A DNA stretch of 64,000 nt from Tsukamurella ocularis (lineage in GTDB: Bacteria > Actinomycetota > Actinomycetes > Mycobacteriales > Mycobacteriaceae). Location: positions 310,001 through 374,000 of the forward strand of contig NZ_JANUCJ010000003.1 of assembly GCF_024807615.1 (NCBI RefSeq), written 5' to 3'. This document shows positions 1 through 64,000 of this stretch, piece by piece (position 1 is the stretch's first letter; each line of letters opens with the position of its first letter). The notes beneath the pieces were generated by a model that worked only from the letters and a program-made list of their open reading frames with translations, was not told the DNA's origin and made no database searches. The translations under genes were made by a program, and so were the position numbers.

Positions 1-36
1 CGGTCGGCGCGGATATATTTTCCGGCGGCCGATGCG

Positions 37-2250
<2,214 letters not shown>

Positions 2251-2254
<4 letters not shown>

Positions 2255-2682
2255 TTGACCACCTTCATCGTCATGCGGGAGTCCACGCGGACGATGGCCG
2301 GGTCGCCCATGAGGTGCGTGGTGACCCAGCGCTCGTACGTCGCGAGATCCGCGACGCGCACGCGGATCAGGTAGTCGGGGAGGCCGAACATGCGGCGCAC
2401 CTCGATGACCTCGTCGAACGAGGCGATCCGCGCCTCGAACGCCTCCACCGACGCGCGGTCGTTCGCCCCGAGGTCGGCGTTGATCATGACCTCGAAGCCG
2501 CGGCCCAGCGCCGCGGGGTCGAGGACGGCGGTGTAGCCGGTGATCACCCCGTCGGCCTCCAGGCGGCGCACGCGGCGCAGGCACGGCGCGGGCGTGAGCC
2601 CCACGCGCTGCGCCAGCTCCTGGTTGGTGAGCCGCCCGTCGCACACCAACTCATCGATGATTGCTCGATCGAGTGCATCCAC
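2251..2682 (-). CDS. Lrp/AsnC family transcriptional regulator
   Basis: Amino-acid-responsive regulator of 143 residues: an N-terminal helix-turn-helix (LTNQELAQRVGLTPAPC) followed by a RAM ligand-binding domain. The GTG start at 2682 gives the usual Lrp length and removes a long low-quality extension; a CAATAT hexamer 7 nt before it fits a leaderless transcript. It heads the kinase-dgdA operon and faces azlCD. A 15-bp inverted repeat lies in the shared intergenic region. Lrp-like control of azl genes is known in Bacillus, so regulating both sides is a reasonable inference. Confidence 0.9.
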
Positions 2683-2723
2683 GTCCGAGATATTGCCACG
2701 GGCACCCCCAGTTCGGCCATTTA

Positions 2724-2738
2724 CGCAAGCACATTGCG
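2724..2738. promoter_or_regulatory. Candidate Lrp operator, CGCAA-N5-TTGCG
   Basis: Perfect 5-bp arms spaced by 5 bp in the lrp-azlC intergenic region. Its size matches Lrp/AsnC half-site pairs. It sits about 33 bp before the predicted azlC start and about 50 bp before the lrp start. Confidence 0.5.
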
Positions 2739-2750
2739 CGGAATGAGAAA

Positions 2751-2756
2751 TAGAAT
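2751..2756 (+). promoter_or_regulatory. -10 hexamer of azlC (TAGAAT)
   Basis: TAGAAT followed by 7 nt and then the ATG at 2764, the spacing expected for a leaderless actinobacterial transcript. It argues for the start at 2764 rather than the in-frame ATG at 2743. Confidence 0.5.
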
Positions 2757-2763
2757 TGTTCGC

Positions 2764-3432
2764 ATGGGAGTTCCGTCGAAGGTCGCCGTGGTGCAGCTCG
2801 GCCTGTTCGTGCTCGGCATCGGCCTCGGCGTGGTGGTCACGGGCAACGGCCTGCCGTGGTGGATCGCGCCGGTGCTGTCGATGGCGGTGTACGCGGGCTC
2901 CGTCGAGTTCCTCCTCGCCGGCCTGCTGGCCGCGGCGACCCCGCTCGCCGCGATCGCCGCCACCACGTTCCTCGTGAACTCGCGACACCTGTTCTACGGC
3001 CTCACCTTCCCCCTGGACCGGATCCGCAGCCGGGTCGGGAAGGCGTACGGCGTGTACGCCCTCACCGACGAGGCCTACGCCCTGGTGAGCACGGCACCGT
3101 CGGCCACGATGACGGGAAAAATGATCCTGCGAACCCAGGTCGGCCTGCACGTGGCGTGGGTCGCCGGCTCGCTGGTGGGCGGGCTCGCGGGCGGCGCCTT
3201 CCTGCGCGACGTGCCGGGCGTCGACTTCGTGCTCACCGCGCTGTTCGTGGTGTTGGCGATGGACGCGCACCCGGACCGCACGACGCTCGCGCTCGCGCTG
3301 GCCGCGTGCGCGGTCGCGCTGGCGGCGGCGCCGGGCGCGATGCTGCTCGTCGCGATGGGCGGCTTCGCGGGCCTGCTCGTGGTGCGGCACGTCCTGGCCC
3401 GACGGAACGCGAAGGAGGCGGCGCATGCCTAG
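2764..3432 (+). CDS. azlC: AzlC family branched-chain amino acid exporter, large subunit
   Basis: Integral membrane protein of 222 residues with several hydrophobic segments and the family signature around NSRHLFYGL and ALTDEAYAL. With AzlD it forms a two-component exporter for branched-chain amino acids and analogues. It overlaps azlD by 8 nt. It lies divergent from lrp, and the promoter carries a candidate Lrp site, so induction by intracellular amino acids is likely. Being beside a dialkylglycine decarboxylase hints that the pair may export related non-proteinogenic amino acids; that part is inference. Confidence 0.9.
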   Translation: MGVPSKVAVVQLGLFVLGIGLGVVVTGNGLPWWIAPVLSMAVYAGSVEFLLAGLLAAATPLAAIAATTFLVNSRHLFYGLTFPLDRIRSRVGKAYGVYALTDEAYALVSTAPSATMTGKMILRTQVGLHVAWVAGSLVGGLAGGAFLRDVPGVDFVLTALFVVLAMDAHPDRTTLALALAACAVALAAAPGAMLLVAMGGFAGLLVVRHVLARRNAKEAAHA

Positions 3433-3751
3433 CACCGGATACCTGCTGGCGGGGATCGCGATCGCGGCGGCGGTCACCGTCGCGCTGCGGCTGGCGCCCT
3501 TCGGGCTGGCCTCGGTGCTGCGCGATTCGCCGCTGCTGGCCGACTTCGGGCGATGGATGCCCGTGGGCGCCGTGGTGGTGCTGGCCGTCTACTGCATGGC
3601 ACAGGTCGACTACACCGCGCCGGCGCACGGGATCCCGCAGATCGCGGGCGTCGCGGCGACGGCGCTGGCGCACTGGTGGCGGCGCAACGCGGTGCTGAGC
3701 ATCGTCGCAGGCACGGCGGTGTGCGTCGCACTGAGCTACGCACTGGCGTGA
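3425..3751 (+). CDS. azlD: AzlD family branched-chain amino acid transport protein
   Basis: Small subunit of the AzlCD exporter, 108 residues, with about four hydrophobic helices and the family's RLAPFGL and MPVGAVVVLAVYC segments. Its ATG lies inside the end of azlC (8-nt overlap), so the two are co-translated. The next gene starts 15 nt downstream and may be read through. Confidence 0.88.
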   Translation: MPSTGYLLAGIAIAAAVTVALRLAPFGLASVLRDSPLLADFGRWMPVGAVVVLAVYCMAQVDYTAPAHGIPQIAGVAATALAHWWRRNAVLSIVAGTAVCVALSYALA

Positions 3752-3766
3752 TGGCACCATGAGCTG

Positions 3767-4510
3767 ATGCGCAAGGAGATCGTCACTGCCGGCGACGTTC
3801 GCCTGGCGGTGCAGCACCGCCGCGTGCCGGTGCCGACGGGCCCGCCGGTGCTGCTCATCCACGGCATGGCCGCCGACCACCGGACGTGGCGGCGCACCGT
3901 CCGCGCCCTGCACGCCGCCGGCCGCGACACCGTGACCTACGACCAGCGCGGCCACGGCCGCAGCGACCACAGCGCCGAGTACCTCCTCGACGAGCTCGCC
4001 GCGGACGCCGAGCGGGTCGTGCGGCACGTGGGAGTCGAGACCTTCGACGTGGTCGGGCACTCCCTCGGGGGCCAGGCCGCGTTACGGCTCGCGTGGCGCC
4101 TGCCCGACGGTGTCCGTCGCCTCGTCCTCGAGGAGATGCCTCCGGTGGCGCTCGAGCCCGAGCAGGTCGCGGAGTCGGTGGACCTGCCGCTGACGCCGCG
4201 CCGGGTGTGGCTGGGGATCAAGCAGGTGGTGCAGACGCCGGGCGCCCTGTCGCGGTTCGACAAGACGATGATCGATTCGGTCTCCCCGCAGTTCCAGCCC
4301 GATCCGGCGTGGTGGGACCGGCTCGCCACGACCGGACAGCAGACGCTGGTGATCTCGGGCGGCCCGCGCGACTTCCTGCGCCCCGAGTACCTGCGGCTCG
4401 TCGCCGACGCGCTGCCCCGCGGCGAGTACGCCGAGCTGCGCGGCGGGCACACGGCGCACCGCGAGTCCTCCGCCGCGTTCGCCCGCGCGGTCCTCGAGTT
4501 CCTGCGCTAG
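3767..4510 (+). CDS. Alpha/beta hydrolase
   Basis: Cytoplasmic serine hydrolase of 247 residues. Visible motifs are LLIHGMAADHRTW (oxyanion loop, near residue 30), YDQRGHGRS, the nucleophile elbow GHSLGG near residue 97, and a C-terminal GGHTAHRE that supplies the catalytic His. There is no lid domain or signal peptide. The substrate cannot be told from sequence. It follows azlD by 15 nt, so it is probably in the same transcript, and its stop codon lies in a perfect hairpin. Confidence 0.85.
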   Translation: MRKEIVTAGDVRLAVQHRRVPVPTGPPVLLIHGMAADHRTWRRTVRALHAAGRDTVTYDQRGHGRSDHSAEYLLDELAADAERVVRHVGVETFDVVGHSLGGQAALRLAWRLPDGVRRLVLEEMPPVALEPEQVAESVDLPLTPRRVWLGIKQVVQTPGALSRFDKTMIDSVSPQFQPDPAWWDRLATTGQQTLVISGGPRDFLRPEYLRLVADALPRGEYAELRGGHTAHRESSAAFARAVLEFLR

Positions 4511-4525
4511 CAGCTAGCGCAGGAA
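4499..4525 (+). terminator. Stop-codon hairpin after the hydrolase
   Basis: Perfect 12-bp arms (ttcctgcgctag / ctagcgcaggaa) around a 3-nt loop. The TAG stop of the hydrolase is the end of the 5' arm. No U-tract follows; it may act as a Rho-independent-like terminator or as 3'-end protection. Confidence 0.5.
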
Positions 4526-4595
4526 TCCCACTGCAGCTCAGCCCTATCTGCTGCGGGAAATCTGTTCGAGAGTCGACCGTCACGGAATAGGACAA

Positions 4596-4625
4596 GGCCC
4601 GTCCCACCTACTGGTGGAACGGGCC
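4596..4625. terminator. Bidirectional terminator hairpin
   Basis: Arms ggcccgtcccacc and ggtggaacgggcc pair over 13 bp with one mismatch and a 4-nt loop. It lies between the convergent hydrolase and membrane-protein genes. Confidence 0.7.
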
Positions 4626-4641
4626 TGCCATCGAAACGGCA

Positions 4642-5628
4642 CTACGGGGTGAGCGGAGCCACCTGGCCGCCGGAGAGGCGGCGGTACGCGTACACGACCA
4701 ACAGCGAGGCAACCGGTCCGGCGACCAGCAGGCCGATGCCGCAGAGGCAGGCGCCGATCATGCCGATGAGGCCCGCGATGACGAACGTCAGGATCGAGTT
4801 TCCGATGTCGCGCTGAATAACACCGAAGCCCTGCTTGATGCCCTCGATCGCCGGGAGCCCACGATCGACGATCGTCGGAATGGCGAACATGGTGAGGAAT
4901 CCGACGACGATCGACACGATCGTACCGAGGAACGGGATCAGGCTGAGGATCGCGGAAACGGCGCCGATGATCACAGCGGCGATGACGACCTGACCGCTAT
5001 TACGCGGCTTGAAGAAGGAACCGATATCGACGGGCTTGCCATCGGCGATGTCGAGCAGCCCCGAGTAGAGCGACGCCTGGATGATGCAGCCCACGATGCC
5101 GGTCACCAGGATGAGCAGCGCCATCCCGACCAGCGCACCGACGGAGCCACCGGTCGACATCGTCGTGAAGCCGTCGGCGTCGGTACTGGACGAACCGAGG
5201 ACGATCGACACGATCAGGAAGTAGCCGAGACCGACGATCGCGCCGATGACGAGCGTGTACACGAGGATCGCCACGATGAGCGGGACCGCGTTCTTGGTGA
5301 ACTTGTTCCAGGCCCAGGAGAACGCATCACCGATATTGAAGGGCTGCTGTCCGCCGCCGTACTGCGGGCCGCCGAAGCCGCCGGGAGGCGGCGGGAAGCC
5401 GCCCTGCGGCGGCGGGGGGAAACCTCCCTGCGGGGGCGGGAAACCCTGGCCGCCCTGACCGTAGCCGGGATCCTGTGGCGGCGGCGGGAAGCCGCCCTGA
5501 CCGTAGCCCGGCTGCTGCGGGGGCTGCTGCGGGTAACCGCCCTGCTGGTATCCGCCGTGCTGCGGATCCTGCGGGTTCTGTGGGTAGCCGCCCTGGTTGT
5601 CACCAGGGTAGTTCGGCGGCTGCGTCAT
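4642..5628 (-). CDS. Gly/Pro/Gln-rich N-terminus membrane protein
   Basis: Protein of 328 residues: about 95 residues of proline-, glycine- and glutamine-rich cytoplasmic tail with GGYPQ/GGFPPPP repeats, then about five to six hydrophobic segments. The membrane part resembles the DUF975/glycerophosphodiesterase-associated membrane domain class; function is unknown. I chose ATG 5628 because a strong GAGGAGGAGG ribosome site precedes it by 6 nt; ATG 5649 would place that site inside the gene. Such proteins often scaffold envelope factors in actinobacteria, but nothing here shows a partner. Confidence 0.75.
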   Translation of the reverse strand: MTQPPNYPGDNQGGYPQNPQDPQHGGYQQGGYPQQPPQQPGYGQGGFPPPPQDPGYGQGGQGFPPPQGGFPPPPQGGFPPPPGGFGGPQYGGGQQPFNIGDAFSWAWNKFTKNAVPLIVAILVYTLVIGAIVGLGYFLIVSIVLGSSSTDADGFTTMSTGGSVGALVGMALLILVTGIVGCIIQASLYSGLLDIADGKPVDIGSFFKPRNSGQVVIAAVIIGAVSAILSLIPFLGTIVSIVVGFLTMFAIPTIVDRGLPAIEGIKQGFGVIQRDIGNSILTFVIAGLIGMIGACLCGIGLLVAGPVASLLVVYAYRRLSGGQVAPLTP

Positions 5629-5703
5629 GGACTCCTCCTCCTCGCTCATGAAAGATCTCGGCAAACCTACCAACAGCCGGTGACGCACACCATAGTCGGT
5701 TGC

Positions 5704-6477
5704 TCAACCACCGTTGCTCTGACGTTTCGCCTCGCGCTTGGCCTTCCGGAGCGCGAATTCCTCCTGCTCGAGCCGCAGCGCGTGATCCGGCTGAGGAGCT
5801 CCGCCGCCGAGCCGCGCCGGCACCCAGTCCTCCCCCGCCGGAGCGGGGAAGCCGCGCTGCGCGCGCTCCAGGGCCTCGCCCATCGCGGCACGCAGCCGGG
5901 CGGTCAGCGCGACGGGGTCGTCACCGTCGGGATGGAGCGCGGGACCGACCTCCACGACGACGGGGAACCGGTGCCTGCCGATGCGGCGCTGGGTGCCCTT
6001 GGACCAGATCCGCTGGGTGCCCCAGACGATGACGGGGACGATCGGCACGTCGGCCTCGATGGACATGCGGGCGGCGCCGGACTTGAGCTCCTTGAGCTCG
6101 AAGCTGCGGCTGATGGTGGCCTCGGGGTAGAGCAGCACCACCTCGCCGCGTTCGAGGGCGGCCTCGGCCTCGTGGTAGCTCTCGGCGCCGTGTTCGCGAT
6201 CGACGCCGATGGCGCCGCAGTGCTTGATGATGAAGGCCATGATCTTCACCTTGCGGAGCTCGGCCTTGACCATGTAACGCGGCCAGCGACCGGTCCGCTT
6301 CACGGCCAATCCCGCTTCAAGGAAGTCGACGTACGAGGTGTGGTTGACCGCGATCAGCACACCGCCAGTGGACGGGATGTTCTCCAGGCCGCGGTACTCC
6401 ACGCGGAGCCCCTGAGCGCCCACGATGCTCTTCGCGAGCATCAGGACCACCTGATAGACGGGTTCGCGCCGCGCCAT
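5704..6477 (-). CDS. 1-acyl-sn-glycerol-3-phosphate acyltransferase family
   Basis: PlsC-fold acyltransferase of 257 residues, membrane-associated, for phospholipid or related lipid acylation. The catalytic NHTSYVD (HX4D) box is near residue 47 and the glycerophosphate-binding block appears as YPEATIS near residue 118, a variant of the usual FPEGTRS. A basic tail ends the protein. ATG 6477 follows a CAGGGGG ribosome site; a GTG one codon upstream is the alternative. It is 75 nt upstream of the membrane protein at 4642-5628 on the same strand. Confidence 0.85.
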   Translation of the reverse strand: MARREPVYQVVLMLAKSIVGAQGLRVEYRGLENIPSTGGVLIAVNHTSYVDFLEAGLAVKRTGRWPRYMVKAELRKVKIMAFIIKHCGAIGVDREHGAESYHEAEAALERGEVVLLYPEATISRSFELKELKSGAARMSIEADVPIVPVIVWGTQRIWSKGTQRRIGRHRFPVVVEVGPALHPDGDDPVALTARLRAAMGEALERAQRGFPAPAGEDWVPARLGGGAPQPDHALRLEQEEFALRKAKREAKRQSNGG

Positions 6478-6517
6478 CACACCCCCTGAAGATCGCTTCT
6501 CCAGCCGAGGATACGAC

Positions 6518-6537
6518 GGCGCGGCGCGGGCCGCGCC
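6518..6537 (-). terminator. GC hairpin after the doxX operon
   Basis: Arms ggcgcggc / gccgcgcc with a 4-nt loop, directly 3' of the stop codon at 6541 on the minus strand. Confidence 0.4.
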
Positions 6538-6540
6538 GAA

Positions 6541-7182
6541 TCAGTAGGCGACTGAGAAACGCTGCCGCTCGTGGGCCGGGGTCAGGACCTCGTCGACGAA
6601 CGCGATCGCGTAGTCGGCGCCGGAGATCTCGGAGTTCCCGTCGGCGTCGGTGAGCAGCACGTCGCCGCTCGTGCGGAAGGTGCCGCGCTTCTCGCCGGGG
6701 TTGAACGAGCCGTAGCTCGCGGCGGGGCTCACGTAGAACCAGTCCACGTCGTCGACGGTGCGTAGGTAGTCGAGTGCGCGATCGTGCTCCTGCGCGATCG
6801 GCTTGACCGCATCGGGGAACGACGGGGTGTCGACCAGCTTGGGGCCGCCCTCGGCGACCAGCAGACTGCCGGCGCCGCCGACCACGCCGAGACGGGCGCC
6901 GCTGGCGCGCGCTGCGGCGACCAGATTCTCCAGGGCGGTGCGCAGCTCGGTGCCGTCGCCCGACGGTGCCGCGGTCGGCAACGCGGAGACGATGACGGCG
7001 GCGCCGTCGACGGCGCGGGACACGAAGGCCGCATCGGTCACGTCGCCGGCCTCGGCGGTGGCGCCGGCCGGGACCTTGGCGACGTCGCGGGCGACACCGA
7101 CGACCTCGATGCCGCGAGACAGGGCCTCAGTGGTGATGTGGCCGCCGGAGTAGCCCGACGCGCCGAAGACGGTGATCCTCAC
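6541..7182 (-). CDS. NAD(P)-binding Rossmann protein, atypical SDR/NmrA-like
   Basis: Protein of 213 residues with an N-terminal nucleotide-binding motif (ITVFGASGYSGGH) and the core of an atypical short-chain dehydrogenase related to NAD(P)H-binding or YwnB/Rv2216-like proteins. The typical SDR YxxxK pair is not obvious, so it may be a redox sensor or reductase. The GTG start at 7182 overlaps the doxX stop by 4 nt (GTGA), showing coupled expression. The doxX-SDR pair faces a HxlR regulator, a common arrangement for quinone or electrophile response genes. Confidence 0.8.
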   Translation of the reverse strand: MRITVFGASGYSGGHITTEALSRGIEVVGVARDVAKVPAGATAEAGDVTDAAFVSRAVDGAAVIVSALPTAAPSGDGTELRTALENLVAAARASGARLGVVGGAGSLLVAEGGPKLVDTPSFPDAVKPIAQEHDRALDYLRTVDDVDWFYVSPAASYGSFNPGEKRGTFRTSGDVLLTDADGNSEISGADYAIAFVDEVLTPAHERQRFSVAY

Positions 7183-7613
7183 TGCGAGACCGCCTTGGAA
7201 CGCCCCCTGAGCAGGTGCGTATCGGCCGCGAGCGGGCCGTGCGAGGCGATTCCCACGGCGATCAGGCCGGCGATGAGCGCCAGCGGAAGCTCGTAGCCGC
7301 CGCCACTCGCGAAGAAGCCCGCGTCCCAGTGCACGAAGATGATCGCGCCGAGCATGTCGATGATGCCGAGCACCGCGACGAGCGGGACGGCGAGTCCGAT
7401 GATGAGCGCGGCGCCACCGACGAGCTCGACGATGCCCGCGAACCACGCGGACAGGGTCGGAAGGGGGACGTCCATCTTCTCGAACCCTGCTGCGACGTTG
7501 TCGATGCCGTTCGTGAAGAACTTCTGCCAGCCGTGGGCGAAGAAGATCGCGCCGAGGATCACCCGGGCGATCGTGGAGGCGAGGCCTTGGCCTCGCTCGA
7601 GCTGTGCGGCCAT
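7179..7613 (-). CDS. DoxX family membrane protein
   Basis: Four-helix membrane protein of 144 residues with the DoxX signature (RVILGAIFFAHGWQKF, then GIVELVGGAALIIGL). DoxX proteins work with oxidoreductases in thiol and quinone redox balance at the membrane; the mycobacterial DoxX belongs to a membrane oxidoreductase complex. ATG 7613 is preferred over the GTG at 7622. It is divergent from the HxlR regulator with a 12-bp palindrome between them. Confidence 0.88.
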   Translation of the reverse strand: MAAQLERGQGLASTIARVILGAIFFAHGWQKFFTNGIDNVAAGFEKMDVPLPTLSAWFAGIVELVGGAALIIGLAVPLVAVLGIIDMLGAIIFVHWDAGFFASGGGYELPLALIAGLIAVGIASHGPLAADTHLLRGRSKAVSQ

Positions 7614-7634
7614 GGGGACCACTCCGTTCTATTG

Positions 7635-7646
7635 TTGAAGCTTCAA
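7635..7646. promoter_or_regulatory. Palindromic operator candidate in doxX-hxlR spacer
   Basis: Perfect 12-bp palindrome TTGAAGCTTCAA in an AT-rich spacer, 22 bp upstream of doxX and 70 bp upstream of the hxlR ATG. Probable binding site of the adjacent HxlR regulator. Confidence 0.45.
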
Positions 7647-7715
7647 GCTTGCGCTACCATGGAAGCACAGACAAAACGTAAGCGCAATACTTCCGTACAT
7701 GTAAGGTTTTTCGGC

Positions 7716-8084
7716 ATGGCTGATTTCGACGTCTTCGCGAAGGACTGCCCCTCTCGCGATGTCTTCGCCCACGTCACCGGACGCTGGGGCGCGCTCGTCC
7801 TGGGACGCCTGCGCACGGAGCCCCAGCGGTTCGGCGAGGTCCGCCGCCAGGTCGAGGGCATCAGCGACCGCATGCTCACGCAGACGCTGCGCGCCCTCGT
7901 CGACGACGGACTGGTCAGCCGCTATTCGGCCGGCACCAATCCCCCGCACACCGAGTACCGGCTCACCTCCGCCGGAACGGACGTGGCGCAGGCGGTACTG
8001 GGACTGGTACGGGCCGTGGAGACGGCGATGACAACCGCACAGCGACTGGAGCGCGCTTCCCCGATTCCAGGAGGAATGTCATGA
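7716..8084 (+). CDS. HxlR family winged-helix regulator
   Basis: MarR-fold regulator of 122 residues with the HxlR signature: a single Cys near the N-terminus (KDCPSRD, Cys 9), then RWGALVLGRL, RFGEVRRQVEGISDRMLTQTLR and a winged hairpin. The N-terminal Cys is the redox or electrophile sensor in HypR/QorR-type members. ATG 7716 is chosen; an in-frame ATG at 7659 would add 19 residues of basic sequence over the promoter. It overlaps the dioxygenase gene by 4 nt and probably controls it and doxX. Confidence 0.88.
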   Translation: MADFDVFAKDCPSRDVFAHVTGRWGALVLGRLRTEPQRFGEVRRQVEGISDRMLTQTLRALVDDGLVSRYSAGTNPPHTEYRLTSAGTDVAQAVLGLVRAVETAMTTAQRLERASPIPGGMS

Positions 8085-8857
8085 CCACTGTGCCCGCGCT
8101 GTTCCTCAGCCACGGGGCGCCGCCCCTCGTCGACGACGAGCGGTGGGTCGCGCAGTTGCGCCGGCTCGCCGCCGACCTGCCGCGGCCCGAGCAGATCCTC
8201 GTGGTCTCCGCGCACTGGGAGGCCGCGCCCCTCACCGTGGGCGCCACTGATTCCCGGGTGCCGCTCACCTACGACTTCGGCGGTTTCCCCGAGCGGTACT
8301 ACCGCACCGTCTATCCCTCCCCCGGCGCGCCCGCGCTGGCGGACCGGGTCGCGGCCATGGCACCCGACGATCAACCCGTGCACCGGGACTCGGAGCGACG
8401 GCTCGACCACGGGGCCTACGTGCCGCTCACCGTGATGTACCCGGAGGCCGACATCCCGACGCTGCAGGTCTCGCTCCCCACGCTGGAGCCGGAGGCGCTG
8501 TTCGGGCTGGGCCGGCGGCTCGCGGAACTGCGTGAGGAGGGCGTGATGATCATCGGCTCCGGGTTCACCACCCACGGCCTCCCCTTCCTCACCGACCCGA
8601 GCGCCGACGCCGTCGCGCCCGGGTGGTCGGTCGAGTTCGACGCCTGGGCACACGAGCGGTTCGCCGCCGGGGACGTGGACGGGCTCATGCGGTTCCGCGA
8701 AGAGGCGCCGGGCATGCCCTACGCGCACCCGCGGATCGAGCACTTCTCGCCGCTGTTCGTCACGCTCGGTGCGGCGGCGGATCCCGAGGCCGCACCCGAG
8801 GAGCCGATCGACGGCTTCTGGATGGGGCTGGCCAAGCGCAGCATCGTCGCGGCCTGA
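8081..8857 (+). CDS. DODA-type (LigB-fold) extradiol ring-opening dioxygenase
   Basis: Protein of 258 residues of the class III extradiol dioxygenase superfamily, as in 4,5-DOPA dioxygenase/YgiD. Likely metal ligands are His 11 (LFLSHGAPP), His 45 (VVSAHWE) and His 165 (GFTTHGL), with a further conserved His 110 (LDHGAYVPL). It may cleave catechols; bacterial homologues often lie beside redox-responsive HxlR or DoxX genes, as here. Its ATG overlaps the hxlR stop (ATGA), so the regulator and enzyme are co-translated. The natural substrate is unknown. Confidence 0.85.
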   Translation: MTTVPALFLSHGAPPLVDDERWVAQLRRLAADLPRPEQILVVSAHWEAAPLTVGATDSRVPLTYDFGGFPERYYRTVYPSPGAPALADRVAAMAPDDQPVHRDSERRLDHGAYVPLTVMYPEADIPTLQVSLPTLEPEALFGLGRRLAELREEGVMIIGSGFTTHGLPFLTDPSADAVAPGWSVEFDAWAHERFAAGDVDGLMRFREEAPGMPYAHPRIEHFSPLFVTLGAAADPEAAPEEPIDGFWMGLAKRSIVAA

Positions 8858-8927
8858 GACACCCGTCAGGCCCCGCCGGATTCCCCGGTCAGGCGGGCCG
8901 CAAGGGCCGCATCGTCGACGTGCGCCG

Positions 8928-9266
8928 TCAGGCGACGGCCTTCGCGACCAGGGCGGCGAGCCGCGACTCGGTCTCGGCGTCGAGGGCGGTGATGTTCCAG
9001 ACGATGGGGTGCATGGTGGCACCCTCCTCGAAGGCGGGGTTCACCGTCTCGCCGAAACCGAAGGCCACGTACGCGTCTCCGGGCTTGATGTAGCAGACGT
9101 CCTCGCCGCCGCCGACGTAGAACGGCAGCCCCCAGCGCACGACGGGCTCGAGGCCGGGCGCGTTCTCGCGGATGATGGCGTGTATGCGCTCCCCGATCTC
9201 GGCGTACGGCGCGGGCATGGCGCGGAGCTTGGCGAGAACGGCGGCATCGCCCTTCTTGGTGAACAT
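8928..9266 (-). CDS. DUF1801 domain protein
   Basis: Protein of 112 residues with the YdhG/YjhG-like DUF1801 pattern (IHAIIRENAPGLEPVVRWGLPFY near residue 28, then CYIKPGDAYVAFGF). The fold binds small ligands in known structures, but no reaction is established. A GGAGT ribosome site precedes the ATG. It stands alone between the DODA gene and the tRNA. Confidence 0.75.
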   Translation of the reverse strand: MFTKKGDAAVLAKLRAMPAPYAEIGERIHAIIRENAPGLEPVVRWGLPFYVGGGEDVCYIKPGDAYVAFGFGETVNPAFEEGATMHPIVWNITALDAETESRLAALVAKAVA

Positions 9267-9343
9267 TGTGGTGGGACTCCTACTGTCGGGCGGAACTTCA
9301 CGCTACCGCGAGCGAACGGCTCGGGCGGGCCCGGAAACGAGTT

Positions 9344-9377
9344 CGGGCGGGGCTCTGATTTCTCAGAACCCCGCCCG
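9344..9377 (-). terminator. Terminator after tRNA-Ala
   Basis: Arms cgggcggggctctga / tcagaaccccgcccg, 15 bp with one mismatch, 4-nt loop, 17 nt downstream of the tRNA 3' end on the minus strand. Confidence 0.65.
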
Positions 9378-9394
9378 GACTGCGGTTTCCTCTG

Positions 9395-9467
9395 TGGAGC
9401 TAAGGGGAATCGAACCCCTGACCTCCTCGATGCGAACGAGGCGCGCTACCAACTGCGCTATAGCCCC
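9395..9467 (-). tRNA. tRNA-Ala(CGC)
   Basis: A 73-nt cloverleaf on the minus strand. The acceptor arm is GGGGCTA/TAGCTCC with discriminator A. The anticodon stem is CCTCG/CGAGG with loop TTCGCAT, giving anticodon CGC, which reads GCG. The T loop is TTCGATT. CCA is not encoded. It lies 42 nt downstream of sepX. Confidence 0.93.
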
Positions 9468-9509
9468 TTGCGGAACTCGAATACCTTAGCAAGCCCCGCG
9501 GCCAAACTG

Positions 9510-10748
9510 CTAACCGACCTTGCGCTCGTACGGTTCCCGCACGTCAGCGGGGCGATCGAGGAAGTCGAACTCCTCGGCGCGATACCGCGGCAGATGGTCG
9601 AAAGCAGGGTCCTCGTCGTCGATCTCCATGACGACGCAGCCGCCGCGACGCAGGTGCGCCGGCACCCCGTCGCGCACCTCGGCCTCGCGGGCGCGCTCAC
9701 GCCTGGCCCGCTCCAGGCGCGCCATCCGACGGCGACGGATCTCGGTCTCGATCCGCACCGTCCGGCGCAGGTAGGCGAGGTAGGCGACCAGCGCCAGCAC
9801 CACCGCACCGAGGCCGTACCAGGCGAAGGGCACGCTCATCAGGCCCGCACCGAGCGCGACCACGGCGAGCACGCCCAGGACCAGCGTCACGCGCTGGCGG
9901 AACCGGAACCGCGCCTCGGTGATCCGGGCGTCGTTCTCGGGGTCGTAGCCGCCGCGGCGGCGACGCGGCTCCGCGTCCTCGGCGTACGCGCCCTCGTACT
10001 CGGCGTCGTCCAGCTCGTCGTCCGCGTCCTCGGCGACCGGGCGGGAGACCGGATCGATCTCCTCCGTCAGCTGCTCGTCCGCGGCCACCTCGTCGGCGAC
10101 GTCGTCGTACTCCGCTGCCTCGACGAATTCCTCCGCCTCGGTCTCGATCTCCGCTTCGGCGACGGGCTGGTCGACGAGCGGCTCAGTGGCGGGCGGCTCA
10201 GTGACGGGCGCGGTCACGCGGCGGACGATCGGCGCGGACTCGGGCGCGGCGGCCTCGTCGGGCTCGCGCGCGGCGGGGGCGTCGACGTCCAGGTGGTCGA
10301 GGTCGACGACCCTCGTGCGCGCGGCCATCGCGGCCCGCTCAACGGTGTTGATCGGGGTGGTGTCACCGTCCATCGGACTGGATCCGTGCAGGTCGTCGAC
10401 GTCGGAATCGACGTAGGCGTGCGCATCGGCGTCCTCGTCGGCGGCGCCGCCCGCGGAGTCGGAAGGCTTACCGAACACGATCCGACCGTCCTCGACGATC
10501 TCGTCGTCCTCGAGCTCGGCGTCCGCGTCGGCCGGGCCCTCGCCGCGCGGCACCTCGACGACGGTGGCCGCCGGGCGGATACGGCGCCGCACGGCACGGC
10601 CGGCGGAACCGCCGCGGTGCAGCAGCCGGGTCTTCAGCGTCGCGTCGGACACCTGGTTCACCTTGGGGTGCCGCGCCGCGAGCATCGGAACGAGCACCAC
10701 CAGCCACGCGACGATCAGCCCCACCCAGAGCAGTGTCTGCGGGATCAT
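9510..10748 (-). CDS. sepX: Divisome membrane receptor SepX/GlpR
   Basis: Protein of 412 residues: an N-terminal membrane helix (residues 5-24), a conserved basic juxtamembrane part, a long acidic disordered linker (about 70-270), two hydrophobic segments near 290-340, and a C-terminal basic/acidic tail. This arrangement and the neighbourhood with glp, rimJ and galU identify it as SepX/GlpR, the membrane receptor for gephyrin-like Glp in corynebacterial division and polar growth. ATG 10748 has a GGAGGG site; ATG 10766 lies upstream of that site. A palindrome about 70 bp upstream suggests its own promoter. Confidence 0.82.
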   Translation of the reverse strand: MIPQTLLWVGLIVAWLVVLVPMLAARHPKVNQVSDATLKTRLLHRGGSAGRAVRRRIRPAATVVEVPRGEGPADADAELEDDEIVEDGRIVFGKPSDSAGGAADEDADAHAYVDSDVDDLHGSSPMDGDTTPINTVERAAMAARTRVVDLDHLDVDAPAAREPDEAAAPESAPIVRRVTAPVTEPPATEPLVDQPVAEAEIETEAEEFVEAAEYDDVADEVAADEQLTEEIDPVSRPVAEDADDELDDAEYEGAYAEDAEPRRRRGGYDPENDARITEARFRFRQRVTLVLGVLAVVALGAGLMSVPFAWYGLGAVVLALVAYLAYLRRTVRIETEIRRRRMARLERARRERAREAEVRDGVPAHLRRGGCVVMEIDDEDPAFDHLPRYRAEEFDFLDRPADVREPYERKVG

Positions 10749-10811
10749 GTCGGCTCCCTCCGGCATTCAGCGAGCACGGATCACATCCGTGTAAGTCGCC
10801 TTGAAGGCTAT

Positions 10812-10825
10812 TTCACCGTGGTGAA
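10812..10825. promoter_or_regulatory. 14-bp palindrome upstream of sepX
   Basis: Perfect palindrome TTCACCGTGGTGAA in the 141-bp gap between rimJ and sepX. It has the size of a dimeric repressor site. The regulator is unknown. Confidence 0.35.
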
Positions 10826-10889
10826 TCAGCGCGCCCGACGCGCCGTAGTCAAACCCCAAAAATCTCAAACAGTCACTTCAGTCACAGGC

Positions 10890-11519
10890 TCAGAAGCGCG
10901 CGCGACCCGACCGGACCACCCGCGCGACCATGGAATCCGCGACCTCCTCGGCCGTGATCGCGACGAGCAGATGGTCGCGCCAGGCACCATCGACGTGCAG
11001 GTACCGGCGTAGCATGCCCTCCTCACGGAAGCCCGAGTTGCGGAGCACAGCACGCGATCCGGCGTTCTCCGGGCGCACCGTCGCGTCCACTCGGTGCAGG
11101 CGCAGCGGGCCGAAGCAGTGGTCGACGGCGAGCGCGACGGCCGCCGTGGCCACCCCGTGGCCGGTCACCCGCCGATCGACCCAGTAGCCGACCCACGCGC
11201 TCTGCAACTGCCCGCGGGTGATGTTCCCGATGGTGATCTGGCCGGCGTAGGCACCGTCGACCTCGATGACGAGCGGGACGATCGTCCCGGCTCTCGCCTG
11301 CGAGCGCAGGGAGGCGCACAGCGGCGTCCACTGCGAGGCCGCATGCCGCCGTTGCCAGTTCACCTCGCCCGACGGTTCCCAGGGTTCCAGTTCCGCCCGA
11401 TTAAGCAGTCGCAGCCGCGACCACTGCCGGCCGTCGCGGGCGCGGATGGGCCGCAGCCGCACGACACCCGCGGCAGTGGTGAGGGGCCCGAGCTCGACCT
11501 GCCAGTTCGCTCCGAACAC
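10890..11519 (-). CDS. rimJ: GNAT acetyltransferase, RimJ-like
   Basis: Cytoplasmic GNAT-fold N-acetyltransferase of 209 residues. It has the RimJ/RimL layout: VRLRPIRARDG at the N-terminus, the acetyl-CoA loop region around DRRVTGHGVATAAVALAVDH (a Q/RxxGxG/A variant), and HRVDATVRPENAGSRAVLRNSGF near the C-terminus. The start is 5 nt downstream of the glp stop. RimJ acetylates ribosomal protein S5 in E. coli, but the target in actinobacteria is not shown by sequence. Confidence 0.85.
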   Translation of the reverse strand: MFGANWQVELGPLTTAAGVVRLRPIRARDGRQWSRLRLLNRAELEPWEPSGEVNWQRRHAASQWTPLCASLRSQARAGTIVPLVIEVDGAYAGQITIGNITRGQLQSAWVGYWVDRRVTGHGVATAAVALAVDHCFGPLRLHRVDATVRPENAGSRAVLRNSGFREEGMLRRYLHVDGAWRDHLLVAITAEEVADSMVARVVRSGRARF

Positions 11520-11524
11520 CGATG

Positions 11525-12766
11525 TCAGCCGCGCTGGGCGAGGAAGGCGACGACCACGTCGTCGCCCGCCCGGACCTCGGTGACCTCCGGGTCCACGACG
11601 ATGAGGCAGTTTGCCTCAGCCAGGCTCACCAGCAGGTGGGAGCCGTTGTCGGGGATCGGCGCGACCATGAACTCGCCGCTGTCCTCGTCGCGCATGAGCT
11701 GGCCGCGCACGTACTCGCGGCGGCCCGCGGGCGACTGATGAGATGCCGCGCTCTTGGCCGTCACCAGGCGGCGCATCGGCTGCCGCTTGCCGAGCGCGAT
11801 GCGGATCAGCGGCCGCACCATCACCTCGAAGGCGACCAGAGCGCTCATCGGGTTCGAGGGCAGCAGGAAGGTGGGCACCTGGTCGTCGCCGAGAGTGCCG
11901 AAGCCCTGAACAGAGGCGGGGTGCATCGCGATGCGCTCCACCGCGAGGTCGCCGAGCTCTGCCAACGCGACGGTGATGTCGTCGGAAGCGCTGCCGCCGA
12001 GCGCGGAGGTCACGATCACGACCTCGGAGCGCTGGAGCTGCGCCTCGACGGCCTCGCGCACCCCGTCGGTGGTGACGATGCCCACGCGGTGGACCTCGGC
12101 GCCGCAGTCGCGGGCGGCGGCGGCCAGCGCGTAGGAGGCCACGTCGTACACCTGGCCGGCCCCGGTATCCCGATCGATGTCGACCAGCTCACGGCCCACG
12201 GAGATCACCGCGACGCGGGGCCGCGGGTGCACGGAGACCTTGTCGCGCCCGACGGCGGCGAGCAGGCCCACCTGCGCGGGCCCCACGACGGTGCCGCGGC
12301 GCACGGCCACGTCGCCCGGCTGCACGTCGTCGCCCGTGCGGCGCACGTACTGTCCGGATCGGACTGCATGTCCGACACGGACTTTCGACAGGCCACCGTC
12401 GGTCCACTTGTCGGGCAGGACGGCGTCGGCGAGGGTGGGCAGCGGCGCGCCGGTCTCGACCTTGACGGCCTGACCGGGCTGCAGCCGGATGGGTTGGCGG
12501 TTGCCCGCGCGGACCTCGCCCACGACCGGCAACGAGACGACGATCTGTTCGCCGGTCTCCTCGTCGGTCTCGCCGGCGCTCGCCACGTCGACGGAGCGCA
12601 CGGCGTACCCGTCGATCGCGGCCTGGTCGAACGCGGGGAGGGCGTTCTCGACGACCACTTCCTCCGCGCACATGAGGCCCTGCGCCTCGGAGATCCCCAC
12701 GCGCACCGGCCGCGGCGCCACCGCCGCCGCCGTGACCCGTGCCAGATGGTCCTCCACGGAGCGCAT
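11525..12766 (-). CDS. glp: Gephyrin-like divisome protein Glp (MoeA fold)
   Basis: MoeA-fold protein of 413 residues with all four domains, including FDQAAIDGYAVRS near residue 46, RRTGDDVQPGD, and LPSNPMSALVAFE near 320. The molybdotransferase loop normally written SGGVSVGxYD reads TSALGGSASDD here, losing the canonical pattern, so catalytic activity is doubtful. With sepX nearby this fits Glp, which links FtsZ to the membrane receptor GlpR in Corynebacterium. Ribosome site AGGAGG precedes the ATG. A residual MoeA role cannot be excluded. Confidence 0.82.
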   Translation of the reverse strand: MRSVEDHLARVTAAAVAPRPVRVGISEAQGLMCAEEVVVENALPAFDQAAIDGYAVRSVDVASAGETDEETGEQIVVSLPVVGEVRAGNRQPIRLQPGQAVKVETGAPLPTLADAVLPDKWTDGGLSKVRVGHAVRSGQYVRRTGDDVQPGDVAVRRGTVVGPAQVGLLAAVGRDKVSVHPRPRVAVISVGRELVDIDRDTGAGQVYDVASYALAAAARDCGAEVHRVGIVTTDGVREAVEAQLQRSEVVIVTSALGGSASDDITVALAELGDLAVERIAMHPASVQGFGTLGDDQVPTFLLPSNPMSALVAFEVMVRPLIRIALGKRQPMRRLVTAKSAASHQSPAGRREYVRGQLMRDEDSGEFMVAPIPDNGSHLLVSLAEANCLIVVDPEVTEVRAGDDVVVAFLAQRG

Positions 12767-12786
12767 GCTCTCGGCCTCCTACAGCG

Positions 12787-13689
12787 TCAGTCTCGGTTCA
12801 GGCGATCCTGCAGCCAGTCGCGCAGGTCGGGACCGTAGTCGTCGCGGTCCAACGCCAAGTCAACCGCAGCCTTGAGGTAGCCCCCGGGATTTCCGAGGTC
12901 GTGTCGGGTTCCGCGGTGCACGACGACGTGCACGGGATGGCCCTCGGTGATGAGCAGCGCGATGGCGTCGGTCAGCTGGATCTCGCCGCCGGCGCCCTTG
13001 TCGATCCGGCGCAGCGCGTCGAAGATCGACCGGTCCAGCAGGTAGCGGCCCGCCGCCGCGTAGTTCGACGGGGCGTCCTCGGCCTTGGGCTTCTCGACCA
13101 TGCCGTTGACCTTGAGCACGTCCGGGTTAGCGGCGTCGGGCACGATCTCGACATCGAAGGCGCCGTAGCTGCTGATCTGCTCCGGACTGACCTCGATCGC
13201 GCAGAGCACGGAGCCGCCGCGCTTCTCGCGGACCTTCGCCATCGTCGTGAGCACGCCGATGGGCAGCACCAGGTCGTCGGGCAGGAGGACGGCGACGGCG
13301 TCCTCATCGTCGTCGAGGACCGGCTCGACGCAGGACACGGCGTGGCCCAGGCCCAGCGGCTTCTCCTGAATGACGGCCTCGGCGTGGATCAGGTTCGGGG
13401 CGCGGCGCACCTTGTCGAGCATCGCGGTCTTGCCGCGCTTCTCCAGGGTGCCCTCGAGGACGAGGTCCTCGACGAAGTGGGCGACCACACCGTCCTTACC
13501 GGGGCTGGTGACGATGCAGAGCCGCTCCGCACCGGCGGCCGCGGCCTCCTCGGCCACCAGCTCGATGCCGGGGGTGTCGACCACCGGGAGCAGTTCCTTC
13601 GGCACCGTCTTCGTCGCGGGGAGGAAGCGGGTACCCAGGCCCGCGGCGGGGACGATCGCGGTCTTCGGAATGGACGGCGCGTTGCTCAT
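12787..13689 (-). CDS. galU: UTP-glucose-1-phosphate uridylyltransferase
   Basis: Makes UDP-glucose from UTP and glucose-1-phosphate for cell-wall glycan and trehalose synthesis. The 300-residue protein has the nucleotidyltransferase signature PAAGLGTRFLPATKTVPKE near residue 14, EKPLGLGHAV near 108 and VLLPDDLVL near 133. It starts the galU-glp-rimJ run (20- and 5-nt gaps) and is divergent from the 5-FTHF cyclo-ligase gene across a 60-bp spacer. Confidence 0.95.
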   Translation of the reverse strand: MSNAPSIPKTAIVPAAGLGTRFLPATKTVPKELLPVVDTPGIELVAEEAAAAGAERLCIVTSPGKDGVVAHFVEDLVLEGTLEKRGKTAMLDKVRRAPNLIHAEAVIQEKPLGLGHAVSCVEPVLDDDEDAVAVLLPDDLVLPIGVLTTMAKVREKRGGSVLCAIEVSPEQISSYGAFDVEIVPDAANPDVLKVNGMVEKPKAEDAPSNYAAAGRYLLDRSIFDALRRIDKGAGGEIQLTDAIALLITEGHPVHVVVHRGTRHDLGNPGGYLKAAVDLALDRDDYGPDLRDWLQDRLNRD

Positions 13690-13749
13690 TCCCCCACCTT
13701 AGGCTAGGTCACGTGAAGGTAACGATCCGAGTGGCTGGGAATTCGCCGC

Positions 13750-14280
13750 GTGAGCACTGAGTCCAAGGCCGCATGGCGCACGCGATTCCGGCGCAATCGC
13801 GCGGCCCTGACGGCCGCTCAGCGGGCGGAGGCCGCGGCGGCATTGACCTCCGTTCTGGCGGCGTTGGACCTGGGTGAGGCGGTTGCGGCGTACGTGCCGG
13901 TGGGCTCCGAGCCGTCGTTCACTCTGGGCCGGCAAGTGCTGCTCCCGGTGACCCCGCCGGAGCCGGGGCCGCTCGATTGGGCGTGGTCGGGCTCACTCCT
14001 CCCCGGCCCCTTCGGACTGCTGGAACCTGCGGGCCCCCGGCTCGGAACCGACGCCTTGGCCGGGGTGTCGACGGTGCTGCTGCCCGCGCTGGGCTGCTCC
14101 CGGGAGGGCGTACGACTCGGGCGGGGAGCCGGCTACTACGACCGCTCACTGCGCCCCGGACCGCGGCGGATCGCGGTGGTCTACGACGACGAGCTGGTGG
14201 ACTACCTGCCGTCGGAGCCCACGGATGTGCCGGTGCATGCGGCGCTGACCCCGTCGGGTCTGGTGGACTTCGCGTCGTGA
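13750..14280 (+). CDS. 5-formyltetrahydrofolate cyclo-ligase
   Basis: Converts 5-formyl-THF to 5,10-methenyl-THF with ATP. The 176-residue protein has the N-terminal basic RTRFRRNR block, YVPVGSEP near residue 51, and the ATP/folate loop GVRLGRGAGYYDRSL near 121. The start is GTG. Its TGA stop is part of the left arm of a palindromic repeat, so the repeat appears to have inserted at the gene end. Confidence 0.92.
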   Translation: MSTESKAAWRTRFRRNRAALTAAQRAEAAAALTSVLAALDLGEAVAAYVPVGSEPSFTLGRQVLLPVTPPEPGPLDWAWSGSLLPGPFGLLEPAGPRLGTDALAGVSTVLLPALGCSREGVRLGRGAGYYDRSLRPGPRRIAVVYDDELVDYLPSEPTDVPVHAALTPSGLVDFAS

Positions 14281-14348
14281 ATCCACGGCTGAGAGCGTCA
14301 GGAGGCCGAATCTGGCTTCGTGACGGTGTGAGCCGTGGATTCACAGGC
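14277..14348. repeat. Palindromic repeat element, copy 1
   Basis: About 72 bp with perfect 14-bp terminal arms (gtgaatccacggct / agccgtggattcac) and nested inner pairing (cgtca/tgacg; aggcc/ggctt). It differs at two positions from copy 2 at 15320-15391. The arm provides the stop codon of the cyclo-ligase gene. Confidence 0.85.
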
Positions 14349-14418
14349 GAACGTTCCGTAACCAAACTGGGGATAGCGGCGCCTCGGCGATCCCTCCGAG
14401 CGTGTTGCTCGCGAGACG

Positions 14419-15366
14419 ATGCCGAGCATGAACGACTGGCTCTCGCTGATCCACGACATCGCGCAGTCGTCGGGCGGGGTGGTGACGCGGCATCGATTGC
14501 TGGGCGCCGGCATCCCGTCGGCGGACATCGAGCGGCTCCGTGCGGCGGGCAGGCTGACTGTGATCCGCCGCGGCTGGTACCGGCTCGAGCGTGCACGGCC
14601 GATCGTGGTGGCCGCGGTCGAAGCGGGCGCCGTCGTGACCTGCGTGAGCGCGCTCGGTTTCCACAATCCGGAGATCTGGGTGCCGGCGGGCATCACCAAG
14701 ACGCATCTGCGCTGGCCGGCTCACGTGCGGACGCGGCGGCGCACGCATGAGCAGTGCCGCGCTTTCCGCACTCTCGAGACGCCACGGGCCGCGGTGGATC
14801 CGCTGGATTCGGCGCTGCTGTGCGCGGCGAACTGCCTCGATCCCGACCAGCTGGCCGCAGTGCTCGACTCGACGCTGCGGATGACGGTGCCGCTGACCCA
14901 GGAGTACCTGCAGCAGTTGTTCGCCGGCGCGCCGGAGCGGATCAGACCGGTGCTGGGGCACCTGGACCCGCTGGCGGGATCGGGCATCGAATCGATGGTG
15001 CGGTACCGGCTGCAGTGCAGACACATCGCGGTACGCAGCCAGGTGACCATCCCCGGGGTGGGCACCGTCGACCTACTGGTGGGCGACAAGCTGATCATCG
15101 AATGCGACAGCGAAGGACATCACAGTGGCCTGCACCGCAAGACCGACCTGAAACGCGATCGGATATCGGTGCGCGGCGACTACCGCGTGCTGCGCATCGA
15201 CTATGAGGAAGTGGTGTCGAAGGAGAGGTGGGCGGCCGCATACCGGGACATCGAGGACCTGGTGCGCACTGGTCGCCACCGAGGGAAGGTCCGCACGGCA
15301 CCGGTGGCGGCAGTCGCCTGTGAATCCACGGCTGAGAGCGTCAGGGGGCCGAATCTGGCTTCGTGA
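14419..15366 (+). CDS. AbiEi-like winged-helix / DUF559 nuclease-fold protein
   Basis: Protein of 315 residues common in form among actinobacterial accessory genes. The first 90 residues look like the AbiEi-type wHTH (GVVTRHRLLGAGIPSADIERL, then RRGWYRL). The C-terminal 110 residues look like a DUF559/Vsr-like PD-(D/E)xK fold: GSGIESMVRYRL, VDLLVGDKLIIECD with acidic residues near 220-232, and a following Lys-rich helix. The last 15 or so residues and the stop are encoded by the palindromic repeat, so the native C-terminus may have been replaced. Function is unknown; orphan toxin-antitoxin or defence-related roles are possible. ATG 14428 is an alternative start. Confidence 0.7.
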   Translation: MPSMNDWLSLIHDIAQSSGGVVTRHRLLGAGIPSADIERLRAAGRLTVIRRGWYRLERARPIVVAAVEAGAVVTCVSALGFHNPEIWVPAGITKTHLRWPAHVRTRRRTHEQCRAFRTLETPRAAVDPLDSALLCAANCLDPDQLAAVLDSTLRMTVPLTQEYLQQLFAGAPERIRPVLGHLDPLAGSGIESMVRYRLQCRHIAVRSQVTIPGVGTVDLLVGDKLIIECDSEGHHSGLHRKTDLKRDRISVRGDYRVLRIDYEEVVSKERWAAAYRDIEDLVRTGRHRGKVRTAPVAAVACESTAESVRGPNLAS

Positions 15367-15392
15367 CGCTGTGAGCCGTGGATTCACAGGCG
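15315..15392. repeat. Palindromic repeat element, copy 2
   Basis: Second copy with longer perfect 19-bp arms (cgcctgtgaatccacggct and its complement). The 72-bp core is identical to copy 1 except for two substitutions. It encodes the C-terminal tail of the preceding gene and also separates it from the convergent tetR. Confidence 0.87.
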
Positions 15393-15396
15393 CCGG

Positions 15397-15948
15397 TCAC
15401 ACCAGCAGGCGAGAGATGTACTTTTCGCCGTACGTGCGCAGGGCGGCGGTGTCACTGATGTCCAGGCCGGTAGGCGAGTTGGACAGTAGCGACCCCGTGA
15501 TCCGCAGCATGAGGTCCACGACGGAGCAGAGTTCGGCGTAGTCCTGTTCGGCGCCGGTGTTACGCAGGCGGATCACGATGCCCTGGATGAGCAGGTCCCA
15601 CACGCCGCGCGGGATCCGCAGGAAGTACTCGGGCTCCGCGGCCAGCACCTTGGACACGGCCATGTTCGACTCGGCCTGCTCGATGCTCAGGACGAACACC
15701 TCGACCAGCGTCTGCTGCGGCGTGTACCCGACGATCGTCTTGTCGAGCTTGCGGCGCAGGGTACGGATCTCGATCGCGACAACGCGGGCGATCAGCTGGT
15801 CGCGGTTGGGGAAGATCCGGTACAGCGTGCTGCGGGAGACGTGCGCCTGCTTGGCCACCTGGTCCATGCTGACGCCAGGGATGCCGTTCGCGGCGATCAC
15901 CTCGCGTGCCGCGTCCACGATCCGCCGCGCAGGTGAGGGAACCGTCAT
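15397..15948 (-). CDS. TetR family regulator
   Basis: Regulator of 183 residues with an N-terminal TetR helix-turn-helix (IVDAAREVIAANGIPGVSMDQVA, then HVSRSTLYRIFPNRDQL) and a variable ligand domain. It stands alone, convergent to the DUF559-like gene and divergent from ruc. Target and ligand are unknown. Confidence 0.88.
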   Translation of the reverse strand: MTVPSPARRIVDAAREVIAANGIPGVSMDQVAKQAHVSRSTLYRIFPNRDQLIARVVAIEIRTLRRKLDKTIVGYTPQQTLVEVFVLSIEQAESNMAVSKVLAAEPEYFLRIPRGVWDLLIQGIVIRLRNTGAEQDYAELCSVVDLMLRITGSLLSNSPTGLDISDTAALRTYGEKYISRLLV

Positions 15949-15973
15949 AGCGGTATCGTATCCGTTCAGATCC

Positions 15974-16000
15974 TTGGCACTCGAATCGCAGGAGTGCTAA
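15974..16000. promoter_or_regulatory. CIRCE element (HrcA operator)
   Basis: TTGGCACTC-N9-GAGTGCTAA, one mismatch from the consensus TTAGCACTC-N9-GAGTGCTAA. It lies 22 bp upstream of the ruc GTG and just upstream of a TAGAAT -10 hexamer at about 16010-16015, where bound HrcA would block transcription. Confidence 0.88.
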
Positions 16001-16021
16001 ATCGAGGGGTAGAATCGCGAG

Positions 16022-16276
16022 GTGCCTACCTATTCGTATCAGTGCAAGGAGTGCGGCGAGGCCTTCGACGCCGTCCAGTCCTTCTCCGACGATCCGTTGA
16101 CCGTGTGCCCCAACTGCGGCGGCCCGCTCCGGAAGCTCTTCAACTCCGTGGGCGTCGTCTTCAAGGGCAGCGGCTTCTACCGCACCGATTCCCGCAGTTC
16201 GAAGGCCGATACGACGGCCAAGTCGGAGAAGAAGTCGGACACCGCGGCGAAGGTCGACAAGGCGACCAGCTCGTGA
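16022..16276 (+). CDS. ruc: FmdB-type zinc ribbon protein, Ruc chaperone homologue
   Basis: Protein of 84 residues: a zinc ribbon with Cys 8, 11, 29 and 32, then a Lys/Ser/Ala-rich disordered tail. In M. tuberculosis the orthologous position (Rv0991c) encodes Ruc, a redox-regulated chaperone under HrcA control. The CIRCE element here supports the same heat-shock regulation. TAGAAT, 6 nt, then GTG indicates a leaderless transcript. Its stop overlaps the next GTG start by 4 nt. The tail is shorter than I would expect for Ruc, so chaperone function is inferred. Confidence 0.85.
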   Translation: MPTYSYQCKECGEAFDAVQSFSDDPLTVCPNCGGPLRKLFNSVGVVFKGSGFYRTDSRSSKADTTAKSEKKSDTAAKVDKATSS

Positions 16277-17076
16277 CCCACGTCTTCGACGAGGCGACGG
16301 CGGTCGAGCCGATCGCCGTCGGCTTCCGCGCGCGGACGCACCCCGCCTACAACAACATGGTCGGCCCGTTCGGCGGGATCACCGCCGCCACCGTTGTCGC
16401 GGCGCTGCAGGCGCACCCCGAGGCGCAGGGCCACCCCCTGAGCCTCACGCTCAACTTCGCCGCCCCGATCAAGGACGGCGCCTGGGACATCGCGATCACC
16501 GTGCTCCGCACGAACCGCACCAATCAGCACTTCACGTACGTCATCACTCAGGACGACGGTGCCGTCGCCTCCGGCACCGCGGTGTTCGGCACCCGCCGCG
16601 ACACCTGGAGCGCCACCGAGACGCCCTTCCCCGAGGTCGGGGCACCCGAGGACCACGCCGAGCTGTCGATGCCGGAGTTCGTCGAGTGGGCGAAGAACTA
16701 CGAGACCCGCTTCGTCGAGGGCAGCCTCGAGATGGACGGCCCGCAGGACGGATCGACGACCACCATGTGGCTGCGCGACAAGCCCGCGCGCCCGCTGGAC
16801 TACCCGGCGCTGGCTTCGATCTCCGACTCGTTCTTCCCGCGGATCTTCCTGCGCCGCGGCACGTACGTCCCGGCGGGCACGATCTCGCTGACGACCTACT
16901 TCCACGCGAGCCCCGCGGAACTCGAGCAGCAGTCGGACGGCTACCTGCTCGCCACCGCTCGCGCGGCCCGGTTCGGGCATGGCCATTTCGATCAGTACGG
17001 CCAGGTCTGGGGCCGGAACGGCGCGCTGCTCGCGACCACGCATCAGATCGTCTACTACAAGGATCCGCAGGCCTGA
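16273..17076 (+). CDS. TesB-like acyl-CoA thioesterase family protein
   Basis: Double hot-dog protein of 267 residues. It shows GPFGGITAATVVAAL near residue 29, where the hot-dog helix begins, and a second hot-dog with SFFPRIFLRRGTYVPAGTISLTTYFHA and the end motif WGRNGALLATTHQIVYYKD, as in acyl-CoA thioesterase II-like proteins. It should hydrolyse fatty acyl-CoA. The GTG start overlaps the ruc stop (GTGA), so it is translationally coupled to a heat-shock gene. Confidence 0.8.
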   Translation: MTHVFDEATAVEPIAVGFRARTHPAYNNMVGPFGGITAATVVAALQAHPEAQGHPLSLTLNFAAPIKDGAWDIAITVLRTNRTNQHFTYVITQDDGAVASGTAVFGTRRDTWSATETPFPEVGAPEDHAELSMPEFVEWAKNYETRFVEGSLEMDGPQDGSTTTMWLRDKPARPLDYPALASISDSFFPRIFLRRGTYVPAGTISLTTYFHASPAELEQQSDGYLLATARAARFGHGHFDQYGQVWGRNGALLATTHQIVYYKDPQA

Positions 17077-17088
17077 TCTCCGAGGCAT

Positions 17089-17115
17089 TTCTCCACAGGT
17101 TCGGGGTTATCCACA
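17089..17115 (+). promoter_or_regulatory. Two DnaA-box-like sites
   Basis: TTCTCCACA at 17089-17097 and TTATCCACA at 17107-17115, same orientation, 18 bp apart. The second matches the classic DnaA box. They lie in the 91-bp gap before the SAF-domain gene. Confidence 0.35.
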
Positions 17116-17167
17116 GGCGCCCTTTTCCTGACTGCGCCGGGGTACGGGACCGTCGTAGCCTCCGGGC

Positions 17168-17800
17168 ATGGACTCCTTGCAGCCGACCGGGGCGGAACGG
17201 ATCCGGGCCGCGCTGCGTCCTGGCTGGGCGCGCACGCTGGCGGCGCGGCGGGCGGCGGCGGCCGTACTCGCCGTGCTCGCGCTGATCGTGGCCGTCACCA
17301 GCCGGCCGAACGGCCCGCAGGCACAGGTGCTGGTGGCCGCGCGGGAGCTGGGGCCGGGCGGCCGACTCACCGCCGAGGACCTCGCGGTGCGCACGGTGCC
17401 CGCAGAGCTCGCGCCGCAGGACGCGCTCACGGCGCCCGACGACGCCGTCGGCCGCTCGGTGACGGGCCCTGTCGGCGCGGGCGAGATCCTCACGGGCCGC
17501 AGGGTGCTCACAGACCGCACGGCCGGGCACATCAGGCCGGGGTCGCGGCTGGTCCCGGTCTCGTTGCAGGACGCGGCCACGATGGATCTGCTCCGCGCGG
17601 GCGACGTGGTCGACGTGGTGGCGCAGCGCAAGGACGACTCCCCGGCCGTGCTGGCCCGCTCGGCGACGGTGGCCGTAGCCGCGGCTCCGCAGGCCACCCG
17701 GCAGCAGGCCCGCACGGCGATGCTCGCGATGTCGGAGTCGGAGGCGCACGCCGTGGCAGCCGCGGCGCTCAGTTCCCCGCTGTCGGTGGTCTTCCGGTGA
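17168..17800 (+). CDS. SAF-domain membrane-anchored protein
   Basis: Protein of 210 residues: a cytoplasmic N-terminus, one membrane helix (about residues 29-45), then a SAF domain (VLVAARELGPGGRLTAEDLAVR near 52) of the type seen in Flp-pilus CpaB and antifreeze-like proteins. No pilus gene is nearby, and the family is commonly found next to ruc in Mycobacteriales, so a cell-envelope role is more likely than pilus assembly. It ends 2 bp from the convergent PrsW gene. Confidence 0.75.
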   Translation: MDSLQPTGAERIRAALRPGWARTLAARRAAAAVLAVLALIVAVTSRPNGPQAQVLVAARELGPGGRLTAEDLAVRTVPAELAPQDALTAPDDAVGRSVTGPVGAGEILTGRRVLTDRTAGHIRPGSRLVPVSLQDAATMDLLRAGDVVDVVAQRKDDSPAVLARSATVAVAAAPQATRQQARTAMLAMSESEAHAVAAAALSSPLSVVFR

Positions 17801-17802
17801 GG

Positions 17803-18801
17803 TCAGCCGACGCGGTAGGTGAGCTCGCGGATCAGCCACCTCTGACGCTCCCGCGCGACCTCCGCCGCGGCGGGGCCGTAGTAGTAGCGCAGATACTGCT
17901 CGCCGGCACGGCGCTGAGCGCGGGTGGGCAGCGTCGCGAGTTCGGCGGGCGGCGCGAGTTGCGCGGCCCCGGACGTGGTGATGGCGCCCTGCAGCCACCG
18001 TCGCTGCTCGAGGAGCATCCACCACCACGCGCCACCGAGCAGTGTCAGGGTGACGGCGCACTTGAGCAGGATCAGCGCGAACGCGATCATCGGGTCGTCG
18101 CCGCTGGGCGCGTTCCACCAGAAGTGCATGAGGTAGGAGAGCGCCACGGCCAGGGCGGCCAGCGCCGGGCGGCTCCGCAGCAGCGCGAGGCCGAGCGCGA
18201 AGAAGCCGGTGTACACCCAGTGCGATTGGAAGCCGAAGAGCGCGCGCAGCAGGGTGACGGTGAGCGCGCCGGCGGCGTCGGACTGGGCGTCGCGCAGCGC
18301 GAAGGTCATCGCGTAGGTGAGGTTCTCCACCACCTGAAAGCCGAGGCCGGCGAAGGCGCCGACGGCGAAGATCTGCAGGGGGCGGCGCAGCCGGTCACGG
18401 AAGATCACCAGCAGCAGGGCGACGCCGGCGCCCTTGATCGTCTCTTCGTTGAGCGGGCCGACGAGGGCCGCGCCCCAGTCGGTCGCGCCGGGATCGTCGA
18501 GGACGTCGTTCACGGCGTCGGAGGCGAAGCCGTTGATCTGCAGCGACAACCCACACGCACCGATCGCTCCCCAGGCGAAGGCGAGCGCCCACGCGCTGCG
18601 GACCTGGGCGTGCGAGCGATCCAGCGCCCAGATGATCACCGCGATCACCGCGGCCGCGATCACGATGATCGGCAGCGCCGCCGCGATGCCGGCACCGGAT
18701 TCGGCGAGCCGCGGCACCATGTCGCGCGCGAGCACGTAGCCGCCGCACACCAGGCCGGCCGCGAACACCCAGAAGGAGATCGTGGTCATACGCGCGCGCA
18801 T
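17803..18801 (-). CDS. PrsW family intramembrane metalloprotease
   Basis: Polytopic membrane protein of 332 residues. The PrsW catalytic motifs are visible: NEETIKG, then FQVVENLTYAM, FQSHWVYTGFFALG and MHFWWN. PrsW cleaves an anti-sigma factor in Bacillus; the actinobacterial substrate is unknown. ATG 18801 overlaps the upstream gene's TGA by 1 nt (TGATG). The C-terminal 60 or so residues are cytoplasmic and basic. Confidence 0.88.
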   Translation of the reverse strand: MRARMTTISFWVFAAGLVCGGYVLARDMVPRLAESGAGIAAALPIIVIAAAVIAVIIWALDRSHAQVRSAWALAFAWGAIGACGLSLQINGFASDAVNDVLDDPGATDWGAALVGPLNEETIKGAGVALLLVIFRDRLRRPLQIFAVGAFAGLGFQVVENLTYAMTFALRDAQSDAAGALTVTLLRALFGFQSHWVYTGFFALGLALLRSRPALAALAVALSYLMHFWWNAPSGDDPMIAFALILLKCAVTLTLLGGAWWWMLLEQRRWLQGAITTSGAAQLAPPAELATLPTRAQRRAGEQYLRYYYGPAAAEVARERQRWLIRELTYRVG

Positions 18802-19325
18802 CAGACCTCCCGCATCGACTGGACGAGCGCGGCCAGGTCGGGCACGGCACCGTCGGGCGGGCGCAGCGTGAGCACCGTGACCAACAGTGCCTCCCGCCCG
18901 ACCACGGCGCACTCCCCCGCGCGGCCGCCGCCGCTGGCGGTGCAGCTGCGGCCAGTGAACGCGGCTCCGCGGAACTCGCCGGTGAAGTGCGCCTCGACGC
19001 CGCCGGCCTCGAACTCACGCAGGCGGCGTGGAGCCGCGGAATCGAAGTCGGTCATGCCGGTGGTCAGGCGCACGGAGAGCGAGCTGCCGGTGGCGTGGGT
19101 GAAGCGCGCGACGTCGGCCCGGCCGGACGGCACCTTCTCCCAGCTCGACGGTGCCCGGAAATCGACTCCGGCGTAGTCGTTTCCGACACGATAGGGCTGG
19201 TCTGCGACGGGCGTGTGCGGCGTCGGCACGGCGCGTTCGATCCCGAACCAGCCTGCGGCGAGTGCACCGACGACCAAGATCACACCGGCCGAAACGCCCG
19301 CGTCCACTGCGCGGATTCGATTCAT
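18801..19325 (-). CDS. Membrane-anchored extracytoplasmic protein of unknown function
   Basis: Protein of 174 residues with one N-terminal membrane helix (about residues 9-29) and an exported beta-rich domain containing two cysteines (GRSCTASGGGRAGECAV) that could form a disulfide. It is coupled by a TGATG overlap to the PrsW protease gene and could be its partner or substrate; that is inference. ATG 19325 is chosen over 19355 because it places the basic residues right before the helix. Confidence 0.65.
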   Translation of the reverse strand: MNRIRAVDAGVSAGVILVVGALAAGWFGIERAVPTPHTPVADQPYRVGNDYAGVDFRAPSSWEKVPSGRADVARFTHATGSSLSVRLTTGMTDFDSAAPRRLREFEAGGVEAHFTGEFRGAAFTGRSCTASGGGRAGECAVVGREALLVTVLTLRPPDGAVPDLAALVQSMREV

Positions 19326-19394
19326 ACGGTTAGCATAAGTCCGAAATTGCATCACGCGTCACTGGCGTTACAACCACACGAAGGACACTCGATC

Positions 19395-19844
19395 ATGCTC
19401 AAGGGATTCAAGGACTTCCTCCTCAAGGGCAACGTGCTGGACCTCGCGGTCGCCGTTGTCGTCGGTGCCGCGTTCACCGCGATCGTCACCGCGTTCACCG
19501 AGAACATCGTGCAGCCGCTCATCGCCTCGATCGGCGGCGGCAAGGACGTACAGGGCCTCGCGTGGCAGATCGTGGCAGGCAACGACAAGACGGTCGTCGA
19601 CTTCGGCGCCGTGATCACGGCGGCGATCAACTTCATTCTCGTCGCGGCCGTCGTGTACTTCGTGCTGATCCTGCCGTACGAGACGCTCAAGAAGCGCGCG
19701 AGCGGTCCTGCCACCGAGGACGAGGTGGACGTGCTCGTTGAGATCCGCGACCTGCTCGCCGCGCAGGCCGCGCAGCCTCAGGGCGGGGCCCACTCGGTCC
19801 TGCCGCCGACCGGCCAGTTCCCCTCGCAGAAGCCGCAGATCTAA
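19395..19844 (+). CDS. mscL: Large-conductance mechanosensitive channel
   Basis: MscL of 149 residues: amphipathic N-terminus MLKGFKDFLLKGNVLDLAVAV, TM1 with the pore constriction GAAFTAIVTAF, TM2 INFILVAAVVYFVLILPYE and a C-terminal helix (EILLEIRDLL-like, here VDVLVEIRDLLAAQ). It releases solutes on hypo-osmotic shock. An AAGGAC ribosome site precedes the ATG. A strong terminator follows 16 nt after the stop. Confidence 0.96.
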   Translation: MLKGFKDFLLKGNVLDLAVAVVVGAAFTAIVTAFTENIVQPLIASIGGGKDVQGLAWQIVAGNDKTVVDFGAVITAAINFILVAAVVYFVLILPYETLKKRASGPATEDEVDVLVEIRDLLAAQAAQPQGGAHSVLPPTGQFPSQKPQI

Positions 19845-19860
19845 ACCCCAGACACGAACG

Positions 19861-19895
19861 AAAGCCGGCCTACCCACCCCGGGGAGGCCGGCTTT
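19861..19895 (+). terminator. mscL terminator
   Basis: Arms aaagccggcct / aggccggcttt, perfect 11 bp, 13-nt loop, 16 nt after the mscL stop. Confidence 0.85.
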
Positions 19896-20210
19896 CGCCG
19901 TTCGGGTCCGACGGTGCCACTACAGGGAGCCGCGGCGCGACCGACCGGTATCCCCCATCTCCAGCACGGCCATGAGCTCGCAGTAACTCGATTCCGTCAG
20001 ATGGGATGACGTCCCCTCCTCCTGGGGGCAGCGCGAAGGCGGTTGCGAATGCCCTTCACTCGCGTCCGGACGACCTGTTTGGCATGACGGTCAACGCCCC
20101 TCGTGATTCCGCGACGGCATCGCGTCCACGAACGAAGCCCTCATGAATTGGACGCACCGGCTCGCGGATCGGTTCCCAACGGATCCGAGACGTTGGGGTC
20201 ACTGGACACG
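19896..20210. other. Intergenic region without a recognised gene
   Basis: 315 bp between the mscL and porin terminators. I see no ORF with a credible start or family match and no tRNA-like fold. Composition is similar to the neighbours. Confidence 0.5.
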
Positions 20211-20244
20211 ACGAAGGGCGGCCCGCCTCCGGGCCGCCCTTCGT
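20211..20244 (-). terminator. Terminator of the first porin gene
   Basis: Arms acgaagggcggcccg / cgggccgcccttcgt, perfect 15 bp, 4-nt loop, 19 nt 3' of the porin stop on the minus strand. Confidence 0.85.
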
Positions 20245-20262
20245 GTCGAGAAGTCGGTTGCG

Positions 20263-20964
20263 TCAGCCGAGGGTGAAGCGGTCGCCCCAGAGGATCACAC
20301 GCCCCTTGCTATCGCCGACCTGGGCACGGACGATCACATACAGGCGGGCCTGCGCATAGCCTGCGCAGCCGTCGACGCCGATCGTCTGGTCGCTGTAGGT
20401 GAAGCTGCCGCTCGAGCCGGTGAAGTCGAAGCTGGTGGACGGGGCCGCCCAGTCCGGGTCGATCTCGTCGCCTGGCTTCGGCCAAGTCGACCGGTCATAG
20501 GTCAGCGACTGGGTGCCGATCGAACCTGCCGAAAGCGAGAGGGACGCGCCGGTCGTTCCCGACACCGAGGGCTCGATCGTCGGGCCGTTGAAGCCGACCG
20601 AGGCCCCGGATGCGGCTTCGACGCCCGCCTCGACGCCGGCCGATCCGACATCGATCTGGCAGCCGACCGCGTAGCCGGCCTCGATCGATCCACCGTCGGC
20701 GTCCGCGCCGTTGACCTTGACACTCACCGAACCCGACACCCAGGCGTTACGCGTCGTCGGCAGGGCGACCATTCCCGGTGACAGGCGGGCACGCTGCCCG
20801 GTGACGGAGACGGTGATCGAACCGGATCCCGCCTTCACCGTCTGCGAGGCGTTCCGCAGCGGAATGACGGTATCGGCGCTCGCCGTGGCAGGTGCGAGCA
20901 GCGCAACGGTCGCGGCGCCTGCGGTGGCGAGCGCCGCCGCGGCGAGGGAGATTCTCGGGGTCAT
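20263..20964 (-). CDS. MspA-family porin (copy A)
   Basis: Outer-membrane (mycomembrane) channel subunit of 233 residues. A Sec signal peptide covers about residues 1-30 (ending ATASA). The mature part has the MspA-type core: SPGMVALPTTRNAWVSG, GYAVGCQIDVG, GCAGYAQARLYV and the end WGDRFTLG. Two cysteines (VGCQ and DGCAGY) are shared by all three copies here and could form a disulfide absent from M. smegmatis MspA. ATG 20964 has an AAAGGA site. The long extension upstream of it is spurious. Confidence 0.85.
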   Translation of the reverse strand: MTPRISLAAAALATAGAATVALLAPATASADTVIPLRNASQTVKAGSGSITVSVTGQRARLSPGMVALPTTRNAWVSGSVSVKVNGADADGGSIEAGYAVGCQIDVGSAGVEAGVEAASGASVGFNGPTIEPSVSGTTGASLSLSAGSIGTQSLTYDRSTWPKPGDEIDPDWAAPSTSFDFTGSSGSFTYSDQTIGVDGCAGYAQARLYVIVRAQVGDSKGRVILWGDRFTLG

Positions 20965-21470
20965 GTACCCAGTCCTTTCGTACGCCGGCTGAGCTTCGCC
21001 GACGATTGAGAGGAAGCTACCAGCCGAAAAACGCCCAAACCGCCCGTGGAAACGCTGAGTTAACACTGACGGGAAGCTGTAACAGAATAGGCACTTTCTG
21101 AGGACTCGGGAGGGTTTCGGGCCGCAAAACGACGGATCGCCCGCCCCGAGCGCGGAGCGGGCGATCGTTCGGTCGTCGGAGCTGGCAAAGGCGGCGAGCA
21201 GTGTCTGGTCGACGTTCTTCAGCGCGATCCAGGCAACCGTCCACAGACTCCCGACCCTCGGAGGCGCGAACGGGGCTGGACTGCAGGGAGCGATACCTGC
21301 GCTGACGGCTTTCGTAATTGCACCGGCACGACGTCATCAGTGCCGGAGTGGGACGAGGAGGCGCCGACGCGCCTCGTGCGCGGACGACTTCGCAGCGCAT
21401 CGGCGCGCGTCAACCGGGACGACGAAGCAGCCCTGCATTCCCGCGGGATCCGGGCTACCAACAAACGCGT
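20965..21470. other. Intergenic region upstream of porin A
   Basis: About 500 bp without a supported gene. It holds a 10-bp GC hairpin at 21135-21166 (gatcgcccgc / gcgggcgatc) and a ccggcac/gtgccgg inverted repeat near 21320. A minus-strand frame continuous with porin A is open over about 21,070-21,340 and reads like protein (VDQTLLAAFASSDD) but contains no ATG, GTG or TTG, so it may be a remnant or chance. Confidence 0.5.
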
Positions 21471-21499
21471 CGCGCGCCCCGGGGAGCCCGGGACGCGCG
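21471..21499 (-). terminator. Terminator of the repeat-protein gene
   Basis: Arms cgcgcgccccggg / cccgggacgcgcg, 13 bp with one mismatch, 3-nt loop, 25 nt 3' of the stop at 21524. Confidence 0.7.
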
Positions 21500-21523
21500 A
21501 TGCGCCTGTACAAGGAAAGGCGT

Positions 21524-22924
21524 CTACTCTGCGGTCGACCCCGTCGAGGAATCCGAAGCGCTCGCCCCGTCCGACGCCGAGGAACCCGTCGAGCTCGCGT
21601 CGGTCGTGGGCTTCGAGTCCGCAGCGGGCTTCGCGTCAGCCGACGGCTTCGACTCCGCGGCCGGCTTCGCATCAGCCGACGGCTTCGACTCGGCAGCAGG
21701 CTTCGCATCAGCCGAGCTCGAGTCGGTCGTGGGCTTCGAGTCGGTCGTGGGCTTCGACTCCTCGACGACCGGCTTGGTCTCCGTCGGCGTCGACTCGACC
21801 GGCTTGGTCACCGTCGGCGTCGACTCGACCGGCTTGGTCACCGACGCCTCGGCGGCCGGCTTGGTCACCGACGCCTCGGCGACGGGCTTCGCGGTCTCGG
21901 CGACGACGGGCTTGCTCACCTCGGCAGCCGAGGGCTTGGCCGCCTCAGATGCCGGCTTCTGAGCGACGGCCGTCTTGTCGGCGACGGACGTCACGAGGGT
22001 CTCGTCGGCGGTAGCGACCGAGGTCCGCGACACCGCATCCGACGACGTGGAGGTCGGCGCAGCAACGCCCGGCGTCAGCGAGGCGATCAGCTTGCTGATC
22101 TTGTCCGACGCCGCCTTGATCTGCGCGCCCGGGAACTCGACGATCGTGGTCACCGACTTCGACACGGCGTCGACCACGAGGTTGACGGCGTCGCCGAACT
22201 TGCCCTGGAAGATCGCCTGAGGAACAGACGTCAGAAGGCCGTAGAAGCTCTTGTAGATCGACAGGGCCGCCTGGCCGCCGGCGTACGCGGTCGCGACCGG
22301 GATGCCCAGGACGTCGAGCCCGGCGGTGATCGGGTTCGGCTTAGTGGCGGCATCGGACGCGACCGTCGCCGCAGCCTCGGCCGCCTTCGGGCCCGCCCCG
22401 GTGGCGATCCAGGTCAGCGAGTCCGTGACCGCCTTCTGGAACAGGCCGGGGACCGAGCCGAATTCGCCCTTGAAGATGGCCTGCGGCACGGAGGTGAGCA
22501 TCTTGTACCAGATGGTGTAGACGCCCTGGCTGGTCTGCAGGACGCGGTAGACCGCCTGCACCGGGAGACCGGCGAGGTTGAGGAGGTCGGTCACGGCCTT
22601 CGGTACCGTGGGCAGCTCGACAGCAGCCTGCGAGCTCACAGCAGAAGCGGCAGCGGCGGTGCCCTGGACGGCCTCGTCGGTGACCACGACGAAGGTGCCG
22701 AGTGCAGCCGGAACAGCCGCGGCCGCATTCGCGACGGCGGGAGCCGCGGCGATGTTCTTGAGCACCGCGGCGGGCGTCACGATCGAGCTCGCGACGGCGG
22801 CGGTCGGAGTGGAACCGGCAGGCGCGGAGGTCGCGGCGACGGCGCCGGAAACCGGAGCGATGGCGACGGCGGCGGCAGCCACGATCGCGGTGACGGATGT
22901 AAAGGAGGTGGCCTTCGTGTTCAT
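21524..22924 (-). CDS. Secreted low-complexity repeat protein
   Basis: Exported protein of 466 residues. A signal peptide covers about residues 1-30. The middle holds two degenerate repeats of about 75 residues sharing LTSVPQAIF(K/Q)G(E/K)FG with preceding G(L/I)PV and YK. The C-terminal 150 residues are Ser/Thr/Lys/Pro/Ala-rich tandem units (KPVESTPT, DAKPAAESKPSA) typical of wall-spanning linkers. ATG 22924 is chosen; the 43 upstream residues are not protein-like. No family recognised. It lies between porins A and B, so a mycomembrane-associated role is plausible. Confidence 0.7.
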   Translation of the reverse strand: MNTKATSFTSVTAIVAAAAVAIAPVSGAVAATSAPAGSTPTAAVASSIVTPAAVLKNIAAAPAVANAAAAVPAALGTFVVVTDEAVQGTAAAASAVSSQAAVELPTVPKAVTDLLNLAGLPVQAVYRVLQTSQGVYTIWYKMLTSVPQAIFKGEFGSVPGLFQKAVTDSLTWIATGAGPKAAEAAATVASDAATKPNPITAGLDVLGIPVATAYAGGQAALSIYKSFYGLLTSVPQAIFQGKFGDAVNLVVDAVSKSVTTIVEFPGAQIKAASDKISKLIASLTPGVAAPTSTSSDAVSRTSVATADETLVTSVADKTAVAQKPASEAAKPSAAEVSKPVVAETAKPVAEASVTKPAAEASVTKPVESTPTVTKPVESTPTETKPVVEESKPTTDSKPTTDSSSADAKPAAESKPSADAKPAAESKPSADAKPAADSKPTTDASSTGSSASDGASASDSSTGSTAE

Positions 22925-23029
22925 TGGTGTCAGCTTCCTTGAGGACGGATGCAGCGCCCGGGATTCATGCAGTACGAACCGGACGGCGCCGTGCCCGATT
23001 TGTACGTTGGTACCAATCTCTTGAGACAC

Positions 23030-23061
23030 AGAAGGCGGCGCCCGAATGGACACCGCCTTCT
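23030..23061 (-). terminator. Terminator of porin B
   Basis: Arms agaaggcgg / ccgccttct, 9 bp, 14-nt loop, directly 3' of the porin B stop at 23077. Confidence 0.65.
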
Positions 23062-23076
23062 AGCGTGTGATGGCTA

Positions 23077-23775
23077 TCAGCCCAGGGTGAAGGGCTTGCC
23101 CCAGAGGAAGACCGTCGACTGCGTGTTGCCCGACTTCACCTTGACCTTGGCGAAGAAGCGGGCCTGCGCGTAGCCGGCGCAGCCGTCCACGCCGATGGTC
23201 TGCTCGGTGTAGCTCAACGAGCCCGAGCCACCCTTGAACTTGAAGCCGGTGCTGGGATCGGCCCAGTCGGGCGAGATCTCGTCACCGGGCGACGGCCAGG
23301 TGGCACGGTCGTAGGTCAGCATCTGCGTGCCGATGCTGCCCGCGGAGAGCTTGATCGACGCACCGGTCGACGCGGTCACCTTCGGCGTAATGGTCGGGCC
23401 GTTGAACGAGACCGACCCGCCTGAATCCCCGGTGACACCGGCCGTCACGCCGGCGGAGCCCACGTCAACCTGGCAGCCGACGGCGTAGCCCGCGGCGATG
23501 GAGCCACCGTCGGGCTTGCCGCCGTTGATCTTCACGGACACGAGGCCCGAGACCCACGCGTTGCGGGTCGTGGGCAGCGCCACCATCCCCGGCGAGAGCT
23601 TGGCGCTCTGGTTGGTGATGGTGACGACGACGTTCGAGTCGCCCACCTTGTTGGAAACGCTGCCGTTGGGCAGCGGGATGAAGGTGTCGGCGTTAGCCAC
23701 ACCCGTGGAGGCAGTGCCGAGAGCCACGCCGGCCGCGGCGGCAACGATGGCGCCGCGGATCGCGATGTTCTTCAT
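23077..23775 (-). CDS. MspA-family porin (copy B)
   Basis: Close paralogue of copy A, 232 residues. The signal peptide ends at about residue 29 (GVANA). Blocks shared with A include LSPGMVALPTTRNAWVSG, GGSIAAGYAVGCQVDVGSAG, SAGSIGTQMLTYDR and QTIGVDGCAGYAQAR. The end is WGKPFTLG. The invariant Cys pair is present. A short 6-bp hairpin lies in its leader near 23800. It has its own terminator, so it is likely transcribed separately from the neighbours. Confidence 0.88.
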   Translation of the reverse strand: MKNIAIRGAIVAAAAGVALGTASTGVANADTFIPLPNGSVSNKVGDSNVVVTITNQSAKLSPGMVALPTTRNAWVSGLVSVKINGGKPDGGSIAAGYAVGCQVDVGSAGVTAGVTGDSGGSVSFNGPTITPKVTASTGASIKLSAGSIGTQMLTYDRATWPSPGDEISPDWADPSTGFKFKGGSGSLSYTEQTIGVDGCAGYAQARFFAKVKVKSGNTQSTVFLWGKPFTLG

Positions 23776-23841
23776 TGAATGACATTCCTTCGGGAATCGC
23801 CGCCCTTCCGGGCGGGCAAGAGAGTCAGGTGGGTCGGAGAA

Positions 23842-24501
23842 TCAGCCCAGAGAGAAGGGCGCGCCGTACAGGAAGCCCTGGATTCGGTTGCTGCCCTTGA
23901 TCTCGACCCAGGTCACGACACGCGCCTGCGCGTAGCCGGAGCAGAACTTGATGTCGATGTTCTGGTCCTTGATCGACACGTTGTAGGTGCCGGCCTTGGT
24001 GAACTTGATCGAATCGGTGGAGCCGATCTGATCGCCGCGGCCGTAGCCGGTGACGCTCGTCGTCGCGCCGGGGGTCAGCGGGACGGAAAGGCCGACACCC
24101 GCACCACCGAGGCTGGCGCTGGGGCCGCTCGAGTCGAGGCCCGCGCCGGGGCCGGTGACCTTACCCTCGACACCGATCGCGCCGGGGAACTGGCAGCCGA
24201 CGATGACGCCGACGCCGAGCTTGCCCTGAATGTCCTTGGCGTCAGCCGGAGCCGACACCGTGACGGAGCCGTTGGACGTGTACCACGCGGTGCGCGACTG
24301 CGCCGTAGCGAGCGAGCCCTGGATCGCCGACGAGTTACCCGTCGACTTCAGGACGACGCTCCAGCCCGCGGGGGCCGGGACGGTCTTCTGACCACTGGGC
24401 AGCGGGCCGGCGTTCGCCGATCCAGCAGTGACCGAGGCAGCAGCAGCCACCGCGATCGCAACGACGCCAGCGCGCCCTGCAACCTTGCTCATCTTGCTCA
24501 T
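23842..24501 (-). CDS. MspA-family porin (divergent copy C)
   Basis: Third porin, 219 residues, diverged from A and B but with the same layout: signal peptide (about 1-31, ending GSANA), WSVVLKSTGNSSAIQG near residue 47 matching the MspA N-terminal strands, VGCQFPGAIGVEG, FCSGYAQARVVTWV and a GAPFSLG end. The Cys pair is retained. The ATG follows a GAGGGGA site. It resembles the Rhodococcus/Nocardia type more than copies A and B do. Confidence 0.83.
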   Translation of the reverse strand: MSKMSKVAGRAGVVAIAVAAAASVTAGSANAGPLPSGQKTVPAPAGWSVVLKSTGNSSAIQGSLATAQSRTAWYTSNGSVTVSAPADAKDIQGKLGVGVIVGCQFPGAIGVEGKVTGPGAGLDSSGPSASLGGAGVGLSVPLTPGATTSVTGYGRGDQIGSTDSIKFTKAGTYNVSIKDQNIDIKFCSGYAQARVVTWVEIKGSNRIQGFLYGAPFSLG

Positions 24502-24594
24502 TCGTTCCCCTCACCAGGAATCATGGTGTGACACTCCGGTAGGAGCGCCGGCCAGCGACTCACCCAGCCGCCCTGCCGAATCCTGCGCTTCGTC

Positions 24595-24777
24595 TCAGCT
24601 CAGAATCACGATCGTTTCCCCGGAAGTCTTCGCTGACCTTCGGTTATCGCGGAGCATATCCTCAGCTTTCCAGGTCGCGCAACGCTTTCGATCTTCGTAA
24701 ATGATGAATTCGTGAACCTTTTCATCGCGATCGCGAATCTCGTACTCATGCGTCAACCTGCACTTCTTAGGTTGCAC
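24595..24777 (-). CDS. Small hypothetical protein in an AT-richer patch
   Basis: Open frame of 60 residues, charged (DRDEKVHEF, YEDRKRCATWKAEDM), no family recognised. The 24.6-24.8 kb stretch uses A- and T-ending codons rarely used by its neighbours, suggesting acquired DNA. The only long-frame start is GTG directly after an in-frame stop, without a clear ribosome site, so it may be untranslated. Confidence 0.3.
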   Translation of the reverse strand: MQPKKCRLTHEYEIRDRDEKVHEFIIYEDRKRCATWKAEDMLRDNRRSAKTSGETIVILS

Positions 24778-24927
24778 TCACCGAAAACGGTCGCCTACCT
24801 GCGTCAAACTTAGGGTGGGCTTTGTCCTTAGAGTTCACTCAGATACACCAGAGCCGTAACCTGACCGTTTCACGGGGCGGCCGTGTCCTTGGTCACACTA
24901 CCAGCGGGTTTGCGACGTCAACAACGT

Positions 24928-25173
24928 CTAGTCGCCGTGATGAGGCGGGCGATTCTCGCGGTACCAGCGCTCCGCCGGGTCACCGTCGCCCCCGGAACGG
25001 CGAGACGCCGCGCCCGAGCGGGGCGCGGCGTCGTTCACTCCTCGGCCGGAGCCGGAATCGGGCAGATCGTCCTTGGTCTGTGAAGGCAGCACGTCCCCGA
25101 AGATCCGCGCAACATCGCGCGCGGAGTACTTCCGGGAAGCGGGGCCCTCGGGGGTGGAGCCGGGCTCGGACAT
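24928..25173 (-). CDS. Small conserved hypothetical protein after moaB2
   Basis: Protein of 81 residues, Ser/Gly/Arg/Pro-rich and probably disordered, with a structured-looking start (YSARDVARIFGDVLPSQTKDD) and an end WYRENRPPHHGD. End motifs of the form RPPHH are typical of a conserved small actinobacterial protein, which supports it being real. Its ATG overlaps the moaB2 TGA by 1 nt (TGATG). A 12-bp GC hairpin (25004-25032) lies within the frame. Confidence 0.65.
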   Translation of the reverse strand: MSEPGSTPEGPASRKYSARDVARIFGDVLPSQTKDDLPDSGSGRGVNDAAPRSGAASRRSGGDGDPAERWYRENRPPHHGD

Positions 25174-25799
25174 CACCGCGCCTGATCGTCCCCGCCCGCG
25201 ATGTGGCGGATCACGTGGGTCGCGAGCGGCGTCAGCGTCGCCATGCCGTCGCGGATCGCCGCGCGCGAGCTGGCGAGGTTCACCACCACCGTGCTGCCGG
25301 AGACGCCGGCGAGACCGCGCGAGAGGCCCGCGTCAGTCGCACCCGCAGCGAGACCCGACGAGCGCAGCGCCTCGCAGATACCGGGCAGCTTCTTGTCGAG
25401 GATCTCCTCGGTGGCCTCCGGCGTGACGTCGCGGGCGCCCACGCCCACACCGCCGATGGTCACGGCCAGGTCGACGCCGCCGATCACCGCGGTGTTCAGC
25501 GCGTTGCGCACGTCCACCTCCTCGGCCGGGACCACGACGACGGCGTCCACCTCGAAGCCCGACTCCTCGAGCAGCTCCGTCACCAGTGAGCCCACCGACT
25601 TCCCCGCGCCGGACGCGCGGGAAGCGCCGGGCTGCAGATGGTCGTCGACGACGATCACGAGCGCACGGCCAATCACCCCGGCCCCATCGAGCGCGGCGTC
25701 ATCGAGGGCCGGCACGTCGAGAACGTCGTCCTCCAGCCACTCTGCGTCCGCTGCTCGACTCTGGCTCATCTCCGCGGTCATCTTCGACTCCTCCGTCAC
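25173..25799 (-). CDS. moaB2: MoaB/Mog-family protein (MoaB2)
   Basis: Molybdopterin-binding fold protein of 208 residues with the family loop GGVGVGARDVTPEAT near residue 117 and SGAGKSVGSLV at the fold start. It may adenylate molybdopterin, or be divergent in role, as no other moa gene is present. An acidic N-terminal extension of about 40 residues is present. The 4-nt overlap with pepD copies the M. tuberculosis order mprA-mprB-pepD-moaB2. Confidence 0.88.
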   Translation of the reverse strand: MTEESKMTAEMSQSRAADAEWLEDDVLDVPALDDAALDGAGVIGRALVIVVDDHLQPGASRASGAGKSVGSLVTELLEESGFEVDAVVVVPAEEVDVRNALNTAVIGGVDLAVTIGGVGVGARDVTPEATEEILDKKLPGICEALRSSGLAAGATDAGLSRGLAGVSGSTVVVNLASSRAAIRDGMATLTPLATHVIRHIAGGDDQAR

Positions 25800-27100
25800 T
25801 TGTCCAACTTATCGAGCGTCACCTGCTTGGTCACCGGACTCGTACTACTCGGGCTATCGAGGTAGGTAACGGTCACGGTAGCCCCCGGCGGGTAAGCGCG
25901 CACGGCGCCGATCAATCCGTAGCCGTCGCTGATCTGCAGCTCGTCGATCTTCGTCACCAGTGCGCCCTTCGGGATGCCGGCGCGGCCGAAGGCGCCTGTC
26001 GGGGAGACCTCCGCCACCAGCGCGCCGGGACGGCTCACCGACGCCCGCGGGTCCACAGTGACGCCGACGGCCGCATGCGTCGCCGAACCCGAATCCATCA
26101 GCTCCTTGCTGATCCGCTGCACCTGGTTGGACGGGATCGCGAAGCCCAGGCCGATGCTGCCGCCCTGCTGCCCGGTCAGCTTCGAACCGCCCAGCGTCGC
26201 GATCGACGAATTGATGCCCACGAGACGACCGGTCATGTCGACCAGGGCGCCACCCGAGTTGCCGGGATTGATCGCCGCGTCGGTCTGCACCGAGTTGATC
26301 ACCGTCGCCTGATCGGAGTCCTTGCCGCTCGTCGCCACCGGGCGGTTCAGCGCCGAGACGATGCCACTGGTCACCGTGCCCGCGAGGCCCAGCGGGGCGC
26401 CCACCGCCACGACCTCCTGGCCGACGGTCAGCTTGCCGCTGTCGGCGAAGGTCAGGGGCTTGAGGTCGCGCTTGTCCGTCTGGATCACCGCGAGATCGGT
26501 GATGGGGTCCGCGCCCACCACGGCGGCGTTGCTCACGCTGCCGTCGGAGAAGGAGACCGTCAGCTTGCCGTTCCCGGCGATGACGTGGTTGTTCGTCACG
26601 ATCTTGCCGTCCGCGCTGATCACCACGCCCGACCCGGACGACTCCGAGCTTCCCGCCTGATTGTCGATCGACACCACGGCCGGCAGCACGCCCTGCGCCA
26701 CGTCCTGCACCGAGCCCTTGACCACGGGCGGCGCGTCACCGCCGGACACCGTCACCGCCGGCGACGCATCGCTCGTGCCCCACACCAGGTACGCCCCGGT
26801 GACCGAGAGCAGCGACGCGATCAGCGCGATCGCCACACCCATCGCGACCAGCGCGCCCATCCCGGGCCCGCGCGAGGGCGTCGTGGTCGCCACGGGCGGG
26901 CCGCCCGGCCCCGGGTAGCCCGACGGTGCGCCGCCCGGCGCCGGGTAGGCGTTCGAGTACTGCTGCGTGGGCCGGTACTGGCTCTGCGGAGCGGGCTGGG
27001 CCTGCTGGCCCGCCTGGCTCTGCTGGACCGGTTGCCCCGGCTGGCCGTACTGCCCAGCCGGCTGGCCCTGCTGATAGGGATTCTGCGGACCCTCGGTCAT
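25796..27100 (-). CDS. pepD: HtrA-like serine protease PepD
   Basis: Envelope stress protease of 434 residues: a Gln/Pro/Gly-rich cytoplasmic tail (1-75), one membrane helix (about 82-106), a trypsin-like domain with triad His 172 (NNHVIAG), Asp 202 (TDLAVI) and Ser 282 (GNSGGAL), and a C-terminal PDZ domain (about 340-425). It processes misfolded periplasmic proteins and feeds back on the MprAB system. A GGAGGGG site precedes the ATG. It lies 72 nt downstream of mprB. Confidence 0.94.
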   Translation of the reverse strand: MTEGPQNPYQQGQPAGQYGQPGQPVQQSQAGQQAQPAPQSQYRPTQQYSNAYPAPGGAPSGYPGPGGPPVATTTPSRGPGMGALVAMGVAIALIASLLSVTGAYLVWGTSDASPAVTVSGGDAPPVVKGSVQDVAQGVLPAVVSIDNQAGSSESSGSGVVISADGKIVTNNHVIAGNGKLTVSFSDGSVSNAAVVGADPITDLAVIQTDKRDLKPLTFADSGKLTVGQEVVAVGAPLGLAGTVTSGIVSALNRPVATSGKDSDQATVINSVQTDAAINPGNSGGALVDMTGRLVGINSSIATLGGSKLTGQQGGSIGLGFAIPSNQVQRISKELMDSGSATHAAVGVTVDPRASVSRPGALVAEVSPTGAFGRAGIPKGALVTKIDELQISDGYGLIGAVRAYPPGATVTVTYLDSPSSTSPVTKQVTLDKLDK

Positions 27101-27172
27101 GGAGCCCCCTCCTTCGTGTTCTTCCCCGCCAAGACTGCATACGCCTTCTGTGAAGTGCCTGTGAGCAGATTG

Positions 27173-28708
27173 TCACTTCCCTCGCAGCAGGCGCAGACGG
27201 GGTTCCCGCTGCACCACCTGTGGGGCGCGGCCACCTGCGACCGGGCTGCCCGGGATCTCGAGGCGGAGCAGCGCTCCGCCACCGTCGGCCGTGCCGACCG
27301 CGACGGAACCGCCGTGCCGCTCCACCACCTGTTTCACGATCGCGAGGCCCAGGCCGGAGCCGGGCATCGAGCGACTCGCCATAGAGCGGTAGAAGCGCTC
27401 GAAAACCAGCTCCCGGTCCTCCTCGGGGATGCCGGGCCCACTGTCGGCGACGCTGAGCGTCGCCCGAGCGACGCCGATCTCGGCGAGCTCGACTCGGACC
27501 ACCGAACCGTCGGGCGAGAACTTCGCCGCGTTGTCCAGTACGTTCACCACCGCGCGGCCCAGGCCACCGTTGTCGCCGTAGACGTACCAGGGCGCGCTCG
27601 TGACGTCGAAGCGGACCGTCGGGCGACGGCGCTCGACGCGCTCGACCGCCTTCTGCAGGATCTCCTCGAGGTCGACCTCCTCGTTCACCGCCTCGGGCGC
27701 GTCCTCGCGGGCGAGGTCGACGAGGTCGCCGACCAGCGTGGTCAGCTCCTCCACCTGAGCGAGGACATCGTCGGAGAGCTCCTTCATGTCCTCCTCGGGG
27801 ATCGGTGGCGCGCCCGGCTGGTTCGCGGCGACGAGCAGCTCGACGTTGGTCCGCAGGCTCGTGAGCGGCGTGCGCAGCTCGTGGCCGGCGTCGGCGACCA
27901 GGCGGGCCTGCCGGTCGCGCGACTCGGCGAGCGCCTGCAGCATCGTGTTGAAGCTGGTGGTCAGGCGAGCCAGCTCGTCGCGGCCCACCACGGGGATCGG
28001 GGTGAGGTCGTCCGTGCGGGCCACCCGCTCCGCGGCCTCGGTGAGCCGCTGCACCGGTCTGAGGCCGCCGCGCGCGACGGCGGTACCTGCGATCGCCGCG
28101 AGCACGATGCCACACGCGCCGACCACGACGAGCACCGTGCCCAGCTCACTGAGCAGGTTCTTCGTCGGGGTGAGGTCCTCGGCCACGATGATCGTGACGC
28201 CGTTGTCGAGACGCCGCGCCATCACCCGGGTGTCGCCCTCGGAGCGCAGCGACTGGGCGAGCTTGCCCGAGATCACGTCGCGCTCGGGCTGCCCGATGGG
28301 GACCTGACCCGACGGGCCCGAGTGGTACGGCGTCCCGTCGGGATAGACGACCATCGTGCGGTTGACGGACATGTCCGGCCTGAACATCAGCATCATCATC
28401 ACGGTGGTGAACTGTGTGACCGGCGAGCTCATCGCGGGCGCCACCGAGTCCACCTGCTGATGCAGCCGATTGTCGACGTCCGCGTACATCGCCCGCTTGA
28501 CCACGAAGAACGCCGACGCGGCCATGAGCGCCACCGTGATACCCACGACCGCCGCGGCCAGCAGCGTCACGCGCCAGCGGAAGCTGACGTTGCGGGTGAC
28601 CGGGTTGGGGTCCCGCATCGGGCGACGGTCCCGGACCTGCCGGTCGCGGGCCTCCGGGCGGGCGTGCCGCGGCAGAGGGCCGGAGGTCGTCGGAACGCGC
28701 CCCGTCAT
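27173..28708 (-). CDS. mprB: Sensor histidine kinase MprB
   Basis: Two-component sensor of 511 residues. Membrane helices at about 45-70 and 190-211 enclose an extracytoplasmic sensor domain; HAMP follows, then the H-box GHELRTPLTSL with His 276, N-box NVLDNAAKFS and G-boxes DSGPGIPEED and GSGLGLAIV. It phosphorylates MprA under envelope stress. It begins 4 nt after mprA. The Met-rich TTVMMMLMF run in the sensor domain is unusual. Confidence 0.94.
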   Translation of the reverse strand: MTGRVPTTSGPLPRHARPEARDRQVRDRRPMRDPNPVTRNVSFRWRVTLLAAAVVGITVALMAASAFFVVKRAMYADVDNRLHQQVDSVAPAMSSPVTQFTTVMMMLMFRPDMSVNRTMVVYPDGTPYHSGPSGQVPIGQPERDVISGKLAQSLRSEGDTRVMARRLDNGVTIIVAEDLTPTKNLLSELGTVLVVVGACGIVLAAIAGTAVARGGLRPVQRLTEAAERVARTDDLTPIPVVGRDELARLTTSFNTMLQALAESRDRQARLVADAGHELRTPLTSLRTNVELLVAANQPGAPPIPEEDMKELSDDVLAQVEELTTLVGDLVDLAREDAPEAVNEEVDLEEILQKAVERVERRRPTVRFDVTSAPWYVYGDNGGLGRAVVNVLDNAAKFSPDGSVVRVELAEIGVARATLSVADSGPGIPEEDRELVFERFYRSMASRSMPGSGLGLAIVKQVVERHGGSVAVGTADGGGALLRLEIPGSPVAGGRAPQVVQREPRLRLLRGK

Positions 28709-28712
28709 CGGA

Positions 28713-29399
28713 TCACGGCGGAGTCTCGCGCAGGACGTACCCGACGCCCCGCACGGTGTGGATCAAGCGGCTCTCCCCCTCGGCCTCCGTCTTGCGACGC
28801 AGGTAGCCGACGTACACCTCGAGCGCGTTCCCTGAGGTCGGGAAGTCGTAGCCCCAGACCTCCTCGAGGATCCGGCTGCGGGTGAGCACCCGGCGGGGGT
28901 TGCTCATGAGCATCTCGAGCAGGCTGAATTCGGTGCGGGTGAGGCTGATGCTCCGCTCGCCGCGGAGCACCTCGCGGGTGGCCGGGTCGAGGCTGAGGTC
29001 CTCGAATTTGAGCACCTCGTTGTCGGCGCCCGCGTCGGGGGTGGCGCGGCGCAGCAGCGCCCGCATCCGGGCCAGCAGCTCCTCCAGCGCGAAGGGCTTG
29101 GGCAGGTAGTCGTCGGCGCCGGCGTCGAGGCCGCTCACCCGGTCGCTCACGGCGTCGCGGGCGGTCAGCACGAGGATCGGCAGGTCGTCGCCCGCGCTGC
29201 GCAGGCGGCGGCACACCTCCAAACCGTCGATGCGCGGCATGTTGAGGTCCAGGACCAGCGCGTCCGGGCGGTTGCTCGCGATGTGATCGAGCGCGTCCTG
29301 CCCGTCGACGGCGGTGTCCACCTGGTACCCGTTGAAGGTCAGCGAGCGGCGCAGGGACTCCCGCACCGCACGATCGTCGTCGACCACCAGAATTCGCAT
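28713..29399 (-). CDS. mprA: Response regulator MprA
   Basis: OmpR-family regulator of 228 residues: receiver domain with phosphoacceptor Asp 51 ([12 protein letters not shown]) and a C-terminal winged helix ([29 protein letters not shown]). It controls pepD and envelope stress sigma factors in mycobacteria. It is the first gene of the mprA-mprB-pepD-moaB2 run. Confidence 0.95.
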
Positions 29400-29479
29400 A
29401 GTCCACAGTCTTACCGAAGTCGTGTGTGAATTGGCTTAAGGGGTGCTTGTCGGCACTCGGCCCTGAGCGAACAACGGGT

Positions 29480-30133
29480 TCAGCGGCGGAAGCCCCGCCT
29501 ACATGCCTTGAGGAAGCGGCCGGCCACGTCCTCGGGGGCGACGGGCACCCGCCAGCCCTGCCACAGCGCGAGCAGACGGAAGCCGGACGCCAGGACCGCG
29601 CCGACCACGAGCGCCCGGGAGTCGGTGGCACCCCACGACGCGGCGAGCACCGTCGCACCGGCGCCGGCGAGGGCCGGGATGGCGTAGAGGTCGCGCTCCT
29701 GGATGAGCAGCGGCACCTCGTTGACCAGGATGTCGCGCAGCACGCCGCCGCCGAGGGCCGTGGTGATGCCGATGAGCGCGGCGGCGAACGGGCTCGCGTC
29801 GTGGTGCAGGGCCGTCAGGGCGCCGGTGGCGGAGAAGACGCCCATGCCGATCGCATCGAGCACGAGCACGGAGTTACGGAGCCGGCCGAACTGCGGATGG
29901 AGGACGAAGACGAACGCCGCCGCGATCGACGCGGTGGTGATGTTCTCCCAGCCCTGGAAGGACGCGGGCGGGTGGATGCCCAGCAGTACGTCACGGGCGA
30001 CGCCGCCGCCCACGCCGGTGAGCGCGGCGAGGGTCCACACGCCGAACAGGTCGAGCCGCTTGCGGACGCCGATGAGCGCGCCGGAGGCGGCGAAGACCGC
30101 GATCCCCGCGTAGTTCAGCACCGCCAGCAGCAC
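29480..30133 (-). CDS. TRIC/UPF0126-like cation channel family protein
   Basis: Membrane protein of 217 residues made of two related three-helix halves, each carrying a GGGxxRD motif (GVGGGVARDVLLG near residue 45 and ALGGGVLRDILV near 130), the mark of the prokaryotic TRIC family. It is predicted to form a trimeric K+-permeable channel. It lies between rpmF and mprA on the same strand; the terminator before it isolates it from rpmF. Confidence 0.88.
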   Translation of the reverse strand: MLLAVLNYAGIAVFAASGALIGVRKRLDLFGVWTLAALTGVGGGVARDVLLGIHPPASFQGWENITTASIAAAFVFVLHPQFGRLRNSVLVLDAIGMGVFSATGALTALHHDASPFAAALIGITTALGGGVLRDILVNEVPLLIQERDLYAIPALAGAGATVLAASWGATDSRALVVGAVLASGFRLLALWQGWRVPVAPEDVAGRFLKACRRGFRR

Positions 30134-30152
30134 GCACGCCCCCTCGGATACA

Positions 30153-30193
30153 CCTCAAGAGCGGGTCGGCCCGAGGCCGACCCGCTCTTGAGG
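30153..30193 (-). terminator. rpmF terminator
   Basis: Perfect 18-bp stem (cctcaagagcgggtcggc and its complement) with a 5-nt loop, 10 nt after the rpmF stop. One of the strongest hairpins in the window. Confidence 0.9.
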
Positions 30194-30202
30194 AAAGATC
30201 AG

Positions 30203-30376
30203 TTAGCGGCGGTCGAGGTCGACCAGGCCCAGCTTCGCGGCGCGCACGAGGCGACGGGGAACGAGGTGGGTGCGGCCGCCGACCTGCACAGCCTGCAGCT
30301 CGGGGTTGTTCGCCTTCCACTGCGAGCGGCGGGCGTGCGTGTTCGCCCGCGACATGCGGCGCTTCGGTACAGCCAT
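30203..30376 (-). CDS. rpmF: 50S ribosomal protein L32
   Basis: Protein of 57 residues, [20 protein letters not shown] at the N-terminus as in L32. No cysteine is present, so this copy needs no zinc. It follows rpmE2 by 74 nt, in line with the zinc-independent set, but the mycobacterial L32 near mprA is normally the housekeeping copy. Confidence 0.95.
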
Positions 30377-30450
30377 GATTCTTCCTAACGGTCCTCGGAA
30401 CAAGTCTTCGACGCGAGCCCGAGGGCTTCCAACGTCACAAGCACTGAAGT

Positions 30451-30714
30451 CTACCGCCCCGCGGCCCGCCCGCCAAAACGTGCGTACTTCTCCTGGAACT
30501 TCTGCACCCGGCCCGCGGTGTCGACGAGGCGCTGCTTCCCCGTCCAGAGGGGGTGCGAGTCGCTGGTCACGTCGACCACGATCAACGGATACGTCACCCC
30601 GTCCACGTCGACGGTCCGCGCCGACGTCGCCGTGCTGCGGGTGACGAAGACCTTCCCCGTCGACGCGTCCTGGAACGCGACCGGGCGGTACTCGGGGTGG
30701 ATTCCCTGCTTCAT
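30451..30714 (-). CDS. rpmE2: 50S ribosomal protein L31 type B (zinc-independent)
   Basis: L31 of 87 residues, type [16 protein letters not shown], then [20 protein letters not shown]. It has no Cys, so it replaces zinc-binding L31 when zinc is scarce. The ATG overlaps the MRF stop by 4 nt (ATGA), showing co-translation. Control by the candidate Zur site at 31916 is likely. Confidence 0.95.
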
Positions 30715-31931
30715 GACATCTCCTCATCTGCTGTGTCTGCGCGCCCCGGGGCCGGGGCGAGGTCCTCACACGGGTCGGCGTGCATCTCGCCGAAGGGGTC
30801 GTGCCAGCCGGCCCAGACGTCCGGGCCGGCGGCCAGTTCCGCGGGGGTCAGCTCGGCCCACCGCAAGGTCTCCGCGATCTGCGCGGGGTCGGCCCCGGCG
30901 GCCAGCACCACCAGGTCGGTCCGGCGATCCCCCCACTCCTCGCCCCACGCCGCCGATGCCATCGCCCATCGCTCGGGCGAGCCGTCGCCGCCGGCCGCGA
31001 GCCAGCGCCCGGCGGCACCGACACGAAGGCCGGCGCCGGCGGACTCCAGCCAGAAGGCCTCGTCGGGCGAGGTGGCGAGCCAGAGCCGCCCGCGGGCGTG
31101 AACGACCCCGTCGAGCAGCACGTCGATCGCCTCATGGAAGCGGCCCGGGTGCAGCGGGCGGCGGGCGCTGAACTCGATGAGCCGAACGTCGCCGTCGGCG
31201 TCGAGCGACGGGCAGCCGGGCAGGAGCGGGCCGAAGGGCTCGATGGGCGCGCGCGGGGTGCCCAGGCGCGGGAGCAGGCCATCCAGGGGAGCACGCTCGC
31301 GGGCGATCGGGGCGCCCGGCGCGAGGCGGCGCAAGACCGCGCGCAGCCGCGCCGGGTCGGGGCTGTCGCCGGTCACGACCAGTAGGTCGGCGCTCTGCGC
31401 GTGCCCGACGGCGAGCTGAGCCACGGTGCGCTCGTCGTCGTCCGGGACCGGGAAGCGCTCGCCGAGATCCTCTTCACCGAGGGCGTCGTCGAGCCAGGTC
31501 GGGCCGTCGACGAAGCCGATCGTGCCGGTCACCTCGACGTCGCGCGCGGCGGGGCCGGGCACCGCGCCGACCATCTCCACGATCACGTGCTCGATGGCGT
31601 GCCGCACGGCGTCGGCCTCGAGGATCGGGTCGAGCCGCACGACGATGCGGCGGACGGACACCCGCCGGTGCAAGGTGCGGAGCAACGGCAGCAGGTCTTC
31701 CCGAAGCGTGCACGAGACGCAGCCGTGCGCGAGCTCGAGCAGGGCGACGCGCTCCTCGGCGGTCCCGTCGGGCCGGACGGTGGCCTCCGAGCGCACGACG
31801 AGGCCCTCGGCGAGGCCGGACAGGTCGTGGTGCACGACGACGGTGCCGGGCTCTGCCAGCTCGAGCGCGCGCTCCTGCCCGCCGAAGCCCGTCAGGAGCA
31901 GGACCGGGGTTCTCTTGGAAATGATTCCCAT
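30711..31931 (-). CDS. mrf: COG0523/CobW-like protein, MRF (ribosome hibernation factor-recruiting) homologue
   Basis: Protein of 406 residues from the CobW family, with the metal-site motif [11 protein letters not shown] (Cys 71, Cys 74) and the C-terminal CobW domain ([40 protein letters not shown]). The usual P-loop GxxGxGKT is replaced by GFGGQERAL near residue 15, so GTP binding as in CobW is unlikely. In mycobacteria the equivalent is MRF, encoded with zinc-free ribosomal proteins and needed to recruit the hibernation factor MPY. The ATG at 31931 is inside the candidate Zur box; TAACGT 6 nt upstream suggests a leaderless start. Confidence 0.85.
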
Positions 31932-31936
31932 TTCCA
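31916..31936. promoter_or_regulatory. Candidate Zur box 1
   Basis: Perfect inverted repeat tggaaatg-N5-catttcca over the MRF start codon, with the ATGATT core typical of actinobacterial Zur operators. It would repress MRF-rpmE2 in zinc-replete cells. Confidence 0.65.
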
Positions 31937-31950
31937 GTACGTTACCTTAT

Positions 31951-31964
31951 CGACAATCATTCGC
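31951..31964. promoter_or_regulatory. Candidate Zur box 2
   Basis: cgacaatcattcgc, whose complement carries the AATGATT core, 14 nt upstream of the rpmB2 ATG. The dyad is weaker than box 1. It may serve the rightward operon. Confidence 0.4.
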
Positions 31965-31977
31965 AAGAAGGAGAACC

Positions 31978-32214
31978 ATGTCCGCACACTGCCAGGTGAC
32001 GGGCCGAGCGCCCGGTTTCGGCAAGCGGGTCTCGCACAGCCACGTGCGCACGAACCGCCGCTGGGACCCGAACATCCAGCGCCGCCGCTACTACGTGCCC
32101 GCACTCGGGCGCACGGTCACGCTCCGGGTGTCCACGAAGGGCATCAAGACCATCGATCGCCGCGGCATCGACGCGGTGGTCGCCGACATCCTGTCCCGAG
32201 GGGAGAAGCTGTAA
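31978..32214 (+). CDS. rpmB2: 50S ribosomal protein L28, zinc-independent form
   Basis: L28 of 78 residues: [19 protein letters not shown], then [26 protein letters not shown]. It has one Cys only and lacks the CxxC zinc knuckle of the standard form. An AAGGAG site precedes the ATG. First gene of the four-gene rightward operon, divergent from MRF across the Zur boxes. Confidence 0.95.
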
Positions 32215-32379
32215 ATGGCCCGCAACGAGATTCGGCCGATCATCAAGCTCAAGTCCACCGCCGGCACCGGCTACACGTACGTGACCAGGAAGAACCGCCG
32301 CAACGACCCCGACCGCATGGTGCTGCGCAAGTACGACCCCGTGGTCCGGCAGCACGTCGACTTCCGGGAGGAGCGCTGA
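32215..32379 (+). CDS. rpmG2: 50S ribosomal protein L33, zinc-independent form
   Basis: L33 of 54 residues: [20 protein letters not shown] at the start and [21 protein letters not shown]. There is no cysteine, so it does not bind zinc. The ATG follows the rpmB2 TAA directly, and its TGA shares a base with the rpsN2 ATG (TGATG). Confidence 0.95.
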
Positions 32380-32684
32380 TGGCCACGAAGGCGAAGATCG
32401 CCGCCAACGAGCGGCGCAAGGCCCTGGTGGCTCGGCACGCCGAGCGTCGCGCCGAGCTCAAGCGGATCATCGCGCACCCATCGACCTCGGCGGACGACCG
32501 CACGGCCGCCGTCAGCGCGCTCGCGAAGCTGCCCCGCGACAGCTCGGCGACGCGCGTGCGCAATCGTGACGCCGCCGACGGCCGCCCGCGCGGCCACCTG
32601 CGCAAGTTCGGGCTGTCGCGCGTTCGGGTGCGACAGATGGCGCACGACGGCCAGCTGCCCGGCGTCCGGAAGTCGAGCTGGTGA
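32379..32684 (+). CDS. rpsN2: 30S ribosomal protein S14, zinc-independent form
   Basis: S14 of 101 residues, long form ([25 protein letters not shown], then [19 protein letters not shown]). The zinc-binding CxxC pairs of the short S14 are absent. It overlaps both neighbours by one base, giving tight translational coupling. Confidence 0.95.
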
Positions 32685-32914
32685 TGGCACGTCGACCCCT
32701 GCGTACCCCGCCCGCACGGCGCGGCCTCGTCCGCGTTCCCGAGGGCGCGCTCGACTACAAGAACGTCACCTACCTGCGCACCTTCCTCAACGAGCGCGGC
32801 AAGCTGCGCTCCCGCGCCGTGACCCGACTATCGCCGCAGGACCAGCGCGCACTCGCGCTGGCGGTGAAGAACGCCCGGGAGATGGCGCTCCTCCCCTACT
32901 CCTCGAAGAAGTAG
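32684..32914 (+). CDS. rpsR2: 30S ribosomal protein S18, zinc-independent form
   Basis: S18 of 76 residues: [20 protein letters not shown], then [30 protein letters not shown]. No cysteine. The start ATG overlaps the rpsN2 TGA. Last gene of the zinc-starvation ribosomal operon. Confidence 0.95.
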
Positions 32915-32919
32915 CTCCA

Positions 32920-32983
32920 CACGATGTCGGGTTCTGCGGCGGTACACCTGCGCACGCGTACCGCCGCAGAACGCCGAATCGTG
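32920..32983. repeat. Large imperfect inverted repeat after rpsR2
   Basis: Inner perfect arms ttctgcggcggta / taccgccgcagaa (32932-32944 and 32959-32971) and outer arms cacgat / atcgtg with a 6-bp internal mismatch, loop 14 nt. Probably terminates the ribosomal operon; the structure also looks like a small palindromic element. Confidence 0.6.
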
Positions 32984-33035
32984 AGGAAGACCGCAGACGC
33001 CGGCGCGATACTTCGGTCGCGTAACCTTCTGTCAC

Positions 33036-33974
33036 GTGACTTCCGTGCTGGCCGGCTTCGCCGTGATCGCGATCATCATCGCGGCGGGATGGCTCCTCGG
33101 TCGACTGGAGGTGCTGGGCGAACAGCCGGAGAAGCAGCTCTCCCTGCTGGTCTTCTACCTGCTCACGCCCGCACTGCTGCTGCACGCTCTGGCCACCACC
33201 GACGTGACCGTCCTCTTCAGCTCGCGGCTGTGGGTGAGCGCGGGATCGGCACTGGCGATCGCGACCGTCTACTACGTGATCGTCCGCGTCCTCTGGCGGC
33301 GGACGATGGGCGACGCCACCATCGGCGCGCTCGCCTCGAGCTACGTGAACTCGTCGAACCTCGGTATCCCGATCGCGGTCTTCGTGCTGCACGACACCTC
33401 GTACGTGGCGCCGCTGCTGCTGTTCCAGATTCTCGTCTTCTCGACGATCGCGCTCACAATGCTCGACCTCGCGGAGGCCCGCGAACGCACGGGGCCGAAG
33501 CAGCCGCTGTGGCGCACCGTCGCGACCCCGCTGCTGAACCCGATCGTGGTCGGCGCACTGATCGGGCTCACGATCTCGCTGACGCGGTGGCATCCGCCGG
33601 ACTGGCTGATGAGCCCGGTGAAACTGCTCGGCGACGCCTCCGTGCCGATGGCGCTCATCGTCTTCGGGCTCTCGCTCGGCGGCGTGCGAGTGCTGCAGAA
33701 GGGCGTGGCACCCCGCCGGGACATCGCCCTGGCGACCGTGCTCAAGATGATCGCAATGCCGGTTCTGGCGTGGGCGATGGCGCGCTTCCTGTTCGGGCAG
33801 TCCGGGCACGCCCTCATGGCGCAGACGGTGACCGCCGCGCTCCCGACCGCACAGAACGTGCTGGTCTACGGCCTGCGATACAACCGAGGCGTGATCCTCG
33901 CGAGGGATTCCGGGCTTATCACAACGGCCCTGTCGATTCCGGCGATCATGCTGATCGCGGTCCTTCTCACCTGA
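33036..33974 (+). CDS. AEC family transporter (auxin efflux carrier-like)
   Basis: Membrane protein of 312 residues with about ten helices in two five-helix halves. Family features are visible: YVNSSNLGIPIAVFVL near residue 110, LLGDASVPMALIVFGLSLGG near 200 and TALPTAQNVLVY-like AALPTAQNVLVYGLRY near 270. It probably exports or imports small organic acids. Start is GTG. It is separated from the ribosomal operon by the large hairpin. Confidence 0.87.
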   Translation: MTSVLAGFAVIAIIIAAGWLLGRLEVLGEQPEKQLSLLVFYLLTPALLLHALATTDVTVLFSSRLWVSAGSALAIATVYYVIVRVLWRRTMGDATIGALASSYVNSSNLGIPIAVFVLHDTSYVAPLLLFQILVFSTIALTMLDLAEARERTGPKQPLWRTVATPLLNPIVVGALIGLTISLTRWHPPDWLMSPVKLLGDASVPMALIVFGLSLGGVRVLQKGVAPRRDIALATVLKMIAMPVLAWAMARFLFGQSGHALMAQTVTAALPTAQNVLVYGLRYNRGVILARDSGLITTALSIPAIMLIAVLLT

Positions 33975-34112
33975 CGAATGTGACGGACGACCCGGTCACA
34001 TTACGCCTGTGACGTCCATTTCGGCTTGGGTTCCCCAAACTACTCATGGGTTAATGAAGCCACGAGTAGCGCGCTGAACGGTGCGCTGCGCATCGAACCC
34101 AGGAGAGACCCC

Positions 34113-35060
34113 ATGGCTCAGACCGCCGCACAGCGCGCCGTCGACCTGTTCGTCTCTGCCGTTGAGGCCCGCGGGGGCAAGGCAGAGGTGACCACGAAGG
34201 GCAGCACCACGCTCGTCACCGTGACCGCAGCCGACGGCCGCACCGAGACGCTCCGCGTCAAGGCCACCACCGGCGACGCATGGCAGGCCCGCAAGAGCGA
34301 GGCCGCCGCCAAGGCCCCCGTCACCGCCTGGGCGCTCATCGACCTGTCCGACGGTGCGCCGATCGCGCTCGCCCCGGCCGACGACTACGCCGCGCACGTG
34401 GCCAAGCTCGCCGCCGCGTGGGAGGGCAAGAACCCGGGCAAGGCACTGACCGCCGGCACCAACCTCTCGGTGACCGCCGACGCCGTCGCCGCGTGGGAGG
34501 ACGCCTGGGCCGTTGTGGGCCTCGACGGTGCCTCGAAGCCGGCTGCCGAGAAGCCCGCAGCGGAGAAGCCCGTCGCCAAGCCCGCTGCTGAGAAGCCGGC
34601 CGCCGCGAAGGCCCCGGCCAAGAAGGCCGCAGCCGCGAAGGCCACCCCGGCCGCGAAGAAGGCGGCCCCGGCCAAGAAGGCACCCGTGAAGAAGGCGCCG
34701 GCGAAGTCCGCTGCCACCAAGCCCGCGGCTGCGAAGACCACGGCCGCGAAGACCACGGCTGCGAAGCCGGCCGCCAAGACCGCCGCCACCAAACCGGCCG
34801 CGAAGAAGGCGCCGGTCAAGGCGTCGGAGGCCAAGATCACCCCGATCGCCGCCCAGAAGGACGCCGCGTCGAAGAGCAAGGCGCCCGCCTCGATCGACGC
34901 GAAGTCCTCGAAGCCCGCCGCCAAGGCCGACGCGAAGGCCGCGCCGAAGGCACCGTCGAAGCCGGTCGCGAAGGCGGAGGAGAAGGCCCCGAAGAAGGGG
35001 CAGCCCTCCGGCATCGCGCTGCTGCTCAAGCGTCTCCCCGTGGTGGGCCGCCTCCTCTGA
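34113..35060 (+). CDS. Histone H1-like Lys/Ala/Pro-rich protein with N-terminal globular domain
   Basis: Protein of 315 residues. Residues 1-135 form a compact-looking domain (AAQRAVDLFVSAVEARGGKAEVTTKGSTT, with a WALIDLSDGAPIAL strand). Residues 140-300 are KPAAEK, AKKA and PAKKAP repeats resembling the HupB/histone H1 tail. A short C-terminal end (GIALLLKRLPVVGRLL) is amphipathic and might touch membrane. An AGGAGA site precedes ATG 34113; a start at 34026 would cover the promoter. A nucleoid-binding role is inferred from the tail only. Confidence 0.65.
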   Translation: MAQTAAQRAVDLFVSAVEARGGKAEVTTKGSTTLVTVTAADGRTETLRVKATTGDAWQARKSEAAAKAPVTAWALIDLSDGAPIALAPADDYAAHVAKLAAAWEGKNPGKALTAGTNLSVTADAVAAWEDAWAVVGLDGASKPAAEKPAAEKPVAKPAAEKPAAAKAPAKKAAAAKATPAAKKAAPAKKAPVKKAPAKSAATKPAAAKTTAAKTTAAKPAAKTAATKPAAKKAPVKASEAKITPIAAQKDAASKSKAPASIDAKSSKPAAKADAKAAPKAPSKPVAKAEEKAPKKGQPSGIALLLKRLPVVGRLL

Positions 35061-35098
35061 CGCGCACCGAACACCTCGCTCCCGAGTGGGAGCCGCAC

Positions 35099-35127
35099 CG
35101 TCCCCCGGTCCCTCGGACCGGGGGACG
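35099..35127 (+). terminator. Terminator of the histone-like gene
   Basis: Perfect 13-bp arms cgtcccccggtcc / ggaccgggggacg with a 3-nt loop, 38 nt after the stop. Confidence 0.8.
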
Positions 35128-35217
35128 GCTGCGTTCCGAGGAAGGAACGTGCATCCGCCGGGCGGCGCCGAGGTTTTCGGAAGCGCGACGCCGGGCGATT
35201 CGCCTAGAGTCGAGGGC

Positions 35218-35820
35218 ATGTCCGACGAGTTGGAGCCCCTGCGCCGCGACGTCCTCCGAGCATCCGATCACGACCGCAACCGGGTGGTCGAGATGCTCTC
35301 CGAGGCCCTCGGCCTCGGGCAGCTCACCCTCCCCGAGTACGAGGACCGCTCGCACCAGGCGGTCGCGGCCCGCACGTTCGCCGATCTCGACCGGCTCGTG
35401 GTGGACCTGCCCGCCGTGCAGAACCTCCCCGCGACGGCCGCTCCCGCCTACCGCGCACCGTCGACCGCGCCGGCCGGCGTGCCGCGCATGGGCGAGACCA
35501 AGTGGGCCGTGATGTCGGAGACCAAGGTGCGCGGGCCGGTCGCCGTCGGGCCCGAGCACACCGCGATCGCGTTCTGGGGCGGCGTCTCGCTGGACCTGCG
35601 GGAGGCGACGTTCCTCGTCGGCGACGTGACGCTCAACGCCTATGCGGTCATGGGGGGTGTGAAGATCATCCTGCCGCGCGGCGCCAACGTCCACGTCGAG
35701 GGCGTCGGCGTGATGGGCGCCTTCGACCACAAGAATCCGCAGACGGGCGACCCCACCGGTCCCCGGATCGTGGTGAAGGGCTTCGCCTTCTGGGGCGGCG
35801 TCGAGATCGAGATCAAGTAG
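35218..35820 (+). CDS. DUF1707 and LiaF-like domain protein
   Basis: Cytoplasmic protein of 200 residues. The N-terminal SHOCT-like DUF1707 domain (RASDHDRNRVVEMLSEALG, LPEYEDRSHQAVAARTFADLDRLVVDLP) is followed by a Pro/Ala linker and a LiaF-type beta domain (AFWGGVSLDLREATF, VMGGVKIILP, VEIEIK). Orthologue of the DUF1707 gene near the AAA+/VWA pair in mycobacteria. LiaF-like proteins sense envelope stress, but no LiaRS is adjacent. Its stop touches the stop of the VWA gene. Confidence 0.85.
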   Translation: MSDELEPLRRDVLRASDHDRNRVVEMLSEALGLGQLTLPEYEDRSHQAVAARTFADLDRLVVDLPAVQNLPATAAPAYRAPSTAPAGVPRMGETKWAVMSETKVRGPVAVGPEHTAIAFWGGVSLDLREATFLVGDVTLNAYAVMGGVKIILPRGANVHVEGVGVMGAFDHKNPQTGDPTGPRIVVKGFAFWGGVEIEIK

Positions 35821-37818
35821 CTACCTGCGCTTGCGACTACCCAGGTAGTCACTGACCACGGCCGCGCCGAGCCCGTCTAGGTCCGGCGAGACCAGCCGCC
35901 CTCCCACGCGCCGCACCACGGCCGTGAGGAAGCGGGTGAGGCCCGGATCGTCGCCCAGCTGGAAGACGGTGATCTGCGCACCCTGCGCGGCAACGGCATC
36001 CAGTCCGCGCACCGTCATCGCGATGGTCCGAGGGTGCGGCGGATAGTCGAAGAAGGGCTCGCCGTCGCGTTCGAGGTGCGCGGTGGGCTCACCGTCGGTG
36101 ACCACCAGGAGCACCGGCTGCGCGTTCGGATGCGACCGGAAGTGCTGCTGCGCCAGGGCGAGCGCGTGGTGCAGGTTGGTGCCCTGCTCGTAGACGCCGT
36201 CCAGCCCCGTCAGTTCGCCGACGCTGAGCGTGCGCGCGTACCTCCCGAAACTGATGAGCGCCAGGTCGTCACCGCGGAAGCGGGTCGAGATCAGCTGGTG
36301 CAGAGCGAGAGCCGTGCGCTTCATCGGCAGCCAGCGGCCCTCCATCACCATGGAGAAGCTGGTGTCCACAAGCAGCGCGACGGCCGCGCGGCTGCGCGCC
36401 TCGGTCTCGGTGACCTCGATGTCCTTGGCGTCCAGCGTGACCGGTCCCGACTCGCCGGCGGCGGCCTGGCGGAGCACGCCGTTGAGCACGGTGCGGGTGG
36501 CGTCCCAGGGCTCGGTATCGCCGAAGCGCCACTCCCTGCTCGCGCCGGTGGCCTCGCCGGTGGCGCCAGCGCGGGCGGTGTTGCGCTCTCCCCCGCGAGA
36601 GGTCAGTCGGTCCGCGACGTCCCGGAGGATCGACTGGCCCAGCTGACGGATCGCCTTGGGAGACAGTCGCAACGCTCCGTCGGGGTCCCTGGAGAAGTAC
36701 CCCTGGTCCTTGAGCGCCTTCTCCAGTTCGGCGAGCGTCCGCGCGTCGGCGACGGCCTCCTCGCCGAGTTGCCGCTGCAGCGCGTCGAGGTCGATGTCGT
36801 CGAGCGAGGCGCCGTTGTGCTGCTGGCTCAGTTGCTCGGCAAGGGATTCCAGGTCGGCGATGTCCTGCATGGCCTGCGTGGCGTCGCCGAGGCCCATGCC
36901 CTCGCCGCCCTCGAACTCCTGGCTGCCGTACCAGTCCTCGCCCGGGCGGGCATCCATGAGCTTGCCGGTGAGGTCGCTCAGCGCCTGGGAGAGCTGGGGC
37001 GAGCCGAAGGCCGCCTGCGACAGCTCCTCCAGCTCGGCGCGCTGCTCGGGCGTGAGGCTGTTGTAGAGCCGCTGCGCGGCCGCCGAGCGCTGGGCCAGGG
37101 CGTCGATGAGCTCGTCGATGTTCCGCGGGTTCTCCGGGAAGTACTGGCCGTGCTCGGACATGAAGTCCTCGAAGTCGTCCTGCGTCGCGGTGCCGGCGTT
37201 GTGCTTGTCCAGCAGGGCGTTCAGGTCGTCGAGCATCTTCTGGATCGCCGCGCGGTCCTCGTCGGTCGCGCCCGCGAGGGCCTGCTTGATCCCGGCGAAC
37301 TGCTGGTCCAGCAGCTCGCGGCCGAGCAGGTCGCGGATCTCCTCGTACTTCTGCGCGGCCTCGGGCGAGCGCCACTGGTAGTCGCCCAGCTCGCGCACGG
37401 CCTGCGCCGCCGACGGCGGCAGGTTCGAGATGCGCATCTCCTGGAACCGGGCGTCGTCGTCCAGCGCCCGCGCGAGCTCCTTGCGCTCCGCGAGCACGGC
37501 CTCGTCGAGCAGCTTCTGCACGTCCTCGAAGGTCTTGCCGAGGTTGTTGCGCTGCAACAGTTCCTGCCGACGGCGGTTCGCCAGCTCGGCGAGCTTGTCG
37601 AGGCCGCGGCGGTTCTCGCCACCGCGGCGCAGGTACTCCTGCAGCGCGCGGCGCGGGGAGACGCCGCTCATCACATCGCGGCCGATCTCGTCGAGCGCGT
37701 CCCGCAGGTCCACGGGCGGGGCCAGCGGATCGGGCCCGCCGGTGTAGCGGCGGTACCGGGCCAGGTGCCCGCGCCGTCCCTGCCGGTCGCGCCCCGCGCG
37801 CGAGGACCTATCCGCCAT
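35821..37818 (-). CDS. VWA domain protein, partner of the AAA+ ATPase
   Basis: Protein of 665 residues. A long helical, charged N-terminal part (1-470) is followed by a von Willebrand A domain with MIDAS motif LLVDTSFSM near residue 493. It pairs with the AAA+ gene (11-nt overlap), a ChlI/ChlD- or MoxR/VWA-like remodelling complex conserved in Mycobacteriales (Rv0958-Rv0959 type). Substrate unknown. No signal peptide or membrane helix is visible. Confidence 0.87.
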   Translation of the reverse strand: MADRSSRAGRDRQGRRGHLARYRRYTGGPDPLAPPVDLRDALDEIGRDVMSGVSPRRALQEYLRRGGENRRGLDKLAELANRRRQELLQRNNLGKTFEDVQKLLDEAVLAERKELARALDDDARFQEMRISNLPPSAAQAVRELGDYQWRSPEAAQKYEEIRDLLGRELLDQQFAGIKQALAGATDEDRAAIQKMLDDLNALLDKHNAGTATQDDFEDFMSEHGQYFPENPRNIDELIDALAQRSAAAQRLYNSLTPEQRAELEELSQAAFGSPQLSQALSDLTGKLMDARPGEDWYGSQEFEGGEGMGLGDATQAMQDIADLESLAEQLSQQHNGASLDDIDLDALQRQLGEEAVADARTLAELEKALKDQGYFSRDPDGALRLSPKAIRQLGQSILRDVADRLTSRGGERNTARAGATGEATGASREWRFGDTEPWDATRTVLNGVLRQAAAGESGPVTLDAKDIEVTETEARSRAAVALLVDTSFSMVMEGRWLPMKRTALALHQLISTRFRGDDLALISFGRYARTLSVGELTGLDGVYEQGTNLHHALALAQQHFRSHPNAQPVLLVVTDGEPTAHLERDGEPFFDYPPHPRTIAMTVRGLDAVAAQGAQITVFQLGDDPGLTRFLTAVVRRVGGRLVSPDLDGLGAAVVSDYLGSRKRR

Positions 37819-39202
37819 AGACGGTCTGGCCCTCCTCGTCGGACTCCTTGCCGATCCGCCGGGCCAGGTACAGGCCCTCCAGCGCGAACTCGGCGGCCGC
37901 GGCCCGCTCCCCCGGCGACTCGGCCTCGAGGCGGCGGTAGACCTCCGCGAGGACCGGGACCTCAGGGAGCGCGGACAGCAGCTCGGCGGCGGTCACGTCG
38001 TCACCCGTGACGATCGGCCCGCCGGCCTCGATGGCCTCCACGAGCGGCCCCAGGTCGACGCCCAGCAGGTACTCGCCGATCGTCTCGGCGGTCGCGCGGC
38101 GCAGGAGGTGCACGAGCGTCGCGATCTCGCGGCCCTCCTCGCCGGCCTCGAACTCGACCTTGCCGCGCAGCACGTCGGGCACCGTCATCAGGTCGACGGG
38201 GCGCGCGACGGGCAGGTCCTCGCCGCCTACGGCCGCGCGGTGCAGCGCCGCCGCGGCGATGGTCTCCTGCGCTGCGATGGCGAACCGAGCGGAGACGCCG
38301 GACCGCTGGTCAACGGCGGGCGACTCGCGCAGCTCGCGGGTGAACCGGGCCAGTACCTCGGTGAGGTACTGCGGCACGGAGGCCACGACGTCGGCCTCCT
38401 GCTCGATGACCGCGACCTCGTCCTCGAGATCCAGCGGGTAGTGCGTGCGGATCTCGGCGCCGAAGCGGTCCTTGAGCGGCGTGATGATGCGGCCGCGGTT
38501 GGTGTAGTCCTCGGGGTTCGCGGACGCGAGGAGCAACACGTCCAGCGGCAGGCGGAGCGTGTAGCCGCGCACCTGGATGTCGCGCTCCTCCATCACGTTC
38601 AGCATCGCCACCTGGATGCGCTCGGCGAGGTCGGGCAGCTCGTTGACGGCGACGATGCCGCGGTGCGCCCGCGGGATGAGGCCGAAGTGGATGGTCTCGG
38701 GATCGCCGAGGCTGCGGCCCTGCGCGACCTTGACGGGGTCGACATCGCCGACCAGGTCGCCGACGGAGGTGTCCGGCGTCGCCAGCTTCTCCGAGTAGCG
38801 CTCGTCACGGTGCTGCCACGCGACGGGCAGCTCGTCGCCCAGCTCCTGTGCGCGGCGGATCGAGGCCGGGGTGATCGGGTGGTACGGGTGCTCGCCGAGC
38901 TCGGCACCGTCGATCACGGGGGTCCACTCGTCGAGCAGGCCGACGATGGTGCGGATCAGGCGCGTCTTGCCCTGGCCGCGCTCGCCGAGCAGGACCACGT
39001 CGTGGCCGGCCAGGAGGGCGCGCTCAAGCTGCGGGATGACGGTGTCGTCGAAGCCCTGGATGCCGTCCCAGGGATCGGTATCGGCGCGCAGCGCGGCGAG
39101 CAGGTTGTTGCGGAGTTCGTCCTTGATCCCGCGGTAGACGTGGCCGGAGGCCTTGAGATCGCCGAGGGTGGCGGGCAGCGTGTCGGGGCGTGCAATGCTC
39201 AC
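37808..39202 (-). CDS. AAA+ ATPase, magnesium-chelatase ChlI/MoxR-like
   Basis: AAA+ protein of 464 residues. Walker A LLGERGQGKTRL near residue 72, Walker B-like IVAVNELPDL near 185, sensor I LLLASANPEDYTN near 228. It should work as a hexameric motor with the VWA protein encoded next to it. Cobalt or magnesium chelation is unlikely, as no chlorophyll or cobalamin genes are nearby. The start at 39202 is the first ATG and fits the family length. Confidence 0.88.
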   Translation of the reverse strand: MSIARPDTLPATLGDLKASGHVYRGIKDELRNNLLAALRADTDPWDGIQGFDDTVIPQLERALLAGHDVVLLGERGQGKTRLIRTIVGLLDEWTPVIDGAELGEHPYHPITPASIRRAQELGDELPVAWQHRDERYSEKLATPDTSVGDLVGDVDPVKVAQGRSLGDPETIHFGLIPRAHRGIVAVNELPDLAERIQVAMLNVMEERDIQVRGYTLRLPLDVLLLASANPEDYTNRGRIITPLKDRFGAEIRTHYPLDLEDEVAVIEQEADVVASVPQYLTEVLARFTRELRESPAVDQRSGVSARFAIAAQETIAAAALHRAAVGGEDLPVARPVDLMTVPDVLRGKVEFEAGEEGREIATLVHLLRRATAETIGEYLLGVDLGPLVEAIEAGGPIVTGDDVTAAELLSALPEVPVLAEVYRRLEAESPGERAAAAEFALEGLYLARRIGKESDEEGQTVYGG

Positions 39203-39318
39203 GCCGTCAACGCTACGCCGATCCGCGGCCCCCGCCCTAGTGAGTACGCCCGCAGCGAAACCGGGAATAGGCGTGGCCGCCGGCAGGGTTGCCGAGGGCG
39301 ACGCCGCGGGATCGGCGG

Positions 39319-40182
39319 CTACTTCTTCGTCGTACCGGGGAGGACGCCCGCGTCGATCACGGCCTTGGTCAGGGGCCGGATGCGGGTGATCAGTTCCTCG
39401 GTGCCGGGCCCGAAGGCCGCGGCGGTGATCGCATCGGTGCCGGCCTCGATGTCCAGGTAGACGCCCATGCCCTCGGCGGTGAGCCTGTGCTCCTCGGCGT
39501 CGCCCTCGACCAGGCCGCGCTCAGTGAGGCGCGCAACCGCGTCGCCCCACTCCTGCTCGCTGTAGCCGCGGGTGATGCGGAAGAACCGGCGGCCCATGAC
39601 GCGGCGGCGCACGTCCGGGTCGGACAGGTCGGCCTCGTGCAGGACGCCGGCCTCCAGGCCCGTCAGTCCATGCCGGATCAGCTCGGCGAGGTGGTTGTCG
39701 CCGCGCCACTCGCGGAGCACCGAGAGGTGGCGCCAGAGCGCGAGGGCCGGGTCGTCGGGCACCGTCGACGACGCCCAGGCCGCCGCGAGGGTCCGGCCGG
39801 CCAGGGGCAGATCGGCGACGACGGTGCCGAATCCCTCGGCGAGGGCCCGCACCTCGGCGGGATCGATCCCGGCGAGGATGGTGCGGTACTGCTCCGCGAG
39901 CATCACGTAGCGGCGCTCGTCGATCTCGGCCAGGCCGGCGTCGACGGCGACCGGCCATGCGGCCTCGATCAGCGACGGTGCGAAGTTGTAGAAGGCCGCT
40001 GCGACGACGGCGGCGTGCGCCTCGCCGATCGGTGCGGCCCGCGCGCCCACGTAGAAGGCGTGCTGGTCGATCCCCAGGTCGCGCACCGCGTCCCGGATAC
40101 CCGGGTTGAAGTAGGCGACCACGTGGAAGGGTTCGACCGTCTCGTAGGCGGTCCGGGCGAGGGCGACGGCGTTGTCCGACAT
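39319..40182 (-). CDS. SCO6745/SalK family protein
   Basis: Protein of 287 residues, mostly helical, with the SalK-like pattern: N-terminal FHVVAYFNP, LAEQYRTILAGIDP, the central WRHLSVLREWRGDNHLAELIRHGL motif near residue 146, and a C-terminal winged-helix-like part (FRITRGYSEQEWGDAVARLTERGLV). The biochemical role is unknown; it may act as a metal- or ligand-binding regulator. It is single, between the AAA+ gene and the SRPBCC gene. Confidence 0.78.
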   Translation of the reverse strand: MSDNAVALARTAYETVEPFHVVAYFNPGIRDAVRDLGIDQHAFYVGARAAPIGEAHAAVVAAAFYNFAPSLIEAAWPVAVDAGLAEIDERRYVMLAEQYRTILAGIDPAEVRALAEGFGTVVADLPLAGRTLAAAWASSTVPDDPALALWRHLSVLREWRGDNHLAELIRHGLTGLEAGVLHEADLSDPDVRRRVMGRRFFRITRGYSEQEWGDAVARLTERGLVEGDAEEHRLTAEGMGVYLDIEAGTDAITAAAFGPGTEELITRIRPLTKAVIDAGVLPGTTKK

Positions 40183-40224
40183 GCCCTCACCCTGTCAGGG
40201 CGGGCGACGGATGTCGACGGTGGG

Positions 40225-40692
40225 CTACTTGTAGAAGCCCTCGCGCAGGTTGATGCCGTGCTCGACCCAGACCTTCATGGCGGCGAGCATGCCGGTCCAG
40301 CCCATGCAGTTGCCGAAGGCGCCCTTGGCGCCGTCCGCGGTGGCGGTCCACGCCGACTCGGTGATGGTGACGAGTGTGCGGCTGTCGTCGTCGATCGGCG
40401 CGAATTCGAAGGTCGTGGTGGTGTGGCCGTCGCCGGCGACCGCGTTCTCGGCGTCCCAGCGGATCACGATCTTCGAGTACGGCGTCGCCTCGAGCACCTG
40501 CACGGGGAACGCGCCAGGGAAGTCCGCGAAGTCCCAGGTGACCTCGGTGTTCGGCTCGAGTCGGCCGCGGGCCCCGCCGGTGGTGAAGTATTTGGACAGC
40601 TGCTCGGGGTCGGCGACGGCCTCGTAGACCTGCGCGGTGGGGCGCGCCACGTAGCCGGAGACGGTGAAGGAGAGTTCTTCGAGTTCAGACAT
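40225..40692 (-). CDS. SRPBCC/AHSA1 family protein
   Basis: Protein of 155 residues with the START/Bet v1-like Aha1 fold: FTVSGYVARPTAQVYEAVADPEQLSKYFT at the N-terminus, then VTWDFADFPG, and the C-terminal helix GNCMGWTGMLAAMKVWVEHG. It binds hydrophobic ligands. It is divergent from ArsR by only 16 bp, a standard ArsR-SRPBCC pairing, so ArsR is likely its regulator. TAGTTT 6 nt before the ATG indicates a leaderless transcript. Confidence 0.88.
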   Translation of the reverse strand: MSELEELSFTVSGYVARPTAQVYEAVADPEQLSKYFTTGGARGRLEPNTEVTWDFADFPGAFPVQVLEATPYSKIVIRWDAENAVAGDGHTTTTFEFAPIDDDSRTLVTITESAWTATADGAKGAFGNCMGWTGMLAAMKVWVEHGINLREGFYK

Positions 40693-40716
40693 GTGATAAA
40701 ACTACAACATGTCTGA
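40685..40716. promoter_or_regulatory. Shared bidirectional leaderless promoter and operator
   Basis: Perfect 10-bp inverted repeat tcagacatgt / acatgtctga around a 12-bp AT-rich centre. The arms contain the start codons of both divergent genes; the centre holds TAAAAC (rightward) and TAGTTT (leftward) -10 hexamers, each 6 nt from its ATG. Confidence 0.65.
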
Positions 40717-41104
40717 CGGTGATCGCAAGAGCGGAGTCGAGGAGCCCGCCGCGGCGGCGGGGGGTGCGGCGGCGGTGGCGGGGGGTGCGGCGCCCGACGA
40801 CGATGCCGACGACCTGGTCTTCAAGGCGCTCGCCAACGGGACGCGCCGCCGCATGCTCGACGTGCTCAAGGAGTCGCCCCGCACCACGGGCGACCTGTGC
40901 GCGCAGTTCCCCGACCTGGACCGCACCACCGTTCTGCAGCACCTGCGCGTCCTCGAGCGCGCGGAACTGGTGATCGGCCGGAAGGTCGGCCGCGAGCGCC
41001 ACCTCACGTTGGCACCCGTCCCCATCAAGCGCATTCACGACCGCTGGATCGGCGAGTACGCCCGTGCCGCCGTTTCCCTCCTCGACGACCTCACCCACGA
41101 CTGA
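40709..41104 (+). CDS. ArsR family winged-helix regulator
   Basis: Regulator of 131 residues: an Ala/Gly/Asp-rich disordered N-terminus (about 1-32) and an ArsR wHTH (DLVFKALANGTRRRMLDVLKE, LDRTTVLQHLRVLERAELVI, GRERHLTLAPVPIKRI). No metal-site cysteine pair, so it is of the non-metal SdpR-like type paired with SRPBCC proteins. The operator overlaps its start codon, implying autoregulation. Confidence 0.9.
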   Translation: MSDGDRKSGVEEPAAAAGGAAAVAGGAAPDDDADDLVFKALANGTRRRMLDVLKESPRTTGDLCAQFPDLDRTTVLQHLRVLERAELVIGRKVGRERHLTLAPVPIKRIHDRWIGEYARAAVSLLDDLTHD

Positions 41105-41182
41105 GCCCCGCCCGGCGGCCGGACGCCGGCACCGGGAGGAAGGCCCCGCGTGACGACGTCCGGCGAGGAGGCGACGGTCTGC

Positions 41183-41269
41183 GGTGATGTGCCCGGCGAC
41201 GCCCTCCGAGAAGCCCAGCCGGCCGAAGACGCGGAAGGCCACGGCGAGGTCGCGGAAACGGCGAACGCC
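41183..41269 (-). pseudogene. Fragment of a class II aldolase/adducin gene
   Basis: A 29-codon minus-strand stretch reads like the start of a class II aldolase domain: FRDLAVAFRVFGRLGFSEG, then VAGHIT. After HIT the reading turns to non-homologous sequence, and no metal-binding HxH region follows. No intact gene is present, so I read it as a deletion remnant. Confidence 0.55.
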
Positions 41270-41270
41270 C

Positions 41271-41303
41271 CCGAGGGCAATGATTCACCCCGGAGGCGTT
41301 CGC
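41271..41303 (-). terminator. purH terminator
   Basis: Arms gcgaacgcc / ggcgttcgc, 9 bp with further partial inner pairing, 11 nt 3' of the purH stop. Confidence 0.65.
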
Positions 41304-41313
41304 TACGCGCGGA

Positions 41314-42857
<1,544 letters not shown>

Positions 42858-42861
<4 letters not shown>

Positions 42862-43472
42862 GGAATGGTGACCTTTCGTCCATCCGTGCTGTAGCCCTGG
42901 CGGGCGACTGCGGCGACGACCTCTGTCAGAAGCCGGCGCTCAACGACCTTGATCCGTTCGTGCAGGGTCTCCTCGGTGTCCCCCGGCTGCACCGCGACCG
43001 CCTCCTGCGCGAGGATCGGCCCGGTGTCCAGCCCCGCGTCCACGAGATGCACGGTGGAGCCGGTGAGCTTGACTCCGTACTCGAGGGCGGCGGGAACTGC
43101 GTGGGCGCCCGGGAAGGCGGGCAGCAGCGCGGGGTGCGCGTTGATGACGCGGCCACCGAACGCGGCGAGGAAGGCGGGGCCGAGGATTTTCATGAAGCCG
43201 GCCGCGACCACGAGATGCGGCTCCAGCTCGGCGACGGCGGCGGTGAGCGCCTCGTCCCACGCCGCCCGATTCTCGTAGGCCTTCAGGGGGACTTCGGCGG
43301 AGTCGACGCCGGCGGCCGCGGCGACCTCGAGCGCGCGGCAGGTGCGGTCCGCCACGACACCGACTAATGCCCCGGGGTAACCGGGTTCCGCCGCCGCCGC
43401 GAGTAGAGCCTCGAGCAGCGAGCCGGTGCCGGACGCCAGCACGACGATCCGGGCGGGCGCGCACGGCGGCAC
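42858..43472 (-). CDS. purN: Phosphoribosylglycinamide formyltransferase
   Basis: Third step of purine synthesis, using 10-formyl-THF. The 204-residue protein has [17 protein letters not shown] at the N-terminus, GFMKILGP, and the catalytic block [16 protein letters not shown] with the Asn-His pair near residue 111 plus the later Asp (DTGPIL). GTG 43472 is the best start in frame; only CTG is available upstream. Confidence 0.95.
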
Positions 43473-43551
43473 GACCGTGGGGCTGGGCGTGGTCAGGATG
43501 CACTCCTCGCAGAGGGACGATTCGGCAACAGCCTAGCGCCGCCCCGTCGGG

Positions 43552-45009
43552 CTACTGCCCGAAGGTGTAGCTGTCGAGCTCCTCGATGTCTGCTATGTCG
43601 CGCTCGCGCTTCGAGGCGGCAGGCCCGACGGCCTGCCGGGACACCGGCCGCACCTCCTCGGTGGGCTGCTCAGCGAGGGCGTCGAAGTCGCCGGTGTCGG
43701 CCGCCTCGTCGTCGGGTTCGCGCTGCTCGTCGTCGTGGTCGCCGCGCTCGGCGGGCTCGATCTCCACGGTCACACCGTCGTCGATCACGTCGGCCTCGTC
43801 GGCGTAGGTGGTGTAGCCCGACGGTGCCGCCTCCTCGGCCCGGCGCGCGGCGCGCACGGCGCGGGACTCGCCGGCCTGCTGCAGCACCAGCGCGGCGAGC
43901 ACGCCGACGAGGCCGATCCAGCCGAGGGTGAAGCCGAAGACCTGGAGCAGGTCGGCGCCCGCGTAGCCGAAGCCGCCGAGCTCGCCGCCGGCGAGGAAGG
44001 CCGCGGCGGCGAAACCGGTCGCGGTGAGCCCGGCGGTGGCGGCGACGGCGGTCACCGTCGGCCCGAGGTCGAGGGAGCGGGCGGCGCACCGTCGGCCCAC
44101 CTGGACCGCCACGAAGGCCGGCACGGCGAGCAGCGGCAGGAGGTACCAGGGCGACGGGCCCTGGGGCAGCACCGCGAGGATCGGCACGCCGGGCGCGCGG
44201 CCCGGGACGGCGGAGAAGACGCTCATCGAGATCGGGCCCAGGTCCACGGTCGCGCCGAGAGGCAGGGCGGCGGCGGCGATCACCGCGTTGGGCAGGTACA
44301 GCAGCGAGAGCAGCACCAGCGAGACCATGCCGATCCCGTCGTTGCCGGAGCGAACGAGCTCGAAGACGGTCTCCCAGCGGATCACGAGGCGCACGACGAC
44401 GATAGCCAGGCCCACCGCGCCGAAGGTGAGTAGAGCGCGGCCGGCCAGGCGGGCGCAGTCGTCGACCCAGGAGGGGATCCGGAGGAAGCGGGCCACGTCG
44501 CGCCAGTACGCGGGCGCGAGGCCGATCAGGGCGGCGCCGAGGTGGACCGCGACGGTCGCGACGAAGGCGGTGAGCGGCGGCGGCGTGCCGATGGTGAACC
44601 GCCCGGCGGCGTCGTTGACGACGGCCAGCGCGATGGCGGTGAAGAGGGCGGGACCGGCGATGGCGCACAGGAGCACCGAGCGCAGATCAGCGAGCGGGCG
44701 CCCCTCGCCGCCGGCGCGGCGCGCGGCCCGGGCGACGCCCACGACCAGCGCGGCAGTGGGGATCAGCGGTAGCACGCCGAGGGTGATGTCGCTGACGGTG
44801 ACCGGCACCTGGTGCACGGCCAGCCACAGTCCGGCGACGGTGGGGGCGATCGCCCCGAGCCCCGTCGACGTGGTGAGCAGGACCACCACACCCACCAGCA
44901 GGGTGGACGCGAGGGTCACGAGCGATGGCCCGAAGGCCATCACGAACAGCGGCCGGGTCTCGCTCTGGCCCGGCCCGGCGGCGCGCGCTGAGTCGATCAT
45001 CTTCACCAC
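43552..45009 (-). CDS. perM: Cell division-associated membrane protein PerM (DUF6350)
   Basis: Polytopic protein of 485 residues with about nine to ten helices (from residue 25 to 395) and an acidic cytoplasmic tail (DADVIDDGVTVEIEPAERGDHDDE-like, here EADVIDDGVTVEI) ending DSYTFGQ. Its place beside purN matches Rv0955 of M. tuberculosis, PerM, needed for persistence and divisome stability. Start GTG 45009; ATG 45000 is possible. Confidence 0.82.
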   Translation of the reverse strand: MVKMIDSARAAGPGQSETRPLFVMAFGPSLVTLASTLLVGVVVLLTTSTGLGAIAPTVAGLWLAVHQVPVTVSDITLGVLPLIPTAALVVGVARAARRAGGEGRPLADLRSVLLCAIAGPALFTAIALAVVNDAAGRFTIGTPPPLTAFVATVAVHLGAALIGLAPAYWRDVARFLRIPSWVDDCARLAGRALLTFGAVGLAIVVVRLVIRWETVFELVRSGNDGIGMVSLVLLSLLYLPNAVIAAAALPLGATVDLGPISMSVFSAVPGRAPGVPILAVLPQGPSPWYLLPLLAVPAFVAVQVGRRCAARSLDLGPTVTAVAATAGLTATGFAAAAFLAGGELGGFGYAGADLLQVFGFTLGWIGLVGVLAALVLQQAGESRAVRAARRAEEAAPSGYTTYADEADVIDDGVTVEIEPAERGDHDDEQREPDDEAADTGDFDALAEQPTEEVRPVSRQAVGPAASKRERDIADIEELDSYTFGQ

Positions 45010-45058
45010 TGTGACATCGCAGTGGCCGATGTTGTCTCAGGCGCGCCGCTGGCGGGGA

Positions 45059-46180
45059 CTACTGCCCCTGCGGCTTGTTCTCGTCGTCGGACGAGTGCGA
45101 GCCGTACTGCGGGGTGGACGGGCTACCGAAGGCCTGCGTGCTGGCCGTGGAGGCCTGGCCGAAGGCCGTGGTCACCTCGTCGCCCGACACCGAGGCGCCC
45201 GGGTTCGACGGCGCGCTCGACGGGAAACCCGTGGTGGCCGGGGCCGCGGGGGTCGACGGGGTGGAGGCCGGAGCCTGGTAGCCCGACGAGGCCGGCGCCT
45301 GGTAGCCGCCGTAGGACGGCCACTGCGACTGGGCGGCCTGCTGCTCCTGCTGCACCGGAGCGGCGGCCGCCGGGTTCGACGGCGCCTCGGCGGCGGCCGG
45401 CGCGGCGGTGGCGGACGCGGCGGCGTCAGCGGTGGCGACCTCCGCGGCGGCGGCCACGGCGGCCGGGTTCTTCACGATGCCCGCGTCGATGAGCACCAGC
45501 ACGACGGCGGCGGCCGCGGTGAACAGCGAGAAGACCACGGCGATCCAGTAGCCGTAGGCGAGATTGTTCCACGTGAACACACCGAAGAGCAGCGAGATGA
45601 AGCCGGCGACCGCGAGCGCGGCGGCCGGGGTGCGCCCCGTGTTGCCCTTCGAGACCAGGCTCAGCCCTGCGGCGATGCCCGCGGCGAGCGCAAGGGTCAG
45701 CGCCGCGAGCGGCGGGCCCGTGAACGCGTTCGTCGAAGCAGTCTCGGTGCGACCGAGGATGGTGATCGACGACTCGCTGAACGTCAGGAAACCGAGGAGG
45801 AAGGTGATGACACCGAGCGCGGCGGTGGCGATCGACAGCACGAGCGCCAGGTCGAGCGGCTTCGACGGCGCGGCCGGGGCCTGCGAGAAGCCGCCGTACT
45901 GCTGCTGACCGTAGCCCTGCTGCTGCGGGTAGCCCTGTCCGAAGCCCTGCTGGCCGTACCCCTGCTGCGAGTAGTCCGGTTGCTGGCCGTAGCCCTGCTG
46001 CGCGGGCTGCTGACCATAGCCGCCCTGCTGCGCCGGCTGACCGTAGCCGCCGCCCTGCTGCGCGGGCTGGGCCGGCTGGCCGTAGCCCTGCTGGCCGTAG
46101 CCCTGCTGCGAGTAATCCGGCTGCTGCCCGTAGCCCCCCTGGCCCGGCTGCTGCCCGTACCCTCCACCTGAGTAGGTCAT
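45059..46180 (-). CDS. DUF5336 antigen-like membrane protein (Rv0954 type)
   Basis: Protein of 373 residues. The N-terminal 95 residues are GYGQQP and YSQQGYGQQ repeats; four hydrophobic segments follow (about 107-255: [69 protein letters not shown]); the C-terminus is Ala/Pro/Ser/Gln-rich. It matches the mycobacterial 34-kDa antigen family located next to perM. ATG 46180 has a GGGAGAAG site. Function unknown, probably related to the cell envelope or division. Confidence 0.82.
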
Positions 46181-46269
46181 GATTCTTCTCCCCGAAGGTC
46201 GACGAGGCTCACCACGGAGCCAGTACGTCACCACCCTATACACGGACTCCGACGTCAACGGGATTCAAC

Positions 46270-47136
46270 TCATTGAGTGTGATGATCCACGACAGTCAAG
46301 AGGGCCCTGGCCGCGGGGCTCAGCAGCTTCGAGTGGACCAGCAGCTGGGAGCGGGTGGGCCCGTCGACGAGCGGCACGACGGCGAGCCCGGCACCGTCGG
46401 GCACCGTCTCCCGCGCGGCCATCCCGACGCACAGGCCCGCCGCGATGAGCTCCAGCATGGTCTCGGACCGGTCCACCTCGAAGGCGACGGTGCGCCGCAC
46501 GCCCGCACGCTCGAAGGCCTGGTCGGATTCGGCGCGCCCGGCGCCGCCCGCGGGGTAGTCGGCGTACGGGCGGCCGACGCTGGCGGCGAGGGTGAGCGGA
46601 CCGGCGACCCGCGCGGCCTCGGGGACGACGAGGACGAGGTGGTCGACGGCGAGCCGCCGCGCGACGACGCCCGCGGTGGAGAACCCCTCCGGGACGCCGA
46701 GCAGGGCCAGGTCGACGGTGCCGGTGCGCACGCCCTCGATGAGGACCTCACTCGCCCCGCTGCGCAGCCGGACGGTGGCGTCGGGGTAGGCGGAGCGGTA
46801 GGCGCGCAGGACGTCGACCACGTCGAAGGCGGTAAAGGTGGGGATCATCCCGACGGTGACGGTGCCGCGGACCCCGCCGAACGTCGCGGCCACCTCGTCG
46901 GCCGCGCGTTCGGTGGCGGCGAGCGCCGCTCGCGCCTGGGGGAGGAAGGCTTCCCCCGCGGCGGTGAGCCGGACGGACCGGTTGGTGCGGTCGAACAGGC
47001 GGGCGCCGAGCTCCTTCTCCAGCGCCGCGACGCGGTGGCTGAGCGCGGACTGCACGACGTGGCAGCGCTCGGCGGCACGCGTGAAGTTCAGCGTCTCGGA
47101 CACCGCGATCACGTACCGCAGCTGCTGCAGCTCCAT
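46270..47136 (-). CDS. LysR family regulator
   Basis: LTTR of 288 residues: N-terminal winged helix (LQQLRYVIAVSETLNFTRAAERCHVVQSALSHRVAALEKELG-type, seen as FTRAAERCHVVQSALSHR) and a periplasmic-binding-like co-inducer domain (VTVGMIPTFTAFDVV, RTGTVDLALLG). ATG 47136 is preferred to the TTG at 47139. It is divergent from the MFS transporter and probably regulates it. Confidence 0.92.
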   Translation of the reverse strand: MELQQLRYVIAVSETLNFTRAAERCHVVQSALSHRVAALEKELGARLFDRTNRSVRLTAAGEAFLPQARAALAATERAADEVAATFGGVRGTVTVGMIPTFTAFDVVDVLRAYRSAYPDATVRLRSGASEVLIEGVRTGTVDLALLGVPEGFSTAGVVARRLAVDHLVLVVPEAARVAGPLTLAASVGRPYADYPAGGAGRAESDQAFERAGVRRTVAFEVDRSETMLELIAAGLCVGMAARETVPDGAGLAVVPLVDGPTRSQLLVHSKLLSPAARALLTVVDHHTQ

Positions 47137-47169
47137 CAACCATCTCTCAGACAGATCATTCCATCGAAA

Positions 47170-47188
47170 TCATACGTTGGACTCATGA
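47170..47188. promoter_or_regulatory. Candidate LysR box, TCAT-N11-ATGA
   Basis: Inverted TCAT/ATGA with an 11-bp spacer, the LTTR T-N11-A format, in the 76-bp LysR-MFS spacer. A 7-codon upstream ORF (47185-47208) begins in its right arm and ends 4 nt before the MFS ATG. Confidence 0.4.
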
Positions 47189-47212
47189 TGAATGGGCGAC
47201 GACAGTAATGGC

Positions 47213-48427
47213 ATGACCACCACGTCACCGCGCGTCACGACGGCCGGCAGCGGACTGCTCCGCCTCATGGCGGTCGCCACCGGACTGTCGGCGGCGAGCC
47301 TCTACGTCGCGTACCCGATCCTTGATCTCCTGCGAGATCACTTCGGGATGTCGGACACCGCAGCCGGCCTCCTCGTCACGGTCGCACAGGCCGGCTACGC
47401 CGCCGGACTGATCTTCGTGGTCCCGGTGTCCGACGTGGTACGCCGCCGCCCGCTGGCCCTCACGCTGCTGGCACTCACCGCCGCCGCACTCGTCGTCGCG
47501 GGTGCCGCTCCGACCGGCTCCGTGCTCCTCGCGGCGTCCGCACTCGCGGCGATCACCGCCGTCGGCGCGCAGGTCATCGTGCCCTACGCGGCCGAACTGG
47601 CGGGCCCACGCGACCAGGCGCACGCCATCGGCGTGGTGATGAGCGGCGTGATCCTCGGCGGACTCCTGAGCCGTTTCCTCTCGGGCGTCCTCACCGACGC
47701 CTTCGGCTGGCGGACGCCGTACTTCGTGCTGGCGGGCGCACTGCTCCTCGCCGCGCTCGGTCTGGCGCGCACGATGCCCCGCCACGATCCCGGCCGCCCC
47801 GGACTCACAGCCAAGCGCTACCGCGGCCTGCTGGTGTCGATGGTCGCCCTGATCCGCGAGTTCCCAGCGCTCCGTCTGCGGTCCGTACTCGCCGCCCTCA
47901 CGCTCGCCTCGTTCGTCGTCCAGGGCGCCGCCGTCACCTTCCTCCTCGCGGGGCCGCGCTTCAGCTGGACGCCGACCGCCATCGGCACCATCGGCCTGCT
48001 CGGCGCCGTGGGCGCCCTCTCCGGTCCCGCGATCGGCCGGATCGTGGACCGCGGGTACGGCCCGCTCCTCACACTGGGCGGACTGATCGCGCAACCGGCC
48101 GCATGGTCGGCGATGCCGCTCGCGGACGGACCCGTGGGGCTTCCTGCGCTGGTCGTGGGCCTCGTGGTGCTCGGCATCGGCCAGCAGGCGGTACTCAACT
48201 CATCGCAGGCGGTGATCTATTCGCTTCGCCCCGAGGCCCGCGGACGCATCAATGCCGTGTTCATGGGCACGTTCTTCCTGGGCGGCACAGTGGGTTCCGC
48301 GGCGACCGCCGCACTGTGGCCGCTGGCCGGCTGGACCGGCGCGTGCCTGCTGGGCGCGGGCCTCGCCGCCGCGGCCCTGGTGCTGTACCTGGTGTTCCGG
48401 GGCGTCGAGCGCGCTCCGTCGGCCTAG
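47213..48427 (+). CDS. MFS transporter
   Basis: Major facilitator of 404 residues with twelve predicted helices in two halves. The motif-A loop after helix 2 reads VPVSDVVRRRPLAL, and the second half has GRIVDRGYGPLLTL. It resembles drug:H+ antiporters of the DHA1/YnfM-AraJ group. Substrate unknown. Starts at 47192 or 47213 are both possible; I use the latter because it avoids the upstream ORF. Confidence 0.85.
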   Translation: MTTTSPRVTTAGSGLLRLMAVATGLSAASLYVAYPILDLLRDHFGMSDTAAGLLVTVAQAGYAAGLIFVVPVSDVVRRRPLALTLLALTAAALVVAGAAPTGSVLLAASALAAITAVGAQVIVPYAAELAGPRDQAHAIGVVMSGVILGGLLSRFLSGVLTDAFGWRTPYFVLAGALLLAALGLARTMPRHDPGRPGLTAKRYRGLLVSMVALIREFPALRLRSVLAALTLASFVVQGAAVTFLLAGPRFSWTPTAIGTIGLLGAVGALSGPAIGRIVDRGYGPLLTLGGLIAQPAAWSAMPLADGPVGLPALVVGLVVLGIGQQAVLNSSQAVIYSLRPEARGRINAVFMGTFFLGGTVGSAATAALWPLAGWTGACLLGAGLAAAALVLYLVFRGVERAPSA

Positions 48428-48458
48428 GCCCCGGGCACCGTCGGGCCGGAGAAACGGG

Positions 48459-48492
48459 ACGACCCCGCCTCCCTGACGGGAGGCGGGGTCGT
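48459..48492. terminator. Bidirectional terminator between MFS and sucD
   Basis: Perfect 15-bp arms acgaccccgcctccc / gggaggcggggtcgt, 4-nt loop, between convergent genes. Confidence 0.85.
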
Positions 48493-48511
48493 GGACCGAA
48501 TGCGCTGCGGG

Positions 48512-49414
<903 letters not shown>

Positions 49415-49430
49415 TTTTCTGTTGTCTCCC

Positions 49431-50594
49431 TTACTTGTTCGCCAGCTCGGCGGCCTTGTCGGCGCCTTCGTCCATGGTCTGCGCGAGCGTCACCAACGGG
49501 TGGTTCGCGGCGGCCAGGATCGCCCGGCCCTCCTCGACCTTGTTGCCGTCGAGGCGAACGACGAGCGGCTTGGAGGCCGTGTCGCCCAGGGTGTTCAGGG
49601 CGCCGACGATGCCGTTGGCGACTGCGTCGCACGCGGTGATGCCGCCGAAGACGTTGACGAAAACGCTCTTGACCTGCTCGTCGCCGAGGATGACGTCGAG
49701 GCCGGCGGCCATGACCTCGGCCGAGGCGCCGCCGCCGATGTCGAGGAAGTTGGCAGGCTTGACGCCGCCGTGGTTCTCACCGGCGTAGGCGACCACGTCG
49801 AGCGTCGACATGACCAGGCCCGCACCGTTGCCAATGACGCCGACCTGACCGTCGAGCTTGACGTAGTTGAGGTCGTTCTCCTTGGCCTTGAGCTCGAGCG
49901 GGTCGGTGGACCCGGCGTCGGCGAAGGCCTCGTGATCGGGGTGGCGGAAGTCGGCGTTCTCGTCGAGCGAGACCTTGCCGTCCAACGCGAGGATCTGGTC
50001 GTCCGGGGTGCGGACGAGCGGGTTGACCTCGACCAGGGTGGCGTCCTCGGCGACGAAGACCTCCCACAGCTTCTGGATGGTCACGGCTGCGGCGTCGAGC
50101 ACCTCGGCGGGCAGCTTGCCGGCCTCGGCGATCGCACGGGCGGCGGCCAGGTCGACACCCTTGGTCGCGTCCACGGCGATCTTCGCCAGCGCGTCCGGGT
50201 TCTCCTCGGCGGTGACCTCGATCTCCACGCCGCCCTCGACCGAGCACATGGCCAGGTAGGTGCGGTTGGCGCGGTCGAGCAGGAAGGAGATGTAGTACTC
50301 CTCGGCGATATCGCTCGCCTCGGCCACCAGCAGCTTCTTGACGACGTGACCCTTGATGTCCAGGCCGAGAATGTCGTTCGCGTAGCGCTCGGCGTCGTCC
50401 GGGGTGGCTGCGTACTTGACACCGCCGGCCTTGCCGCGGCCGCCCACCTTGACCTGCGCCTTGACCATCACGGGCTTGCCCACTTCTTCGGCAATCGCGC
50501 GTGCATCGGCGACGTTGTCCGTCACGCGGCCCGGCGAGGTCGGTACGCCGTGCTTGACGAACAGTTCCTTCGCTTGGTATTCGAAGAGATCCAT
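49431..50594 (-). CDS. sucC: Succinate-CoA ligase beta subunit
   Basis: ADP-forming subunit of 387 residues: [12 protein letters not shown] at the start, an ATP-grasp domain ([39 protein letters not shown]) and the C-terminal ligase domain ([29 protein letters not shown]). ATG 50594 gives the conserved N-terminus; 15 upstream residues in the open frame are not part of the family. Confidence 0.97.
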
Positions 50595-50736
50595 CAGCTC
50601 ACCATCTGTCTGGTTACTCGGTCCACCCGCATTCTTCACGGGTCCGGGGTCGACTCTATGCCTCCGCGAATCCGCTCGGGCAGCGACCCTTGTTCAATGA
50701 GCTATCTCACTTGACCTGCGGTTATCAGCTTTCGCA

Positions 50737-50754
50737 ACCTACCCGTCGGTAAGT
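50737..50754. promoter_or_regulatory. Imperfect palindrome in sucC-lppX spacer
   Basis: acctacccgtcggtaagt, arms ACCTACC/GGTAAGT with one mismatch, in the 272-bp divergent spacer. The shape is that of a TetR-type operator; the regulator is not identified. Nothing else is recognised in this spacer except an AAGGAG ribosome site for the lipoprotein gene. Confidence 0.3.
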
Positions 50755-50866
50755 TTTGGATCGACCCAGGCAAAGCCCCCACGAAAGCCTCTTCAGGCGG
50801 TTGCAAGCGCCGGTTAAGCCACGGCGTCGAAACTCTCCTCAGTCCTACTGAAGGAGAACCATACCC

Positions 50867-51661
50867 ATGAAGCGCACTTCCCGCCCCGCCCTCATCGCGG
50901 CCTCGGCAGCCGTCGCGCTGAGCGTCGCGCTCACCGGCTGCTCCGACAAGGGCGGTCCGACCACCGGCACGACCGACACGGCAGCCGCGTCGGCGAGCGC
51001 CTCGGACACTGACGCCCCCGCACTCGTCAAGGCCGCCGCCGAGGCGGCGAAGACCGTCACCAGCGTGCACTTCCTCGTCAAGGTCGACGGCAAGGTGCCC
51101 AACATGCCGATCTCCAAGGTCGACGGAGACCTCCAGGTCAAGCCCGTCACGCAGGCCACCGGCACCGCGACGATCGACATCGGCGGGCTGTCCGAGGGCA
51201 CGTTCGTCTACACGGACGGCACCATGTACGCCTCGCTCCTCGGCGCGAACTACGTGGACTACGGCGACGGCGCCTCGATCTACGACGTCTCGGCGCTCTT
51301 CGATCCGGCGAAGGGCATCCCCAACGTCCTCGCCACGATGACGGGCGCCAAGGTCGCAGGCACCGAGAGCATCGACGGCCAGGAGACGACCAAGGTCACC
51401 GGCACCGTGCCCGCCACGGAGATCGCCTCGATCTCCGGGTCCCGGGTCGATCCCGAGAAGAGCGTCCCGGTCCCCACCACCGCGTGGATCCAGACGTCCG
51501 GCGACAAGCAACTCGTCCGCCTCGAGGTGAAGCCCTCCACCGAGGGCACCATCACGCTCACGTTCTCGAAATGGGGCCAGAAGGTCACGGTGACCAAGCC
51601 CGCCGTCGAAGCCGCCCCGTCGGGCCCCAAGCCCACCGACAGCCAGGACTCCCCGCGCTAA
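50867..51661 (+). CDS. LppX/LprAFG-family lipoprotein
   Basis: Exported lipoprotein of 264 residues. The signal peptide ends in a lipobox ALTGC with acylated Cys 25; an Ala/Ser/Thr linker follows, then the U-shaped LppX_LprAFG beta domain (VHFLVKVDGKVP, GGLSEGTFVYTDG, QTSGDKQLVRLEVKPS). In mycobacteria such proteins carry triacylated lipids across the periplasm. A Pro/Ser tail ends the protein. Confidence 0.88.
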   Translation: MKRTSRPALIAASAAVALSVALTGCSDKGGPTTGTTDTAAASASASDTDAPALVKAAAEAAKTVTSVHFLVKVDGKVPNMPISKVDGDLQVKPVTQATGTATIDIGGLSEGTFVYTDGTMYASLLGANYVDYGDGASIYDVSALFDPAKGIPNVLATMTGAKVAGTESIDGQETTKVTGTVPATEIASISGSRVDPEKSVPVPTTAWIQTSGDKQLVRLEVKPSTEGTITLTFSKWGQKVTVTKPAVEAAPSGPKPTDSQDSPR

Positions 51662-51709
51662 CGGGACGTCCACTCCCCCGCCGTTTCATCTCAAAGAAGA
51701 GGATCCGTC

Positions 51710-52087
51710 ATGAAGACCATCACCAAGAAGGCCCTGATCGCCGCGGTCGCCACCGCCAGCGTCGCCGGCGGCGTCCAGGTCGCGGCGGCCCCGGCCGCCA
51801 ACGCCGCCGTCAACTTCGGCGCGATCGCTGTCGCGAGCAACGGAGCGTTGGGCCGGTCCTGGGACTACCCGTCCCGCGGCGCCGCCGAGCGCGCCGCCCT
51901 CAACTCCTGCGGCTGGGGCAGCTGCAGGGTCCTGGCATCCTTCTCCGACGGCTGCGGCGCGGTCGCCGAGAACCGCACCACGTTCCGCGGCTACGCCGCC
52001 CGCTCGCTCCGCGTCGCCCAGAACGGCGCGCTGAGCCTGCCGGGCTCGCGCATCAAAGCGTGGCAGTGCACCTCCGGTCACCTCTGA
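51710..52087 (+). CDS. DUF4189 secreted protein
   Basis: Secreted protein of 125 residues: signal peptide (about 1-33, ending ANA) and one DUF4189 domain (FGAIAVASNGALGRSWDYPSR, AAERAALNSCG, CRVLASFSDGCGAVAENR, AWQCTSGHL). Four or more cysteines probably form disulfides. DUF4189 domains are frequent in mycobacterial secreted proteins; their role is unclear. A terminator follows. Confidence 0.85.
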   Translation: MKTITKKALIAAVATASVAGGVQVAAAPAANAAVNFGAIAVASNGALGRSWDYPSRGAAERAALNSCGWGSCRVLASFSDGCGAVAENRTTFRGYAARSLRVAQNGALSLPGSRIKAWQCTSGHL

Positions 52088-52100
52088 CCCGGTCCGGCAG

Positions 52101-52139
52101 CGCAGGGGCGGCATCGTTACCGACGGTGCCGCCCCTGCG
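52101..52139 (+). terminator. Terminator after the DUF4189 gene
   Basis: Perfect 13-bp arms cgcaggggcggca / tgccgcccctgcg with a 13-nt loop. Confidence 0.8.
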
Positions 52140-52160
52140 GTTGTCGGTACCCTCGCGGAG

Positions 52161-53312
52161 GTGACGCCCAGAACGCTGTTCCTCGGCATGCTCTCCGTCG
52201 CCCTCACGGTCACGGGCTGCGGCAGCACGCAGGAGCCCGCGGGACCGTCACCGTCGTCCGACGGCGCCTGTCCCCTCCCCGCGCCGGCGCTCCGGGATGT
52301 CATAGCGGCACAGGGCAAGACGATCGGCACGGCCTACCGCTCCACCTTCGCCGCGGGCGATCCCTGTTACGAGGAAGTCGCCGGGCGTGAATTCGGCTCG
52401 CTGACCACGGAGATCGGCACCATGACGAACACCGTCGCGCCGGAGGCCGGCCGGTTCGACTTCCGCGAGGCCGACGCGGTCGCGGACCTCGCGCAGCGCC
52501 ATGGGCAGGACTTCCAGATCCACTCCCTGATCTGGGATCCGCTCGACCAGCAGGTCTGGGGCATCGTTCCCGAATACGCGCGGAACCTGTCCGACCAGCA
52601 GCGGCACCGGTTCATGACCGACCTCGTCACGCGGGTCGTTCAGCGGTACGCGGGCCGCGCGAGCGCGGTCACCGTGGTCAACGAGCCCTTCGACCAGCGC
52701 GGCGGGCTACAGCGCAACGCCTGGTGGCGCACTACGTCCGGCGATCAGTACATCGTGGACTCCTTCCGCGCCGCCCGGCTGGCCGCGCCGTCGATGAAGC
52801 TGTACCTCAACGAGCACAGCGCGGAGACGGTGAGCGACAAGTCGACCGCGCTCCTCGCGCTGGCGAAGAGATTGCGCGCCGAGACCGTGGAGGTGTACGT
52901 CGACGGGCGGACCGTACGGCGCCCGCTGCTCGACGGTGTCGGCTTCCAGGCGCACATGCTGGGCGGAGCGGATCAGCAGCCGAGCACCGAGGACATGCGG
53001 AAGAACTTGCGCCGCTTCACGGACCTCGGCCTCGACATCCGGTTCACCGAGCTGGACGTACGGATACCGACCGACAAGGGGCGCGCGGCCGAGGCCGACC
53101 TGCAGCGGCAGGCGCGCGCGTACGCGACGATGGCCGGACTGTGCCGGGAGCTGAGCCGCTGCACCGGGATGACGGTGTGGGGCTTCACCGATCGCCGCTC
53201 GTGGATCACCGACTACCCGGACACCTTCTCCGGCTACGGCAGCGCCAACCTCCTCGACCGCAACTACCGCACCAAGCCCGCCTGGGAAGCGCTGCGCGCC
53301 GTACTCCGCTAG
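52161..53312 (+). CDS. GH10 family endo-1,4-beta-xylanase-like lipoprotein
   Basis: Exported lipoprotein of 383 residues (lipobox TVTGC, Cys 20) with a GH10 barrel. Acid/base Glu 175 lies in TVVNEPFDQ and the nucleophile Glu 297 in RFTELDVRI. Other GH10 marks are MTNTVAPEAGRFDF, FQIHSLIWD, YLNEHS and FQAHM. It should cleave xylan or a related glycan outside the cell; the loops around NEP differ from typical xylanases, so specificity is uncertain. GTG start. It ends 3 bp from the convergent acetoacetyl-CoA synthetase gene. Confidence 0.85.
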   Translation: MTPRTLFLGMLSVALTVTGCGSTQEPAGPSPSSDGACPLPAPALRDVIAAQGKTIGTAYRSTFAAGDPCYEEVAGREFGSLTTEIGTMTNTVAPEAGRFDFREADAVADLAQRHGQDFQIHSLIWDPLDQQVWGIVPEYARNLSDQQRHRFMTDLVTRVVQRYAGRASAVTVVNEPFDQRGGLQRNAWWRTTSGDQYIVDSFRAARLAAPSMKLYLNEHSAETVSDKSTALLALAKRLRAETVEVYVDGRTVRRPLLDGVGFQAHMLGGADQQPSTEDMRKNLRRFTDLGLDIRFTELDVRIPTDKGRAAEADLQRQARAYATMAGLCRELSRCTGMTVWGFTDRRSWITDYPDTFSGYGSANLLDRNYRTKPAWEALRAVLR

Positions 53313-53315
53313 CGA

Positions 53316-55178
53316 TCACCAGGCGTGGACGCGGCCCTGCGCCTGGTACCAGCCGAGCAGGTCCGGGTCGTCGACGGACTTGGGGTCGACGTTGACGTCG
53401 CGGCCGGCAAGCATGCCGGTCACGGGGATCTCCAGCTTCTTCCCCGTCTTGGTGTGCGGGATGCCGGGAGCGAGTATCACCTCGTCGGGCACGTGCCGCG
53501 GCGAGAGCCGAGTACGGACGTCCGAGCGGATGCGTTGCACCAATTCGTCCGTCAGCTCCTTGCCCGGCACGAGGGTCAGGAACATCGGCATCCAGTACTT
53601 CGCGTCCGGCCCGTCGACGCCGACGACCATGGCCTCCGCGACCTCCGGGACGGCCTCCACGACCTCGTAGATGTCGGCCGAGCCCATCCGGATGCCGTTG
53701 CGGTTCAAGGTCGCATCGCTGCGGCCGTGAATGGTGATCGACCCGCGGTCGGTCAGCTCCACCCAATCGCCGTGCCGCCACAGATTCGGCGCGATACCGT
53801 CGGTCCACTCGTGCTCGAAATAGGCCGCGCGGTACTTCTTGCCTCCGGGGTCGTTCCAGAAGTTGGTCGGCATCGACGGCATCGGCATCGTGATCACCAT
53901 CTCGCCGACCTCGCCGATCAACGGCGTCCGGTCCGGCGCCCATGCCTCCAACGCGCAGCCGAGGTAGCGCACCGTGAGTTCGCCCGGCACGTGCGGCACC
54001 GAGGCGGTGCCGCCGCAGAACGCGCTGCACACGTCGGTGCCGCCCGAGACGGAGCTCACCGGCAGCCCAGCGGCGACGTGCTCGTCGACCCAGGTGAAAA
54101 GGTCCGGCGCCAGCGGCGAGCCGGTACTGCCGATCGTCTTGAGCACCAATGAGTGCTCAGTCCCCGGGTTCAGGTCGGCCTTGCGGGAGGCCTGCAGCTG
54201 GCCGGGGCTGGTGCCGAAGAAGGTGACCTTCTCGTCCTCGCACACCTGCCACAGCCGGTCCGCCGTCGGCGCCAGCGGGTGCCCGGAGAAGGTCACGATC
54301 GTCGCGCCCACCAGCAGCCCGGCGACCTGGTAGTTCCACATCATCCACGACAGCGCGGTGTGCCAGAAGAAGACGTCGCCGGGGCCGATCTCGTTGTGCA
54401 GCCCCAGCACCTTCACGTGCTCGACGAGGATGCCTCCGTGGCCCTGCACGATGCCCTTCGGCTTGCCCGTCGTGCCCGACGAGAACAGCACCCACAGCGG
54501 ATGATCGAAGGACACTTGCACCGGCTCGAGCTCCGGGGTGTCCGGCCCCGGCTCCGGCAGCTCCGTGATGACGTGCGACGCCGGAACCCCGAGCAGCCCG
54601 GCAAGTTCGGCGGTGTCGGCGCGCTTGTCGACCTGCTTGTCACCGAAGGCGTAGCCGCCGCGGGCGAAGAGCACCTTCGGCGCCAGCTGCGCCATCCGGC
54701 CCGCCGCGCCCTCCGGCGCGTAATCCTGCCCGCACCCGGACCAGACGGCGCCGATCGATGCCGTCGCCAGGAACGCCAGCACCGCGAAGGGCTCGTCCGG
54801 CAGGTACGCCGCGACCGTGTCGCCCACGCCCACCCCGAGCGAGCGCAGCAGCTCGGCGATCGCGGACACCCGCGACGGCAGCTCCGACCACGGGACCTCG
54901 ACCCGCGCACCGTCGTCCGACAGGCCCACGATCGCGTTCCCCGGCTGATCCGCGAACCGCAGCACCCGATCGACGTAGTTCAGCTCCACCTCCGGGAACC
55001 AGCGGGCGCCCGGCATCTCCCGCGCCGCCAGCACCGGTCCGGTCCGCTCACCCAGCTCGAAGAAGTCCCACATCGCACCCCAGAACGCCTCGGGCTCGGA
55101 CACGGACCACTGGTACACGGCGTCGTAGTCCCCCGTGGGGACGCCGGCGGACTCTGCGAAGCGATCGATCGAATGCAC
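53316..55178 (-). CDS. Acetoacetyl-CoA synthetase (acetoacetate-CoA ligase)
   Basis: ANL-superfamily ligase of 620 residues. It activates acetoacetate with ATP and CoA. Motifs: LFSSGTTGKPKGIVQGHGG near residue 232, the AACS-type VSSVSGGTDVCSAFCGG, and GRSDATLNRNGIRMGSADIY near 490, with the catalytic Lys end PHTKTGKKLEIPV near 585. It is the last gene of the leucine-type catabolic operon (4 nt after fadD) and would handle the acetoacetate product. Confidence 0.9.
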   Translation of the reverse strand: MHSIDRFAESAGVPTGDYDAVYQWSVSEPEAFWGAMWDFFELGERTGPVLAAREMPGARWFPEVELNYVDRVLRFADQPGNAIVGLSDDGARVEVPWSELPSRVSAIAELLRSLGVGVGDTVAAYLPDEPFAVLAFLATASIGAVWSGCGQDYAPEGAAGRMAQLAPKVLFARGGYAFGDKQVDKRADTAELAGLLGVPASHVITELPEPGPDTPELEPVQVSFDHPLWVLFSSGTTGKPKGIVQGHGGILVEHVKVLGLHNEIGPGDVFFWHTALSWMMWNYQVAGLLVGATIVTFSGHPLAPTADRLWQVCEDEKVTFFGTSPGQLQASRKADLNPGTEHSLVLKTIGSTGSPLAPDLFTWVDEHVAAGLPVSSVSGGTDVCSAFCGGTASVPHVPGELTVRYLGCALEAWAPDRTPLIGEVGEMVITMPMPSMPTNFWNDPGGKKYRAAYFEHEWTDGIAPNLWRHGDWVELTDRGSITIHGRSDATLNRNGIRMGSADIYEVVEAVPEVAEAMVVGVDGPDAKYWMPMFLTLVPGKELTDELVQRIRSDVRTRLSPRHVPDEVILAPGIPHTKTGKKLEIPVTGMLAGRDVNVDPKSVDDPDLLGWYQAQGRVHAW

Positions 55179-55182
55179 CCCG

Positions 55183-56808
55183 TCAGCCTTCCAGACCGAG
55201 CAGCGTCACGGACTCTTCCCGCATCTGCACCTTGCGGATCTTTCCCGATACCGTCATAGGGAAAGCCGATACCACGTGCACGTAGCGGGGGATCTTGTGG
55301 CGCGCGATCTTCCCGTCGGCGAAGGCCTTGAGGTCGTCGACGGTGAAGGAGTCCACGCCCTCGCGGAGCTGGATCCAGGCCATCAGCTCCTCGCCGTACT
55401 TCTCGTCGGGCACGCCGATCACCTGCGCGTCGAGGATGTCCGGGTGGGTGTAGAGGAACTCCTCGATCTCGCGCGGGTAGATGTTCTCGCCGCCGCGGAT
55501 CACCATGTCCTTGATCCGGCCGGTGACCCGCACGTAGCCGCTGACGTCCATGGTCGCGAGGTCACCGGTATGCATCCAGCCGTCGGGGTCGATGGCCTCG
55601 GCGGTCTTCTCCGCGTTGTTCCAGTAGCCCTTCATCACCGAATAGCCACGGGTGCACAGCTCCCCGACCTCACCGCGGGGCAGCACGGTGCCGTCGATGG
55701 GGTCCACCACCTGGATCTCCAGGTGCGGCCCCACCCGCCCGACGGTGCCGACGCGCAGCTCGAGCGCGTCATCGACGCGGGTCTGGGTGGACACGGGCGA
55801 GGTCTCCGTCATCCCGTAGCAGATAGAGACCTCGGTCATGCCCATCCGGTCGACCACCTTGCGCATGACCTCCTCCGGGCACGGCGAGCCGGCCATGATG
55901 CCGGTGCGCAGGCTCGACAGGTCGTAGGTGTCGAAGGTCCCGAGGGCGAGCTCCGCGATGAACATGGTGGGCACGCCGTAGAGGCTGGTGCACTTCTCGG
56001 CGGCGACGGCGGCGAGCGCGTCCTCCGGCACGAAGGCGGGCCCGGGGATCACCATGGCGGCGCCGTGGGTGATGGCCGCGAGGTTGCCCATCACCATGCC
56101 GAAGCAGTGGTAGAAGGGCACGGGGATGCAGATCGAGTCCTGCTCGGTGTAGTTCAGCAGCTCGCCCACGAGGAAGCCGTTGTTGAGGATGTTGCCGTGG
56201 GTCAGCGTGGCGCCCTTGGGGAATCCCGTGGTGCCCGAGGTGTACTGGATGTTGATCGGGTCGTCGGCGCGCAGCTCGTCGCCGAGATCGGCGAGGGCGT
56301 CGAGCTCGTCCTCGGTGGGCGCGGCGAGGTAGGCGTCCCACGCCGGGGTGCCGAATTCCACCACGTCGCGGACCTCGGGGGCCTCGGGCCGGGCGGTGGC
56401 GAGCATCGCCGCGTACTCGGAGGTCTTGAAGCGGGTCATCGTGAACACGGCGACGATGCCGGACTGGTTCAGCGCGTACTCCAGCTCGCGCTGCCGGTAG
56501 GCGGGGTTGAGGTTGACCAGGATGACGCCGGCCAGCGCCGTACCGAACTGAACGACGACCCACTCCGGGGTGTTGGGCGCCCACACGCCCACGCGATCAC
56601 CGCGACGGATCCCGTTCCGCAGCAAGCCCGCCGCGAACGCGCGGGAATCGGCGAGCAACTCGCCGTAGGTCCACCGGCGGCCCGAGGGCACGTCGACGAG
56701 GGCGGTGCGCTCGCCGAACCGGTCGGTGGTCATCTCGAGCTGGGCACCGATCGTGGCCGTGAGCAGAGCGGGCTCGGCCTCGCCGCGATCGTAGGACGGG
56801 GTGGTCAT
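55183..56808 (-). CDS. AMP-binding acyl-CoA ligase (FadD35-like)
   Basis: Acyl-CoA ligase of 541 residues with [16 protein letters not shown] near residue 190, [10 protein letters not shown] near 335 and the catalytic end [12 protein letters not shown]. It probably activates short or branched carboxylic acids such as isovalerate before the acyl-CoA dehydrogenase step. It lies 21 nt downstream of citE. FadD35 is the mycobacterial counterpart in a similar cluster. Confidence 0.87.
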
Positions 56809-56829
56809 CTCTTCACTCCTACTGATTCT

Positions 56830-57672
56830 TCAGTCGGCCCGGGCGACGATCGCGCGAGCCTGGGCGAGCAGCGGCGCGTCGATCATCTGACCCCGCACCT
56901 GGTAGACGCCGTTGTTGCCGGCCTCGGCCTCGAGTACCTCCCGGGCCCAGGCGATCTCGTCGTCCGTGGGCCGGTAGGCCGCGCGGATCACGGCCGCCTG
57001 CGAGGGGTGGATGCAGACGGTGGCGGCGAAGCCGAGCGCCACGGCGTCCTCGGCCTCCGCCGCGAGGCCCTCGGTATCGGCGATGTCGATGTGCACCGCG
57101 TCGAGCGCGAACTTGCCGTGCGCGGCGGCCGCGAGGCGGGTCGCCGACCGGACGTGCCGGGGGACGTCGCGGTAGGTCGCGTCGGCGAAACGGCTGGACC
57201 GCCCGCCCATCGCGGCCACCAGATCCTCCGCGCCCCACATGAGGCCGACGCACCGCGGATGGGCGGCGATCTCGTTGACGTTCACCGCGCCCAGGGGCGT
57301 CTCGATGAGCGCGATCACCTGCAGACCGTCGACCTGCGCCAACTTGTCCAGCTGGTGCGCCGACTCGGTCTTCGCGAGCATGACCACACGATAGGCCGTG
57401 CGGCGCAGCGCCTTGATGTCTTCGGCGAAGTCGTAGGTGCCGAAGGCGTTCACCCGCACGATCGTCGTCGCCGGGTCGAGATCGCCCGCGATCAACGCCT
57501 CGCGGGCCGCGGGCCGCGCGTCGGCGGTGACGGCGTCCTCCAGGTCGAGGATCACCGCGTCGGCGCGCTCGGCCGCCTTGGCGTACCGCTCGGGCCGATC
57601 GGCGGGGCAGAACAGGATCGCGGGGCCGGGCGGCTGCCAGGCGGGCGCGTTCAGGTCATCGTGGTGGAACAT
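56830..57672 (-). CDS. CitE-like lyase (HpcH/HpaI family)
   Basis: TIM-barrel lyase of 280 residues related to citrate lyase beta and citramalyl-CoA lyase. ILFCPADRPERYAKA opens the barrel, then AVILDLEDAV with acidic metal ligands near residue 45, ALIETPLGAVN near 150, and GLMWGAEDL. The mycobacterial homologue (Rv2498c) in the equivalent place acts on branched hydroxyacyl-CoAs such as citramalyl-CoA and HMG-type substrates. It starts next to the maoC stop with no gap. Confidence 0.88.
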   Translation of the reverse strand: MFHHDDLNAPAWQPPGPAILFCPADRPERYAKAAERADAVILDLEDAVTADARPAAREALIAGDLDPATTIVRVNAFGTYDFAEDIKALRRTAYRVVMLAKTESAHQLDKLAQVDGLQVIALIETPLGAVNVNEIAAHPRCVGLMWGAEDLVAAMGGRSSRFADATYRDVPRHVRSATRLAAAAHGKFALDAVHIDIADTEGLAAEAEDAVALGFAATVCIHPSQAAVIRAAYRPTDDEIAWAREVLEAEAGNNGVYQVRGQMIDAPLLAQARAIVARAD

Positions 57673-58176
57673 CTACGCCCCCTCGCCCGACGGTGCCCGG
57701 CGCACCAGAGTGGACCGCTCGGCCACGGCGACGACGGCACCGTCCTGGTTGCGCGCGACGTGCCGCAGATTGACGATGCCCTCGCCCGGCCGCGACTTCG
57801 ACTCCCGCTTGCCCGTGCACAGCGTCTCCGCGTACAGGGTGTCGCCGGCGAACACCGGCGCGGGGAAGGCGATCTCGGAGAAGCCGAGGTTCGCGACGAG
57901 CGTGCCCTGCGTGAGCTGCGCGACGGACAGGCCCACCAGGGTGGAGAGCGTGTACATCGAGTTCACCAGGCGCTGGCCGCCGAAGCCAGGCTGCTGCGCC
58001 GACCAGTGCGCGTCCAGGTGCAGCGCCTGGGTGTTCATGGTCAGCTTGGTGAACAGCATGTTGTCGGCCTCGGTGACGGTGACGCCGGGCCGGTGCTCGT
58101 AGAGCACGCCGTCCTCGAACTCGTCGAACCACAGGCCGCGCTGGGTGACCCGCCGCACGGGCTCCTGCTCGCTCAT
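57673..58176 (-). CDS. MaoC-like enoyl-CoA hydratase
   Basis: Hot-dog hydratase of 167 residues with MaoC layout: GLWFDEFEDGVLYEHRPGVTVTEADN at the N-terminus, FTKLTMNTQALHLD with the catalytic Asp-His arrangement near residue 55, and GDTLYAETLC. In this cluster it probably hydrates 3-methylglutaconyl-CoA or a similar unsaturated acyl-CoA. It overlaps fadE by 4 nt. Confidence 0.88.
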   Translation of the reverse strand: MSEQEPVRRVTQRGLWFDEFEDGVLYEHRPGVTVTEADNMLFTKLTMNTQALHLDAHWSAQQPGFGGQRLVNSMYTLSTLVGLSVAQLTQGTLVANLGFSEIAFPAPVFAGDTLYAETLCTGKRESKSRPGEGIVNLRHVARNQDGAVVAVAERSTLVRRAPSGEGA

Positions 58177-59321
58177 CCCTGCAGCCCCAGCGAGCGGGCG
58201 ATCAGCATGAGCTGCACCTCGGTGGTGCCCTCGCCGATCTCGAGGATCTTCGAGTCGCGGTAGTGCCGGGCGACGGGGTACTCGTTCATGAAACCGTAGC
58301 CGCCGTGGATCTGGGTGGCCATGCGCGCGTTGTCCATCGCCGCCTCCGAGGAGATCATCTTGGCGATGGCGGCCTCCTTCTTGAAGGGCTTGCCCGCCAG
58401 CATGAGGCGGGCCGCCTCGTAGTAGGCGACGCGCGAGGTGTGCGCCCGCGCCTCCATCCGGGCGATGGCGAAGGCGATCGACTGGAACTCGCCGATCGGC
58501 TTGCCGAAGGCGTTGCGCTCCTTGGCATACTTCACCGACTCGTCGACGCAGCCCTGCGCGGCACCGGTGGCGACGGCGGCGATGGCGATGCGGCCCTCGT
58601 CGAGGATGGAGAGGAAGTTCGCGTAGCCGCGCCCCTCCTCGCCCAGCAGGTTCTCCGTGGGCACGCGCACGTCGGAGAAGCTCAGCGGGTGCGTGTCGGA
58701 GGCGTTCCAGCCCACCTTGTTGTACGCGGGCTCCACGGTGAAGCCGGATGTGCCGCTGGGCACGATGATGGTGGAGATCTGCTTGCGACCGTCGGGCTTG
58801 GTGCCGGTCACCGCGGTCACCGTCACCAGGCTGGTGATATCAGTGCCGGAGTTGGTGATGAACTGCTTGGAGCCGTTGATGACCCACTGATCGCCGTCCC
58901 GCTTGGCCGTGGTCTGGGTCCCGGAGGCGTCCGAGCCGCAGCCGGGCTCGGTGAGTCCGAAGCCGGCCAGGTTCTCACCCGCGGCCAGGGAGGGCAGGTA
59001 CTTCTGCTTCTGCTCCTCGGTGCCGAACTTGTAGATCGGCATGGCGCCGAGACCCACGCCGGCCTCCACTGTCATGGCGACCGACTGGTCGACGCGGCCG
59101 AGCTCCTCCAGCGCGAGGGCGAGGGCGAAGTAGTCGCCGCCCATGCCGCCGTACTCCTCGGGGAAGGGCAGGCCGAACAGGCCCATCTGGCCCATCTGCT
59201 TCACGACCTCGTACGGGAAGGAGTGCTCCTCGTCGTGCTTGGCCGAGACGGGCGCGACCACCTGGTTCGCGAAGTCGCGCACCGTGTCCCTCAGGTCGGC
59301 GTAGTCCTGGGTCAGTTCCAT
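58173..59321 (-). CDS. Acyl-CoA dehydrogenase (isovaleryl-CoA dehydrogenase-like, FadE19-type)
   Basis: FAD flavoenzyme of 382 residues: FGLTEPGCGSDASGTQT near residue 122, the FAD-binding QIHGGYGFMNEYPVARHYRD near 340 and the end ARSLGL. The catalytic base region YAKERNAFGKPIGEFQ is typical of short/branched-chain dehydrogenases. Its place between accA and maoC matches the fadE19 leucine cluster of mycobacteria. One base separates it from accA. Confidence 0.9.
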   Translation of the reverse strand: MELTQDYADLRDTVRDFANQVVAPVSAKHDEEHSFPYEVVKQMGQMGLFGLPFPEEYGGMGGDYFALALALEELGRVDQSVAMTVEAGVGLGAMPIYKFGTEEQKQKYLPSLAAGENLAGFGLTEPGCGSDASGTQTTAKRDGDQWVINGSKQFITNSGTDITSLVTVTAVTGTKPDGRKQISTIIVPSGTSGFTVEPAYNKVGWNASDTHPLSFSDVRVPTENLLGEEGRGYANFLSILDEGRIAIAAVATGAAQGCVDESVKYAKERNAFGKPIGEFQSIAFAIARMEARAHTSRVAYYEAARLMLAGKPFKKEAAIAKMISSEAAMDNARMATQIHGGYGFMNEYPVARHYRDSKILEIGEGTTEVQLMLIARSLGLQG

Positions 59322-59322
59322 A

Positions 59323-61299
59323 TCAGTTCTCTTCCGTTTCGGTAGCCGTGACGGTCGCGAGCACCTGGGCCGCGGTCACCTTGTCTCCTGCGCGCACCGC
59401 GATCGCGACCACGCCGTCGTGCGGCGCGATCAGCGGCTGCTCCATCTTCATCGCCTCGATGATCACCAAGGTCTCGCCCTTGGTCACCGTCTGGCCGTCC
59501 TCGACCGGCACCGCGACGACGGCGCCCGGCATGGGGCTCACGACGTCACCGCCGTGCACACCGTCGCGATCCTTCGACGTGGACTTCGCCAGCGGCAGTT
59601 CGTACGTGCCGTCCTCGCCACTGACCCAGTAGGTTCCGCGATCCAGCGCCACGGTGACCGGCGTCGAGAAGCCGTCCACCACGAGCCGCTCGCCGACGAT
59701 CCGGGCCGTGCCGGACCAGTCCAGCCGCGGCTCCTCGCCGGTGCTGCGCACCGTCACCGCGTCGCCCAGGACCGAGGCGTCGGCACCGTCGAACCGGACG
59801 ACGGTGGGCGTTGCGCCCCCGATGCGCCAGCCGGTCTCGGAGCCCCACGGGCCCGCGCCGCGGGAAGCGGCGACCGCGGTGAGCGCGGCGGCGGCGTAGG
59901 CGCGCACCGTCGGCTCGGGGCGGGTGTAGGTGGGCGCCAGGCGATCCAGCAGCTCGGTGTCGAGCCGGCCCGAGACGACGTCGGCGTCGGCGAGGACGAA
60001 CCGGCAGAAGTCGACGTTGGTCCGCAGCCCGGTGAGCTGGGTGCCGGCGAGGGCCTCGTCGAGCCGGCGCAGGGCCTGCTCGCGGTCGTCGGCGTGCACG
60101 ATCACCTTGGCGAGCATGGGGTCGTAGTCGCTGCCGACGACGCTGCCGGCCTCGATCCCGGTGTCCACGCGGACGGGCCCGCGCCGGTCGCTGCGCGGGT
60201 ACCGCAGCGCGGTCACGGTGCCGCCGGTGGGCAGGAAGCCCGCCGCGGGATCCTCCGCGTAGACGCGGGCCTCCACGGCGTGCCCGGTGAGCACGATGTC
60301 GTCCTGCGTGAGCGACAGCTCCTCGCCGTTCGCGACCCGGATCTGCTGCTCCACCAGGTCGACTCCGGTCACCAGCTCGGTGACCGGGTGCTCGACCTGC
60401 AGGCGGGTGTTCATCTCCATGAAGAAGAAGGCGTCGGGCCGCTTGGCCGAGACGATGAACTCGACGGTGCCCACACCCGTGTAGCCGACGGAGCGCGCGG
60501 CATCGCAGGCGGCGCGGCCGATCTCGGTGCGCGTGGCCTCGTCGAGCAGCGCCGACGGGGCCTCCTCGATGACCTTCTGGTGGCGGCGCTGCAGCGAGCA
60601 CTCGCGCTCGCCGAGGTGGATCACGTTGCCGTGCTTGTCCGCCAGCACCTGCACCTCGATGTGGCGCGGGGTGTCCACGAAGTGCTCCATGAACAGCGTG
60701 TCGTCGCCGAAGGCGGCGGCCGCCTCGCGGCGCGCGGCGGCCACCGCGGCCGGCAGATCCGCCGGGTTCTCGACCCGGTGCATGCCCTTACCGCCGCCGC
60801 CCGCGCTGGGCTTGATGAGCACGGGGAAGCCGATGCCCTCGGCCGCGCCGATGAGGTCGGCGTCCGTGAGGCCCGGGCGGCTGATGCCGGGGACCACAGG
60901 CACGTCGCGCTCGACCACGGCTGCGCGCGCGGTGATCTTGTCGCCCATCGTCTCGATGGATTCGACGGGCGGGCCGAGGAATTCGATGCCGGCCTCCGAC
61001 AACGCCCGCGCGAAGGCGGCGTTCTCGGAGAGGAAGCCGTAGCCCGGGTGCACCGCGTCGGCGCCGGTGGCACGCGCGGCCTCGACGACCTTGTCGATGC
61101 GCAGGTAGCTGTCGGTGGCGGCCGCCGGGCCGAGGCGCACGGCCTCGTCGGCGAGCTTCACGTGCCGGGCGTCGGCGTCCGCGTCGGAGTACACCGCGAC
61201 GCTGGCGATGCCCAGGGTGCGCAGGGTGTCGATGACGCGGCAGGCGATCTCGCCACGGTTCGCGATCAGGACCTTCTCGATCTTGCTCATATCTCTCAT
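59323..61299 (-). CDS. accA1: Acyl-CoA carboxylase alpha subunit (biotin carboxylase + BCCP)
   Basis: Biotin-dependent carboxylase subunit of 658 residues. Biotin carboxylase domain: [15 protein letters not shown] at the start, ATP-grasp [12 protein letters not shown] near residue 160, [16 protein letters not shown] near 290. The C-terminal biotin carrier has EAMKMEQPL with the biotinylated Lys near 620. With AccD1 it probably forms 3-methylcrotonyl-CoA carboxylase. ATG 61299 overlaps the accD TGA by 1 nt; ATG 61290 is the other option. Confidence 0.93.
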
Positions 61300-62837
61300 C
61301 ACATCCGGAAGACGCCGTAGGAGACCTCGGCCAGCGGCGTGCGGGATGCCGCCTCCAGCGCGAGGCCGAGGACGGTGCGGGTGTCGGCAGGGTCGATCAC
61401 GCCGTCGTCCCACAGCCGGGCCGTGGAGTAGTAGGCCTGCGACTGCCGCTCGAACTGGTCGCGCACGCCCTGCTTGAACTCCTCCATGCCCTCCTGCTCG
61501 CGGCGGACGGAGCCGAGAGTGTCGGCGGCCTGCGGGCCACCCATGACGGAGATCCGCGCGTTGGGCCACATCCACAGGAAGCGCGGCGAGTAGGCGCGGC
61601 CGCACATCGAGTAGTTGCCGGCACCGAAGGAGCCGCCCACGATCACCGTGAACTTGGGGACGCGGGCACAGGCGACGGCGGTCACCATCTTGGCGCCGTG
61701 CTTGGCGATGCCGCCCTCCTCGTACTGGCGGCCGACCATGAACCCGGTGATGTTCTGCAGGAACAACAACGGGATCCGGCGCTTGTCACACAGCTCGATG
61801 AAGTGCGCGCCCTTCTGGGCCGCCTCGGCGAAGATCACGCCGTTGTTGCCGATGATGCCCACCGGGTGGCCGTGGATCCGCGCGAAGGCGGTCACCATGG
61901 TGGTGCCGAAGAGCTCCTTGAACTCGTCGAACTCGCCGTCGTCGACGATGATCTCGATCAGCTTGCGTACGTCGTAGCCGATCTTCGGATCCGTCGGCAC
62001 CACGTCGTACAGGTCCGTCTGTGGGCGGCGGGCCGGCAGCGCCGGGCGTACGTCCCACTGCCGCTCGCCGACCGGGCCGAGGCGACCGACGATCTGCCTG
62101 ACCTTCTCCAGCGCCTCGTCGTCGGAGTCGACCAGGTGGTCGGTGACGCCGGACTTGGTCGAGTGCATGAAGCCGCCGCCGAGATCCTCGGCGGACACGT
62201 CCTCGCCCGTGGCCGCCTTCACCAGCGGCGGGCCCGCGAGGAAGATGGTGCCCTGGTCGCGGACGATGATCGTCTCGTCGCTCATGGCCGGCACGTAGGC
62301 GCCGCCCGCGGTGGAACTGCCGAGCACGGCGGCGATCTGCGGGATGCCTGCGGCGCTCATCGTCGCCTGGTTGTAGAAGATGCGGCCGAAGTGCTCTCGA
62401 TCGGGGAAGACCTCCTCCTGGTTGAGCAGCATGGCACCGCCCGAGTCCACGAGGTACACGCAGGGCAGCCGGTTCTGCGCCGCGATCTCCTGAGCGCGCA
62501 GGTGCTTCTTCACGGTGACCGGGTAATACGTGCCGCCCGAGACCGTCGCGTCGTTGGCGACGATCATCACCTGCCGGCCGGAGACCGTGCCGATACCGGC
62601 GACGGCACCCGCCGAGGGGGCCTTGCCCTCGTACATGCCCTCGGCCGCCAGGGGCGCCACCTCCAGGAACGGGCTGCCCGTGTCCAGCAGCCGCCGGATC
62701 CGCTCGCGGACCAGCAGCTTGCCGCGGCTCTCGTGCCGGGCGCGCGCTCGCTCACCGCCGCCCTGCGCCACCCTGTCGAGCCGCATCCGCAGCTCGGCGA
62801 CGTTCGCCTCGTGTTCCTCGCGGAATGTCACGCCCAC
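61299..62837 (-). CDS. accD1: Acyl-CoA carboxylase beta subunit (carboxyltransferase)
   Basis: Carboxyltransferase of 512 residues, MCC/PCC beta type: [20 protein letters not shown] near residue 97, [17 protein letters not shown] near 171, [20 protein letters not shown] near 400. The [19 protein letters not shown] segment matches methylcrotonyl-CoA carboxylases. First enzyme gene after tetR; the 111-bp leader holds an AT-rich imperfect dyad around 62850-62875. Confidence 0.93.
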
Positions 62838-62849
62838 TCCTTTGGGTTA

Positions 62850-62876
62850 TTCATCATTAACTGAAAATGAGAATAT
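62850..62876. promoter_or_regulatory. AT-rich imperfect dyad upstream of accD1
   Basis: Left attcatcatt and right aatgagaat pair apart from one inserted base, in an AT-rich patch in an otherwise GC-rich region. A likely operator of the adjacent TetR. Confidence 0.4.
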
Positions 62877-62948
62877 GTGAGCCCGGCCACCATGTCCAGT
62901 CTTACTCGGGGGTAGCTTCCGCGCGGCGGATTGCGCGGCTTCGTCGGG

Positions 62949-63563
62949 CTAGACGCCCAGGGCGGCGAGGGCCTTGTCGCGCAGCAGCGCGCGCAGCCGG
63001 GGCTGCGGCAGCGCCGGCAGGCTGGGGGCGGCGTTGATCAGGCCGAAGACGGCGTGCACGACGGCGCGGTTGTCCACCGGGTCGCCGCCGAGCGCGGTGA
63101 GGGCGTCGGTCCAGATCTCGACGTACTGCCGCTGCAGCCGACGCACTCGGCGCGCCGACTCCGGCGCCAACGACCACATGTCGCGGTACTGCACGCGGAT
63201 GAGATCCGGCTCGGAGGCCGCGAAGTCGACGTGGAAGTCGACGAGGTCGTACAGGGCCTGCCGTGGGTCGCCCGCACGCTCCTCCACGACCCGGCGGCCA
63301 CCGTCGTACAGGTACTCGGAGATCTCCACGAGGAGGGCGGCGAGCACGTCCTGCTTGCCCGCGAAGTGGCGGTACATGGCGGGCCCGGAGACGCCCGCCG
63401 CCGCGCCGATGTCCTCGAGGCGCACGCCCGCGAAGCCGCGCTCGGCCATCAGCGCTGCGGCCGCGGCGAGCAGTTCGCGGCGCCGGGCCGCCTTGGCGCG
63501 CTCGCGCGCGGTCCCCGCCTCGGGCCCTCCCGCGCCGGACCGGCGGGTCGTCGGTACCTCCAT
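62949..63563 (-). CDS. TetR family regulator of the leucine-type operon
   Basis: Regulator of 204 residues with helix-turn-helix RRELLAAAAALMAERGFAG, then LEDIGAAAGVSGPAMYRHFAGKQDV, and a TetR_C ligand domain containing FHVDFAASEPDLIRVQYRDMWSL. It sits upstream of accD1 on the same strand, as in the mycobacterial accD1-fadE19 locus (Rv2506 type), and probably responds to an acyl-CoA of the pathway. ATG 63563 is chosen; GTG 63575 is possible. Confidence 0.88.
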   Translation of the reverse strand: MEVPTTRRSGAGGPEAGTARERAKAARRRELLAAAAALMAERGFAGVRLEDIGAAAGVSGPAMYRHFAGKQDVLAALLVEISEYLYDGGRRVVEERAGDPRQALYDLVDFHVDFAASEPDLIRVQYRDMWSLAPESARRVRRLQRQYVEIWTDALTALGGDPVDNRAVVHAVFGLINAAPSLPALPQPRLRALLRDKALAALGV

Positions 63564-63625
63564 GGCGGGCCACACTACTCGGCTTGCCCCGCTAACGACC
63601 CCGTGTCATGCTTGTTCCGCAAGGC

Positions 63626-63782
63626 GCCAATCGTTCGCTGAGGCTCCTTCGCGGAAACAGGCCAGCGACCCCGAACGTCGAGAGACGCCCCGGGTCAGGA
63701 CAGGCGCATCCGGCTTAAGGGTGCTCCCCGATTGGCTCCCGTTCACGGGTTCACGCCGCGAAGTGCTGAAGGTCTGACGTGG
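63626..63782 (+). ncRNA. M-box (ykoK) magnesium riboswitch
   Basis: The conserved M-box blocks appear in order: GAGGCTCCT at 63640-63648, AACGTCGAGAGACG at 63674-63687, GGGTCA at 63692-63697, a TTAAGGGTG segment at about 63715, and GTGCTGAAGGTCT at about 63763. The element folds around Mg2+ and normally represses a downstream Mg2+ transporter or related gene; that gene must be beyond the right edge of the window. On the plus strand, divergent from tetR. Confidence 0.88.
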
Positions 63783-64000
63783 AGGGGCGCACTTTCTTCA
63801 CTCTCCCTCCCGGCGCGCGGCAGTCGAACCGACGGAGGTGATGCAATGCCCGACGACAGTCGTAGTCGATCGCTCGGCGCTTCCCGCATCACCGCGGGAA
63901 GCCGCTGAGCGCACCATGATCCGGGCCGGAGGCCCGCCTCGCCGACGGCGCACCGTCGGCCCCGTCGTACCGCCTCCGTCCCACTGACATCTCCACACCC
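63783..64000 (+). other. M-box leader with short ORF and tandem hairpins
   Basis: A GGAGG site at 63834-63838 precedes ATG 63846, giving a 20-codon Arg/Ser-rich frame that ends in TGA, and also GTG/ATG at 63838-63841, giving a 48-50-codon frame ending VVPPPSH. Hairpins: gcttcccgc/gcgggaagc (63879-63902) and ccgacgg/ccgtcgg (63942-63959). They may be the expression platform of the M-box. The window ends here, so the main gene is not seen. Confidence 0.45.

What the first reader, a model, noticed from the sequence alone, without database searches (positions are those of the whole stretch)
63626..63782. M-box Mg2+ riboswitch at the window edge
All conserved M-box blocks are present in the correct order and spacing, pointing rightwards. 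The controlled gene is off the edge. M-boxes are few per genome and mark magnesium homeostasis genes; in M. tuberculosis they sit before genes other than the usual transporters, so the identity of the downstream gene is of interest.
Basis: partly seen in the sequence, partly recalled or inferred. Interest (0 to 1): 0.7.

Follow-up and report, generated by a model that had tools for sequence, protein, structure and literature searches.

The report
Magnesium riboswitch with conserved mini-gene
A genuine magnesium-sensing RNA switch lies at the window edge; it seems to act on a tiny conserved gene placed before the magnesium-stress gene mgtC and an unusual ABC transporter, and relatives suggest that this tiny gene matters through being translated rather than through the peptide it encodes.

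Summary
The M-box is real: RF00380, 109.2 bits (cut-off 44), window 63623-63791 (+), the only one in this Tsukamurella genome. Past the edge come mgtC, a two-domain ABC permease and an ABC ATPase with PF09821. Between aptamer and mgtC is a 20-codon uORF with a strong Shine-Dalgarno (63834-63908), present at all 15 mgtC-type M-boxes of the genus, an anti-SD able to pair with that SD or with the aptamer's 3' end, and no terminator-like site. This resembles the translational, Rho-linked M-box of the M. tuberculosis pe20 operon (2026), without PE/PPE genes. New here: similar short ORFs follow 94 of 116 family M-boxes, which argues against 'specific for mycobacteria'; only about the first 8 codons are under amino-acid selection; serine there is mostly the rare codon AGT (157 of 229, tails 22 of 249); the permease sits behind an M-box in 24 of 30 family hits. 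Family-wide folding tests and a rut scan were inconclusive. Boldest open reading: the uORF start is a second, ribosome-based Mg2+ sensor.

The parts
63623..63791 (+). M-box (Mg2+ riboswitch) aptamer, RF00380
   Evidence: cmscan 109.2 bits, cut-off 44, whole model
63781..63787 (+). GGAGGGG at the aptamer's 3' end, candidate anti-anti-SD
   Evidence: invariant in 14 aligned genus leaders; pairs with the anti-SD in 97.6% of cells, slid controls 70-91%; role inferred
63798..63810 (+). pyrimidine-rich candidate anti-SD
   Evidence: pairs with the uORF SD in 96.4% of cells, slid controls 40-61%; CCTCC in 13 of 15 genus spacers, 2.6 expected; role inferred
63834..63843 (+). Shine-Dalgarno GGAGGTGATG of the uORF
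   Evidence: invariant in 14 aligned genus leaders; GGAGGTGA found in all 15
63846..63908 (+). uORF, 20 codons, MPDDSRSRSLGASRITAGSR
   Evidence: related ORF at all 15 mgtC-type M-boxes of the genus; only one copy of the SD-start pattern in the genome
63872..63910 (+). hairpin over the second half of the uORF, stop codon included
   Evidence: 92.8% of cells paired, slid 30-50%, three pairs with double changes, reached by 43 of 500 shuffles: moderate
63911..64000 (+). start of the stretch between the uORF and mgtC, which runs past the window edge. Beyond it (locus L002; L002 position + 62499 = window position): mgtC L002 1563-2285, ABC permease 2282-4036, ABC ATPase with PF09821 4064-5362
   Evidence: PF02308 and PF21770; PF00528 twice; PF00005 and PF09821; PF02308 and PF09821 match once each in the genome

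Best explanation
The M-box gates translation of a short uORF and, through it, expression of an mgtC-ABC transporter operon. At high Mg2+ the folded aptamer holds its own 3' GGAGGGG; the anti-SD is then free to cover the SD of the uORF, the uORF is not translated, and Rho ends transcription before mgtC. At low Mg2+ the aptamer's 3' end takes up the anti-SD, the SD opens, ribosomes translate the uORF and open the hairpin over its second half, and transcription goes on into mgtC, permease and ATPase. Shown here: the aptamer, the uORF with its SD and its conservation, both alternative pairings as complementarity, the gene order. Inferred, mainly from the published M. tuberculosis pe20 case: the direction of the switch, the part of Rho, and that translation rather than the peptide counts.
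For: RF00380 109.2 bits. uORF and SD at 15 of 15 mgtC-type M-boxes of the genus. Both alternative helices kept; CCTCC in 13 of 15 genus spacers against 2.6 expected; in 67 family leaders the same stretch pairs with both partners slightly better than in shuffles (15.0 against 13.6, Wilcoxon p 8e-6, single p<=0.05 in 11 of 67). No terminator-like site in the leader, whereas 11 of 14 M-boxes read outside the family have one. Tail of the uORF free of amino-acid selection. Published relative with reporter and Rho-depletion data (PMC12810186).
Against: Generic folding over 67 family leaders shows no clear difference in SD openness with or without the aptamer's 3' end (more open in 17, less in 13), and spacer-to-start pairing is no better than in shuffles (p<0.05 in 1 of 67). 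The two switch helices show no double changes, since one side is invariant or nearly so. The consensus fold also pairs the aptamer's 3' strand with the uORF start. A rut-like score after the uORF beats all 30 shuffles in only 1 of 15 leaders. In the published case the main termination site lies upstream of the uORF.
Confidence: 0.6

Rival explanations
1. Second sensor: the Pro/Asp-rich first codons of the uORF make the ribosome pause or drop off according to Mg2+, as in E. coli MgtL and Salmonella MgtQ, so that the leader reads Mg2+ twice.
For: Acidic residue within two of a proline in residues 2-9 in 75 of 89 neutrally picked distinct uORFs, against 13 of 109 downstream ORF N-termini. Only about the first 8 codons are under amino-acid selection. 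MgtL EPDP (PMC11282234 passages); MgtQ Asp2 and Glu5 (PMC8092293 abstract).
Against: Runs are short: an adjacent Pro/acidic or acidic/acidic pair is in 29 of 71 of the motif-picked peptides. It does not by itself explain the AGT codon. In MgtL drop-off closes the Rho site; here the sign is unknown.
Confidence: 0.15
2. The uORF encodes a peptide that works in trans, for example on the transporter, as proposed for Rv1805A.
For: Codons 2-8 have pN/pS 0.16-0.26 in four groups; the paper proposes a peptide role.
Against: Beyond the first 7-8 codons pN/pS is 0.90-1.59 in four groups and pN 0.305 against pS 0.161 in the genus. Length varies. The authors saw no biofilm effect of Rv1805A in M. smegmatis.
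Confidence: 0.12
3. Classical M-box: an intrinsic terminator decides, and the uORF is incidental.
For: 11 of 14 M-boxes read outside the family have a terminator-like hairpin.
Against: None in this leader; in the family 26 of 116 against 13 in one shuffle. The uORF and SD are conserved.
Confidence: 0.05
4. The pyrimidine tract is a Rho-loading site shielded or exposed by the switch; SD masking plays no part.
For: The authors of the pe20 study name this as an alternative.
Against: The tract keeps complementarity to the SD in 96.4% of cells of the genus alignment.
Confidence: 0.15

Closest known systems
M. tuberculosis pe20 (Rv1806) M-box with uORF2/Rv1805A (D'Halluin et al. 2026, PMC12810186; outline and parts 1-4 of 6 read)
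   Same: M-box aptamer, SD-like sequence at its 3' end, anti-SD, second SD with a conserved short uORF, no intrinsic terminator; mgtC in the operon.
   Different: Here mgtC follows the uORF directly, then an ABC transporter; no PE/PPE genes between. I did not look for a counterpart of the pe20 uORF1. Rv1805A itself was not aligned.
B. subtilis ykoK (mgtE) M-box
   Same: Same aptamer family, RF00380.
   Different: Intrinsic terminator there (as told in PMC12810186); none found here.
Salmonella mgtCBR leader (mgtM, mgtP) and mgtQ; E. coli mgtL
   Same: Short ORFs that control mgtC or Mg2+ transporter genes; Pro and acidic codons near the start of mgtL and acidic ones in mgtQ (PMC3641672 abstract; PMC8092293 abstract; PMC11282234 passages).
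   Different: Not M-box leaders (recalled); no sequence relation shown; ATP and proline signals not considered here.

Membership tests
M-box / Magnesium riboswitch (RF00380) | covariance score over the gathering cut-off, whole model | tested here: met
   109.2 bits against 44, positions 1-169
M-box / Magnesium riboswitch (RF00380) | upstream of a Mg2+-related gene on the same strand | tested here: met
   mgtC
M-box / Magnesium riboswitch (RF00380) | Mg2+-dependent change of structure and expression | not testable with these tools
   needs in-line probing or reporters
Translational, uORF-linked M-box (pe20 type) | short uORF with strong SD after the aptamer | tested here: met
   15 of 15 in the genus; 94 of 116 in the family by a rule blind to the peptide
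Translational, uORF-linked M-box (pe20 type) | anti-SD that can pair with the SD and with the aptamer's 3' end | tested here: inconclusive
   met as complementarity in the genus; general folding tests over the family do not show it
Translational, uORF-linked M-box (pe20 type) | no intrinsic terminator | tested here: met
   none found in L002 1000-1700
Translational, uORF-linked M-box (pe20 type) | Rho-dependent termination in the leader | tested here: inconclusive
   rut-like score beats all 30 shuffles in 1 of 15 leaders
MgtL/MgtQ-type ribosome-destabilising leader ORF | acidic and proline residues at the N-terminus | tested here: met
   75 of 89 against 13 of 109; the runs are short
MgtL/MgtQ-type ribosome-destabilising leader ORF | Mg2+-dependent ribosome drop-off | not testable with these tools
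   needs in vitro translation

The most novel reading that the evidence does not exclude
The leader holds two Mg2+ sensors in series: the aptamer, which opens the SD of the uORF, and the first eight or so codons of the uORF (Pro/Asp-rich, with the rare serine codon AGT nearly fixed), on which the ribosome pauses or drops off according to Mg2+. The peptide is a by-product. This would hold for most uORF-bearing M-boxes of the family, and the ABC transporter without substrate-binding protein would be a Mg2+-linked transporter of a kind not yet described.
Probability: 0.13. Interest if true: 0.82.

Novelty: new variant of a known kind. Interest (0 to 1): 0.5.

Why it matters
It puts the translational M-box/uORF layout, described in 2026 from M. 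tuberculosis, in a genus where mgtC follows the uORF directly and no PE/PPE genes intervene, which is what one would expect of the ancestral layout that the authors speculated about. It gives their open question, what the uORF does, a sharp test: the tail shows no amino-acid selection, so translation of the first codons should matter, not the peptide. It also ties an uncharacterised ABC transporter to the M-box regulon.

Tried and rejected
Intrinsic terminator in this leader: none found. Pairing of the near-invariant AGT codon with the aptamer's 3' end as the reason for its conservation: not supported, mean score 11.5 against 12.7 shuffled, p<=0.05 in 0 of 67. Family-wide duplex and accessibility tests of the anti-SD: inconclusive or negative. 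rut scan: inconclusive. Rfam families beside ten permease loci (L131, a family member, and L132-L140 from outside the family): no match. M-box beside the permease outside the family: none of the 14 genomes outside the family with a permease match had an M-box match. Second small ORF after the uORF: a start codon within 14 nt in 7 of the 14 loci listed, and the ORF has fewer than 15 codons in 4 of these 7; not pursued. Solved relatives of the permease: only weak matches, to a nitrate permease and to CmpB. An M-box-free copy of the uORF in this genome: the pattern search found only this one. Consensus promoter upstream: none by the sigma-70 scan, though CGGCTTG and a block around TGTCATGCT are conserved in most genus sequences.

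Rows left out: alignment A1 has 14 of the 15 genus leaders (L016 left out as divergent). pN/pS in the genus used 9 of 15 uORFs; L011, whose uORF is identical to L001's, and L007, L008, L012, L016 and L018, which have indels or another length, were left out. The motif-based AGT count used 75 of 116 leaders, 67 distinct starts; the peptide-blind pick kept 94 and dropped 22 (14 without GGAGGT plus start, 3 too short, 5 too long). In the terminator count outside the family 14 of 15 fetched loci were used (L154, clipped by its contig, left out), and the fetched loci were the best-scoring ones, not all M-boxes found outside the family. The AGT control in ordinary SD-led ORFs gave 1 of 16 (window) and 1 of 30 (L019-L116) at codons 2-9, but 7 of 19 in L120-L127, seven of which are corresponding Tsukamurella neighbourhoods.

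Full report
Observation. cmscan finds RF00380 at window 63623-63791 (+) with 109.2 bits (cut-off 44, E 1.9e-23), the whole model, not cut off. A search of the genome finds no other. The window lies on contig C3 of an unnamed 4.31 Mb genome. In named genomes the mgtC protein finds nine relatives: seven Tsukamurella loci at 87-98% identity, Nocardia panacis at 65% and a metagenome-assembled genome at 47%; so this is a Tsukamurella, species not determined. 15 of 16 genomes searched in the genus carry an M-box, two of them two.

What it controls. Past the edge (L002) the first large gene is mgtC (PF02308 and the MgtC/SapB C-terminal domain), then, with overlapping stop and start, a permease with two BPD_transp_1 stretches, then an ABC ATPase with PF09821. 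PF02308 and PF09821 each match once in this genome. The next gene on the strand that I scanned is an M23 peptidase; I saw no substrate-binding protein among the genes scanned, and genes further on were not scanned. In the genus 13 of 15 mgtC-type loci have the permease after mgtC; G007 and G009 lack it.

The uORF. Between aptamer and mgtC lie GGAGGTGATG (63834-63843) and a 20-codon ORF (63846-63908, MPDDSRSRSLGASRITAGSR). All 15 mgtC-type M-boxes of the genus have GGAGGTGA and a related ORF of 18-27 codons. In the alignment of 14 of these leaders the SD is invariant. A pyrimidine-rich stretch (63798-63810) pairs with the SD in 96.4% of cells (slid controls 40-61%) and with GGAGGGG at the aptamer's end in 97.6% (slid 70-91%); neither helix has double changes. 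CCTCC is in 13 of 15 genus spacers, 2.6 expected from shuffles. A hairpin over the second half of the uORF pairs in 92.8% of cells (slid 30-50%), with three pairs that changed on both sides, a number reached by 43 of 500 shuffles: moderate support. No terminator-like site was found.

Results against the mechanism. With general folding, the SD is more open with the aptamer's 3' end in 17 of 67 family leaders, less open in 13, and spacer-to-start pairing beats shuffles in 1 of 67. A test that asks one stretch to pair with both partners gives a small excess (15.0 against 13.6, Wilcoxon p 8e-6, single p<=0.05 in 11 of 67). The consensus fold also pairs the aptamer's 3' strand with the uORF start, without double changes. 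A rut-like score after the uORF beats all 30 shuffles in 1 of 15 leaders. The mechanism therefore rests mainly on anatomy and on the published relative.

Published relative. D'Halluin et al. 2026 (PMC12810186; outline and parts 1-4 of 6 read) report for the M. tuberculosis pe20 M-box a translational platform (SD1 at the aptamer's end, anti-SD, SD2 of uORF2/Rv1805A) together with Rho-dependent termination, to their knowledge the first for an M-box. They call the peptide specific for mycobacteria, leave its role open, note that the main termination site lies upstream of it, and speculate that a pe/ppe element entered the locus. The Tsukamurella leader has corresponding parts with mgtC directly after the uORF. 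My searches of the open-access library did not list a paper on such a uORF outside mycobacteria; subscription papers and preprints are not covered.

Family-wide. 72 of 301 family genomes searched have an M-box, 116 M-boxes in all, 17 of them in the genus; I fetched all 116 and examined them by script. By a rule blind to the peptide, 94 of 116 are followed by GGAGGT, a start codon and an ORF of 8-60 codons. Related N-terminal motifs (MSPGDSPYP, MPDDSHS, MPDGS, MDDPPSR) occur in many genera. In g10 and g19 some M-boxes have mgtC directly at that SD, without a uORF. The first large coding-like ORF downstream falls into groups: mgtC 29, P-type cation ATPase 15, Nramp 13, PPE 13, class I tRNA synthetase 7, MgtE 7, ABC permease 5, smaller groups and single ORFs 20, none 7 (group names checked with Pfam on one member each, and for mgtC by phmmer). 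Of 14 M-boxes read outside the family 11 have a terminator-like hairpin, 2.2 expected; in the family 26 of 116, 13 in one round of shuffles.

What is selected in the uORF. In the genus (9 of 15 uORFs) codons 2-7 have pN 0.102 and pS 0.201, codons 8-20 pN 0.305 and pS 0.161; mgtC as control has pN/pS 0.13. In four other groups codons 2-8 have pN/pS 0.16-0.26 and the rest 0.90-1.59. In the peptide-blind set serine at codons 2-9 is AGT in 157 of 229, later in 22 of 249. AGT is 8 of 245 serine codons in ten ORFs of this genome and 125 of 2096 in downstream ORFs of the family loci. At the serine of the [DGNR]S motif it is AGT in 66 of 67 distinct starts from 12 genera. Ordinary SD-led ORFs give 1 of 16 and 1 of 30 at codons 2-9, and 7 of 19 in a third, partly redundant set. 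Pairing with the aptamer's end does not explain it. I have no tested explanation for the AGT codon.

Second-sensor reading. An acidic residue within two of a proline in residues 2-9 occurs in 75 of 89 distinct uORFs, against 13 of 109 downstream ORF N-termini. This resembles the destabilising starts of MgtL (EPDP; PMC11282234, passages) and MgtQ (Asp2 and Glu5; PMC8092293, abstract). Adjacent Pro/acidic or acidic pairs are in 29 of 71 of the motif-picked peptides, so the resemblance is partial, and it is not a test.

The transporter. The permease has 30 matches in 29 of 301 family genomes; 24 of the 30 lie within about 1.1 kb downstream of an M-box on the same strand. The six others are in G011, G133, G160, G259, G275 and G299; G011, a fragmented assembly, has no M-box match. 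Five M-boxes lead to it without mgtC between. Outside the family 14 sampled genomes have a match and none of these has an M-box match. Its substrate is unknown; a role in Mg2+ is inferred from position only.

Verdict. The leader behind it is a new variant of the recently described translational M-box; the selection pattern of the uORF and the link to the ABC transporter are what is worth following.

Noticed in passing
L118 and L119 (G003, G014; the M-boxes of L003 and L004): Two Tsukamurella genomes have a second M-box with a uORF of another type (MPSGDSPYSRPG...), its SD inside a long hairpin (seen by eye), followed by a small ORF with the motif TPQERHNLR.
   Followed up: partly
L027, L046, L058, L062, L066, L080, L083 and others, downstream of the uORF: A small protein of about 45-70 aa with a motif like LTPQERxNLR...P.AV..ASLG follows the uORF of a number of family M-boxes; one member (L080) has no Pfam match.
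   Followed up: partly
G036:C12:304631-305222 and G077:C50:34910-35483: Two M-boxes stand back to back, divergent, 244 and 226 bases apart, in two genomes of genus g22.
   Followed up: no
L077, L094, L095, just after the aptamer: Where other members have ATG, GTG or TTG after the SD, these have ATT followed by the usual AGT codon; ATT may be the start codon.
   Followed up: no
L132-L139 (genomes outside the family): The two-domain permease is followed by an ABC ATPase at varied places, with neighbours such as a pyrophosphatase-like, a HisB-like or a TrkA-like ORF (my reading of the translations) and no Rfam match nearby.
   Followed up: partly
window 63916-63987 (+): A second small ORF (MIRAGGPPRRRRTVGPVVPPPSH) starts 7 bases after the uORF stop; kept in only part of the genus.
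   Followed up: partly
window 62949-63575 (-): A divergent TetR-type regulator, nearest to the SACE_7040 family but under its cut-off, starts about 50 bases upstream of the M-box.
   Followed up: no
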